From positions 1 to 35,777 of the IMG/VR virus record IMGVR_UViG_3300037119_005203: a DNA stretch of 35,777 nucleotides. One strand, 5' to 3'. The DNA comes from a virus. The translations under genes were made by a program, and so were the position numbers. The number at the start of each line of letters is the position of its first letter. The stretch's first letter is position 1. Shown one piece after another: positions 1 to 35,777 of this stretch. The notes beneath the pieces are model-generated. The model was given only the letters and a program-made list of their open reading frames with translations. It was not told the origin of the DNA and made no database searches.

Positions 1-298
1 GGAACGGCCAGCCGTCCGCGTCGACGGCGATCCGCACCGGTGCACCCTTCTCCTGTTGTATCTTCTCGCCATGATGCACCATGCAAAGCGATTGCAGGTT
101 GTTGCGATCCCAGAACAGCTGATGATTGCCCTTATGCGGCACGATGTGATCGGCGACCGTGGCCATGGTCTGCCTGCGTTGCATGGTGTGGCACATACGG
201 CAATACGGTTCACGTCGAAGCTGCCACAGCCGGCGTGCCTGCCAGCCCTTCGTCTTGTACAGATATTGATACGATGCATATTGTGGGTTGTTCGTCAT
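1..298 (-). CDS. HNH endonuclease, 3' end cut off by the window
   Basis: The minus strand reads from an ATG at 298 to the window edge, giving 99 residues without a stop. The protein has a CxxC pair (C33, C36), a DHIVPHK core (D50, H51, H55), an N-rich stretch (N66, N67) and a closing C-x2-HH (C72, H75, H76), which is the order of a zinc-supported beta-beta-alpha-metal HNH nuclease. In HK97-like and related phages such a protein sits beside the small terminase subunit and helps genome packaging. I infer that terminase lies further left, outside the window. No clear Shine-Dalgarno sequence precedes the ATG, and a GTG three codons upstream is an alternative start. The family call is firm; the packaging role is inference from family position. 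Confidence 0.88.
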   Translation of the reverse strand, partial: MTNNPQYASYQYLYKTKGWQARRLWQLRREPYCRMCHTMQRRQTMATVADHIVPHKGNHQLFWDRNNLQSLCMVHHGEKIQQEKGAPVRIAVDADGWPF

Positions 299-429
299 AC
301 AATACACACGCTATGCGCTATATCCGCAGCAGGGGTTGTATGTCCGTGCCTGACATCCTCGGGATTCGCTTGTTTTCAAGCACTTCCCGACGATGTTATC
401 CACATACCCATGTAAGCTATTGATAATGC

Positions 430-444
430 AAGGTTATTAACCTT
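430..444. promoter_or_regulatory. 15-base palindrome, possible operator
   Basis: AAGGTTATTAACCTT is a perfect palindrome around one central base. It lies about 130 bases upstream of the leftward HNH start in an AT-richer stretch, and a GATAAT sequence at 422-427 adjoins it. An operator for a dimeric repressor is plausible; no matching regulator can be named. Its outer arms resemble the GGTT...AACC arms in the control region at 22.65 kb. Confidence 0.4.
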
Positions 445-519
445 ATCTTAGTGCTTTCGCCATACGCTCGAAAAAGCTACTTTTGAGTGGGTTCCGTGCG
501 TCTCTACTTCACTCTTCAA

Positions 520-530
520 GGGCTTAGCCC
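520..530 (+). repeat. GGGCTTAGCCC element, copy 1 (divergent)
   Basis: This copy keeps the 11-base hairpin core GGGCTTAGCCC but is followed by AGAAG rather than GGAAAG, and no credible start codon follows at ribosome-binding distance. It is the only copy not clearly in front of a gene. Confidence 0.55.
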
Positions 531-582
531 AGAAGCGCTCTCAATGCTCTCTCTCTCACTCTCGCTTGTAGCTTGTTTCGCC

Positions 583-615
583 GTGCGCACAGCCGCTTCC
601 GCTGTGCGCACAGCG
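583..615. promoter_or_regulatory. Two palindromic boxes spaced two helical turns apart
   Basis: The 10-mer GTGCGCACAG occurs at 583-592 and again at 604-613, a spacing of 21 bases, which is two turns of B-DNA. The second copy is the core of a perfect 16-base palindrome, CGCTGTGCGCACAGCG, at 600-615; the first is an imperfect version. This layout is typical of cooperative protein binding sites. The ligand is unknown. Confidence 0.45.
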
Positions 616-737
616 AAGCACGTTGCTTCCGTGAACCGCGTTCTAGCGTCGCGCCTAGTCGCATCTAGCTAGCTCGCCGTACCAATAAAACTAAGCGCTC
701 AGAAAAGAGCCCCGCTGTTTGACATTGTTAGATCCAC

Positions 738-762
738 AAAAAGCCGGCAACTGCCGGGCTTT
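738..762 (-). terminator. Intrinsic terminator reading leftward
   Basis: On the minus strand an AAAGCCCGGC arm, an AGTT loop and a GCCGGCTTT arm (one bulged base) run into a T5 tract at 742-738. On the plus strand only three T residues follow, so the leftward direction is favoured. It lies about 100 bases downstream of the weak leftward ORF at 859-1029. Confidence 0.6.
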
Positions 763-858
763 GAAACTTGCGGTCACCGCATAGACGCCCAGTCGCGCAA
801 TTGCATATGACGTCAGACAAGACAAAGTCCGCCTACTCCGTCGCTTCGTGATCTAGCC

Positions 859-1029
859 CTATCGCTGAATTTTCCCCGAACCGATCAGCGCTTTCCCTGA
901 CAACGCCCGCACCGCAGCCACAGAGAGCAAGGCGAGGCACGTCAACATTGCATCGATCGCAGTAAGGAAAACGATTTCAGCCTTTCGCGCTTCTGTCAGA
1001 GAGAAGCGCGACGGGATGCAATCATGCAT
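859..1029 (-). CDS. Possible 56-residue membrane protein
   Basis: An ATG-started minus-strand ORF ends with TAG at 859-861. The first 20 residues are polar. Residues about 22-43 are strongly hydrophobic and could form one membrane helix, and the tail is short and basic (GKIQR). A leftward terminator lies downstream at 762-738, which would fit a small transcription unit, but no Shine-Dalgarno sequence precedes the ATG. The hairpin at 986-1010 overlaps its first codons. It could equally be a chance ORF in a control region. Confidence 0.25.
   Translation of the reverse strand: MHDCIPSRFSLTEARKAEIVFLTAIDAMLTCLALLSVAAVRALSGKALIGSGKIQR
986..1010. other. Hairpin with 9-bp perfect stem
   Basis: CGCGCTTCT and AGAAGCGCG pair perfectly around the loop GTCAGAG. 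No T tract follows on either strand, so this is not a standard terminator. It lies in the presumed 5' leader of the rightward early operon, about 50 bases before its first small gene. Confidence 0.5.
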
Positions 1030-1036
1030 CAATCAT

Positions 1037-1053
1037 GGGCTTAGCCCGGAAAG
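1037..1053 (+). repeat. GGGCTTAGCCC-GGAAAG element, copy 2
   Basis: A short hairpin core (GGGC, loop TTA, GCCC) is followed directly by GGAAAG, which is placed as the ribosome-binding site of the ORF starting at 1063. TCAT precedes the core, as in copies 3 and 4. Confidence 0.75.
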
Positions 1054-1062
1054 ATCAAACAA

Positions 1063-1155
1063 ATGTCAGAAGCAGAAAAGCAGCGTCTCGCTGATCGAGA
1101 ACGTATGCGCAAATTGTTGGAAGAATTCATGCGACCGTCACGGCCGGTGAATTGA
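1063..1155 (+). CDS. Small phage protein, 30 residues
   Basis: The ORF begins with ATG nine bases after the GGAAAG of a GGGCTTAGCCC element and stops with TGA. The product is highly charged and probably one alpha helix (residues 3-24 rich in E, K, R and Q). It is the first ORF of the rightward early region, and another very small ORF follows after four bases. No family is recognised. The shared 5' element and good spacing are the main reasons to think it is translated. Confidence 0.5.
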   Translation: MSEAEKQRLADRERMRKLLEEFMRPSRPVN

Positions 1156-1159
1156 TTCA

Positions 1160-1231
1160 ATGTCTAACAAGCAAAAGGAAATCGCCGCCCTCAAGAAAGT
1201 CTTTCGCAAAATATACGGAGCAAAGAAATGA
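1160..1231 (+). CDS. Small basic peptide, 23 residues
   Basis: This 23-codon ORF starts four bases after the previous stop, and its TGA overlaps the ATG of the next gene (ATGA at 1228-1231), the usual sign of translational coupling. The product is strongly basic, with seven Lys and one Arg, and likely helical. It may be a genuine micro-protein or mainly a coupling leader for the 73-residue gene downstream. Confidence 0.45.
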   Translation: MSNKQKEIAALKKVFRKIYGAKK

Positions 1232-1449
1232 AGACCGCTATCAAAGGCAATCAGCTCACCGTGACCGATAACGATCATGGCGAGATCACAGTCACGCACA
1301 ACGGTATTGAGCTGCGTGGCTGGAGTTACTCAAACGATAACGAGCGCCGGACCAAGATGCTGTGCGCTCGTGAATATGTCGAGGGCTGGTATGACGGCGG
1401 GCTTGCCGCCCTCGATATCGCCTCCGAGATCGTCAAGACGTCGCTCTAA
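1228..1449 (+). CDS. Small phage protein, 73 residues, function unknown
   Basis: The gene starts at an ATG that overlaps the upstream stop, with GGAGCAAAG as a weak ribosome-binding site. The first half alternates polar and hydrophobic residues, as in small beta-sheet proteins (IKGNQLTV, GEITVTHNGIELRGW). The second half is helical and ends EIVKTSL. There are no Cys pairs or membrane segments. It lies among other small early-type ORFs and is followed by copy 3 of the GGGCTTAGCCC element. I do not recognise a family. Confidence 0.7.
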   Translation: MKTAIKGNQLTVTDNDHGEITVTHNGIELRGWSYSNDNERRTKMLCAREYVEGWYDGGLAALDIASEIVKTSL

Positions 1450-1462
1450 AATTTCATCTCAT

Positions 1463-1479
1463 GGGCTTAGCCCGGAAAG
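1463..1479 (+). repeat. GGGCTTAGCCC-GGAAAG element, copy 3
   Basis: Identical over 17 bases to copy 2, and located 14 bases downstream of the stop of the 73-residue gene. Its GGAAAG sits 10 bases before the ATG at 1490. Confidence 0.75.
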
Positions 1480-1489
1480 AAAATGTCAC

Positions 1490-1606
1490 ATGGCTGAAAA
1501 ATTTGTAGACGCGAACCGCGATACCGCGCTGGCTCACCTCGCTTGCGCTAGCATCGGTACCGGGTTGGCGTTCGCCTTCCTGTTCTATCTCGTATTGTTT
1601 CACTGA
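1490..1606 (+). CDS. Single-span membrane protein, 38 residues
   Basis: The ORF begins MAEKF and has a polar N-terminus of about 13 residues followed by one uninterrupted hydrophobic segment (about residues 15-37, rich in A, L, F and V) that ends at the C-terminus. That is a tail-anchored or single-span topology. The start at 1490 is supported by the upstream element and spacing; an ATG at 1483 gives only a four-residue peptide. Small membrane peptides of this kind are common in early phage regions and may alter the host envelope or exclude superinfection, but nothing in the sequence shows which. Confidence 0.6.
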   Translation: MAEKFVDANRDTALAHLACASIGTGLAFAFLFYLVLFH

Positions 1607-1614
1607 CAGCTCAT

Positions 1615-1632
1615 GGGCTCTAGCCCGGAAAG
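1615..1632 (+). repeat. GGGCTCTAGCCC-GGAAAG element, copy 4 (one base longer)
   Basis: The core here is GGGCTCTAGCCC, which differs inside the loop from the other copies while keeping both arms and the following GGAAAGG. Variation confined to the loop is what selection for a hairpin would leave. Confidence 0.75.
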
Positions 1633-1642
1633 GGGAACTACA

Positions 1643-2029
1643 ATGACGTGGCGGCAAGAACAGATGTTTAGCATCTGGAAATTCGAGACGGCCAATTTCA
1701 CGATCGATTGCAGCATTGAACACGAATGCGGCTATCAGTACGACGGCGACGACGAAAGCGGCGAGATCCAGCAGCAGCTCGACGACGGGCTGTTGATCGC
1801 CTTCACGACGCGGATTCGCGTGACGCATCGCGAGACCGGCGCCATTCTCGGCGAGGATTATCTGAGCGGCTCGATCTATGCCGATCCGCGAGAATTCATC
1901 AAAGAGCACTATGGCTGCAAGCCGAAGGGTTATAGCTCTTACTTCCCTGACATGGTGCGATCGGCGATCAGCGAGGCGCGCAAGACCTTCGCCATGCTGC
2001 AGCGTCAGAAACTACGGGAGGCGGCATGA
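1643..2029 (+). CDS. Conserved-looking phage protein, 128 residues
   Basis: I chose the ATG at 1643 (MTWRQEQ) because GGAAAGGGG lies just upstream; the in-frame ATG at 1613 is inside the repeated hairpin element. The protein has an acidic middle section (D/E-rich near residues 36-46), a beta-rich core (LIAFTTRIRVTHRETG) and a helical basic tail. There are no enzyme motifs that I recognise. The next gene overlaps its stop by four bases (ATGA), so the two are probably made in a fixed ratio. Confidence 0.8.
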   Translation: MTWRQEQMFSIWKFETANFTIDCSIEHECGYQYDGDDESGEIQQQLDDGLLIAFTTRIRVTHRETGAILGEDYLSGSIYADPREFIKEHYGCKPKGYSSYFPDMVRSAISEARKTFAMLQRQKLREAA

Positions 2030-2226
2030 CAAACGATGATCGTGTTCACGCGGCTCAGTATGCTCTTGATGCCTTTCAAGCAAAGTGCCGCACCGATGAT
2101 TGCGACGCTATCACTGATCTGATTGCCGATCTGTTGCACTTGGCGCGGCAACGCGGCGAAGATCCCGACGCGATCCTGCGTCGGGCGGAAATGCATTTCG
2201 TGGCCGAGGAAATGGAAGACGCCTAA
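2026..2226 (+). CDS. Small acidic helical protein, 66 residues
   Basis: The gene starts in the ATGA overlap with its upstream neighbour and has a GGGAGG-type binding site inside that gene's end. The product is predicted to be all alpha-helical, with two C residues (C21, C26), and ends in an acidic tail. A strong terminator at 2254-2290 follows it, so it closes the first rightward transcription segment. No family is recognised. Confidence 0.75.
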   Translation: MTNDDRVHAAQYALDAFQAKCRTDDCDAITDLIADLLHLARQRGEDPDAILRRAEMHFVAEEMEDA

Positions 2227-2253
2227 ACAAACGAGCTGAAACTTCTCTAATAG

Positions 2254-2290
2254 AGAGCGACGGAATAAGCCGTCGCTCTTTTTTCTTTTT
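2254..2290 (+). terminator. Strong intrinsic terminator
   Basis: A perfect 10-bp stem (AGAGCGACGG pairing with CCGTCGCTCT) around the loop AATAAG is followed by TTTTTTCTTTTT. It ends the 1063-2226 segment. The AAA+ ATPase ribosome-binding site starts two bases further on, so ATPase expression needs read-through or antitermination. Confidence 0.92.
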
Positions 2291-2308
2291 CAAAGGAGAT
2301 CACACTCC

Positions 2309-3904
2309 ATGACGACTGAAACCAAAACCCGCGGCCAGATGGTCGCCGCTGACGTGTCTGCTCTGTTGCGTGCCCGCAATTCGCTGATCTGGATCGTCAC
2401 CCGTGAAGAGGCACGGGTTGAACGTCTGCTGATCGAGGCCGCCGCCTCGGCGGGCTATGTCCCTCGCATGTGGGACGTGGCGCAAGGCGTCACCGATCTG
2501 AGCGGTAACCGAGTCGACGATATGCGTGATGCGCAAGATCCCGGCGCCATGCTGACTTTGATCGACAATTTCGCCAAGGCACGCCAGCGCGGCGTTTGGA
2601 TCATGCGTGATCTGCCGCCTTGGCTTGAAGGCACGATCGGCATCACCACCGTGCGTCAGCTTCGCAATCTGGCCCGCTCGCTACCCGGCGCGCCGCGTGA
2701 AAGCGCGCAAGCCATCATCGTCGTCTCGCCGAAAGCCGAGGTGCCTGCCGAATTGGCCGGGCACGCCACGGTGATCGATTGGCCGATGCCGGACCGGGCC
2801 GAGATCGCCGCTATCCTCGATGCGGCCATTGAAGGTCTGCCGGACGAGCTGCGTGGCAGTGCCGCGCCGAACGGCCAGCGTGATGCCGCGATAGACGCTG
2901 CGGTCGGTCTAAGCGGTGAAGAGGCGCAAGCTTGCTATGCGCGTTCACTGGTGCAATTGCGAAAGATCGACCCGACGCTGATTGCGTCCGAAAAGAAGCG
3001 CGTGGTCAGCCGGGAGCGCGTGCTTGAATGGTACGATCCGATTCCCGGCGGCCTGCAGGCAGTCGGCGGGCTCGACAACCTGAAAGGCTGGCTCGACAGT
3101 CGCAAGGCAGCTTATAGCCCTGCCGCGCGTGCCTACGGTCTGCCCGCTCCGAAGGGCGCGTTGCTCGTCGGCGTCCCAGGCTGCGGCAAGTCATTGCTCG
3201 CCAAGGCAATGGCGACAGCGTGGTCAGTGCCTTTGCTGCGCGTCGATCTCGGCGCGCTCAAAAGTAAATTCGTCGGCGAGAGCGAACAGAACCTGCGCAA
3301 GGTCTTCAAGCTGATTGAAGCGATCGGGCGCTGCGTGGTCTGGTTCGATGAAATCGAGAAGGCGTTGCAAGGTGCGACGTCAGGATCGGCTGACGGCGGC
3401 GTTTCGTCCGATGCGTTGGGTGCCGTGCTGTCGTGGATGCAAGAACGGCAAGGCGAGGCCTTCGTGATCGCCACCGCCAACGATGTCTCTAGCCTGCCGC
3501 CCGAGCTGCTACGCAAGGGCCGCTTTGATGAAGTCTGGTTCGTCGATTTGCCGAGTCGGACCGAGCGATTGCAGATTCTTGTCGCCGCGCTCACATTGCA
3601 CGGTCGCAGCATAAAGGATCTGAAGGCGGAGGCGTTGGCGGACATCGTCACCGCCACCGAAGGCTTTACCGGTTCCGAGATCGCCGCCATCGTGCCCGAC
3701 GCGTTGTTCGCCGCGTTCGCCGACGATGCGCGCGCGATCACCACTGATGATCTGATCGAGGCCGCCCGCACGGTGGTCCCGTTGAGCAAGACCGCAGCCG
3801 AGAAAATTGCTCGCCTGCGCGAATGGGCATCCGGGCGGGCGCGTCCTGCCTCGGCTGCCGAAACCAGCGTACAGGCGCGCAATGTTCGCGCGCTTGATCT
3901 GTAA
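2309..3904 (+). CDS. AAA+ ATPase, FtsH/Ycf46-like, 531 residues
   Basis: The C-terminal half is a classical AAA+ module: Walker A GVPGCGKS (residues 288-295), Walker B CVVWFDE (342-348), sensor 1 N391 in ATAND, and arginine-finger region RKGRFDE (R402, R405). This is closest to the FtsH/Ycf46 clade, but no protease domain follows. The N-terminal 230 residues resemble the divergent N-terminal domain of Ycf46-like ATPases. Such proteins form hexamers that remodel protein partners. The next gene is a helical protein and both end in the same short motif (RALDL here, RALEL there), which suggests a working pair. The start is fixed by AAAGGAGATCA at 2292-2302. Phages often carry ATPases of this type, but their targets are mostly unknown. 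Confidence 0.9.
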   Translation: MTTETKTRGQMVAADVSALLRARNSLIWIVTREEARVERLLIEAAASAGYVPRMWDVAQGVTDLSGNRVDDMRDAQDPGAMLTLIDNFAKARQRGVWIMRDLPPWLEGTIGITTVRQLRNLARSLPGAPRESAQAIIVVSPKAEVPAELAGHATVIDWPMPDRAEIAAILDAAIEGLPDELRGSAAPNGQRDAAIDAAVGLSGEEAQACYARSLVQLRKIDPTLIASEKKRVVSRERVLEWYDPIPGGLQAVGGLDNLKGWLDSRKAAYSPAARAYGLPAPKGALLVGVPGCGKSLLAKAMATAWSVPLLRVDLGALKSKFVGESEQNLRKVFKLIEAIGRCVVWFDEIEKALQGATSGSADGGVSSDALGAVLSWMQERQGEAFVIATANDVSSLPPELLRKGRFDEVWFVDLPSRTERLQILVAALTLHGRSIKDLKAEALADIVTATEGFTGSEIAAIVPDALFAAFADDARAITTDDLIEAARTVVPLSKTAAEKIARLREWASGRARPASAAETSVQARNVRALDL

Positions 3905-3929
3905 AAACCTAAGAAACTGCCACTGCCAG

Positions 3930-3961
3930 ACGGGGCCGCAATTCCGCGGCTCCGTTTTTTC
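3930..3961 (+). terminator. Intrinsic terminator
   Basis: ACGGGGCCGC pairs with GCGGCTCCGT (one G-T wobble) around the loop AATTCC, followed by T6. It lies between the ATPase and its partner gene, so the two are separated by a possible stop signal even though they look functionally linked. Confidence 0.88.
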
Positions 3962-3980
3962 CTTTCAAAGGATCACCATC

Positions 3981-4763
3981 ATGTCGAACAATATCGAAAC
4001 CCTGCGTCCCGGCTTCCTCGTCTCGTTCAAAACCTCGGTGCGCGGCAACGTGCAATACACCAAGCGCGACATCACCAAAGAGCAGCTGATCTCCGACGGA
4101 AAGTCCGTTGCCGAATGGGAAACCACGCGCGTCATCGCCGACCCGGTCGAATACAAAGCCGCGTGCGAAACCCGCAGCAAGGCGCGATCGATCGTCAACA
4201 GCGTTTGCGTCGCTTCGGCATTCGGGTTGCTCTGCCCTGAAAAGGCACAGGAAGAACTTGATGCCGCGATCCGCGAAGCGCACCGGATGATTGATACATT
4301 CAATCGTTCGGCGCAGCTCACCCGCGTCGCGCTCTATGTCATGGTCGGCAAGATCGCCGCCGATGACGTCGAGGCGGTGAAGGCGATCAATAGCGAAGTA
4401 TCCGATCTGCTTGGACAGATGGAGCAAGGGTTGCGTAACCTTGACGTCAAGTCGATCCGCGAGGCCGCCAACAAAGCCAAGTCGATCGGGCAAATGTTGT
4501 CGCCAGAAGCTGGCGCCCGCATCCAGCTCGCGATCGATGCGGCGCGTTCGTCAGCTCGCAAGATCACGCAAGCCGGCGAACAGGCTGCGGCCGAGATCGA
4601 TCTCCGTGCCATTCGCACCGTGACCGATAGCCGAACCGCGTTCCTCGACATCGACGAAGCCAAGGAGATCGCGACGCCTCGACAGGATAGCCGCGCCATC
4701 GACCTGACGCCCGTTAATGACGTCAAGCCGATCAAGGCATCGGCGCGCGCGCTCGAACTGTAA
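3981..4763 (+). CDS. Helical partner of the AAA+ ATPase, 260 residues (DUF3150-like?)
   Basis: The ATG at 3981 follows a shortened form of the standard binding site (AAAGGATCACC). The first 60 residues include a beta-type section (PGFLVSFKTSVRGN...) and the rest is predicted to be helical, with long amphipathic stretches between about residues 90 and 210. The tail from about 215 is charged and probably disordered; it contains RAIDL and ends in RALEL, echoing the RALDL end of the ATPase. In phages and plasmids, DUF3150-type helical proteins occur next to AAA+ ATPases and this may be a distant relative, but that is a guess from size, order and overall pattern. I infer that it is a substrate adaptor or target of the ATPase. 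Confidence 0.8.
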   Translation: MSNNIETLRPGFLVSFKTSVRGNVQYTKRDITKEQLISDGKSVAEWETTRVIADPVEYKAACETRSKARSIVNSVCVASAFGLLCPEKAQEELDAAIREAHRMIDTFNRSAQLTRVALYVMVGKIAADDVEAVKAINSEVSDLLGQMEQGLRNLDVKSIREAANKAKSIGQMLSPEAGARIQLAIDAARSSARKITQAGEQAAAEIDLRAIRTVTDSRTAFLDIDEAKEIATPRQDSRAIDLTPVNDVKPIKASARALEL

Positions 4764-4774
4764 GCAACGCCAAT

Positions 4775-4800
4775 CGGGGTCTCGGTTCGCCGAGACCCCG
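4775..4800 (+). other. Perfect 11-bp hairpin with TTCG loop
   Basis: CGGGGTCTCGG and CCGAGACCCCG pair perfectly around TTCG, an exceptionally stable loop in RNA. Only CTTC follows, with no T tract, so this is better read as an RNA-stabilising 3' end, a processing site or a weak terminator. The next ribosome-binding site begins nine bases later. Confidence 0.8.
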
Positions 4801-4823
4801 ACTTCAACAAAGGAGATCAATAC

Positions 4824-4991
4824 ATGACTGACAAAGAATGGGATCTAGCCATCTCTGAAATCCAGAGTCTGCGTTATCAATTAACGCACAACATCATGTC
4901 GCCAGCCGAACGACACGATATGAAGTGCAAGATTGTATTGCGACTGCACGCGCTCTCAGAGGCCGAGCGTATGAAAGGAGATCGAAAATGA
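4824..4991 (+). CDS. Small helical protein, 55 residues
   Basis: The ATG lies four bases after AAAGGAGATCA, and the stop overlaps the next ATG (ATGA at 4988-4991). The product (MTDKEWDLAISEIQSL...) is one or two charged helices with a basic end. The binding site of the next gene, GAAAGGAGATC, is embedded in its last codons. No family is recognised. The strong binding site and coupling make translation likely. Confidence 0.7.
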   Translation: MTDKEWDLAISEIQSLRYQLTHNIMSPAERHDMKCKIVLRLHALSEAERMKGDRK

Positions 4992-5338
4992 GTTGCGACA
5001 CCCGCTTGCAAAGTAAAAACCAGACGCTCTCGGAGCGTAAGACCCAGGTCAAGGAGATCATCGCGTTTACCGACGAGCTGATCCGAAAGAGCAAGATCAA
5101 GATCGTGGTCGACAAGCGAACCGGGGCGATCGCCTTCGACGGCATGACGGATGCCGAGCGCGGTGGCGTATCGGATGCTTGTACCTACCGGCTGATCATG
5201 GCGACCGGCACCGCATTAGCCAAGCAAGCCATTGCGCGCGCTGAAGCCGTTGCCGGTCGCGGCGTCAGTCGTGAAGCTCTGGCGACTGGCACGCACTCGC
5301 ATGACGGCGGCGCGACTTGGTCAACGCACAAGCACTAA
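4988..5338 (+). CDS. Phage protein, 116 residues, function unknown
   Basis: I start it at MSCDTR (ATG 4988), which has AAAGGAGATC just upstream. Residues about 10-36 are helical, followed by a small beta section (KIKIVVDKRTGAIAFDG) and more helix. The C-terminal tail is rich in His, Thr, Gly and Ser and ends in WSTHKH, which could bind a metal. It belongs to the same run of genes as the AAA+ ATPase and may serve it, but there is no direct evidence. Confidence 0.75.
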   Translation: MSCDTRLQSKNQTLSERKTQVKEIIAFTDELIRKSKIKIVVDKRTGAIAFDGMTDAERGGVSDACTYRLIMATGTALAKQAIARAEAVAGRGVSREALATGTHSHDGGATWSTHKH

Positions 5339-5364
5339 AACTCAAATCTCAAAGGAGATCCAAC

Positions 5365-5835
5365 ATGACAGAACGACTCGCAGACCTGATCAAAGTCGCA
5401 TCCAATAAGGCCGAAGAACTCTTCCGCAAGTCCGGCGAAATCCTGCCGATGTATGAAGCCACGAGACCAGACGGCAAACGCCTGATCATCCCGACGCCCG
5501 GCATCGACAAGGATACCGACGTCATGCTGATCAAGGCAATTTTCGCCATCGAGAATATTGATCACTACGTGTACTTCACCGAGGCCTGGATAATCGACAA
5601 CACCCGCAGCGGTCAGCCGCTCGACCTCGACAAGATCAAACGCGAGGGCGTCCGCAACCATCCCGACCGCCGCGAAGTGGTGATGTTCATCGCTGAAAAC
5701 CGCGACGGCGAGATATTGACCGCAAGCCGCTACATTCTGCGGCCCGAGCACGGCAAAGCGAAACTAACCCCATTGAAAATTGATGATCTGACCAACTTTG
5801 AGAGCAGCGGACGTATGTTCGGTCTGTTGAAGTAA
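5365..5835 (+). CDS. Phage protein, 156 residues, function unknown
   Basis: The gene starts four bases after AAAGGAGATCC. It is a mixed alpha/beta protein with a helical start (ERLADLIKVASNKAEELF), a central section with an aromatic strand (HYVYFTEAWII) and a later strand RREVVMFIAENRDG. It looks like a compact globular protein that recurs in alphaproteobacterial phages, but I cannot tie it to a function. An imperfect hairpin around 5850-5869 lies in the gap to the next gene. Confidence 0.78.
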   Translation: MTERLADLIKVASNKAEELFRKSGEILPMYEATRPDGKRLIIPTPGIDKDTDVMLIKAIFAIENIDHYVYFTEAWIIDNTRSGQPLDLDKIKREGVRNHPDRREVVMFIAENRDGEILTASRYILRPEHGKAKLTPLKIDDLTNFESSGRMFGLLK

Positions 5836-5888
5836 TTTACCCAAGCTCGAAGCGCCATTCGGCACTTCATCAAAGGAGATCAAAAATC

Positions 5889-6290
5889 ATGGCTAAACGA
5901 ATCGATGACGGCGGCGGCCCGTCATATCCCGAACTGGGAACCGGCGTCGCCAAATATCGCAAGCTGATCCGTGAAGGACTCGCGGCGCTATCGAAGGCCG
6001 AGCGTCAGGCCTATGGCGACGCGATCGAGAAGGCGATACGTGCCAAGCAGCGCTCCGAGCTGCAACGTGAACTGCCAACGCATCGCGTGTCCTGCGCCAG
6101 CGGCACCGATCACAATACGGGCGAGGCGATTCACAAGGCGATCCTCGCTCAACACCGCGCCAGGACACAAGCGTGGCCCGGACAGATACGGAGGGCGCGG
6201 ACCGACGCCGAATGGCGCGAGATGTATGAGCAGGCAATGAGCGAAAAGAACAGCCAGCCGATCATCAGCAAGAAACGGAGAGCAGCATGA
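5889..6290 (+). CDS. Basic phage protein, 133 residues
   Basis: The ATG follows AAAGGAGATCA at 5872-5882. The product has a Gly-rich start (DDGGGPSYPE) and a long helical body with many Arg, Lys and Gln. The C-terminus is very basic (ISKKRRAA), which would suit nucleic-acid binding. Its stop overlaps the next start (ATGA at 6287-6290). No domain is recognised. Confidence 0.72.
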   Translation: MAKRIDDGGGPSYPELGTGVAKYRKLIREGLAALSKAERQAYGDAIEKAIRAKQRSELQRELPTHRVSCASGTDHNTGEAIHKAILAQHRARTQAWPGQIRRARTDAEWREMYEQAMSEKNSQPIISKKRRAA

Positions 6291-6514
6291 AAGTTTATGT
6301 TCTGGTCATCGATCACAAGCACGGCACCGATGTCAGCGCCTACGCCACCGAGGAGAAGCTGAACGCGGCGTTGTTTGCCTACTGCGACCAATGGTGGGAT
6401 CGCGAATATGGCAGTGAGGATCGTCCGCCAAACAACAAGCTGGTCACGACGTATTGGGAACGCATGTCCATTGACGGCGACGAGTGGCATGTGATCGAGG
6501 AATGCGAAATCTAA
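6287..6514 (+). CDS. Small acidic protein, 75 residues
   Basis: This gene is coupled to the one before by ATGA. The sequence has the pattern of a small alpha/beta fold: a first strand KVYVLVIDHKHG, a helix with a WW pair in the middle (CDQWWDREYG), and a last strand with DGDEWHVIEECEI. It is acidic overall. No function can be assigned. Confidence 0.72.
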   Translation: MKVYVLVIDHKHGTDVSAYATEEKLNAALFAYCDQWWDREYGSEDRPPNNKLVTTYWERMSIDGDEWHVIEECEI

Positions 6515-6542
6515 AACCGACAACACTCAAAGGAGATCAACC

Positions 6543-6824
6543 ATGACACGCAAGAAATCTCTTCCCAACTATCGCATCCGCGTCAGTGAGGACAACGGGC
6601 GCGGTCTAACCTATATAACCCGCTATGACGGCCGCGTCTCCTACATCAGCGCCAGCGAGACGCCGCTAGCACTATCCAATCTTGTCCAGAGTCGCGCCGC
6701 CGAACTCCGCTTTGCGCTGGAGGACGTCACGTTGCCCAACGTCGCTGCCGCCATCGTGCGGCAGACGCTGGGCGAGATGTGGAAGAATAACCCAGCTCAG
6801 TGCCCGAAAGTCGAAGTCCTGTAA
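6543..6824 (+). CDS. Small phage protein, 93 residues
   Basis: It starts three bases after AAAGGAGATCA at 6529-6539. The N-terminus is basic (MTRKKSLPNYRIRV), followed by beta-type segments and then a helical half (LVQSRAAELRFALEDV). It may be a small nucleic-acid or protein binder. Its neighbours are equally small, and it carries no recognisable motif. Confidence 0.72.
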   Translation: MTRKKSLPNYRIRVSEDNGRGLTYITRYDGRVSYISASETPLALSNLVQSRAAELRFALEDVTLPNVAAAIVRQTLGEMWKNNPAQCPKVEVL

Positions 6825-6851
6825 AACGTACCCTCAAAGGAGATCAAAACC

Positions 6852-6923
6852 ATGAACGATTATCTATTCGCCTCCATCATCATGCTCGTCGGCGTTTTCT
6901 TCATCACCGCTTATCTCGTCTAG
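6852..6923 (+). CDS. Membrane micro-protein, 23 residues
   Basis: A full copy of the strong binding site AAAGGAGATCA (6836-6846) sits at ideal distance before an ATG that encodes only 23 residues. After MNDY the whole peptide is hydrophobic (L, F, I, V and A), enough for one membrane span. The binding site matches those of the longer neighbours, so I take the ORF to be translated. The next gene starts five bases after the stop. Its function is unknown; it may work together with the exported protein that follows. Confidence 0.6.
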   Translation: MNDYLFASIIMLVGVFFITAYLV

Positions 6924-6928
6924 GGAGA

Positions 6929-7180
6929 ATGGCGATGCTGAAGCTCCTCATCATCACGCCGCTGGTCATGATCGCGCCAGCGGCTGCGCAAAGAATGCCG
7001 GAGATACCGGACGAGCAAACCAAGGTTCTAGCGCTCAAGCTGGCCTATGAACTCAACGGCAGGAGCATGGTGCGCTGGGGTTCGATCGACCTCAGCCGCA
7101 ACCAGCCGGTCGAGCTGGAGCTGCCGCCATTGCCGAAAGGCCCGCTCGAAAAGAACCGCCTCAACCCGACCCGCCCATAA
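6929..7180 (+). CDS. Small exported protein with signal peptide, 83 residues
   Basis: The start is ATG 6929 or the in-frame ATG 6935 (MLKLLII); a GGGAG binding site at 6923-6927 sits very close to the first. Residues about 3-20 form a typical signal peptide (short basic start, hydrophobic core, then APAAA before Q), so the mature protein would be about 62 residues in the periplasm. The mature part ends Pro-rich (ELPPLPKGPLEKNRLNP). Exported early phage proteins can modify the envelope, but the sequence does not show the role. Confidence 0.68.
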   Translation: MAMLKLLIITPLVMIAPAAAQRMPEIPDEQTKVLALKLAYELNGRSMVRWGSIDLSRNQPVELELPPLPKGPLEKNRLNPTRP

Positions 7181-7193
7181 AGGAGAACATTCA

Positions 7194-7469
7194 ATGACAA
7201 AATTCAAGGTTCACTTCGAAGCATCCGCCGCCATCGGCATCGAACTCGAATTCGAGGCCGAGAATCGCGACGAGGCCGAGCGACTCGGCGAGGAATGGCT
7301 TGAGAACAACGAGCGCAAGCTGCGTGACGTCGCCGACGATCTGTTCGTGGTCAGTGACATTACGGCGCAGGCTTATGGCGATAGAGTAACAATGCCGATC
7401 ACTCACGCTTTCACGTCGGCCGACGAGGAAGGCTTTGAATTGGTCGACGTCTGGGAAGACCTAACCTAA
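7194..7469 (+). CDS. Small acidic protein, 91 residues
   Basis: The ATG at 7194 follows AAAGGAGAACATTCA. The product is strongly acidic, with a beta-helix-beta pattern: KFKVHFEASAAIGIELEFEAENRDEAE, then a helix (EEWLENNERKLRDVADDL) and a final beta section. Small acidic phage proteins sometimes mimic DNA or bind host enzymes; this is only a possibility. A GC-rich hairpin follows the gene. Confidence 0.72.
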   Translation: MTKFKVHFEASAAIGIELEFEAENRDEAERLGEEWLENNERKLRDVADDLFVVSDITAQAYGDRVTMPITHAFTSADEEGFELVDVWEDLT

Positions 7470-7482
7470 GCGTTGCAAAAAA

Positions 7483-7512
7483 GGGCGCGGCGGGATCACC
7501 CACGCCGCGCCC
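7483..7512. other. GC-rich hairpin; possible leftward terminator
   Basis: GGGCGCGGCG and CGCCGCGCCC form a perfect 10-bp stem. Six A residues precede it on the plus strand, so as a standard intrinsic terminator it reads leftward. After it on the plus strand comes only AAATG. It could still slow or protect the rightward transcript. Confidence 0.6.
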
Positions 7513-7528
7513 AAATGTCCCTCGCGTC

Positions 7529-7539
7529 AAAGGAGATCA
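7529..7539 (+). promoter_or_regulatory. Orphan ribosome-binding cassette
   Basis: AAAGGAGATCA occurs here exactly as in front of eight genes, but no start codon follows at ribosome-binding distance. A 12-codon ORF starts at 7579 and stops inside the GGGCTTAGCCC element. Either a gene has been lost from behind this cassette or the sequence has a second role. Confidence 0.6.
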
Positions 7540-7609
7540 AGCCAAAAGCGCGAGCAACGATCTGATATAACCTGACCGATGCCGAAATGGCAACCTGTCT
7601 GTCTCAAAA

Positions 7610-7625
7610 GGGCTTAGCCCGGAAG
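7610..7625 (+). repeat. GGGCTTAGCCC-GGAAGG element, copy 5
   Basis: The same hairpin core is followed by GGAAGG, about 12 bases before the ATG at 7637. This copy lies about 6 kb from the others, yet keeps the core exactly. Confidence 0.75.
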
Positions 7626-7636
7626 GAACCCCAACC

Positions 7637-7804
7637 ATGCAATATGTTGTCGTGATACCCGATAGAGTGATCGGTCCGTTTGCGAGCGAGGACGACGCCC
7701 GCGCCTTTATCGATGTCATGTTCCGATCGGATGACGATAGCGACGGCAACGAGGGCGTCTACATCAGTCTGACGTGGTCAATCAAACCGCTAGAGACGCC
7801 ATGA
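7637..7804 (+). CDS. Small acidic protein, 55 residues
   Basis: The ATG follows the GGAAGG of the repeated hairpin element. The product starts with a strand (QYVVVIPDRVIGPF), continues as a helix and an Asp-rich loop (residues 31-36), and ends in a strand. Its stop overlaps the ATG of the HTH gene (ATGA at 7801-7804). The pairing with a DNA-binding protein hints at an accessory role. No family is recognised. Confidence 0.65.
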   Translation: MQYVVVIPDRVIGPFASEDDARAFIDVMFRSDDDSDGNEGVYISLTWSIKPLETP

Positions 7805-8049
7805 AGCCTCATGACCTCGATGATTTTTTCCCGATGGACGAGGCAGGCTATCGGACGGCCATGGACGTGCTCGGGCTTCAAGTCAACGAGGCCGGGCGGT
7901 TCTTTGGCGTCGACAACCGCGCAGCGCGGCGTTGGGCGGCGGGCAAAATGCCCGTGCCCGATCATGTCGCGATGTTGATTGCATTAATGCTGCTTGATGA
8001 AATATCACCAGAGGAGGCGCGAGCTTTAGCAAGGCTCGGCAGCTTCTAA
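7801..8049 (+). CDS. Helix-turn-helix protein, 82 residues
   Basis: The start is the coupled ATG at 7801. Residues about 18-55 read as an XRE-like helix-turn-helix: LGLQVNEAGRFFGVDNRAARRWAAGK, where VNEAGRFFGVD is the first helix and turn and NRAARRWAAGK the recognition helix. A long helix at the C-terminus could form a dimer. Proteins of this size act as phage or plasmid repressors or transcription modulators. The binding site cannot be deduced; the palindromes at 430-444 and 600-615 are candidates, but nothing links them directly. Confidence 0.78.
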   Translation: MKPHDLDDFFPMDEAGYRTAMDVLGLQVNEAGRFFGVDNRAARRWAAGKMPVPDHVAMLIALMLLDEISPEEARALARLGSF

Positions 8050-8072
8050 ATTTTTCAAAGGAGATCAAAATT

Positions 8073-8459
8073 ATGAGCCCGAACAAATCGACCGCCAAGG
8101 TGCTATCGATCCGGCAGCCTTGGGCAACTCTCATTGTTGCCGGCATCAAACCGGTTGAGAACCGAAGCTGGCCGACGCGATATCGTGGACCGCTTTACAT
8201 TCATGCCAGCTCGCGATTTGACGACGAGCCGATCGCCTCGATCGAGCAGCGGCTTCGCATCAGTATAGCGAACGGGTTGCCGACCGGCGGCATCATTGGA
8301 ATTGTCGACCTTGTCGATTGCGTCGAAACGCATCCGAGCCGGTTCTATGCGCGCGGCCACTGGGCGTTCGTTCTAGCCAACCCGCGGCGGGTAAAATTTC
8401 ACGCCATGCGAGGTCAGCTTGGCCTCTTCAGTCCGCCGCAAGAACTCGTATTAACCTGA
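8073..8459 (+). CDS. ASCH-domain protein, 128 residues
   Basis: The protein opens with the ASCH signature LSIRQPWATLIVAGIKPVEN, with W, E and R residues (NRSWPTRYRG) and the following strand PLYIHAS. ASCH domains have the PUA-like beta-barrel fold and bind RNA or act as small nucleases or amidohydrolases; phage copies are common. Its binding site is AAAGGAGATCA at 8057-8067. The last 46 bases overlap the end of the convergent minus-strand gene 8414-8851, so transcription from both sides would collide here. It closes the rightward early region. Confidence 0.88.
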   Translation: MSPNKSTAKVLSIRQPWATLIVAGIKPVENRSWPTRYRGPLYIHASSRFDDEPIASIEQRLRISIANGLPTGGIIGIVDLVDCVETHPSRFYARGHWAFVLANPRRVKFHAMRGQLGLFSPPQELVLT

Positions 8460-8851
8460 TCGATTAATTCCGACAATGTGGCGGCGGTCCGCAGATCAAT
8501 GAACGGATCGCCGCCAACGCCATGACACTGCACATAGCAGCGCATCCGCAACGGCGCCAGCGCGCGTGCCGCGCTCGCCAGCGGCTTCGGATTCGTTGAG
8601 CAATACCATCCAGCGATCACCACCAGCTCGGTAACGTTGCCGATGCACGTCACCCAAGCCGGCATCCTTTCGAGCGCGCTGCGGTCGAGCGCGTCGACGT
8701 CAATACACCAACGCAAGCGCGGACATTGATCCATGATCGCCAGCATCAGACCAGAGCCCGCGCAGATCAGCGCCGCACGCTCCCCTCGATCAAAATCCAC
8801 AGGCTCAATTTGGTAGCAACGCGAAATGAACCCGACGCTATCCTCGGTCAT
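8414..8851 (-). CDS. Unknown protein of the ABC-GNAT cassette, 145 residues
   Basis: The gene begins in an ATGA overlap with the ABC-ATPase/GNAT gene upstream and overlaps the ASCH gene tail to tail. The sequence alternates hydrophobic strands and helices like a small Rossmann-type alpha/beta domain: RAALICAGSGLMLAIMD, WCIDVDALDR, VTCIGNVTELVVIAGW. It has eight Cys residues, some in strand-like surroundings. I do not recognise the family. Its fixed position after a ParB-like and an ABC-GNAT gene suggests a shared pathway, possibly DNA modification or a nucleotide/amino-acid derivative. Confidence 0.75.
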   Translation of the reverse strand: MTEDSVGFISRCYQIEPVDFDRGERAALICAGSGLMLAIMDQCPRLRWCIDVDALDRSALERMPAWVTCIGNVTELVVIAGWYCSTNPKPLASAARALAPLRMRCYVQCHGVGGDPFIDLRTAATLSELIDQVNTSSCGGLKRPS

Positions 8852-9984
8852 GCCGCCACAGCAACCTCGCGGTTGAGCAGGGCGGCGGCGGTATCGCGAT
8901 CCATTCTCGGCCCGATATATTCGAAGCTGGCGGTGACACGGTTGGTGGCGTGCGCCATCTTCTGGCCCGCTGGATTGGTGCCGGTCGGATTGATCTTAGG
9001 CGCGCGCGTCATCCGCCAAGCCGGATCGCGTCGCGCGCCTGCGATCTCTGCCGGGTGACCGGTATTACGAAACGCGCGATAGCCGAGCCCCACCCACATT
9101 GAACCCAGCGATGTGATCATCTGGTTGCCGATGCCGACGCCCTGGAAGTCCGGCAGCACCACCGAGCGGTGGCCGCGAAACGCCTTGCTGCCCGGTAGCC
9201 GTCCAACGAACGGCAGGTAGGAATGAAACGCGACCGGGCGGCCGTCGATAAAGCCAACGAAGCAGATCGCCGAGCTGGCTAGCGCCGGCGTCAAATAGTG
9301 ATGGTGTGCGAAAAGCTGCCACGCCGTGTGATGCACCCTGGCAATTTCAAGCTGGATCGATGGTCGTCCCCGAAGTGACCTCCAAGCGAACGAATTGTCC
9401 GCAGGCGTGTAAACCCAGTCCGGATCTAGCCATTCGAGCACGTCATCATGGCACGTCACCGCGACGAACTTGCCGCCGCGACGCCGCACCGTTTTGGCAA
9501 CCGCCGCGCTGCCGATCTGGCCGACCGTTCGATCAACCACCGACGTGAATTCGTCGAATACGCAGAGCGCCGGCTTTTCGGCGAGCGCCCGCGCCAGCGT
9601 GGCGCGGAATTGCTCACCGTTCGACAGCACGTGGTGTGGCCGAAGCCATGCCGGCGGCGTCGAGAAGCCGACCGACGAGAGCAGCATGGTGATATCCTTG
9701 ATCGGCATACCTTTCGGAAAGCCGTCGACGATCGATCGGCCAGTAGGCCACTCAAAGCCGGTGGTATAGGCGTCGGGAAATAGCTCACGGGCAACCGTCG
9801 TCTTGCCGCAGCCCGAGGGGCCGTACACCAACCCGATATGCCAGTCCTTGGCGTCGAGCGGCAGGTTGACCGACCATTGCAGCTCGGCGCGCTGCGTCGG
9901 CGCAATGTCGAACAGGCCTTCGAGCTGCTGCACCCGGATGGTGCGTTCGATCGGCACGGTCCGCGTAATGATCTGATGGGTCAT
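8848..9984 (-). CDS. ABC-type ATPase fused to a GNAT acyltransferase domain (COG2401 type), 378 residues
   Basis: Residues about 30-200 are a soluble ABC ATPase: Walker A GPSGCGKT (55-62), signature LSNGEQ (120-125), Walker B CVFDE (141-145) and switch His H179. Residues about 210-330 match a GNAT fold, with the acyl-CoA loop pattern Q-G-V-G-I-G (281-286) after strand SVVLPDF and an HHHYLTP segment near 227-233. COG2401 is defined as an ABC-type ATPase fused to a predicted acetyltransferase. There are no membrane helices, so it is not a transporter. Phage Mu Mom, which modifies adenine in DNA, also belongs to the acyltransferase superfamily, so a role in modifying DNA or a small molecule is possible. 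It is coupled to the genes on both sides. Confidence 0.85.
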   Translation of the reverse strand: MTHQIITRTVPIERTIRVQQLEGLFDIAPTQRAELQWSVNLPLDAKDWHIGLVYGPSGCGKTTVARELFPDAYTTGFEWPTGRSIVDGFPKGMPIKDITMLLSSVGFSTPPAWLRPHHVLSNGEQFRATLARALAEKPALCVFDEFTSVVDRTVGQIGSAAVAKTVRRRGGKFVAVTCHDDVLEWLDPDWVYTPADNSFAWRSLRGRPSIQLEIARVHHTAWQLFAHHHYLTPALASSAICFVGFIDGRPVAFHSYLPFVGRLPGSKAFRGHRSVVLPDFQGVGIGNQMITSLGSMWVGLGYRAFRNTGHPAEIAGARRDPAWRMTRAPKINPTGTNPAGQKMAHATNRVTASFEYIGPRMDRDTAAALLNREVAVAA

Positions 9985-10544
9985 GCGATCAATGCCCGGC
10001 AGGGAATCCCTTCACGCTCCAGCAGCTCCATGATTCTGACCTGCTCGGTTTCAGCCTCGCACTCAATCAACACCTGAAAGATGTTGGTGATCGACGGCAG
10101 CGGTTTCGGAGCGGGAGGTATCAACCGCGCCATATCCTGCTGTGAAAACCCCAATTCGGAAACATCGACGCACAGCGCCTGCAATTCGCTCAGCTCGACC
10201 GCCAGGATGCCGTCATCCCATTCCGAATTCTGCGTCACCTTGTTGTCCAATAGCGCGAACCGCCGACACTGTTGCGGCGTCCAGCCACGTGCCACCACCA
10301 CGTCGGCCTCGCTCCAGCCCTCGGCCAACATCGCCTGCAACCGCCCGTGACCGGCGATCAACTCGCCGTCCTCACGCACCAGCAGCGGAAACGGCTGTCC
10401 GAACTCGCGCAGGCTGGCACGCAATTGTTCGATTTGTTTGGCGGGATGCCGCCGGGCGTTTTTCGGGTTGCCGCGAATCCGCGACAGTGACCAGTTCTCG
10501 GTCGTGATCGGAATCGCATCTGAAACGTCGGGCTGCTGATTCAT
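9981..10544 (-). CDS. ParB/Srx-like nuclease-fold protein, 187 residues
   Basis: Residues 15-105 match the ParB N-terminal domain: an opening strand and SRIRGNPKNARRHPAKQIEQL, LREFGQPFPLLV, and the nucleotide-binding box ELIAGHGRL (GHGR at 65-68). The following ALLDNKVTQNSEW is usual in phage ParB-like proteins that accompany DNA methyltransferases or modification enzymes. ParB proper hydrolyses CTP; phage versions may act as nucleases or DNA-binding subunits. It leads the leftward cassette and overlaps the ABC-GNAT start by four bases. The divergent gene at 10569 begins only 24 bases away, so control signals must lie within the coding ends. Confidence 0.85.
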   Translation of the reverse strand: MNQQPDVSDAIPITTENWSLSRIRGNPKNARRHPAKQIEQLRASLREFGQPFPLLVREDGELIAGHGRLQAMLAEGWSEADVVVARGWTPQQCRRFALLDNKVTQNSEWDDGILAVELSELQALCVDVSELGFSQQDMARLIPPAPKPLPSITNIFQVLIECEAETEQVRIMELLEREGIPCRALIA

Positions 10545-10568
10545 AGGGCTTGATCCAAAGGGAGCAGA

Positions 10569-10778
10569 ATGACCATGCGAAACCCGAACAAGAACTGGAA
10601 TTGCGACAGCGACAAATGCCGGTACGGCGGCGGCGAGGTGCGGGTATATTCGATCAGCGACGTCTATCTGCTACTCTGCAATATCTGCTGGGTCCACGAG
10701 AACTCCCGCCGCCGAACGCGCGGCCGGGACACCGTGAAATGGAACTGCGCCGAGGTCTATAAACCGGAGGACAAATGA
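10569..10778 (+). CDS. Small zinc-ribbon-like protein, 69 residues
   Basis: The start follows GGGAGCAGAATGACC; an internal ATG two codons on is an alternative. The product has C-x4-C near the N-terminus (NCDSDKC) and C-x2-C near the middle (LLCNICW), plus a C near the end (KWNCAEVY), consistent with one zinc site. The rest is basic and could bind nucleic acid. It is divergent from the ParB-like gene. No further family can be named. Confidence 0.7.
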   Translation: MTMRNPNKNWNCDSDKCRYGGGEVRVYSISDVYLLLCNICWVHENSRRRTRGRDTVKWNCAEVYKPEDK

Positions 10779-11411
10779 ATGCCAAAGCAATCATCCCCTG
10801 ACATCGTGACACCGCTACCCGCCTATGCAGACCCCAACTTCAAATACAACGAGAAAACGATGAGCTATCACCGCATTCGAGATGCAGCGGCGACACCGTC
10901 ACCCTCCACTGACGGCGATTGGCCCCCTCAGTTTGAGCTTATGAAGCTAGAAGCTCAGGCCCCAAGCGGAAAGTGGGTTCCAATATTTTCAGGGCAACTG
11001 GAATGGATGGCACAGCAGGGTCACCCGGTTCGCGCGATTGAGGCCCCCGATGCAACGGCGACACTGACAGATCGTGTCAAGGCGCTAGAGGCAGCGCTGC
11101 ATGACGCCTTTATGGCTATGTGCGCGCATCGAGACAGGCCAGATGATGAGGTGTTCCAAGACGCGATTGATGCTCTCGGGCTAGCCTCAAGCGGTGTTGC
11201 CCAAACACCGACACCGCGCAACAATGTCACATTAGCGCCGCACGAGCTGGAGGCGATGCGCGAACTGGTCGCCTATACGCGCGCCATGTCCCACGTACTC
11301 ACTGACAAAAGCGGCGATACACTCGCGGTCAAGCTGAAGAACTACGCGCAAATGATCGAGGACGTCATCACTCGGATTGAACTCGATCATCAGTGCCCCG
11401 ATACCAAATAG
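10779..11411 (+). CDS. Phage protein with coiled-coil middle, 210 residues
   Basis: The ATG directly follows the stop of the small zinc-ribbon gene, with GGAGGAC just upstream. The N-terminal 60 residues are Pro- and polar-rich. Residues about 90-125 form an amphipathic helix (LTDRVKALEAALHDAF) and a second helical block covers 150-205. A similar LEAAL-type helix occurs in the minus-strand gene 14134-14439. It may be a late-early accessory protein. Its 3' end overlaps the small minus-strand membrane gene 11390-11488. Confidence 0.72.
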   Translation: MPKQSSPDIVTPLPAYADPNFKYNEKTMSYHRIRDAAATPSPSTDGDWPPQFELMKLEAQAPSGKWVPIFSGQLEWMAQQGHPVRAIEAPDATATLTDRVKALEAALHDAFMAMCAHRDRPDDEVFQDAIDALGLASSGVAQTPTPRNNVTLAPHELEAMRELVAYTRAMSHVLTDKSGDTLAVKLKNYAQMIEDVITRIELDHQCPDTK

Positions 11412-11488
11412 GACCCAAGCAGTATCACCAGCACGATCGCCGCGACGCCCAAAATACAGGGCAGATCGCGGCGATCGAATGGTGTCAT
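11390..11488 (-). CDS. Single-span membrane protein, 32 residues
   Basis: This short ORF starts in an ATGA overlap with the end of the Pro-rich gene 11485-11901. Its N-terminus is basic (MTPFDRRDLPC) and residues about 11-29 are an unbroken hydrophobic helix (ILGVAAIVLVILLGSYLV), followed by SGH. The coupling and the clean topology argue for a real gene. It would insert with the basic end inside. It is the last gene of the leftward 17.9-11.4 kb operon region, and its end overlaps the convergent gene 10779-11411. The function is unknown. Confidence 0.6.
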   Translation of the reverse strand: MTPFDRRDLPCILGVAAIVLVILLGSYLVSGH

Positions 11489-11901
11489 GCGGTGGTCTTA
11501 GGCCCAGCCTCGCCTTCGCCCGGTATTTTCACCCACACCCAGCGGTTCAACTGCGGCGACCACGCCCAGACCCAATGGCCATCCTCCTGCTCAGGCGGCT
11601 TTACCGGTGGTGGTTCGGTCGGCCATGGCGGCTGCGGTCCCGGTCCGCCGATATCAACATAGGGCGGGAACGGGTTGGCGATCGGGTGCTCCGGGTGAAT
11701 CGGGCTCCAGTTCGGTGGCCGCGTGCCGCCGCCGGGCACCTGCGCCCATGGCGGGGAATAGCCTGGATCGACCGGACCGCCGCCGCCCCACCATGGATCA
11801 CCGGGGAGAGCGATCGGATGCGACGGCCGCGGTGCGTTGGGATCGGCCGCCATGCCGATCACGGTGATGGTCTCGCCGGGTCGCACTGTAATGATGGACA
11901 T
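11485..11901 (-). CDS. Pro/Gly-rich protein, 138 residues
   Basis: A beta-type start (MSIITVRPGETITVIGM) is followed by about 90 residues dominated by Pro, Gly and Trp (for example ALPGDPWWGGGGPVDPGY), with repeated HPI and PPP motifs. It closes with a WVWAWSPQLNRWVWVKIPG segment. This layout recurs in phages of Rhizobiales as a hypothetical protein. It may be an extended structural or wall-related polypeptide. A promoter-like AT-rich region with operator half-sites lies just upstream (11957-12035), so it may have its own promoter. Confidence 0.72.
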   Translation of the reverse strand: MSIITVRPGETITVIGMAADPNAPRPSHPIALPGDPWWGGGGPVDPGYSPPWAQVPGGGTRPPNWSPIHPEHPIANPFPPYVDIGGPGPQPPWPTEPPPVKPPEQEDGHWVWAWSPQLNRWVWVKIPGEGEAGPKTTA

Positions 11902-11956
11902 CGCGCTTCCTTTCGTTGTTTGCGTTGTTGAGGATAGGCTGTGAATAGCTGCCAGC

Positions 11957-12035
11957 GATGCTTATGGGCGCGGCAAGATGATAAGCCGCCCCTATAGCAC
12001 CCCGTTGCGCTCGAAAATATTACTCGAAATATAAC
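11957..12035 (-). promoter_or_regulatory. Operator-like inverted repeat and AT-rich promoter region
   Basis: ATGCTTAT (11958-11965) and ATAAGC within GATGATAAGC (11977-11986) form an inverted repeat. The second arm contains the 9-mer ATGATAAGC seen at three other control sites. An AT-rich stretch with CTCGAAAATAT and CTCGAAATATA in tandem (12010-12033) lies just upstream for leftward transcription, and TATAGG at about 11992-11997 could be a -10 box. This probably controls 11485-11901 and 11390-11488. Confidence 0.45.
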
Positions 12036-12060
12036 TGATGATGAGAGGTCAAGCTTCGCC

Positions 12061-12080
12061 CCACCGGCGGGCGCCGGTGG
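12061..12080. other. 8-bp perfect hairpin downstream of the HTH gene
   Basis: CCACCGGC and GCCGGTGG pair perfectly around GGGC. It lies about 120 bases beyond the end of 12202-12396 in the leftward direction and has no T tract. It may slow transcription or protect the 3' end of the leftward message. The surrounding 12036-12201 has no convincing gene. Confidence 0.5.
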
Positions 12081-12201
12081 CGGGTTGCGGACCTAGCCGC
12101 CGTGATCGAACCGTTCGGCTGAATACAGAGCTGCACAGCGGCAGTTGGTCTCCGACCTATCCCATCACACCAGCGGGCGCGCCGCCGGAACATGCGGGAA
12201 C

Positions 12202-12396
12202 CTACACCTCGGCGCGGGGCCGGCGCAAGGGGTCTTGCGGCCTGCGGTTGATGCCCTCCTCGGTGGCGGTTTTCGAGACATAGGCCGGCGACACCGCGCA
12301 ACGCTCAGCGATGGCGGCGACCGGCAGCTTGGCACGATACAGCTGGATCACCCGCTGGCGCCTGGACGCCTCGAACTGCCGTGGTCGCTTTGACAT
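12202..12396 (-). CDS. Helix-turn-helix DNA-binding protein, 64 residues
   Basis: I chose the ATG at 12396 (MSKRPRQFEASRRQRV). Residues about 15-50 form a clear helix-turn-helix of the resolvase/transposase type: RVIQLYRAKLPVAAIAERCAVSPAYVSK, with PVAAIAERC and SPAYVSKTATEEG as the two helices. The tail is Arg- and Pro-rich. It overlaps the end of the ORF 12305-12505 by 92 bases in another frame. It probably acts as a small regulator within the leftward operon, next to the NusG-like gene. Confidence 0.68.
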   Translation of the reverse strand: MSKRPRQFEASRRQRVIQLYRAKLPVAAIAERCAVSPAYVSKTATEEGINRRPQDPLRRPRAEV

Positions 12397-12505
12397 GGCG
12401 CTTGCCGAACTGGCGGTTGAATCGCTTGATGGTCTCCAGGCGCTGCGACTTGGCGAGCCGGCGCGCACGCTGTTCGAGCTGGCGCTGTTCCCGTGGCCCC
12501 ATCAT
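12305..12505 (-). CDS. Basic helical protein, 66 residues, overlapping the HTH gene
   Basis: This ORF starts in the ATGATGG overlap with the stop of the NusG-like gene, so translational coupling is likely. The first 40 residues are one strongly basic helix (MMGPREQRQLEQRARRLAKS...KRFNRQFGKRH) suited to RNA or DNA binding. The last 25 residues lie over the HTH gene and look like a frame shadow. The true product may therefore be the basic helix with a non-conserved tail, or the two ORFs may once have been one. Confidence 0.5.
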   Translation of the reverse strand: MMGPREQRQLEQRARRLAKSQRLETIKRFNRQFGKRHVKATTAVRGVQAPAGDPAVSCQAAGRRHR

Positions 12506-13029
12506 GCCGCGACCACCATGGTCGGCGGCAAGGTGTGCCGGATCATGCCGAACAGCACCTCTATCCTGCCCTTGGCGTCAATCCGATCCACCGGGGCCAC
12601 CAGCCCGGTATAGATCCCGCCATCGTCCACCCTCACCCGGTCGCCGAGATGGAAGCTCGACGCGAACCGGCGGCGGCGCTGGCTGGCCAGGAAGTCGCAT
12701 TGGATCTCCTGCTGCTTGGCGAAGATCGCGTTGACCGCCGCCTCCGGCAGCGTCACCGGCGCGTTGTCGATGGTGCGCAGCAGGTCGCGCACGCCGCGCA
12801 GCCGTTTCAGCTGATCGCTATCGCGCAGCCCGACCTGCCGGATAAAGCCGTAACTTGGGAACATCGGCCGCGCTACCAGCCGGGTCACTGGATGGCCGTG
12901 GCGAATCCTGCCCGTCCGGATGCGGCGGCGGATCACCGGGGTGAACATTTCGAGGCCAAGCAGATGAAGACGCCAGACGGTGGGAATTTCCTGTTGCGGT
13001 TCGGTCAGCACCACCAGCCAAAGCGTCAT
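12502..13029 (-). CDS. NusG/RfaH-like transcription factor, 175 residues
   Basis: I chose the ATG at 13029 (MTLWLVVLT), which has AAAGGGGTGCCG as binding site. The N-terminal part matches the NGN domain: WLVVLTEPQQEIPTVWRLHLLGLEMFTPV, basic RRRIRTGRIRHG, then VARPMFPSYGFI. A KOW-type barrel follows near residues 125-160 (FHLGDRVRVDDGGIYTGLVAPVDRI). NusG paralogues such as RfaH and LoaP keep RNA polymerase from pausing or terminating on long operons. In a phage it most likely promotes read-through of long leftward or late transcripts. A short coupled ORF and a hairpin with a T tract lie just upstream, which might regulate it. Confidence 0.85.
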   Translation of the reverse strand: MTLWLVVLTEPQQEIPTVWRLHLLGLEMFTPVIRRRIRTGRIRHGHPVTRLVARPMFPSYGFIRQVGLRDSDQLKRLRGVRDLLRTIDNAPVTLPEAAVNAIFAKQQEIQCDFLASQRRRRFASSFHLGDRVRVDDGGIYTGLVAPVDRIDAKGRIEVLFGMIRHTLPPTMVVAA

Positions 13030-13060
13030 CGGCACCCCTTTGCTGCTATGGCTGGTAGGG

Positions 13061-13159
13061 CTAGCAAAAAACCCCCGCAGCCGATAGCCCATCGGCGACT
13101 CCGGTTGCCGATTCAGGCTCAATTTCGGATTGGGTTGCTTCGGCCTTCGAGATGGCCAT
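13061..13159 (-). CDS. Possible 32-residue leader peptide before the NusG-like gene
   Basis: The ORF starts in a TGATG overlap with the stop of 13159-13425 and ends 31 bases before the NusG-like start. It encodes an acidic, Ala/Ser/Glu-rich peptide ending GVFC. Its last codons cover a hairpin (GCCGAT pairing with ATCGGC, 13080-13096 on the plus strand) and a T6 tract (13071-13066 in the leftward direction). The arrangement resembles an attenuation leader, though eight bases separate the stem from the T tract. It may be a non-functional gap ORF. Confidence 0.33.
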   Translation of the reverse strand: MAISKAEATQSEIEPESATGVADGLSAAGVFC

Positions 13160-13425
13160 CACGGCGCTTTTTCGGCCGGTTCCACCGGCGGCGCCAACAC
13201 CATCACCTCCTCCGGCACCGGCAGCACCATCCACAGCAACCCCTCGTTACGTACCCACCTCAGCGCGGTTTCCGGGCTGATCATGTTGCCCTTCAGCGCT
13301 ACCCCGATCGAGGTCAGTTCCGCCTCGATCAGCTTCGCCTGCAAGCTCGCCTGCCGCAGCCTCGCCAGCAGAAACTCGCGATGCGAACCGTCCTCCATCA
13401 TCCCTCCATTCACCGCACCAGTCAT
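13159..13425 (-). CDS. Small phage protein, 88 residues
   Basis: The first 40 residues are helical (HREFLLARLRQASLQAKLIEAEL). They are followed by a short module GNMISPETALRWVRNEGLLWMV that looks like a second helical pair, and a Pro-rich acidic tail. The start could also be ATG 13401 or 13398, just after GGAGG. The 5' part lies inside the reading frame of 13247-13705 for up to 179 bases. It is part of the leftward run of short genes. The function is unknown. Confidence 0.72.
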   Translation of the reverse strand: MTGAVNGGMMEDGSHREFLLARLRQASLQAKLIEAELTSIGVALKGNMISPETALRWVRNEGLLWMVLPVPEEVMVLAPPVEPAEKAP

Positions 13426-13705
13426 CGCGATCCACGTCCGGCCAGTTGGTGGCGCTGGCCTGCTCGCCGGCCTCCTCCGTCAGCTCTCTACGGGTCGGCG
13501 CTGCGAACCCAGCGATTTGGTTCTGACTCAACGCGATGTCGCGCAGCAGCTCACCGAGAAAATGGCGATACCAGCTGTACGGCTCCGGGGCTTTGCGATG
13601 GCAGGCCAAGTACCCGTATTCGTATCCCCGCGCATAAAAACAGGTTTGACAGCGTTGCGCCTCCGCACCGTTAGAGACGATCATCGTGTACGGCAGCTTG
13701 CTCAT
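13247..13705 (-). CDS. Small zinc-ribbon phage protein with long overprinted tail, 152 residues
   Basis: The start at 13705 (MSKLPYTMIV) overlaps the upstream stop (ATGA). The conserved part has CQTC at about residues 19-22, a C near residue 35 (YLACHRKAPEP) and a closing WPDVDRDDWCGEW. This C-x2-C, C and WCGEW arrangement is typical of a small zinc-binding phage family. After about residue 103 the frame stays open for roughly 50 more residues of Gly, Ala, Glu and Arg over the next gene. That part looks like a shadow, so the functional protein is probably the first 105 residues. Confidence 0.72.
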   Translation of the reverse strand: MSKLPYTMIVSNGAEAQRCQTCFYARGYEYGYLACHRKAPEPYSWYRHFLGELLRDIALSQNQIAGFAAPTRRELTEEAGEQASATNWPDVDRDDWCGEWRDDGGRFASRVSAGEAAAGELAGEADRGGTDLDRGSAEGQHDQPGNRAEVGT

Positions 13706-13983
13706 TCCTCGTCTCCGAACGCCGCCTGCCACTGCGCCTCATCGATGCCGGTCATCAGGATTTCGCGGTCCGCGTCCGTCAGCTCGGGCAGCAGCTCCTG
13801 AATCAGGCCGTCGCCGGCCAGCCACGCCAGATAGCGCGCGTGCTGATCGGGCGGCAGCCTCACCGTCGAGGCGGTAAAGCCGCTCCAGCCCGGCGGCGTG
13901 ACGGTGACGGTCCAGATCCCATCAGCGCCGCGATCCGATCTGCGCTGCGGTCCGATTCCCAGCTTGTCCGCGATCGTCCTCAT
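13702..13983 (-). CDS. Small phage protein, 93 residues
   Basis: The N-terminal half holds a beta-rich segment (GIWTVTVTPPGWSGFTASTVRLPPDQ) and the C-terminal half is helical and acidic (LPELTDADREILMTGIDEAQWQAAF). Its end overlaps the next gene's start by four bases. The last segment resembles the end of other short proteins in this kind of operon. It has no motif of known function. Confidence 0.72.
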   Translation of the reverse strand: MRTIADKLGIGPQRRSDRGADGIWTVTVTPPGWSGFTASTVRLPPDQHARYLAWLAGDGLIQELLPELTDADREILMTGIDEAQWQAAFGDEE

Positions 13984-14137
13984 GGTGCCTCCGTTTCAGC
14001 CGCGCTGGGATTACCACGGTATCGTTGCAGGCGTTGCAGGCGCGCCCCGTCGCCACCGGCATAGCATGGTGGCCATATTCGTCGAACGGCTTGTGGCAGA
14101 TCGCGCAGGTGAAAGCCTGATTGGTGCGGCTGATCAT
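13922..14137 (-). CDS. Small double-CxxC zinc protein, 71 residues
   Basis: CAIC near residues 11-14, EYGHHAMPV in the middle and the block GRACNACNDTVVIPARL near residues 31-47 make two CxxC knuckles of one zinc ribbon. A widespread small phage and bacterial family has the same C-x2-C...YG...GR-C-C-x2-CN pattern. The last 20 residues lie over the start of the 93-residue gene by 62 bases and are basic. It may bind nucleic acid. The start overlaps the upstream gene (ATGA). Confidence 0.75.
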   Translation of the reverse strand: MISRTNQAFTCAICHKPFDEYGHHAMPVATGRACNACNDTVVIPARLKRRHHEDDRGQAGNRTAAQIGSRR

Positions 14138-14439
14138 GGCGAGCTAGACTCCGGTGCGAAGGCGATACGAATCACATCGTCGATGTCCTTGTGGAAGCAC
14201 GCCGGATTGTCGTTGATAGCGTCGATCCTGCGCAGCGCCGCCTCCAGTACCTCGATCCGCTCGCGAGCCATGTCCATGGTCGTGGTCGCCTGACGCAGGC
14301 TAATGTTCGCCTCCGCCATCAGGCCACTAGCTTCCTCGATGCAGTCGATCGCTCTTGTTGCAGTGCCCTTAACCCAATCCGACGGTGCGAACTCCACCAG
14401 ATGGCGCAACTCCCAAAGCACGTCGCCATTCGCCGTCAC
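14134..14439 (-). CDS. Coiled-coil phage protein, 101 residues
   Basis: A helical protein whose central part (about residues 28-75, including MDMARERIEVLEAALRRIDAI) has a heptad pattern. It continues with a conserved-looking tail NDNPACFHKDIDDVIRIAF. Similar tails occur in many small phage proteins of unknown role. The gene lies in an ATGA-coupled chain. A weak GAGGG-type binding site precedes its ATG. Confidence 0.73.
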   Translation of the reverse strand: MTANGDVLWELRHLVEFAPSDWVKGTATRAIDCIEEASGLMAEANISLRQATTTMDMARERIEVLEAALRRIDAINDNPACFHKDIDDVIRIAFAPESSSP

Positions 14440-14452
14440 AGCGCCCTCACTC

Positions 14453-14716
14453 TCATTTTGGTACGTACTCAGGCGGCGCTAGGAAGTCGCCCCAATGCAG
14501 GTACTCATCCTCGTCGGCGTTGCCGCGTTCGAGCTGCGTCGTATCATCAAAGCAGCTATCGCAAAGCCATCGGCCATCCGGCAGCAAGCGTAGCTCGTCG
14601 CGATCGTAGTGCCCGCATTCCTCCGGGCAACCATCAGCGCAATCGCTGCAAACGTACATGATCCGCCCAGTCGAAATTTGCGAAGCTCCAGCGTGATCAG
14701 CTCGTGATTCGCTCAT
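14453..14716 (-). CDS. Zinc-ribbon-like phage protein, 87 residues
   Basis: The start at 14716 overlaps the helicase stop (ATGA); an internal ATG at MYVCSDC is an alternative. The Cys pattern is CSDC, CPEEC, then LCDSC after DGRW, enough for one or two zinc sites. The C-terminus is acidic (NADEDEYLHWGDFL). Its direct coupling to the helicase gene suggests it may assist it. Confidence 0.7.
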   Translation of the reverse strand: MSESRADHAGASQISTGRIMYVCSDCADGCPEECGHYDRDELRLLPDGRWLCDSCFDDTTQLERGNADEDEYLHWGDFLAPPEYVPK

Positions 14717-16203
14717 AACGCCCGCGCTTTCTTCGCATACTTGATCTGCCCGGCGCGGACCCATGCCATCACCTTCGGCGAAATGCTGTTGATCGGCTTG
14801 GCGTAGCGCTCGATGCCGTTCGGCCAGACCCCGAACTTCTCGCGGTACTTGTTCGCCGCCCAGCCCGGCTTGTAGCCGTGATAGCGGCCATAGGCCTGCA
14901 GCTCGGAGAGAAACTGCGCCTTATCGAGCGTCGACCACTCCCGGTTGGCCTTCTTCATCGTCCGCAGCATGTCGGCGCGGTCGATCTCGATCAGCACGCC
15001 GTCGTTTTCGAGGATGTTGCTCTGCAGCTTGTTGAGCGCACCGCAGTTCGGGCAGATCCGGTTCTTGTTCGGCGGGTGCAGCGCGCCGCACACCTTGCAT
15101 TCCACCGGCAGCCTGTCGCGCGGCACCGCCGCCGCTTTCGGCTTCGGCGTGCCGTCGTCCAGCTCGTCATGCATGATGTCGGTGACAAAGCCGAGCCGCT
15201 GCGTGGTGTCGCTGTGATCGAGGATCACCAGCCGCTGCTTGCCCGGCGCGGTGCGTAGGCCGCGGCCGATGATCTGCACATAGCGCATTTCGCTGCGTGT
15301 CGGCCGCGCCAAGATCAGGCAGCGCACATCCCAATCCACCCCCATCGTCAGGGTGTCGACGTTGACCACGACCTGATAGGTGCCGTTGTGGAACATCCGC
15401 TTGATGCTGCTGCGAACGTCCAGCGGCGTCTCGGCGTCCTGATAACCGCACTTGATGCCGGCGTATTCGAACCGCTCCTGCAGGGCCTTGGCGTGGGCGC
15501 AGTCGACCGCAAAGCACAGCGTCTGACCCTGGCCCCATTGCTTCTGATAGGTCTCGATGATATCGGCGCTCAGACTGCCGCGCTGCATCGCCTCCGATAA
15601 CTGATCCTGCTGATATTCGCCCGCCGTAATCTTGACGCCCTTGAGGTCCGGATGGCCGGTGGCGAACACCTTGAACGGCGACAGGTAGCCGTCGCCGATC
15701 AGCTCCGCCGTGGTGGTCACCGTCAGCAGGCTATGAAAATGCTGCCCCAGCCCCTTGGCCCACGGCGTCGCCGACAGCCCGATGAACAGCTTGTCGGCAA
15801 ACCGCGCGTCCGCCAGCCAATTCTTGTGCGCCTTGTACAGCACATGGCATTCGTCAAACATGATGATATCGGCGTCCGGAAAGCCGCGATTGGCTACCGT
15901 CTGAATCGAGCAAATCTGAATCGGCTTGACCCAATCGGTCATGATGTGGCGCTGCTGTATCACCCCGACATCTCGTAGCCCGTCGGCCGCGAACGCCTCC
16001 AGCGTCTGGTCAATCAGCGAGATCGCCGGCACCACGAACGCCAGCCGCTTGCGCTTGGCATGCGCACCGTTGCCGATCGTCGACGCCATCAGGGTCTTGC
16101 CAGCCCCGGTCGGTGCCTGCAGCACGATCCGCTTGACGCCGCCGCGAATGCTGTCGCGCAACGCGTTGATCGCTTCGGTCTGATAAGGGCGAAGCTCGCT
16201 CAT
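14713..16203 (-). CDS. SF2 DEAD/H-type DNA helicase, 496 residues
   Basis: Helicase motifs are in order: Q-like RPYQTEAI (5-12), motif I APTGAGKT (30-37), motif II DECH (117-120), motif III SAT (144-146), and motif VI QIIGRGLR (310-317). A zinc knuckle with two C-x2-C pairs (C369/C372 and C384/C387) lies after the core, followed by a basic helical tail ending KKARAL. This is the UvsW/RecG-like SSL2-type (ResIII) family seen in many phages, where it drives replication fork remodelling or origin unwinding. It is coupled to genes on both sides (16200-16388 and 14453-14716). Confidence 0.92.
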   Translation of the reverse strand: MSELRPYQTEAINALRDSIRGGVKRIVLQAPTGAGKTLMASTIGNGAHAKRKRLAFVVPAISLIDQTLEAFAADGLRDVGVIQQRHIMTDWVKPIQICSIQTVANRGFPDADIIMFDECHVLYKAHKNWLADARFADKLFIGLSATPWAKGLGQHFHSLLTVTTTAELIGDGYLSPFKVFATGHPDLKGVKITAGEYQQDQLSEAMQRGSLSADIIETYQKQWGQGQTLCFAVDCAHAKALQERFEYAGIKCGYQDAETPLDVRSSIKRMFHNGTYQVVVNVDTLTMGVDWDVRCLILARPTRSEMRYVQIIGRGLRTAPGKQRLVILDHSDTTQRLGFVTDIMHDELDDGTPKPKAAAVPRDRLPVECKVCGALHPPNKNRICPNCGALNKLQSNILENDGVLIEIDRADMLRTMKKANREWSTLDKAQFLSELQAYGRYHGYKPGWAANKYREKFGVWPNGIERYAKPINSISPKVMAWVRAGQIKYAKKARAL

Positions 16204-16388
16204 ATTAGCTCCATCTCCTCCATTGCTTGTATGATATCCCTCATGCCCTGCAGGTACGTTTCCTGCAAAAGGAAGCTAACGGGCTTATCTAAACCCACAC
16301 TGTCGAGAAAAGGCATCGTCCGACGTCGGAGCATCTCACGCATCTCAGGTGTCAGCTTCAATTCCTTGTGCTTCGCCCTAGCGCTCAT
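16200..16388 (-). CDS. Small helical protein, 62 residues
   Basis: This gene directly precedes the helicase and overlaps its start by four bases. It is basic at the N-terminus (MSARAKHKELKL) and acidic at the end (IIQAMEEMELI), with several short helices; MREMLRRRTMPFLD is the most regular. A ribbon-helix-helix or adaptor role is possible but not shown. Confidence 0.7.
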   Translation of the reverse strand: MSARAKHKELKLTPEMREMLRRRTMPFLDSVGLDKPVSFLLQETYLQGMRDIIQAMEEMELI

Positions 16389-16576
16389 ACCAGTCGCTCC
16401 GATTCGCTGCGCACCCGGTAGTCCTCCACGATCGCCTCCATCAGGCTGATCTCCCGCCGCGCCACGTTCGGCGTCATCTTGCCGTTCTGCATCAGCCGCG
16501 CGTACACCCGCCGCCGGTACAGCAGCTCGCGCTCGGCGCAGTGCAGCTTGTCGGTCTCGGTGATGCTATCATTCAT
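16385..16576 (-). CDS. Small charged protein, 63 residues
   Basis: The start at 16576 (MNDSITETD) overlaps the upstream gene's end by eight bases. The body is a long helix rich in Arg and Glu (KLHCAERELLYRRRVYARLMQNG), followed by KMTPNVARREISLMEAIVEDY. It looks like a helical hairpin. The family is unknown. Confidence 0.7.
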   Translation of the reverse strand: MNDSITETDKLHCAERELLYRRRVYARLMQNGKMTPNVARREISLMEAIVEDYRVRSESERLV

Positions 16577-16769
16577 ATCGCATCTCGATCCGTAGGTCCT
16601 TCTTGCCTTGCTTCTCGATGACAAACGCCAGAAACGCTTCCATCACCTGCGGCTCCAGCGCCACCCAATGGTCGCCATCCTCGCGCGGTGCCCGCAACGT
16701 GAACATGAACCCGTCGAACGAGGCATACAGCCCGTCGCCGAGATAGCTTTCCTCGCGCTCGCTCATCAT
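16569..16769 (-). CDS. Small phage protein, 66 residues
   Basis: The start at 16769 lies in an ATGATGA overlap with the upstream stop. The sequence YLGDGLYASFDGFMFTLRAPR followed by HWVALEPQVMEAFLAFV is recognisable as a short protein common in phages of alphaproteobacteria: a beta-hairpin part plus one helix. There is no assigned function. Confidence 0.75.
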   Translation of the reverse strand: MMSEREESYLGDGLYASFDGFMFTLRAPREDGDHWVALEPQVMEAFLAFVIEKQGKKDLRIEMRYE

Positions 16770-17101
16770 GCCGATCCCTTGGTGCCGGTGATCCGCTGCT
16801 CCATCTCGCGCCCAAAGACCCGCAATTCCCGCTCGATCAATTCCATCTTGTGGATGTCGCCTTGTGTCTCCGCTTCGCCGGGATCGAGGATGTTCATCAG
16901 CGATGAAAACAAATGCTGCGAGCCGGCCATGAACGCCATGCGGCATTCATCGATCTGCACCGCTGACGCGTCCGCCGGCAATACCAGCACGCGATAGCCA
17001 GTCCAGCCGGCCTCGATCAACCTGCCGTCATCGGCGACCCTCTTGCTCACTTCGGTGGCAATGCGTTCGATCTGTTCTCGGTTTTTCATGCGCTTACTCA
17101 T
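16766..17101 (-). CDS. Phage protein, 111 residues
   Basis: It begins basic (MSKRMKNREQIERIATEV), then GRLIEAGWTGYRVLVLPADASAVQIDECRMAFMAGSQHLF, and ends as an acidic helix. The GWxG and FxAGxQHLF segments recur in hypothetical phage proteins of this host range. It is coupled to the next gene upstream by ATGA. The function is unknown. Confidence 0.76.
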   Translation of the reverse strand: MSKRMKNREQIERIATEVSKRVADDGRLIEAGWTGYRVLVLPADASAVQIDECRMAFMAGSQHLFSSLMNILDPGEAETQGDIHKMELIERELRVFGREMEQRITGTKGSA

Positions 17102-17346
17102 TGCTTGCCCTCCGGTTCACTATCGCGGCCTTCCCACCGCGCTACCAATTCCTTGAGCGCCACCAGCACGTCGCCGCGGACGCCGTTGCCGATGTAATTG
17201 ACACAGCCGGCCTCGCCGAAATTGTAGGTCAGCAGCGCAAAGCCGACGCGCTTCGGATGACCTCTGCCGTTGAAATATTCGTCCAGCAGCGCGGCCACAT
17301 CATTCATTTCCTGGCGCCATTCCGCCGCGATCGGATCATGGTTCAT
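17098..17346 (-). CDS. Small phage protein, 82 residues
   Basis: The sequence GRGHPKRVGFALLTYNFGEAGCVNYIGNG followed by VALKELVARWEG is typical of a small phage family with a conserved NYI motif and a closing ARWEG helix. The gene is ATGA-coupled on both sides, so it belongs to the same translated chain as 16766-17101 and 17343-17618. No biochemical role is known to me. Confidence 0.77.
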   Translation of the reverse strand: MNHDPIAAEWRQEMNDVAALLDEYFNGRGHPKRVGFALLTYNFGEAGCVNYIGNGVRGDVLVALKELVARWEGRDSEPEGKQ

Positions 17347-17618
17347 TGATCGCCCTCCTTTGCCTTGAAATACTCAGCCCTCACCCGCTGAAGCGCAATG
17401 ACGCCACGATCATCGGCAAGCTGATTACTTTCTGCATCGGTAAGCTTGCGCAGCGTCAGCTCATCGCCGAACGCCATCAAATTCCCGCAGTAAAAGCAGA
17501 TCGAAATATCACCGACCTTCGGTCGGATATCATCGGCTGTGGGATGTGTTGCCGCATCCAACACCTTACCGCAGCTCGGACAGGCTGATGGGATCATATC
17601 AGTAGCCATCGCCTTCAT
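17343..17618 (-). CDS. Zinc-ribbon protein, 91 residues
   Basis: I start it at ATG 17618 (MKAMATDM), which has GAGGGGTG a few bases upstream; the second in-frame ATG, four codons on, is also possible. CPSCGKVLDAAT near the N-terminus and CFYCGNLMAFGD about 35 residues later form a classical two-knuckle zinc ribbon. The rest is helical and basic. It may bind nucleic acid or a protein partner. Confidence 0.76.
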   Translation of the reverse strand: MKAMATDMIPSACPSCGKVLDAATHPTADDIRPKVGDISICFYCGNLMAFGDELTLRKLTDAESNQLADDRGVIALQRVRAEYFKAKEGDQ

Positions 17619-17620
17619 GG

Positions 17621-17860
17621 CTACACCCCTCGACGTTTGATCAGCCCGGACAAATTCATGTCCACCTGCCAGCCCTCCAGCTCCGTCAGCAGCAGCTTGC
17701 ATGTCTGCATATGATCACTGACCCGATCATCATCTTCACAAACCCAGTCCGCCTTTAGATTGTCACAGCACCGGATGTAGTCGTGTAATGCATCGATCAG
17801 GCCGACGGTGGCTTCCGGAAAATCCAGCGGCATCGCATCCAGCATTCGTTCAATGTTCAT
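17621..17860 (-). CDS. Small helical protein, first gene of the leftward operon, 79 residues
   Basis: The ATG at 17860 is preceded by AGGAG at good spacing, with a promoter-like sequence just upstream (17882-17910). The product is an acidic helical protein with CC in the middle (YIRCCDNLKAD) and a basic end (IKRRGV). It would be the first product of the 17.9-11.4 kb leftward transcript. No family is recognised. Confidence 0.72.
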   Translation of the reverse strand: MNIERMLDAMPLDFPEATVGLIDALHDYIRCCDNLKADWVCEDDDRVSDHMQTCKLLLTELEGWQVDMNLSGLIKRRGV

Positions 17861-17881
17861 GGCGTGCGCTCCTGATTGCCG

Positions 17882-17926
17882 ATCGTGGTTTCCGTGGTTT
17901 CAAATGTCAAGCGTTGCTTATCATTG
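17882..17926 (-). promoter_or_regulatory. Leftward promoter with adjoining operator
   Basis: On the minus strand TTGACA (17910-17905), 17 bases, then CACGAT (17887-17882) make a credible sigma-70-type promoter with a perfect -35 and a weak -10. Directly upstream lies TTGCTTATCATTG (17914-17926), containing the 9-mer GCTTATCAT shared with other control sites. This would drive the long leftward operon. Confidence 0.5.
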
Positions 17927-17979
17927 TTCCGCGTCAATTAAGGTTCCCCATGTTCTCCCCTCTCTCAACACTACTACTG

Positions 17980-18496
17980 TTAAGTAAGGGAAAAGATTCT
18001 TGCTTCCTTACTTCACCTTGGAGAGCGTCCTTGTGGATAGAGTCCACCTAAGCGCGCTGACGAGACAGCGACGCTGCGGCGATCCGGGAAGCGAGACAGA
18101 AGTAGGGTTAGTTTTGTCCCATAGAACAAACCGTGTCCCTACCGCTCCTGCGGATAGGCGACGCCCTAGCCAAGGTGGCGTCATCCCGGCCCGATCTTTT
18201 TCGCACCTTGGTGCGGCTGCTGGGGGAATCGAGCTGCGCCCTCCCCCGTGCCCTGTGCAGCATCCCAACCCACCAGCTCAGCTGGCCCTTGTGGGCAGTG
18301 CAAACACGGGCAAAGGGGGTCCGGTGGCCGATGGCCAATGCCCGTCACCGATGCCTTTGGAACTTTTACTTGCGGGGAGGAGCTTGCGAGGATACTGTGA
18401 GGTTGTTACTTGGTACCCCACGTTCCTTTGCCATTCCCGCGAAGTTTGGCATCGGTCTTTCGGCCCGCTCCGCGATCAACGGGGCGGGCCATTTTT
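17980..18496 (+). ncRNA. Candidate structured RNA (unproven)
   Basis: About 500 bases lack a convincing gene but are dense in inverted repeats on the plus strand. AAGTAAGG pairs with CCTTACTT (17982-17989, 18006-18013). GTGGA/TCCAC is a hairpin at 18033-18047. TAGGG and CCCTA enclose GTTTTGT and ACAAAC in the 18.10-18.14 kb area. GACGCC pairs with GGCGTC near 18.16-18.18 kb, CGCAC with GTGCG at 18202-18215, and GGGGG with CCCCC near 18.22-18.25 kb. CCAGCTCAGCTGG is a palindrome at 18273-18285. The stretch ends in an intrinsic terminator, as a stand-alone RNA gene would. No known RNA class matched by eye (not RNase P RNA or tmRNA), and no clear promoter was seen. A weak protein ORF (18133-18570) runs through the terminator and is the main alternative. 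Confidence 0.35.
18462..18496 (+). terminator. Intrinsic terminator ending the 18.0-18.5 kb region
   Basis: GGCCCGCTCC pairs with GGGGCGGGCC (one or two wobbles) around GCGATCAAC and is followed by ATTTTT. It reads rightward, although every annotated gene in the surrounding area is on the minus strand. Confidence 0.75.
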
Positions 18497-18680
18497 CGAA
18501 AGGTGCTTCGAAGCCGGCACTTTGCGCCCCTCAGCCGGTTTGTCTAGCCGGTTTGTTAAACATTTTATGACGGCCCAGCCACATATCTAGTGGGATACCA
18601 GCCGCTTAACCCCCAGCGCTTGTATTGTACCAACGGACAAGGGCGCGGCCGCCGCCCCCGTCGGCGCAGCACGCAAAGGG

Positions 18681-18730
18681 ATGCTTATCATTTCGCGGCA
18701 ATGTCAGGATGGTAAGGTTTGCTTATCGAT
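18681..18730. promoter_or_regulatory. Two operator-like copies
   Basis: ATGCTTATCATTT (18681-18693) and TTTGCTTATCGAT (18718-18730) share TGCTTATC. The second lies over the last codons of the RuvC-like gene and is embedded in GGTAAGGTTTGCTTATCG, which closely resembles AAGGTTTGCTTAACCG at 22651-22666. Pairs of such sites are usual for phage repressors. The rest of 18497-18680 has no recognisable feature. Confidence 0.45.
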
Positions 18731-19249
18731 CAGCCGACGCTTCGGCCGAAACAGCGGCGAATGGGTGTGCGCCAGATCCGGCCGCGCCGTGCAAACCGCG
18801 TAGCTCCACAGCGCGCAGGCGTCGGCCTCGTCGTCATTGGTCACCCGCCAGCCCAGCCCCTCGCAGCGCTCGCGCGTCTTTGCCTTGGCCAGATCGCGTT
18901 TCAAATTGGCGCCGATAAAGTGCACCCGGACCGCGGCGACGCGCACCTCGTACAGCTCGACCACGCCGTGGCATAGCTCGTCGACGTGCTCGCAGCAGCC
19001 GATCAAAAACCGAATCGCGTCGGTGTTGGTGCGCCCCATCATCAGCATCGGCAGCGCGGCGCTCTCATAGATCACGCGGGCGCACTGATCGAGCTGCGGC
19101 GCCAGCCACGCCCGCAGCTCGCGATAGCGCTGCGGCTTGTCGCCGTGCAGCAGAAAGCGACCGAACGTCGGCGTCTCGCCGGGCCGGCCGAACGCCCAGC
19201 CGGTGCGGGTGGCGAGGTCGAGCGCCAGGATGTTACCGCTGAACGTCAT
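18704..19249 (-). CDS. RuvC-like Holliday junction resolvase, 181 residues
   Basis: The RNase H-like fold is shown by ILALDLATRTGWAFG (D11), the second acidic strand VIYESAALP (E62), and DDEADACALW near the C-terminus (D140, D143). These four acidic residues bind the two metal ions of RuvC-family nucleases. The length is right for phage RuvC. It would cut Holliday junctions and branched DNA during replication and before packaging, and it complements the RecE/RecT pair further right. It overlaps the end of the upstream gene by 17 bases. Confidence 0.87.
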   Translation of the reverse strand: MTFSGNILALDLATRTGWAFGRPGETPTFGRFLLHGDKPQRYRELRAWLAPQLDQCARVIYESAALPMLMMGRTNTDAIRFLIGCCEHVDELCHGVVELYEVRVAAVRVHFIGANLKRDLAKAKTRERCEGLGWRVTNDDEADACALWSYAVCTARPDLAHTHSPLFRPKRRLIDKQTLPS

Positions 19250-19601
19250 TTTTCTTAGCGTCCTTGTCCAGCGCGCTTATGATCGCTTTCAATTCGTTGG
19301 TATAGCCGCGGGCTTGGCGGTTGAAGTCATTCCGTGTTGTCTTGGTGAAACCATGTTCAACCGATATCTGCAGTAACGCTTCAAATAATGGCTTGCGATC
19401 TAATGCGGTATCCGGGTTGAAGTGCGGTGGCAAACCATGAGTCGCCTGAATCCGTTCTCGCAGGTTGCGTTCCTTTTGCCAGATCGGTGCAAGCTGAAGA
19501 TCGAGCGCGCTAATTTGACGTCGCAGCTCGATAACCTTCTCCTTTAACATCAGCCCGTCTGCGTACATTGTACGGCGATCATCTTCGGATAATTGCGCCA
19601 C
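19233..19601 (-). CDS. Helical phage protein with GTG start, 122 residues
   Basis: I place the start at GTG 19601 because AGGAG lies five bases before it; a longer frame to 19682 has no binding site. The N-terminal 60 residues are a charged coiled-coil type helix (MLKEKVIELRRQISALDLQLAPIWQKER). The second half (PLFEALLQISVEHGFTKTTRNDFNRQA) is a further helical domain that may contact DNA. It is adjacent to RuvC and overlaps it, but its role is unknown. Confidence 0.68.
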   Translation of the reverse strand: MAQLSEDDRRTMYADGLMLKEKVIELRRQISALDLQLAPIWQKERNLRERIQATHGLPPHFNPDTALDRKPLFEALLQISVEHGFTKTTRNDFNRQARGYTNELKAIISALDKDAKKNDVQR

Positions 19602-19749
19602 GGTGTCTCCTTGTTTGCCTCCGCGCCCAGATAACCGCCGCTGCCACCGCTGGCCAGAAGTAGAGCGCGAGCACATAGCCACCAGCTATCGGACAGCGGT
19701 TGACCCAGCGCAGCAGGCTCTGTTGTTCGTCGTCAAGAAAGGCCAGCAC
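19579..19749 (-). CDS. Possible small membrane protein, 56 residues
   Basis: A GTG start at 19749 lies within the last codons of the 28-residue ORF upstream (overlap of 17 bases). The product has a charged N-terminus (LDDEQQSLLRWVNRC), one hydrophobic segment (GGYVLALYFWPAVAAAVIW) and a very basic C-terminus (ARRQTRRHRGAIIRR), so it would span the membrane once with the basic end inside. The binding site is weak. It may be translated by coupling only. Confidence 0.42.
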   Translation of the reverse strand: MLAFLDDEQQSLLRWVNRCPIAGGYVLALYFWPAVAAAVIWARRQTRRHRGAIIRR

Positions 19750-19819
19750 GGCGCAACCCAAAAAAGGGCCACAGAATCAACCCTGCAATCAGCGTGTCAC
19801 CGTCGAATGGTTGCGCCAT
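19733..19819 (-). CDS. Membrane micro-protein, 28 residues
   Basis: GGAGGGAG lies eight bases before the ATG at 19819, a strong ribosome-binding site. After a polar start (MAQPFDGD) the peptide is hydrophobic (TLIAGLILWPFFGL), then basic, ending RRAGLS. The start lies inside the end of the nuclease-like gene 19797-20471. It forms a pair with the next small membrane ORF. Its role is unknown. Confidence 0.5.
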   Translation of the reverse strand: MAQPFDGDTLIAGLILWPFFGLRRAGLS

Positions 19820-20471
19820 TGCGCTTGGCTCCCTCCTCGCGATGGGCGCGGCAGTAGAACCGGCCGGTGCCGGCGCGGAGGTTGACGCCGAAACCGAACG
19901 GGCCGGGCGCATGGCATATCTCACAATAGCTGTCACCCGGCGGCATCTCACATTGATAGCGCCGAATCCAGACTCCACTTTCCATGATGTCGTCGATCGG
20001 CACCACGCGACAACGCGAGCGGTTGATCTGATCGGTGACCGTCGGTGCGAAGCGTTCCACGCGCGGCCAGAACCATTGCTTCAATGGCTGCATCTCGATC
20101 AGATAGCAGACCAAAGCGTTTTTGCGCCAGGACGTGGCAAAGCCATACAGTAGATAGTCGGCATTGCTGGTGTCCATCCAGCCGCTTTTCTCATGACCCT
20201 CGACCGTGCAGCTGTCCGTTTCCAGCGCCAGCGCGCTGTGGCCGCACAGCCGCGGCACCCATGGTTTGAGCGTGGTCTTGTCCACTGGCCAGCGCACGAT
20301 CTTTTCCTCGACCAACCTGTCGCCTTCGCGCGCGTGCACCACGGTATCGGCGCCGCGCGGGTCGGTGTGATGGAGGAATTCATAGTGGCCGGCGTAGTAG
20401 TGCTCGTAAAAGTACGGCGCCAGCAAACGGTCACGCATCTCGCGCTGGAAAGCGTCATCGCGTCGGAACAT
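19797..20471 (-). CDS. PD-(D/E)XK nuclease-like protein with zinc knuckle, 224 residues
   Basis: The start at 20471 overlaps the methyltransferase stop (TAATG). Residues D42, E55 and K57 (in ADTVVHAREGDRLVEEK) can form a PD-(D/E)XK site, and the later ALETDS and EKSGWMDTSNADYLLYGF segments are found in phage proteins of that superfamily. The C-terminus carries C183/C186 and C207/H210, a zinc site. Lying directly after a DNA methyltransferase, it may be a nuclease partner, as in a restriction-modification or DNA-protection pair, but activity is inferred from pattern only. Confidence 0.65.
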   Translation of the reverse strand: MFRRDDAFQREMRDRLLAPYFYEHYYAGHYEFLHHTDPRGADTVVHAREGDRLVEEKIVRWPVDKTTLKPWVPRLCGHSALALETDSCTVEGHEKSGWMDTSNADYLLYGFATSWRKNALVCYLIEMQPLKQWFWPRVERFAPTVTDQINRSRCRVVPIDDIMESGVWIRRYQCEMPPGDSYCEICHAPGPFGFGVNLRAGTGRFYCRAHREEGAKRNGATIRR

Positions 20472-21427
20472 TATTCGGCTGCCTCCTGCAATTCGAACAG
20501 GTCGGTGAAATCCTCGCGCGGCGTGCGCTGGTTGGCCTCGCCATAGGGCGGATACGATGCCGCACGGACGATGTCGTAGAATTTCTCCGGCTTCTCCGAG
20601 TGCTCCCCACGCGGTGCCTCGAAGTGTGTCGGAATGCTCGACGCCGCCGGCCGCGTCGTGGTGTCGCCGAAGGTGGCGAAGAGACATTGCTCGGTCGAAT
20701 TGCGGAAGTAGGAACCGAGACCGAACGGCGGCGGCTTGATCCACGTCAGAATGGTACGATGCTGGAAGCCCCAGTGTTCGACCAGCTTGTGCGCCTCATA
20801 GCTGAAATTGTTGGTGGTCCAGCAATACAAATGGCAGCCCTCTTCCTCGTCGACCCATGCCCGAACATCCAGTTCGCGCAGGCTCTCGATCGTCTGCATC
20901 GCATAGCCCGGCTTGGCGCGGGCCGCGATCGACAGCCACTCATAGTCCCAGGCCGGGTCGATGACGATCGTGTTAAATTTTCCCTCGCGCGGCCCGAGTT
21001 CCAAGATGCGTTCCTCATCCGCGCCGACGCGTTCCAGGCGTAATATCTTCGATACATCATTGCGTTGCAGGCTCGGGCAGATCCTACCGTCCTTCATCAT
21101 CCGCTTGAAGGTGATCTCATTGAGGCGTGTCATCTTATCGATGGTGGTATAGTCCGGCGGCAGCTGCTTCAAAACGTGGGCATTGCCCACGTTTTCGATC
21201 CATGTCGCAATCCGCATGAAGGCGCGCACGGTGTTCGGGTTGAATTTCAGATCGCGCTCCAGCAGCATTTGCCATTGCCCATGTGCGGCCAGATCAACCT
21301 TGGCTTGATGTAGCTCGCGGCCCAATTGAATGAAGCCCTGCACCGCGCTCTCGCGGATCTCATCCCATTGTTCATTCAGCCGCTTGGCCCATTCGCGCCG
21401 CGTCAGCGTCAATTGCTTGCCCGTCAT
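20471..21427 (-). CDS. MT-A70 family adenine DNA methyltransferase with helical N-domain, 318 residues
   Basis: Residues 1-110 are helical with GRELHQAK and HGQWQMLL, as in DUF3102-type DNA-binding regions. Residues 150-300 are MT-A70-like: the motif IV strand TIVIDPAW (DPAW 157-160), then YCWTTNNFSYEAHKLVEHWGF, STEQCLFATFG and RGEHSEKPEKFYDIV. The usual catalytic tetrapeptide is DPPW; here it is DPAW, and the final FxR-type motif is also altered. Family members methylate adenine N6. An orphan methyltransferase protecting phage DNA from host enzymes is the simplest role; an altered or inactive enzyme is the alternative. It is coupled to its neighbours on both sides. Confidence 0.85.
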   Translation of the reverse strand: MTGKQLTLTRREWAKRLNEQWDEIRESAVQGFIQLGRELHQAKVDLAAHGQWQMLLERDLKFNPNTVRAFMRIATWIENVGNAHVLKQLPPDYTTIDKMTRLNEITFKRMMKDGRICPSLQRNDVSKILRLERVGADEERILELGPREGKFNTIVIDPAWDYEWLSIAARAKPGYAMQTIESLRELDVRAWVDEEEGCHLYCWTTNNFSYEAHKLVEHWGFQHRTILTWIKPPPFGLGSYFRNSTEQCLFATFGDTTTRPAASSIPTHFEAPRGEHSEKPEKFYDIVRAASYPPYGEANQRTPREDFTDLFELQEAAE

Positions 21428-21741
21428 CCCCGCCCCCGCTTCTTGCCCTTCGGCTTGACCGTCGGCTTGGTCTTGCGATCGATCGGCTTCTTGTTCTTGG
21501 CCACCCGCGCCTCGCGCAGCTCACGCAGCCGCGCCTCGCGCGGTCCGATCGGTGTTTTGGCCATCTCGTCCTCCTGCCATGTGACGCGGGTGCACACTGT
21601 TCCCGACAGCGTCGGATGTTCGATTTCGACCACGGCGACCGCCATGTCATGCTCAGCTTCCAGCCGCTGCCGGTCCTGCTCGATCTCCTCGGGCTTGGCG
21701 ACGAACGTGAACAACGACACAAAACATCCGATCGGCCTCAT
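21424..21741 (-). CDS. Basic-tailed small protein, 105 residues
   Basis: The ATG at 21741 overlaps the previous stop (ATGA). The first 58 residues form a small beta/alpha part (FVSLFTFVAKPEE; MAVAVVEIEHPTLSG). From an internal ATG (MAKTPIGPREARLRELREA) onward the sequence is highly basic (KKPIDRKTKPTVKPKGKKRGRG), with an SD-like GGAGGACGAG just before that ATG, so two proteins might be made from this frame. The tail would bind nucleic acid. Confidence 0.65.
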   Translation of the reverse strand: MRPIGCFVSLFTFVAKPEEIEQDRQRLEAEHDMAVAVVEIEHPTLSGTVCTRVTWQEDEMAKTPIGPREARLRELREARVAKNKKPIDRKTKPTVKPKGKKRGRG

Positions 21742-21962
21742 TCTGACTTCGGTCCCTTCAACAGCTCGCCCACCGCTTCGAAGAACACCCGCGCGCTCGA
21801 CGCCACCGGTAGATCACCGCTGTACGTCACCCTCGGCCCGCCGAAATCAATCACCGCCTTGCGCCCGTCCGGCCCTGCCAGCGTGATCGTGCGCGCCATG
21901 AGATCCGTCGCCTTGACTATATAGCGACCGTCCGTCGTCACATACTTCGGCTCATCCATCAT
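21738..21962 (-). CDS. Small phage protein, 74 residues
   Basis: The start lies in the ATGATGG overlap with the GcrA-like gene. The sequence is beta-rich (KYVTTDGRYIVKATDLMARTITLAGPDGRKAVIDFGG) and ends in a short helix. It may be a small barrel-type domain. No family is recognised. Its genetic coupling to the GcrA-like gene is clear. Confidence 0.7.
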   Translation of the reverse strand: MMDEPKYVTTDGRYIVKATDLMARTITLAGPDGRKAVIDFGGPRVTYSGDLPVASSARVFFEAVGELLKGPKSE

Positions 21963-22414
21963 TCTGCCCTCCGGTGCCGCGGCGCATAGGCGTGCGTGGT
22001 GTAGAGCTGCAAATGGTCGGAGCAATACGGCGTGTCCCGCCAGCGTAGCCGACCGCAGCACAACGGCAGCCCGTCGCGACCGCGCCCGTCCAGCAGCGCC
22101 TTGCAGTGCCAGCGCTCCAGCTGCAGGTACGGCACCCCGCGGTCATGCCGGACCGGCGCCAACCGGCGAAACGCCGAGATCGGCGTATCGACCACCGGCC
22201 GCGACCGTTCCCGCGCCCTGTGCTCGCGGCCGACCACGCCATTGGGCGGGGTTTGCAGCTTGATCTTTTCACGGTGGGTCTTGCCGATGACGGCGTTGCG
22301 GGTCAGCACGCCGGGGCCGAGCTGCGCGGCGATCTCGGCGGCGGTCAGCTTCTGTTCCACCAGCTGATGGAGGCGCGCAATGGCGTCGGCGGTCCAGTCG
22401 AACTTCCCCTTCAT
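21959..22414 (-). CDS. gcrA: GcrA-family transcription regulator, 151 residues
   Basis: The N-terminus is the GcrA DNA-binding domain: DWTADAIARLHQLVEQKLTA followed by AEIAAQLGPGVLTRNAVIGK. The C-terminus has C104, C119/C120 and the closing PYCSDHLQLY (C131, H134), matching the sigma-70-contacting end of GcrA. In Caulobacter GcrA binds the sigma-70 RNA polymerase and acts at promoters carrying CcrM-methylated GANTC. A phage copy could redirect host polymerase to phage or cell-cycle promoters. The MT-A70 methyltransferase three genes downstream makes a link with DNA methylation attractive but unproven. The presence of the family supports an alphaproteobacterial host. Confidence 0.88.
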   Translation of the reverse strand: MKGKFDWTADAIARLHQLVEQKLTAAEIAAQLGPGVLTRNAVIGKTHREKIKLQTPPNGVVGREHRARERSRPVVDTPISAFRRLAPVRHDRGVPYLQLERWHCKALLDGRGRDGLPLCCGRLRWRDTPYCSDHLQLYTTHAYAPRHRRAE

Positions 22415-22416
22415 CC

Positions 22417-22635
22417 TTATCTCCGGTGATTGTGCGTCTTTCGAAACACGTCGGGCCGGATCTGTTCCGGCGCCATGTCGAGCATCTTAGCCACCACGAA
22501 CACCCGCTTGATCGGAACTCGCTCCCATTGGTAGACCGCTACCCGATGGATGCCGCAGGCGTCCGCCACCCGCACCGCCAGCCCGCGCTCGGCACGAATC
22601 CGCTTGATAACCCTATCGGCTGGCTTGTCTTTCAT
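22417..22635 (-). CDS. Cro-like helix-turn-helix regulator, 72 residues
   Basis: The length and layout match Cro/YdaS-type proteins: a first helix DRVIKRIRAERG, the helix-turn-helix LAVRVADACGIHRVAVYQWERVP, then KRVFVVAKMLDMAPEQIRPDVF. The QWE and IRPD segments are hallmarks of phage Cro-like repressors. It starts 10 bases from a promoter and an operator-like dyad (22646-22674) and is the first gene of the leftward 22.6-18.7 kb run, so self-repression is likely. The rightward recombination operon starts about 220 bases away. No CI partner is seen. Confidence 0.87.
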   Translation of the reverse strand: MKDKPADRVIKRIRAERGLAVRVADACGIHRVAVYQWERVPIKRVFVVAKMLDMAPEQIRPDVFRKTHNHRR

Positions 22636-22645
22636 GGCTGCCGCA

Positions 22646-22698
22646 ATGCTAAGGTTTGCTTAACCGAAAAGCAACAGGCTGGGGACAAATGATAAGCA
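22646..22698. promoter_or_regulatory. Divergent control region with leftward promoter and operators
   Basis: On the minus strand TTGCTT (22674-22669), 17 bases, and TAGCAT (22651-22646) form a promoter for the Cro-like gene. The -35 box is one arm of the dyad TTGCTT-N7-AAGCAA (22656-22674). AAATGATAAGCA (22687-22698) contains the 9-mer shared with sites near 18.68, 17.92 and 11.98 kb. For rightward transcription TTTACA at 22703-22708 with TAGGTT 18 bases on is a weaker candidate. Confidence 0.55.
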
Positions 22699-22776
22699 CC
22701 CCTTTACATTGCGAGGTCATTGGCGGTAGGTTTGATTCGGCTGGAAGTCGCGAAGCCCCCGCGTCGTTCCAGATAG

Positions 22777-22820
22777 TGGCCGGGCACGCCAACCCAGTTC
22801 CTTGTATGGCGGCCCGGCCA
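22777..22820 (+). other. 9-bp inverted repeat in the leader of the rightward operon
   Basis: TGGCCGGGC (22777-22785) and GCCCGGCCA (22812-22820) are perfectly complementary over 26 intervening bases. The element lies in the leader before the ribbon-helix-helix gene. No T tract follows, so it may shape the leader RNA rather than end transcription. Confidence 0.5.
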
Positions 22821-22856
22821 TGAGCTTTCTCTTTCAACGGTCTAGGAGAATCACCA

Positions 22857-23051
22857 ATGAAGTACCCGGTCGGAACCCAAGGCAAAGCCGGCCACATCAA
22901 GGTCGCCGTCACTTTCCCCGAGCAGTTGTTCATGGACATTATCGCGATGGCCCGGCGCGAGAAGAAGGATTTCAGCGAAATGGTGAGTGAGCTTTGCAAG
23001 GTCGGCAAGCTCGATCTGGAGGAAAGCGATGCCCTTGAGCCGGCGGCCTAG
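22857..23051 (+). CDS. Ribbon-helix-helix (Arc/CopG-like) protein, 64 residues
   Basis: AGGAG precedes the ATG at suitable distance. The section HIKVAVTFPEQLFMDIIAMARREKKDFSEMVSEL gives the short beta strand (IKVAVTF), first helix and second helix of a ribbon-helix-helix fold, followed by an acidic tail (LDLEESD). Such dimers bind DNA and often regulate the operon they lead. It is the first gene of the rightward recombination operon. Confidence 0.8.
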   Translation: MKYPVGTQGKAGHIKVAVTFPEQLFMDIIAMARREKKDFSEMVSELCKVGKLDLEESDALEPAA

Positions 23052-23055
23052 ACCA

Positions 23056-23280
23056 ATGACCGATATCAAACCCTCGAACGGAATTCACCTCACCGATCTG
23101 GCGCTGATGAAACGGCTGATAACGCGTTACGGACCGCAGCTAACGCTGCGCGGCTTGGCGGCGGTCTGTGACGATCACGCGGTGCAGATCGCGTCCACCG
23201 ACGCCGCTGACGCCAAAAGCTGGCTGGCGATGTCAGCGCTTCTGGACGAGATCGCCGCCGAGCTGGAGCAGGGGGAATAG
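23056..23280 (+). CDS. Small helical protein, 74 residues
   Basis: The start at 23056 is four bases after the previous stop. The product is helical with an acidic end (LLDEIAAELEQGE). Its order between a DNA-binding protein and a RecE-like nuclease suggests an accessory recombination role. No family is recognised. The next gene starts two bases after its stop. Confidence 0.72.
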   Translation: MTDIKPSNGIHLTDLALMKRLITRYGPQLTLRGLAAVCDDHAVQIASTDAADAKSWLAMSALLDEIAAELEQGE

Positions 23281-23282
23281 CG

Positions 23283-24227
23283 ATGGCCGTCATAAACAAC
23301 CCCAAGCTGCCCGTCAGCAAACCCGGCATCTATTCCGGCGTGCCGCTGTCGGTCTATCACAGCGACGCCTTCACGCCTGGACTATCGGTGTCGTCGAGCA
23401 ATCTGCGCACCATGTGGGCGAAGTCGCCCGCGCACATGTACCTGCATTGGGCGCACAACCCCAACCGCGAGGAAGTTGAGGAAACCAAATGGATGAAATT
23501 CGGCCGCGCCGCGCATCATCTATATTTGGGTGAGGATAATTTCCGAACGTTGTTCGCCATGCAGCCGCAGCTCTACGCCAATAAAGACGAGGTCAAACCC
23601 TGGAATAACAACGCCACCTATTGTCGAAACTGGCACCAAGAACAACGCGAAAGCGGACATACTGTATTAACGCCGGCCGATCTTGCGAAAATTACCGCGA
23701 TCAAAGACAGCCTGAAAATGGACCCTGGCGTGCTCGCCGGTTGGCTCAATGGCGATGTCGAGCATTCGATGGCGGTGCTAGATGCAGAGACCGGGTTGTG
23801 GATCAAGTCGCGGCCAGATGTGATCCCGAATGACGGCGAATATGTCGACCTGAAAATGACCAGTGACGTCACTACCGTCGGCGTCAAAGCCAGCCTGCGT
23901 AATTTTGGCTATCATATGCAGGGTGGGCTGGTGTGGGAAGTCTGCGAACAGCTCGGCAAACCCTTCAAGAGTTTTATGCTGCTGCTAGCCGAGACCGACG
24001 CGCCATATTGTGTGCGTTCCGTGCTTCTCGAGCGGGAGGATTTAGAGCGTGGTCGCGCACAATGCCGCGCCATGATGCGGTGGACCGCGGCTTGTATTGA
24101 GCGGAGTCATTGGCCCGGTCCAGGTCCTGAAGGCGTCGAGGATATGTCGCTTCCCGCCGACGAGCGCAAACGAATCGACGACCGGTTGACATTTCTTATG
24201 GAGCAAGCTGATGGCATTCGACCCTGA
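23283..24227 (+). CDS. RecE-like PD-(D/E)XK exonuclease, 314 residues
   Basis: The C-terminal domain of RecE/exonuclease VIII type (PF12684, DUF3799) is visible: an opening YSGVPLSVYHSD, LSVSSSNLRTMWAKSPAHMYLHW, MKFGRAAHHLYL, and the metal site RPDVIP (D179) with YVDLK (D189, K191), then the GYHMQGGLV helix. This enzyme class degrades one strand of double-stranded DNA to give 3' single strands. It overlaps the RecT gene start by 17 bases, as usual for a RecE/RecT pair. Its roles would be recombination and repair of phage DNA ends. Confidence 0.9.
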   Translation: MAVINNPKLPVSKPGIYSGVPLSVYHSDAFTPGLSVSSSNLRTMWAKSPAHMYLHWAHNPNREEVEETKWMKFGRAAHHLYLGEDNFRTLFAMQPQLYANKDEVKPWNNNATYCRNWHQEQRESGHTVLTPADLAKITAIKDSLKMDPGVLAGWLNGDVEHSMAVLDAETGLWIKSRPDVIPNDGEYVDLKMTSDVTTVGVKASLRNFGYHMQGGLVWEVCEQLGKPFKSFMLLLAETDAPYCVRSVLLEREDLERGRAQCRAMMRWTAACIERSHWPGPGPEGVEDMSLPADERKRIDDRLTFLMEQADGIRP

Positions 24228-25248
24228 TAAGATCGAGCAGCGCATTGACCGCGCCGCGATGGCAGCTATGGAGATCGACAGCAAGGCGTTCGGTCTGCAA
24301 CTCAAAACCATGGCAGACGCCGAAGTCGTCGCGCTTCGTATGTCGACATCGAAATGGGCCATTCCATCGTTCATGCGCAACGAGCCCGGTATGTGCTGGG
24401 CGCTTATTTTGCGCGCGTTGCGGTGGGGTGTTGATCCTCTATTCGCTGCGGAAAGTTGTTACCTCGTCAAGAACCCAAAGACCGGCGAGGAAAAGGTTGC
24501 GTATATGGCGCAGTTAATCAATGCGATCGTCAATAATGCGCAGCACAAGATACTAGAAGGCAAGTTGAGGGTGCGTTACGAGGGCGAAGGCGACGACATG
24601 CGCGCCATCGTTTTTGGAATTCCGAAACATGAGACTGAGCCGCTGGAATATCGCTCTCCGACGTTGGGCGAACGCAAGCAAGCTGTCGGCTACAACGAAT
24701 CTGGCAAGCTGCGCGGTTCGCCGCTGTATGAGACCGACCCCCAACAGCAAATGTGGTACTACGCCAGCCGCGCCTTTATCCGGCGGTATTACCCCGAAGT
24801 GTTAGGCGGCGTCTACACCGGCGAGGAATTGGCCGAGGACGGTCACGAACGGATGCGCGACGTCACGCCAGTGCCAACGGTATCTCCGGCACAAGCCTTG
24901 ATGGACCGTATGAAGGCAAAGAAGCGCGACGCCGCATCCCGCGGCTTTGACGCGAACTACATCGAACGCGAAACCGCCCGCGCCAATGGCGGGGCAACCG
25001 AGGAGAAGCAGGATGAAGGTGGAATTACCGGAGGGAACGGTGATGAAATACGAGCTGAAGGCGGGGACGCCGACGCTGTCGCTGATCGCGGACCTGACGA
25101 CACAGGCGCAGGTGACGCAGCTGATCGGCCAGCTGGAGAAGCTGGCGGCGGTGCTGCCGACCGCGGAGAAGCGGGCGAGGCGCAGCAAGAACTCATCCCG
25201 CCCGACGACGCGGGCCGCAAGGCAGCCAAAGCGCGGAGCCGGCAATAA
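24211..25248 (+). CDS. recT: RecT single-strand annealing protein, 345 residues
   Basis: The core (about residues 40-230) has RecT landmarks: SKWAIPSFMRNEPGMCWALILRALRWGVDP, YLVKNPKTGEEKVAYMAQLINAIV, and the later DPQQQMWYYASRAFIRRYYPEVLGGVYTGEEL. It anneals complementary single strands after RecE. The last 78 residues (268-345) are Gly/Ala/Asp/Glu-rich and coincide with an embedded gene in another frame (25013-25282), so this tail may be a by-product of overprinting. Its stop overlaps the next ATG (TAATG). Confidence 0.92.
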   Translation: MAFDPDKIEQRIDRAAMAAMEIDSKAFGLQLKTMADAEVVALRMSTSKWAIPSFMRNEPGMCWALILRALRWGVDPLFAAESCYLVKNPKTGEEKVAYMAQLINAIVNNAQHKILEGKLRVRYEGEGDDMRAIVFGIPKHETEPLEYRSPTLGERKQAVGYNESGKLRGSPLYETDPQQQMWYYASRAFIRRYYPEVLGGVYTGEELAEDGHERMRDVTPVPTVSPAQALMDRMKAKKRDAASRGFDANYIERETARANGGATEEKQDEGGITGGNGDEIRAEGGDADAVADRGPDDTGAGDAADRPAGEAGGGAADRGEAGEAQQELIPPDDAGRKAAKARSRQ

Positions 25249-25282
25249 TGCCGGAACAGCGCCGACCGAGGCAGAGGGATGA
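25013..25282 (+). CDS. Gene nested in the recT 3' end, 89 residues
   Basis: In the +1 frame relative to recT, AGGAG (25001-25005) precedes an ATG at 25013 by seven bases. The product starts with a compact beta-helix-beta pattern (KVELPEGTVMKYELKAGTPTLSLIADLTTQAQVTQLIGQL), which looks far more protein-like than the recT frame over the same bases. It continues with a basic, probably disordered tail (EKRARRSKNSSRPTTRAARQ). It overlaps the next gene's start by 35 bases. It may be a small partner of RecT. Confidence 0.6.
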   Translation: MKVELPEGTVMKYELKAGTPTLSLIADLTTQAQVTQLIGQLEKLAAVLPTAEKRARRSKNSSRPTTRAARQPKRGAGNNAGTAPTEAEG

Positions 25283-25679
25283 TCAATATCTGCGTTGGCT
25301 ACGCCAGCAACCCTGCGCCTGCGGTTGCTTGCAAGGCCCGCCGTGCGACGCGGCCCATCTGCGTGCCGCGTCGCTCGTCTACGACAAGCCGCTCACCGGG
25401 ATGGGCCGCAAGCCGGACGATTGCTGGGCGCTGCCGTTGAAGCACGGCCATCACATGCAGCAACACCAATTCGGCAATGAAATATTATGGTGGCAGGCGC
25501 ATGGCGTGCAAGATCCGTGGTTGCTGTGCCTGCGATACTACATGCGCTTCAAAGGCGATAGCGGCGCCGCGCCGAAGCCTGTCATCAGAAAAAAGGCGGT
25601 CAGGCGCTGGCCCAACCGCCCGATTCAATCGCGACCGTTTGACAAGATCCAGCGGCCAATGAACAGAGCAAAGCCATGA
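25248..25679 (+). CDS. DUF968-like/HNH-fold phage nuclease, 143 residues
   Basis: C23/C25/C27 and C33 (PCACGCLQGPPC), H37 in DAAHLR, the GMGRKPDD block (51-58), and HGHH with H73 (KHGHHMQQHQ) are arranged as in DUF968/Ref/NinG-type proteins with an HNH or endonuclease-VII-like fold. These proteins take part in phage recombination and resolve branched or single-stranded DNA. The start is the TAATG overlap with recT. The tail is basic (RRWPNRPIQSRPFDK). It fits well with RecE and RecT upstream. Confidence 0.82.
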   Translation: MPEQRRPRQRDDQYLRWLRQQPCACGCLQGPPCDAAHLRAASLVYDKPLTGMGRKPDDCWALPLKHGHHMQQHQFGNEILWWQAHGVQDPWLLCLRYYMRFKGDSGAAPKPVIRKKAVRRWPNRPIQSRPFDKIQRPMNRAKP

Positions 25680-26701
25680 GAAAGCATTGCGTGGTCTGCG
25701 GTGTGGAATTCGCGGCTAAGGGCAAGGTCAAGACCTGCTGCAAGGAACACGGTCTTGCATTAAGGCGGCAGCAGGCACGGGACTGGCGCGCCCGGAATCT
25801 GAAGCATAGACGGCAGCAGGCACGGGACTGCCGCGCACGAAATCTGGAGCAGGTGCGGCAGCAGGCACGAGAATGGTGTGCTCGAAACCGGGAGCATGTG
25901 CGGGAGAAGGCCAGCCGGTGGCGTGCTCGGCATCTCGTGAAAAGGAATTGCGTAATCTGTGGCGTGGAATTCGCGGCTAAGGGCACGGCCAAGACTTGCT
26001 GCAAGGATCACGGTCTTGTTTTACGGACACTGCGTGCACGCGAACGGCGGGCGAAAAACCCGGAGAAGTTTCGGCAGCAGGTCTATAACTATCGCGCTCG
26101 AAATCTGCAGAAGGTGCGGCAGCGGGGCCGTGAGCGCAATCGTGAGCGGCGCACGCGGAATCGCAACGTCATAAGAACGAATTGCGTGATCTGCGGAGTA
26201 GAATTCGAGGCCAAGAAGATTACCGACAAGACGTGTTGCAGAGAACACCACCTTGCTTGGAAGCGCGCGTACCGCCAGCGAAATCCTGAGCATGGACGGG
26301 AATATTACGCGCGGAATCAAGAGAAGTTATCGCAGCGGGGGCGCACGCAGCGCGCGCGAAATATCGAGAGATCGCGACAGAAGGAACTCGAATGGTATAG
26401 ACGAAATCGCGAGAAGGTATTGCAAAGGGCGCGCAAGCGGCACGCAGAAAATCCGGAGAAGCTGCGGCACTATCAGCGCAAATGGTATGCGCGAAATCCA
26501 GAGAGGATGGCGATAAAAGCTAGAAAATATCGCGCTGGCCGCCGCGATATCGAGCAAAACGTCTATCTTGTATTTAAGGAAATACTCGGAACTACACCCG
26601 AGATCGAGGCAATGTCGCCACGCCGCCGACGCCTCGCCGCGTTCGCTTTTTGCAAATCAATTGGACTTCTACCACCCACACCAACCGAAGAAAGGCAATG
26701 A
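25676..26701 (+). CDS. Repetitive zinc-finger and basic-helix repeat protein, 341 residues
   Basis: Three nearly identical zinc modules occur at residues 5-25, 92-112 and 170-191, each with C-x2-C-G-V-E-F followed by CC-x3-H. Between them run strongly basic helical repeats; the first array has a 15-residue period (units like RRQQARDWRARN, VRQQAREWCARN). The C-terminal 50 residues differ (NVYLVFKEILGTTPEIEAM) and may be a separate helical domain. Similar YRxRNxEKxR runs occur in phage HNH nucleases, but no HNH catalytic block is present. I infer a multi-module DNA- or RNA-binding protein, perhaps grown by local duplications. Confidence 0.7.
   Translation: MRKHCVVCGVEFAAKGKVKTCCKEHGLALRRQQARDWRARNLKHRRQQARDCRARNLEQVRQQAREWCARNREHVREKASRWRARHLVKRNCVICGVEFAAKGTAKTCCKDHGLVLRTLRARERRAKNPEKFRQQVYNYRARNLQKVRQRGRERNRERRTRNRNVIRTNCVICGVEFEAKKITDKTCCREHHLAWKRAYRQRNPEHGREYYARNQEKLSQRGRTQRARNIERSRQKELEWYRRNREKVLQRARKRHAENPEKLRHYQRKWYARNPERMAIKARKYRAGRRDIEQNVYLVFKEILGTTPEIEAMSPRRRRLAAFAFCKSIGLLPPTPTEERQ
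25685..26300 (+). repeat. DNA-level tandem repeats inside the zinc-finger gene
   Basis: The coding DNA of the first two zinc modules (about 25686-25770 and 25947-26031) is highly similar over about 80 bases. A 45-base unit encoding the basic helix recurs in tandem between about 25766 and 25900. The similarity is visible in the bases as well as the amino acids, so the duplications look fairly recent. Confidence 0.65.
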
Positions 26702-27213
26702 TCATGATCATCCTCAACCCCGGCATCTATGGCTCAACTCGCGAGACGTGGCGCACCATGCCGTTGCGCTATCTGCTGCAACAGGTTCTCGATGAGCATC
26801 CGACATGGTCGCGCGACGATCAGACCAAGATCTATATTGAGCGTGCTGTCGAAAATCCCCAGCTGGTCGAGGAGGCGCTGCGGCGCTGCTTCGATAACGA
26901 TTATAGCGCGTTGAGCCGGCCAAAGCCGGGACCGAAGCCGGAAGCCAAACCGGGGCCGAAGCCCGATGAGCCATCAGCGGAATTCATCGCCATCAGAGAC
27001 CACTTCTACAAAACGATGCTATCGATGGATTTCATCCTGCCGAACGGCAAGCCGCTGCGGGACGCCACCGGCAGTTATGTCGCCTCGCTGGGCGCTGCCC
27101 ATCAGTTGATCGGCAACGTGTTTGTCGTAATCGGCAAGCGCGTCGGGGCCAATCAGCGCGTTGGCGATGTGCTGACCGACGATGATCTCAAGCGGGTGGT
27201 GGAAATCTCATGA
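26698..27213 (+). CDS. Phage protein with Pro/Lys linker, 171 residues
   Basis: The ATG at 26698 overlaps the previous stop (ATGA) after GAAAGG. The first 85 residues form a helical domain (IYGSTRETWRTMPLRYLLQQVLDEHPTWSRDDQ). A low-complexity linker follows (PKPGPKPEAKPGPKPDEP), and then a second domain with strands (ATGSYVASLGAAHQLIGNVFVVIGKRVG). The two-domain design with a charged linker suggests a scaffold or adaptor. Its stop overlaps the next start. Confidence 0.7.
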   Translation: MIMIILNPGIYGSTRETWRTMPLRYLLQQVLDEHPTWSRDDQTKIYIERAVENPQLVEEALRRCFDNDYSALSRPKPGPKPEAKPGPKPDEPSAEFIAIRDHFYKTMLSMDFILPNGKPLRDATGSYVASLGAAHQLIGNVFVVIGKRVGANQRVGDVLTDDDLKRVVEIS

Positions 27214-27500
27214 AACCAGTCTGCCCGAAATGCCAGCGCTTCTTCCGGCCCAAGCGCAACGGCACGCCGTTCATTGAGATGTATCCAAAGCATGGAGTCG
27301 TCCGGCCAGAGTCGGGGACCGCTGCCCCGCAGGATTGGCTGCCCTACAAATTATGGCAGGGCGATCTCTGGGTCTGCCACGGCTGCGGCGCCGAGATCAT
27401 CGTTGGCGCCGGCATCAAGCCGATGAGCGAGCACTACATGCCCGACTTCGAACAAGCGGTGGCGAGCTGGGGCGCGACCATCAAGATCAACGACTGCTAG
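27210..27500 (+). CDS. Zinc-ribbon protein, 96 residues
   Basis: CPKCQRFFRPKRNG at the N-terminus and VCHGCGAEIIVGAG in the middle are two C-x2-C knuckles about 50 residues apart. The region between is rich in Pro and aromatic residues. The gene is coupled by ATGA to the previous one and is followed by a HIRAN gene. It may assist DNA transactions. Confidence 0.76.
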   Translation: MKPVCPKCQRFFRPKRNGTPFIEMYPKHGVVRPESGTAAPQDWLPYKLWQGDLWVCHGCGAEIIVGAGIKPMSEHYMPDFEQAVASWGATIKINDC

Positions 27501-27510
27501 AGGCACCGCC

Positions 27511-27786
27511 ATGCAAACGATCTACAGCATTGTCGGCATGAAGTACCACAACGCCGAAACTTTCGTGGCCCGGCTGCGCAATGGCGAATACCTGCAGCTG
27601 CGGCGCGAACCCGACAACCCGCACGATCCGTTCGCCATCGCGGTCTATGTCGGCGAGCGCCACGTCGGCTACCTCAAGGCCACCGAGGGCCGCATGTTGG
27701 CCCGCGAGATGGACGGCTTTGAGATGACAGAGATTCCGGCGCGGCTGGCGTTCGTCGGAAAATACCCACAGGCCGAAGTAAGCTAA
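27511..27786 (+). CDS. HIRAN-domain protein, 91 residues
   Basis: The sequence SIVGMKYHNAETFVARLRNG, then LQLRREPDNPHDPFAIAVYV and GYLKATEGRMLAREMDG matches the HIRAN domain from start to end, with nothing else attached. HIRAN domains bind 3' ends of single-stranded DNA, for example in HLTF and SNF2-type helicases. A stand-alone phage copy beside RecE/RecT would recognise damaged or recombining DNA ends, which is inference from context. Confidence 0.87.
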   Translation: MQTIYSIVGMKYHNAETFVARLRNGEYLQLRREPDNPHDPFAIAVYVGERHVGYLKATEGRMLAREMDGFEMTEIPARLAFVGKYPQAEVS

Positions 27787-27805
27787 CTCCAACCCCAGAG
27801 GCACC

Positions 27806-28324
27806 ATGACTCATATCACCAGACTACCCCGCGCCGTCGGCTTCGATCAGGCCGCTAATGAGGTCGAGGACGCGATCGGCGAACTGACCCGGCGCGAGCA
27901 TCGGACAGCGTACCCGGCAGAGTCGAAACGCAGTCTGCCGCTGCCCGAATATGTCGAGCATCGCGAGCTGGTCAGCGACGTCGGCCGGCTGTCGGCGCAG
28001 GCGGTCGCGGCCGAATACGAAAGCGCCGCGATCGACGTCGAGAAGCTGGCGCAAGGGCTGATCGAGATGTCCGCGAAGTGCAGCGAGGACACCAACATGG
28101 TGATCAAGCACCACGACATGGTGCGCGCCAAGATCGAGGAGCAGGTCAATGCCTGCATGGCGGCGGCGCAGCTCTATCGCGACGAGGCCAAGGCGGCATT
28201 TGACAAGATCCAGACCCAGTCGCTCCTGATCGACGATGCGCGCCGCACGCTGCAGCAAACCCTGGCGCGGGTGAAATCCGGCCAGCCGATGGTGGAGACC
28301 GATGCGAACCAAGCTAAGCCCTGA
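27806..28324 (+). CDS. Helical phage protein, 172 residues
   Basis: After a polar start, nearly the entire protein is predicted to be helical, with heptad-like segments between about residues 60 and 155 (KLAQGLIEMSAKCSEDTNMVIKHHDMVRAKIEEQ). It may form a long coiled-coil rod or dimer. Its 3' end overlaps the next gene by 23 bases. No family is recognised. Confidence 0.72.
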   Translation: MTHITRLPRAVGFDQAANEVEDAIGELTRREHRTAYPAESKRSLPLPEYVEHRELVSDVGRLSAQAVAAEYESAAIDVEKLAQGLIEMSAKCSEDTNMVIKHHDMVRAKIEEQVNACMAAAQLYRDEAKAAFDKIQTQSLLIDDARRTLQQTLARVKSGQPMVETDANQAKP

Positions 28325-28649
28325 GGAGAATGAAATGCGCGACCTCGGTCTGAGCTATGAAGCCGCCCTGCATGGTGTCCAGTCGGCAGTCCGATACGAG
28401 ATGACCAAGCTCGGCATCCCCGACGACGACAAGAGCCCGACCGCGCGATTCCTCAAGCACACGCGGGTCGGCGCAGATTCGCGGGCGGCCGACATGGGCG
28501 CGCTGGCCACGCTGCTGATCGGCAAGAACGTCATCACCCGCGACGAATATCTCGAAGCGATCCGGCTCGCCGCCAACGAGGAATTGCAGCGCTATCAGGA
28601 GCATCTGCGCACGTCATTCGGGCTGCCGGACGGCGCGGAGTTCCGCTGA
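28302..28649 (+). CDS. Helical phage protein, 115 residues
   Basis: The first codons MRTKLSPE are encoded by a 24-base stretch almost identical to that at 28663, where it also starts a gene (MRTKLSAE). An alternative start, ATG 28335 (MRDLGL), has the better binding site AGGAG. The body is a globular helical protein (LSYEAALHGVQSAVRYEMTKLGI...). The function is unknown. Which start is used is uncertain. Confidence 0.72.
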   Translation: MRTKLSPEENEMRDLGLSYEAALHGVQSAVRYEMTKLGIPDDDKSPTARFLKHTRVGADSRAADMGALATLLIGKNVITRDEYLEAIRLAANEELQRYQEHLRTSFGLPDGAEFR

Positions 28650-28662
28650 TGGAGGGTCGCTA

Positions 28663-29112
28663 ATGCGAACCAAGCTAAGCGCTGAGATCGAACTGTGCCG
28701 GGTTCATGTGCCGGAATACGAGCTGAGTCATGGCCCGAACGGCGCGTTCCGGCTACCGGGACCGTGCGGCCGAGAGCTGAAGATCATCGGCAGCGATGCC
28801 GTCGATCCCGAAGCGCACGGCTTCGAGCACGTCAGTGTTTCCACCGAGCGCCATATTCCGAACTGGCTGGAGATGTGTTTCGTCAAGGACATTTTCTGGC
28901 CGGAGCACGAGACCGTGTTTCAGCTGCACCCGCCGAAATCCGACTACGTCAATAACCATCCCCGCTGTCTGCATTTGTGGCGCCACGTCGCGCAAGACCC
29001 GCCGCTGCCGCCGTCGATCCTTGTCGGCATCAAGGACGACGGCTCCTATGCCAACAAGGCGAAGGCTGACGCCGGCTACCGTCGCGCCAAGGCCAAGGGG
29101 CTGATCAAATAA
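28663..29112 (+). CDS. Phage DUF7694-like protein, 149 residues
   Basis: GGAGGG at 28650-28655 precedes the ATG. The conserved part VSTERHIPNWLEMCFVKDIFW, then HETVFQLHPPKSDYVNNHPRCLHLWR and ILVGIKDDGS matches a phage family with a W-EM-FVKDIFW signature, an HPP motif and a closing LHLW. It is often found next to recombination or methylation genes. No biochemical activity is known to me. The stop overlaps the next small gene (TAATG). Confidence 0.78.
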   Translation: MRTKLSAEIELCRVHVPEYELSHGPNGAFRLPGPCGRELKIIGSDAVDPEAHGFEHVSVSTERHIPNWLEMCFVKDIFWPEHETVFQLHPPKSDYVNNHPRCLHLWRHVAQDPPLPPSILVGIKDDGSYANKAKADAGYRRAKAKGLIK

Positions 29113-29222
29113 TGTCCCGCTTGGGTTGGGCCGAGCGCATGCTGTGGTTCTGCGCGGGCTTCGTCGCTTATCCGGCGCTGGTGATGCTCAACATCTGGGC
29201 GGTCTGGGCGGGATGGTGGTGA
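29112..29222 (+). CDS. Small Trp-rich membrane protein, 36 residues
   Basis: The ATG overlaps the previous stop (TAATG at 29110-29114). The peptide begins MSRLGWAERM and then is hydrophobic throughout (LWFCAGFVAYPALVMLNIWAVWAGWW), with eight Trp-rich or aromatic positions. It would span the membrane once. It ends eight bases before the stop of the convergent lyase-like gene. It may be a holin-type or inhibitor peptide, but nothing specific shows this. Confidence 0.55.
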   Translation: MSRLGWAERMLWFCAGFVAYPALVMLNIWAVWAGWW

Positions 29223-29230
29223 TTCCGTTT

Positions 29231-30070
29231 CTATCCTGTTGTGATGTGAACATTCTTGAAGTCGACCTTCGACGCTTCCGGCACCTGATCGCGATAAACG
29301 CCATATTTCCAATAGTAGCTTGAATTGGTCGCGCCGACCTTGCCGTTGAAATCGACGATCTGCTTATCGTCCCACCATGCACCGACATAGCCGCCGCCAG
29401 TCGGATTCATCTTGACCTTGGCCCTCAGCCGCATCGGCTGGCCGTGTGCAACTGCACTCGGTGATTTATACACCAAGTTCCAACCGTTGTTCGGTTCTTG
29501 CAACACGATTTGCAATTTTCCCTCTTCATTTAGTTTAAACGAGAACGGACAATACGTTGGATTGACGTTGGTGGTGGCATGGCACTGCACCAGCATGGCG
29601 TCCGCGTTCGCTGGCCCTTCCACTAACGTCACCGTGCCTTCCCAGTTCATCACCACGCCTTGATTGTATTTGGTGACAAACTCAAGTTCGGTGCGATTGC
29701 AGCCAGAGTCGCTGTAGCCGCCAGTTGACCAGATATCACCTTGCTGGGCTTCGAAACGCAGCGTGTAGTCGTCAATCTTGGTCACGCAATGCGGCTTGTT
29801 GGCGTTCTGCGCAGAGCAAGCCTGACCATCGACCTTAAACGACGAGCCGTTGCTGCCGTTAAAATTCTCGACCTTGCCATAGGTGTTGGCAGGCGGCTCA
29901 ATTGGCGGCTGGGTGCTGCCGCCGGCTTCGATCGCACTCACGCGGTCATCAAGCGATTTGAACGCATTGGCGATTTCGGCGCCGAGGGTCTTAGCGGCCG
30001 AACCGCCTTTGGTGAGCCCGCTCGATAGTTCATCGGCCGCCGTGGTAATCTTGCTGGTGTCGGTTGTCAT
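29231..30070 (-). CDS. Polysaccharide-lyase-like protein (heparin lyase I/alginate lyase type fold), 279 residues
   Basis: The ATG at 30070 has GGAGG seven bases upstream. The N-terminal 55 residues are a helical anchor (SKITTAADELSSGL...LDDRVSAIEAG), then a Pro/Thr linker. From about residue 70 a jelly-roll fold is evident: RFEAQQGDIWSTGGYSD, CNRTELEF, WNLVYKSPSAVAHGQPMRLR, GYVGAWWDDKQIVDFNG and SYYWKYGVYRDQV, as in the Polysacc_lyase family (PF14099). It probably depolymerises host surface or capsule sugars, or forms a virion-attached side enzyme. Its position next to the endolysin suggests late expression. Confidence 0.8.
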   Translation of the reverse strand: MTTDTSKITTAADELSSGLTKGGSAAKTLGAEIANAFKSLDDRVSAIEAGGSTQPPIEPPANTYGKVENFNGSNGSSFKVDGQACSAQNANKPHCVTKIDDYTLRFEAQQGDIWSTGGYSDSGCNRTELEFVTKYNQGVVMNWEGTVTLVEGPANADAMLVQCHATTNVNPTYCPFSFKLNEEGKLQIVLQEPNNGWNLVYKSPSAVAHGQPMRLRAKVKMNPTGGGYVGAWWDDKQIVDFNGKVGATNSSYYWKYGVYRDQVPEASKVDFKNVHITTG

Positions 30071-30114
30071 GTTCATTCCTCCAGTAATTGACCGTCGATC
30101 GTGAATAACGCTCA

Positions 30115-31086
30115 TCAGCCCCGATGGGTATACGGGAACGTGACGACGACGTCGTCGTCAGTCTCAATGCCGAGATATTCAAGCGCGCTGGGACTGAGAT
30201 CAGCCGCGCGGCCGGTTTTTTCTTCATGCGGTCCCCAGTCGGCGGGGTACGCCTTGATGCTCTTGCCGGTCGTTGGCGCATAGACCAGCGCCATTTCCTT
30301 CAGCAGCACCTCGCGCCATGCCGCCTTGGTCTCGCTGGTGTACGGCCATCTGCAGGCCACATACGGTTGATCGGGATTCAAGCGCCGCGCAAGTCCGGTG
30401 GTGCCTTCGGGCTGGTAGCTGAGGAACAGGACCGGGTTATCGGACGTAGTGTATATGAAAGCCAAGCCTTCGCTAGGCGTGACTCCCGTGGTGTCGTTTG
30501 GCCCGCCGAACCACGACACGGTACCCTCGGCGACAAACTGCTTGAGGGCTACCTCCTCCTCGGCGCCGCCCGCCAGTTCATCGGCCAGCGCCGTGCAGAT
30601 ATCGTCGAACTTCGCCGCGTAGATGTCGCAGTCGGCGCTTGAGTCAACGAAGCACACCTCCAGAAGCACGCTTGGAGCGACCGTTTGATTGAGAAAATGC
30701 AGCCCGGTAGTGTGCTTTTCACCGCGATCTATGAAACCGACCGAAGCCATTGCGGCAGATAATTTTTGAGCAAGCGTCTGCTGGGTGACGTACCAGACTT
30801 CGGTCCCGACCGGCTCGGCGCGTTGCTCAAAAGCGTTGAAGTGGACCGAGATATCCAGATCGTGATCGCCTTGTGCGTTGTGAAAATCGGTGATGGTCCA
30901 CAGGTTCTCGCTCTGGCTTTTGCTTTTGTCGTCATGGAACGTGACCACCTCGACGCCGCGTTCCTCCAGCATCTCTGCCAACCGATCGACGACTTTACGG
31001 GCTTCATCCACCTCGTCGATGATGCCCGCGGCGCCCCGCACATAGAGGCCGTGGCCTGACGAAATGACGATACGTTGATAGGGCAT
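30115..31086 (-). CDS. Endolysin: N-acetylmuramoyl-L-alanine amidase with RlpA-like domain, 323 residues
   Basis: The N-terminal 170 residues are an Amidase_3 domain: ISSGHGLYVRG (H12), DEVDEA (E25), DLDISVHFNAF (H82), SVLLEVCFVD (E143). These are the zinc ligands and the catalytic Glu. The C-terminal 60 residues (VYAPTTGKSIKAYPADWGP and GRAADLSPSALEYLG) match a double-psi beta-barrel of RlpA type, a peptidoglycan-binding domain found in some phage endolysins. It cuts the bond between MurNAc and the stem peptide. No signal peptide is seen, so it needs a holin. GGAGGAATAGTC precedes its ATG. Confidence 0.92.
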   Translation of the reverse strand: MPYQRIVISSGHGLYVRGAAGIIDEVDEARKVVDRLAEMLEERGVEVVTFHDDKSKSQSENLWTITDFHNAQGDHDLDISVHFNAFEQRAEPVGTEVWYVTQQTLAQKLSAAMASVGFIDRGEKHTTGLHFLNQTVAPSVLLEVCFVDSSADCDIYAAKFDDICTALADELAGGAEEEVALKQFVAEGTVSWFGGPNDTTGVTPSEGLAFIYTTSDNPVLFLSYQPEGTTGLARRLNPDQPYVACRWPYTSETKAAWREVLLKEMALVYAPTTGKSIKAYPADWGPHEEKTGRAADLSPSALEYLGIETDDDVVVTFPYTHRG

Positions 31087-31088
31087 GA

Positions 31089-31292
31089 CTATTCCTCCTT
31101 CAGGCGCTTGCGCACGCTGTCGCAGGTCTCGACCACGGTTATGTATTTGCCGCTGGTCAAACCTATTACGCAGTTGAATTTATCGGTCCCCAGCCTACCT
31201 ATTGTGCGCGGCTCGCTGATCGTGACGATGGCGTCCTTGTTGACATGGATTTGATGTCCATCCATCGCTTGCAGCAAGAGAAGTTCGATCAT
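31089..31292 (-). CDS. Small beta-rich protein, FlbD-like fold, 67 residues
   Basis: The sequence MIELLLLQAMDGHQIHVNKDAIVTISEP, then FNCVIGLTSGKYITVVETCD has the length, charge pattern and strand order of FlbD-type small barrels: hydrophobic start, HVN, acidic/basic strands and a short C-terminal helix. It lies in the lysis cassette between the holin-like gene and the endolysin and is coupled to the former. Its role is unknown. Confidence 0.68.
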   Translation of the reverse strand: MIELLLLQAMDGHQIHVNKDAIVTISEPRTIGRLGTDKFNCVIGLTSGKYITVVETCDSVRKRLKEE

Positions 31293-31573
31293 CGCGGCGG
31301 TACCGGCTTATTCAGTTCACGGGTCATGATTTCAACCACCCGATCGATCCGCGCTTTATTGGAATCGGTCTCTTTTTCGGTCGTCGTCAAACGGTTGTTG
31401 ATTTCGGCCAGATGTGGCGAGCCTCGCACTTCCAGGATGTGCACACGTTCTTCTAACCGGGTAAAGTAGGCGAGCATCGATGCGCCACCTACGCCAATGG
31501 CAATGAACTGCGCGATCAAAAAATAAATTAAGGTAGCATTTTGCCGAAACCAGCTCCGCGCGTCTTCAACCAT
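31289..31573 (-). CDS. Holin-like membrane protein, 94 residues
   Basis: One membrane span (about residues 14-37, LIYFLIAQFIAIGVGGASMLAYF) follows a short charged N-terminus. The rest (FTRLEERVHILEVRGSPHLAEINNRLTTTEKETDSN) is a predicted coiled coil. This organisation is typical of single-span phage holins or holin-associated proteins found next to an endolysin. The start overlaps the previous gene by eight bases. Confidence 0.76.
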   Translation of the reverse strand: MVEDARSWFRQNATLIYFLIAQFIAIGVGGASMLAYFTRLEERVHILEVRGSPHLAEINNRLTTTEKETDSNKARIDRVVEIMTRELNKPVPPR

Positions 31574-31847
31574 GGTTGCGCGCGAACCCTTCCGGCGGCG
31601 GCAATGGCGGCTGGCCCTCCAGCGCGCGCAAGCGGTTCTCGTGATCGAACAGCGCCTCTTGCTCCTGCGTCGGCGGCGGCGGTTCGGGCGGCACGTATTC
31701 GTCGATCGGCACGCCGGATGTCACGATGCCGTCGTAATGGATCAAGCCCGGCACCGCGTTGATAATCACGCGCTCGCCGTTGATTGTCATTTCGATCTGC
31801 CTGTGCTCGGCGTCGATCCATACCGGAGCGGTGTTTGTATAGTCCAT
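31566..31847 (-). CDS. Tail-fibre-assembly-like protein, 93 residues
   Basis: The N-terminal half (PVWIDAEHRQIEMTINGERVIINAV) forms a small beta domain. The acidic, Pro-rich linker (EYVPPEPPPPTQEQEALFDHENRLRALEGQPPLPPP) resembles the ends of short proteins that follow tail-fibre genes. It lies directly downstream of the tail-fibre gene (31851-33179), three bases apart. Confidence 0.68.
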   Translation of the reverse strand: MDYTNTAPVWIDAEHRQIEMTINGERVIINAVPGLIHYDGIVTSGVPIDEYVPPEPPPPTQEQEALFDHENRLRALEGQPPLPPPEGFARNHG

Positions 31848-31850
31848 GGG

Positions 31851-33179
31851 TTAATTCACCTCGAATGTGCCGGAAAGGTTGATTGCCCATCCGGTTGTGA
31901 CGGCCGAAATATTGTCATATCTAAAGAGCTGAAAAGAACCGCCGACCACTTGGCCGACGTAGGTGAAACCAGTCGAAGCCCGTTCTCGTCCGATCAAATA
32001 AAAAAAATCCACACAATTTAGTCCCGGCGGAATAGTCACATTCACAGCCGAACCGCCACTAGTGACGTTGACCAAAACTTCCAGCATCACCGTCTTGCCG
32101 AGCCGCTTATAGCGCCCCGTCGCCGTGCCGGCCCCGCCGGTGACCGTGACCGTCGGCGTGTATGTGGTCCATGGCACGCCGGCCCAAGTCAGATCGTTGG
32201 AAAGGATAACGTCGCCGGTATTGCGCTGGATGTAGAGCGCCGTACTGATGAAATTGCCGGCATCATCAAAACGATAGATGCCGAAATTGCAGCCTACGTT
32301 AGCACCAGTCTCGGCAACATTGTCGCCGGGCGAAATTTCCCAGCGATTCTTAGTCCCGACAGCACAATATATCGCAGCGCTATTGTTTCCGACCGCTTTA
32401 ACGAACACCATTGCAGGGTCCGTTTTACTAATCGACAGGTTGCCGGTCAGGCTTGTGGCACCGGTCGTACGGTTGATTGTGAGCGGCGCTCCTACGAACG
32501 TTCCAGCATCGTTGTAATTATAGATCGCAAAATTGCTGCCGGCATTGCTGCCGGTTTCGGCACTAGCATCCCCGAGAGCAAGCCCCCATCGAATCGATGT
32601 TACGCCCCTATAACCATAAACAATACTAGATTGTCCCGAGGCAGTTTTGGCCAGTACGATTGAAGGATCATCTTTGGAAACCACGAGGTTTCCGGTCATG
32701 GTGTCGCCGGCCTTCAATACCTTGGTGTTGTCCGATGTCAGTCCCGGCGACAGCACCCAGACGCCGCCGGTCTTGGTCCACCATTTGCCGGTCGTCGGCT
32801 GGAACGCGAACTGGCCGTCATCGCCGTAAGAGGGATCGGGCGCCGTCAGCCCCGGATCGACAATGAACGGCAGCCCATCGGTATGCAGCTTTTCCAGCAT
32901 CGTCCCGACGTCTTCGGCCGCCGCCACCCCGACGACGCGGCCGACATAGTTTTGATAGATGATATAGGGCTGTGTCGTCTTGGCGCCGGCGGTCCATGGC
33001 GCGACTTTGAGGTGGGTCGCGTCGGTCACTTCCGTGATCAATGCCGCATCGCTGCCGCCGATGCTGATGAAGTCCCCTTGCTTCACATTGGTGCCGGACC
33101 ATAGCCCGCCAACGCCGGTGACGACGGTGCCGCCCGCCGCGACGCTCGCGGTGCCGGTGGAATAGGTTGGCAGTGCCAT
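31851..33179 (-). CDS. Tail fibre or tailspike protein, 442 residues
   Basis: The N-terminal region (TYSTGTASVAAGGTVVTGVGG and GDFISIGGSDAALITEV) is a virion-binding domain common in phage fibres. Residues about 120-330 hold two similar units beginning NLVVSKDDPSIVLAK and NLSISKTDPAMVFVK, and both include AETG and NFxIYxxDAG, so the shaft or head was formed by duplication. The C-terminus is beta-rich (TVMLEVLVNVTSGGSAVNVTI). It recognises the host surface. The gene follows a small tail gene in the leftward late operon. Confidence 0.83.
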   Translation of the reverse strand: MALPTYSTGTASVAAGGTVVTGVGGLWSGTNVKQGDFISIGGSDAALITEVTDATHLKVAPWTAGAKTTQPYIIYQNYVGRVVGVAAAEDVGTMLEKLHTDGLPFIVDPGLTAPDPSYGDDGQFAFQPTTGKWWTKTGGVWVLSPGLTSDNTKVLKAGDTMTGNLVVSKDDPSIVLAKTASGQSSIVYGYRGVTSIRWGLALGDASAETGSNAGSNFAIYNYNDAGTFVGAPLTINRTTGATSLTGNLSISKTDPAMVFVKAVGNNSAAIYCAVGTKNRWEISPGDNVAETGANVGCNFGIYRFDDAGNFISTALYIQRNTGDVILSNDLTWAGVPWTTYTPTVTVTGGAGTATGRYKRLGKTVMLEVLVNVTSGGSAVNVTIPPGLNCVDFFYLIGRERASTGFTYVGQVVGGSFQLFRYDNISAVTTGWAINLSGTFEVN

Positions 33180-33185
33180 GATGCG

Positions 33186-33425
33186 TCAGCCCCGTTGCAC
33201 GAATAGTTTTAGAAAAGCCTCACCCCACACCCGCGCGGCATGTTCGGCCGTCCGGCGCTCGTCGTCGGTAAGTATCGGGTAGTCGTTCGGATCAACCGCC
33301 AGATCGAACGGCGGTTCGGTTTGCGCCACCGCCCACCGATCGGCGATCGCCTGTGCGGCCTCATCGTCCGCCATGTTCATGACGTAGCCGCGATACGGCC
33401 CCAGCGTTGCCGTGACGTTTTTCAT
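33186..33425 (-). CDS. Small tail-region protein, 79 residues
   Basis: A short protein with a strand at the start (KNVTATLGPYRGYV), an acidic helix, PNDYPILTDDERRTAEHAARVWG and a basic helical end. It lies between the gpJ homologue and the tail fibre, so it may be a small chaperone or tail component. No family is recognised. Confidence 0.72.
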   Translation of the reverse strand: MKNVTATLGPYRGYVMNMADDEAAQAIADRWAVAQTEPPFDLAVDPNDYPILTDDERRTAEHAARVWGEAFLKLFVQRG

Positions 33426-33430
33426 CTGAT

Positions 33431-35777
33431 CTATCTCCGCGGATTGTTGGCGATCAGCACGCCGCTAGCCGGCCCGCTGCTTTCCAGCGAAAACGTATGG
33501 TTGGCATCGCTCAGTCCGGTGGCGTATTGCATCACGGTGATCGGTGCCGGCGGACCCTTGATTTCGAGCGGCGAAGAGGACACCACGGGCGATACGCCGG
33601 TACCGGCCCGAACCGCGGTGCCGTCCTGTTTCAGCGTCGCGGTGCAATCCGAGTTGCTGGATGGATAGACCACGCCCCAGGCCATCGCCCGGCCGGCCAC
33701 GGTGGCGATCGATAGCGAACAGACCACGCCGCCGGTCCCGATCGAGCCGGTGGCCGCGGTGGTGTTGCTCGCCGCGCCGTCAATGATCCGGAGGATATCA
33801 ACCGAATTGATCGCCAGTTCTGAGGTGTTAATCGCGCCGGCCTGGATGTTACCAGCGGTGATGGTATCGGCCGCGATCTGCGTTGAGGTGATAGTGCTCG
33901 ATGCGATCTGGGTTGCGGTGATCGAGCCAGCGATAATGCGCGACGCGGCAATGGTGCCATCCGCGTACATATCGCCGCGAATTGCGATCTTGGGCGAGCC
34001 GGCAACATTGGCGACGGTGAAGATAGGCACCGGACTGCCGCCGCCGACCCCTGGCGCCGCAATCTGAAACTTGTCCTGCACAAACGTCGCTGACGAAATC
34101 CCGCCGCCGCCATTGAGCAGTTCAAAGCCGGTCGAGTAGCCGTTGACGTCGAGCGTGACGCCATAATTCGCCGCGCCCCAGCCCTCGATCGAAGCAATCG
34201 CGGTAGAATGCGTGTTGATCGAGGTGGTATGGCCGGCAATCGCCGCGTTGGTGGTTACCTTATAGGATGCAAACGCGCTGTTGGTATCTGCGATCGCGGT
34301 GGCGTTGGTGATGATATCGGCCTGCGCGGCGTCGATATCGTCCTCGGTGTTATCCACCCGCGCGCTGACCGTCGTAATCGAGCTGGCCAACGCCGCATCG
34401 GCGGACGTCATCACCGTCTCGACATGAGAGATTTCAGCCAGCGATGTCGCTAACACGCTATCCGTTCGCGACGACATCTGCGAACGGGTTTCTTTCTGAT
34501 CGGTCCAATTCCGCGCCATGTCGCGCGCGGTATAGGTGGCGATCCGTTGCTCGACTTCGGTCAGCCGGTCATTCAGATAGTCCATCACGCTGGTGACTTG
34601 CACGGCGATCCAGGCCGGGATATCGGCGGCCGGAATGTCCGGCGTCGTGACGTCGAGCCAGTCGCTCCACAGCATGTCGCGCGGCGATGATGGCAGATAC
34701 TGGCCGCGCACCTGATAGGCGGTTTGCTCGATCAAGCCTTGGCTGATCAAAAGCGCGCCGGCCTGCAGCTGATCGGTACGGCCGCGGGTGACATGGCTGA
34801 GGTCGAAAGTCAGCCGGACTTCGTACTGGATGCCGACCACGCCGGAGAGCGAACCGTCCCACGCAATCCGGATCGCCGGGCGGCGGCCGAGCCCGTCGGC
34901 GTCGTAGAGCGTCGCGCCCTCCGCATACCAATCAACCACGCCCTGCGGCGGTGGCCGCACGATGGCGGTCGGGCCGGTCGATACGCCGGTGTAATCGACC
35001 GCGTGGGTCCAGTCATAATCCGTCGGGTCAATCTCGGTGACGTTCATGACGACGTCGAGATTGCCGCGATCGGTGACGCTATCGACGCGAAACAGCTTGG
35101 TTATGTAGCCGTTGCGGAACGAATCCCAGGTCCCGATGTCGCCGGGCTCGATCACCCAGTAGGCCGGCGGAAACGCCAGCACATGGGTGCGGGCGCGCTG
35201 CGCCTCCTCGATGCCGCTTTTTTGCAAGCGCTGCACCTGCGCGCGGTACGGCACAAAGTCGAACGACGGGTTGGCCATCAGGCGGCGGTTGCCGTCATGC
35301 GGCTCAAGGTCGGTGCGGTACAGCGCCGGCGCGGTGGCGGTCTCCCAGCCCTGCGCCGGGTCGGGGTAGGTGCCTTGAATCCCGTTGACGCTGTCGGCCA
35401 GCCCGAAGAACGGCCGATACACCTGCTGCTCGCTCGACAGCAGATCGGCGTCGGCCCACGAAAAGCTCGGCGAATCCGGCGCGCCGAGGTGGATCTTGTA
35501 CGAGCCGCCGATCTCGGAGAGGCGGCCCTGACACCCGGTCAGCAGCGCCTCGATCGCATTGGCCGGCTGGCTTGAGACGTGGATCTGGCCGCCGGTGCGA
35601 TAGCTGGGCTCGGCGCCGCTTTCGCCGACGATCGTGGCCCGGCACTTGGCGATCTGGCTGTTCCAGTTCACGGCCGGCAGCCGCGCCGCGCCGGTCATAT
35701 TCTGCAGGCCGTAAAACCATTGGCCGTTGTAGCGAATGCCGCGCAGCACATTGTAAATCTGCACCGCCGGCAGCTGA
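33431..35777 (-). CDS. Tail tip attachment protein, lambda gpJ-like, 5' end missing
   Basis: The frame is open to the window edge, so the first residues are absent; the part seen is 781 residues. Residues 1-370 include gpJ-type segments (RATIVGESGAEPSYRTGGQIHVSSQPANAIEALLTGCQG) and a fibronectin-like stretch. A coiled-coil part (VMDYLNDRLTEVEQRIATYTARDMA) follows, then the DUF1983-type tip domain (RGDMYADGTIAASRIIAGSITATQI with repeated TAGNI). It forms the tip that contacts the host. A GTG at 35764 is in frame, but upstream codons stay open, so the true start lies outside the window. Confidence 0.9.
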   Translation of the reverse strand, partial: QLPAVQIYNVLRGIRYNGQWFYGLQNMTGAARLPAVNWNSQIAKCRATIVGESGAEPSYRTGGQIHVSSQPANAIEALLTGCQGRLSEIGGSYKIHLGAPDSPSFSWADADLLSSEQQVYRPFFGLADSVNGIQGTYPDPAQGWETATAPALYRTDLEPHDGNRRLMANPSFDFVPYRAQVQRLQKSGIEEAQRARTHVLAFPPAYWVIEPGDIGTWDSFRNGYITKLFRVDSVTDRGNLDVVMNVTEIDPTDYDWTHAVDYTGVSTGPTAIVRPPPQGVVDWYAEGATLYDADGLGRRPAIRIAWDGSLSGVVGIQYEVRLTFDLSHVTRGRTDQLQAGALLISQGLIEQTAYQVRGQYLPSSPRDMLWSDWLDVTTPDIPAADIPAWIAVQVTSVMDYLNDRLTEVEQRIATYTARDMARNWTDQKETRSQMSSRTDSVLATSLAEISHVETVMTSADAALASSITTVSARVDNTEDDIDAAQADIITNATAIADTNSAFASYKVTTNAAIAGHTTSINTHSTAIASIEGWGAANYGVTLDVNGYSTGFELLNGGGGISSATFVQDKFQIAAPGVGGGSPVPIFTVANVAGSPKIAIRGDMYADGTIAASRIIAGSITATQIASSTITSTQIAADTITAGNIQAGAINTSELAINSVDILRIIDGAASNTTAATGSIGTGGVVCSLSIATVAGRAMAWGVVYPSSNSDCTATLKQDGTAVRAGTGVSPVVSSSPLEIKGPPAPITVMQYATGLSDANHTFSLESSGPASGVLIANNPRR

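Follow-up and report, generated by a model that had tools for sequence, protein, structure and literature searches.

A candidate non-coding RNA locus beside ruvC in a phage genome, with counterparts in related phages that suggest a new small-RNA family

The window analyzed here is an IMG/VR virus record, covered over its whole length of 35,777 bases. It contains a non-coding gap of 843 nt (positions 17861–18703, assigned to neither strand), which separates recombination from replication genes and is bounded by ORF 17621–17860 on the minus strand, the first gene of a leftward operon, and by the stop codon at 18704 of a ruvC-like gene. This right-hand neighbor (18704–19249, minus strand) encodes a RuvC-like Holliday junction resolvase (PHROG 159, E = 4.5e-9) and is our synteny anchor. 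All genes around the gap, small ORFs included, are oriented leftward, as are those for a helicase (14713–16203) and an MT-A70 methyltransferase (20471–21427). The gap was delimited from the ORF list, coding scores, family searches without a match and the same slot in relatives. Codon-usage scores were negative for every candidate ORF within it (-0.10 for 18133–18570, -0.24 for 18000–18590, and -0.18 and -0.53 for the minus-strand candidates), and ranged from +0.05 to +0.57 in 19/19 window ORFs scored as genes. Pfam and PHROG searches with the gap ORFs gave no match. These results agree with a first-pass annotation that had seen no convincing gene here, and speak against ORF 18133–18570, which it had listed as a weak protein ORF. 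The tail proteins encoded in the window are similar to those of Rhizobium, Sinorhizobium and Paracoccus phages, and the host is therefore likely to be alphaproteobacterial. No tRNA genes were found in the window.

Several other features were observed in and around the gap. It is flanked by an imperfect direct repeat, AAGCGTTGCTTATCATT (17909–17925) and AAGGGATGCTTATCATT (18676–18692), with 88% identity and 767 bases apart. Just upstream of the first leftward gene, the minus strand carries a perfect TTGACA at 17905–17910, followed 17 nt on by a weak -10 (CACGAT), a possible promoter of the leftward operon. Elsewhere in the window, a 378-aa ORF (8848–9984, minus strand) matches phrog_11143 (E = 8e-101, PHROG category morons) and has further weak matches labeled acetyltransferase and ABC transporter.

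The gap contains an intrinsic terminator that reads rightward (18462–18496, plus strand), against the direction of all its neighbors, as had been noted before. It consists of a GC-rich stem-loop (18462–18490; 11 pairs, 10 of them GC) followed by ATTTTT and lies 208 nt from the ruvC stop codon; the scan definition was lax, with 1.7 sites per 1.5 kb expected by chance. Directly past it, at 18533–18556, we observed a tandem direct repeat of AGCCGGTTTGT, in two exact copies 13 bases apart. Several inverted repeats are indeed present in the interval, and its plus strand (17980–18500) folds at -221.7 kcal/mol (z = -2.78), with 2/100 shuffles equally good. The minus strand reaches z = -4.23, so the structure is above chance without being strand-specific, and the fold alone is no proof of a plus-strand RNA. 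The last 83 nt at the 3' side have a plus-strand z of -3.0. As in the earlier annotation, no plus-strand promoter was recognized in the interval.

Using ruvC as the anchor for finding relatives, we found that related phages carry, downstream of ruvC and on the opposite strand, a non-coding element with a terminator at its end, in the orientation seen in the window. Further members were retrieved with a pattern from the 5' part of the element, and a covariance model of its 3' part (R2, see below) found the element of L016, which adjoins a primase gene 2 kb from ruvC. In total, 17 distinct elements were handled, the window included and near-identical copies uncounted, and at least 16 related phages carry the element. 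In 13 members, including the window, ruvC lies on the right with its stop codon at 90–850 nt from the element; in the others the element lies elsewhere. To the left, all members leave 0–110 nt between the element and the first leftward gene, which is a primase in L003, L014 and L016, an RNase H in L026, and codes for small proteins in the rest. Each contig holds one real copy, and none is present in the unrelated phage L008, where an 18-mer pattern match fell in a coding region and was rejected as chance. In L022 and L029, a small ORF (MT..NHSLDRRREE...), presumably phasin-like, separates the element from ruvC and shares the orientation of the RNA, and therefore the terminator could be an attenuator before a gene in these two phages.

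The core of the element in relatives is a predicted RNA gene of ~75–85 nt, comprising a hairpin (hairpin B, AUCC..CCUUUG....CAAAGG..UCGGAU) and then the terminator. R2 was built from ten members and recovers members outside the training set at E-values of 3e-7 to 0.04 (L027, 3e-7; L011, 1e-6; L029, 1e-4; L016, 1e-4; L019, 3e-4). Both sides of a pair had changed in 59 cells, vs 25 in shuffles, and these counts, which drop once the partners are slid, are biased to the model structure by an alignment fitted to it. The covariation value was 0.374 compared to 0.186 in shuffles, and 0/500 shuffles reached either this value or the number of cells altered on both sides. The 3' segments have a mean plus-strand fold z of -4.9, and the plus strand is favored over the minus strand, relative to shuffles, in 15/17 segments including that of the window. 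Hairpin B and the terminator contain G-U pairs and no A-C, counted on helix arms chosen by hand. Based on the covariation, the plus-favored fold and the presence of G-U without A-C, the 3' part in relatives is predicted to be a plus-strand RNA.

Upstream of this RNA, 16 members (the window and L003 not among them) share a block CGGAAC...TTGA...GGGG(C)TTGATG, followed by a TA-initial hexamer in an A/T-rich patch. The TA is found at a spacing of 16–18 from TTGA in 13/16, against a background of 0–6 away from that spacing, and this block, TTGATG-N17-TA (or N16/18), is a predicted sigma70-type promoter that reads rightward. An inverted repeat occupies a constant place inside it, from just after the -35 to about +1; its arms begin 2–7 and finish 27–33 bases after the -35 in most members. 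The sequence of this palindrome is free to vary, with 15 different palindromes in 16 phages, and the longest arms average 5.25, compared to 3.64 in shuffles (combined p = 3e-5). The arms are almost all Watson-Crick (2–3 G-U in 90 pairs), G-U being rarer than in hairpin B and the terminator (Fisher p = 0.008, with hand-chosen arms). No convincing second operator copies of the palindrome were found in the loci examined, which argues against a repressor with multiple operators and is still compatible with a single site.

A further domain, 180–390 nt long, lies upstream of the promoter and contains covarying inverted repeats without a strand signature. The L018-type subgroup shares 170 conserved nt, in which nine pairs covary (0/500 shuffles); the sequences of this domain differ in members outside that subgroup. 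A covariance model of the domain (R1) finds L029 (E = 6e-12) and L020 (E = 6e-8), both outside training. A pseudoknot helix of the L018-type domain, CCACUUU/AAAGUGG, was dropped as evidence, as its pairs never vary. On the plus strand, the upstream helices hold 3 G-U vs 7 A-C, and over 17 members the fold averages z = -1.2 on the plus and -1.5 on the minus strand (mean strand difference z = +0.26). Since neither the G-U/A-C counts nor the folds show a strand preference, and stability is low, the domain is possibly a DNA element, a minus-strand leader or the 5' part of a longer plus-strand RNA. In L019 and L026, where an RNase H gene is adjacent, it contains long inverted repeats of purines and pyrimidines (CTTTCTTCTTTCTTTACTTTC ... 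GAAGTAAGTAAGAAAGAAAG).

The window copy shares the slot of the family, flanked by the ruvC 3' end on one side and by the beginning of the leftward operon on the other, and has a rightward terminator at 90–850 nt from the ruvC stop codon. Alignment to the other members reached chance level only, nhmmer with the family HMM did not match the copy, and R2 with filters off gave no match at 18410–18500 on the plus strand. At the position of hairpin B, the window has a weak hairpin, TGCCA/TGGCA (18429–18451, plus strand), seen in the fold of the 3' segment and as inverted repeat I13, and unmatched by R2. A tentative counterpart of the promoter block (18359–18411, plus strand) was aligned by eye and includes direct repeat D6; it carries no statistical support, and the promoter matrix scored 3.9 bits, below the shuffled maxima (L003 is borderline, at 20/300 shuffles). 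Its parts are GGAAC (18359–18363), TTGCGA-N16-TTACTT and CTTGCG; the family-like spacing of GGAAC, CTTGCG and TTACTT as judged by eye, and a direct repeat CTTGCGGGGA (18369)/CTTGCGAGGA (18383) that is reminiscent of spaced TTGA repeats in the family, are not evidence. Across this putative promoter, CCGATGCC (18348–18355) can pair perfectly over 8 bp with GGCATCGG (18448–18455), in competition with the hairpin at 18429–18451; such a pairing would argue for a longer RNA in the window. The counterpart of the upstream domain (17973–18358, assigned to neither strand) has inverted repeats, for example GTTAAGTAAGG (17979–17989)/CCTTACTTCAC (18006–18016), and folds at z = -2.5 (plus) and -1.8 (minus). 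By its position and terminator, we somewhat favor counting the window copy as a family member, and it is then probably a very divergent one. The only close relative found for this phage is a contig 99.99% identical to it; searches with ORF 17343–17702 and the helicase yielded none closer besides.

In our preferred reading, to which we assign a probability of about 0.5, the gap is a locus for a non-coding RNA, and the elements at the corresponding position in related phages constitute a new small-RNA family. The sequences show a position and orientation that are conserved, hairpins that covary, the spacing of the promoter and a single copy per phage; we infer that the RNA would be produced, that the divergent copy of the window may work alike, and what the function would be. 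In relatives, a sigma70-type promoter would fire rightward, toward the ruvC 3' end and away from where the leftward replication operon begins with primase, RNase H or small early genes, yielding an RNA of ~75–85 nt with one hairpin and a terminator hairpin. By analogy with lambda pO/OOP, the unit may tune the early replication region. The likeliest agent would be transcription from the promoter against the operon, beside a stretch of DNA that is structured and possibly origin-like; the RNA itself, acting for instance in trans, would be a second candidate. Because the RNA would stop before ruvC, it is unlikely to act on this gene in antisense, except where transcription runs past the terminator. 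There is a slim chance that the whole constitutes a new replication-control unit, in which a DNA-hairpin promoter (-35 to +1) drives a two-hairpin RNA beside a covarying, strand-neutral origin folded as DNA, with DNA secondary structure switching transcription during replication; if true, this would be a new class of such units in phages. The sequence-free palindrome in the promoter raises a testable question on DNA hairpins in promoters.

The first-pass annotation had proposed a new structured RNA of about 500 bases with its own terminator. The notion of an RNA locus with a terminator is supported by the syntenic elements in relatives; a single RNA of 500 nt has only partial support from the folds, which are modestly better than shuffles on the plus strand (z = -2.8) and more so on the minus strand (z = -4.2), with no strand-specific fold in the upstream part. 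A single RNA of 400–500 nt, reaching from about 17980 to 18496 and having the promoter-like block of the relatives as an internal hairpin, is in our view unlikely: the upstream domain lacks a strand preference and a plus-strand G-U signature and is weakly stable, no promoter was seen upstream of it, and the position of the TA hexamer and its A/T-richness fit a promoter. In its favor are the conservation and covarying pairs of the domain in one subgroup, the R1 matches to L029 and L020, and the possible CCGATGCC/GGCATCGG pairing that spans the supposed promoter of the window. Quite unlikely is a regulatory or replication DNA element, in which the upstream domain and the palindrome act as DNA (as origin, protein-binding site or extruded hairpins); the short transcript would then be a by-product or would activate replication through transcription. 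Inverted repeats that vary with almost only Watson-Crick pairs, the missing upstream strand signature and the location directly before primase or RNase H genes agree with such an element, whereas no iteron array and no clear GC-skew switch at the gap were seen in the window, and the plus-strand signature of the 3' RNA would be left unexplained.

That a distance of 0–110 nt separates the upstream domain from the first leftward gene in every member, that three helices have A-C on the plus strand (G-U on the minus strand), and that the minus strand of the window folds so well could also indicate that the replication genes have a 5' UTR or attenuator here on the minus strand. This is improbable, as G-U changes arose independently three times on the plus strand of helix P3, the fold has no net strand preference, and the plus-strand terminator and hairpin B would go unexplained. 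Against the preferred reading, the window may have its terminator simply to stop antisense transcription. A plain intergenic gap with a terminator that keeps rightward transcription out of the leftward genes is highly improbable: by phage standards a gap of 843 nt is long, many relatives have a conserved RNA gene in this slot and orientation, and the 3' segment folds at z = -3.0, even if the window has no detectable homology to the family and lax terminator matches are common.

A search of the window and relatives against Rfam (4227 families), at gathering and lax thresholds, gave nothing real, and BLAST searches with the region found no match among phages or plasmids. The L031 and L014 elements were not found in isolate phages, and R2 had no match over 385 alphaproteobacterial genomes, a weak negative given the strict filters. 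We consider the family real and new, absent from Rfam, isolate phages and these 385 genomes; it represents an undescribed small RNA that many soil-type phages carry at one shared site of the replication module. What is gained for the window itself is modest, because its copy is too divergent to align.

The suggestion of a ROOL- or GOLLD-type RNA is not supported: there is no Rfam match and no tRNA in the window, near which such genes lie, and the promoter-bearing RNA-like part in relatives is only ~75–85 nt at the 3' end. Like these RNAs the family is phage-encoded and non-coding, and GOLLD also has a conserved 3' part and a less conserved 5' part (PMC12286853); it differs in being much shorter and in an upstream domain without an RNA strand signature. 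Candidate structured RNAs from metagenomes (Weinberg/Breaker type motifs; e.g., PMC2864571) likewise come from comparative analysis of intergenic regions. The family differs from the known motifs of this type in not being among the Rfam families searched.

The family is of a known kind, that of small phage RNAs equipped with a promoter and a terminator of their own. Lambda OOP RNA is 77 nt and acts on its target mRNA in an RNase III-dependent manner. By its sequence layout in relatives, the family resembles it: a short RNA would be transcribed from its own promoter to its own terminator within the replication region, against the replication genes, starting just before a replication gene and running toward the upstream gene. 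In lambda, where the terminator is tO, pO yields a short RNA antisense to cII and itself affects replication from ori-lambda (PMC3985674). OOP overlaps the cII 3' end, whereas the family terminator stays 90–850 nt short of the ruvC stop codon, with no overlap, in members with ruvC on the right. Also unlike OOP, the family has a promoter palindrome and a structured upstream domain; no sequence relation was seen. If such an OOP-like unit arose independently, this would point to opposing transcription next to replication genes as a general strategy of phages.
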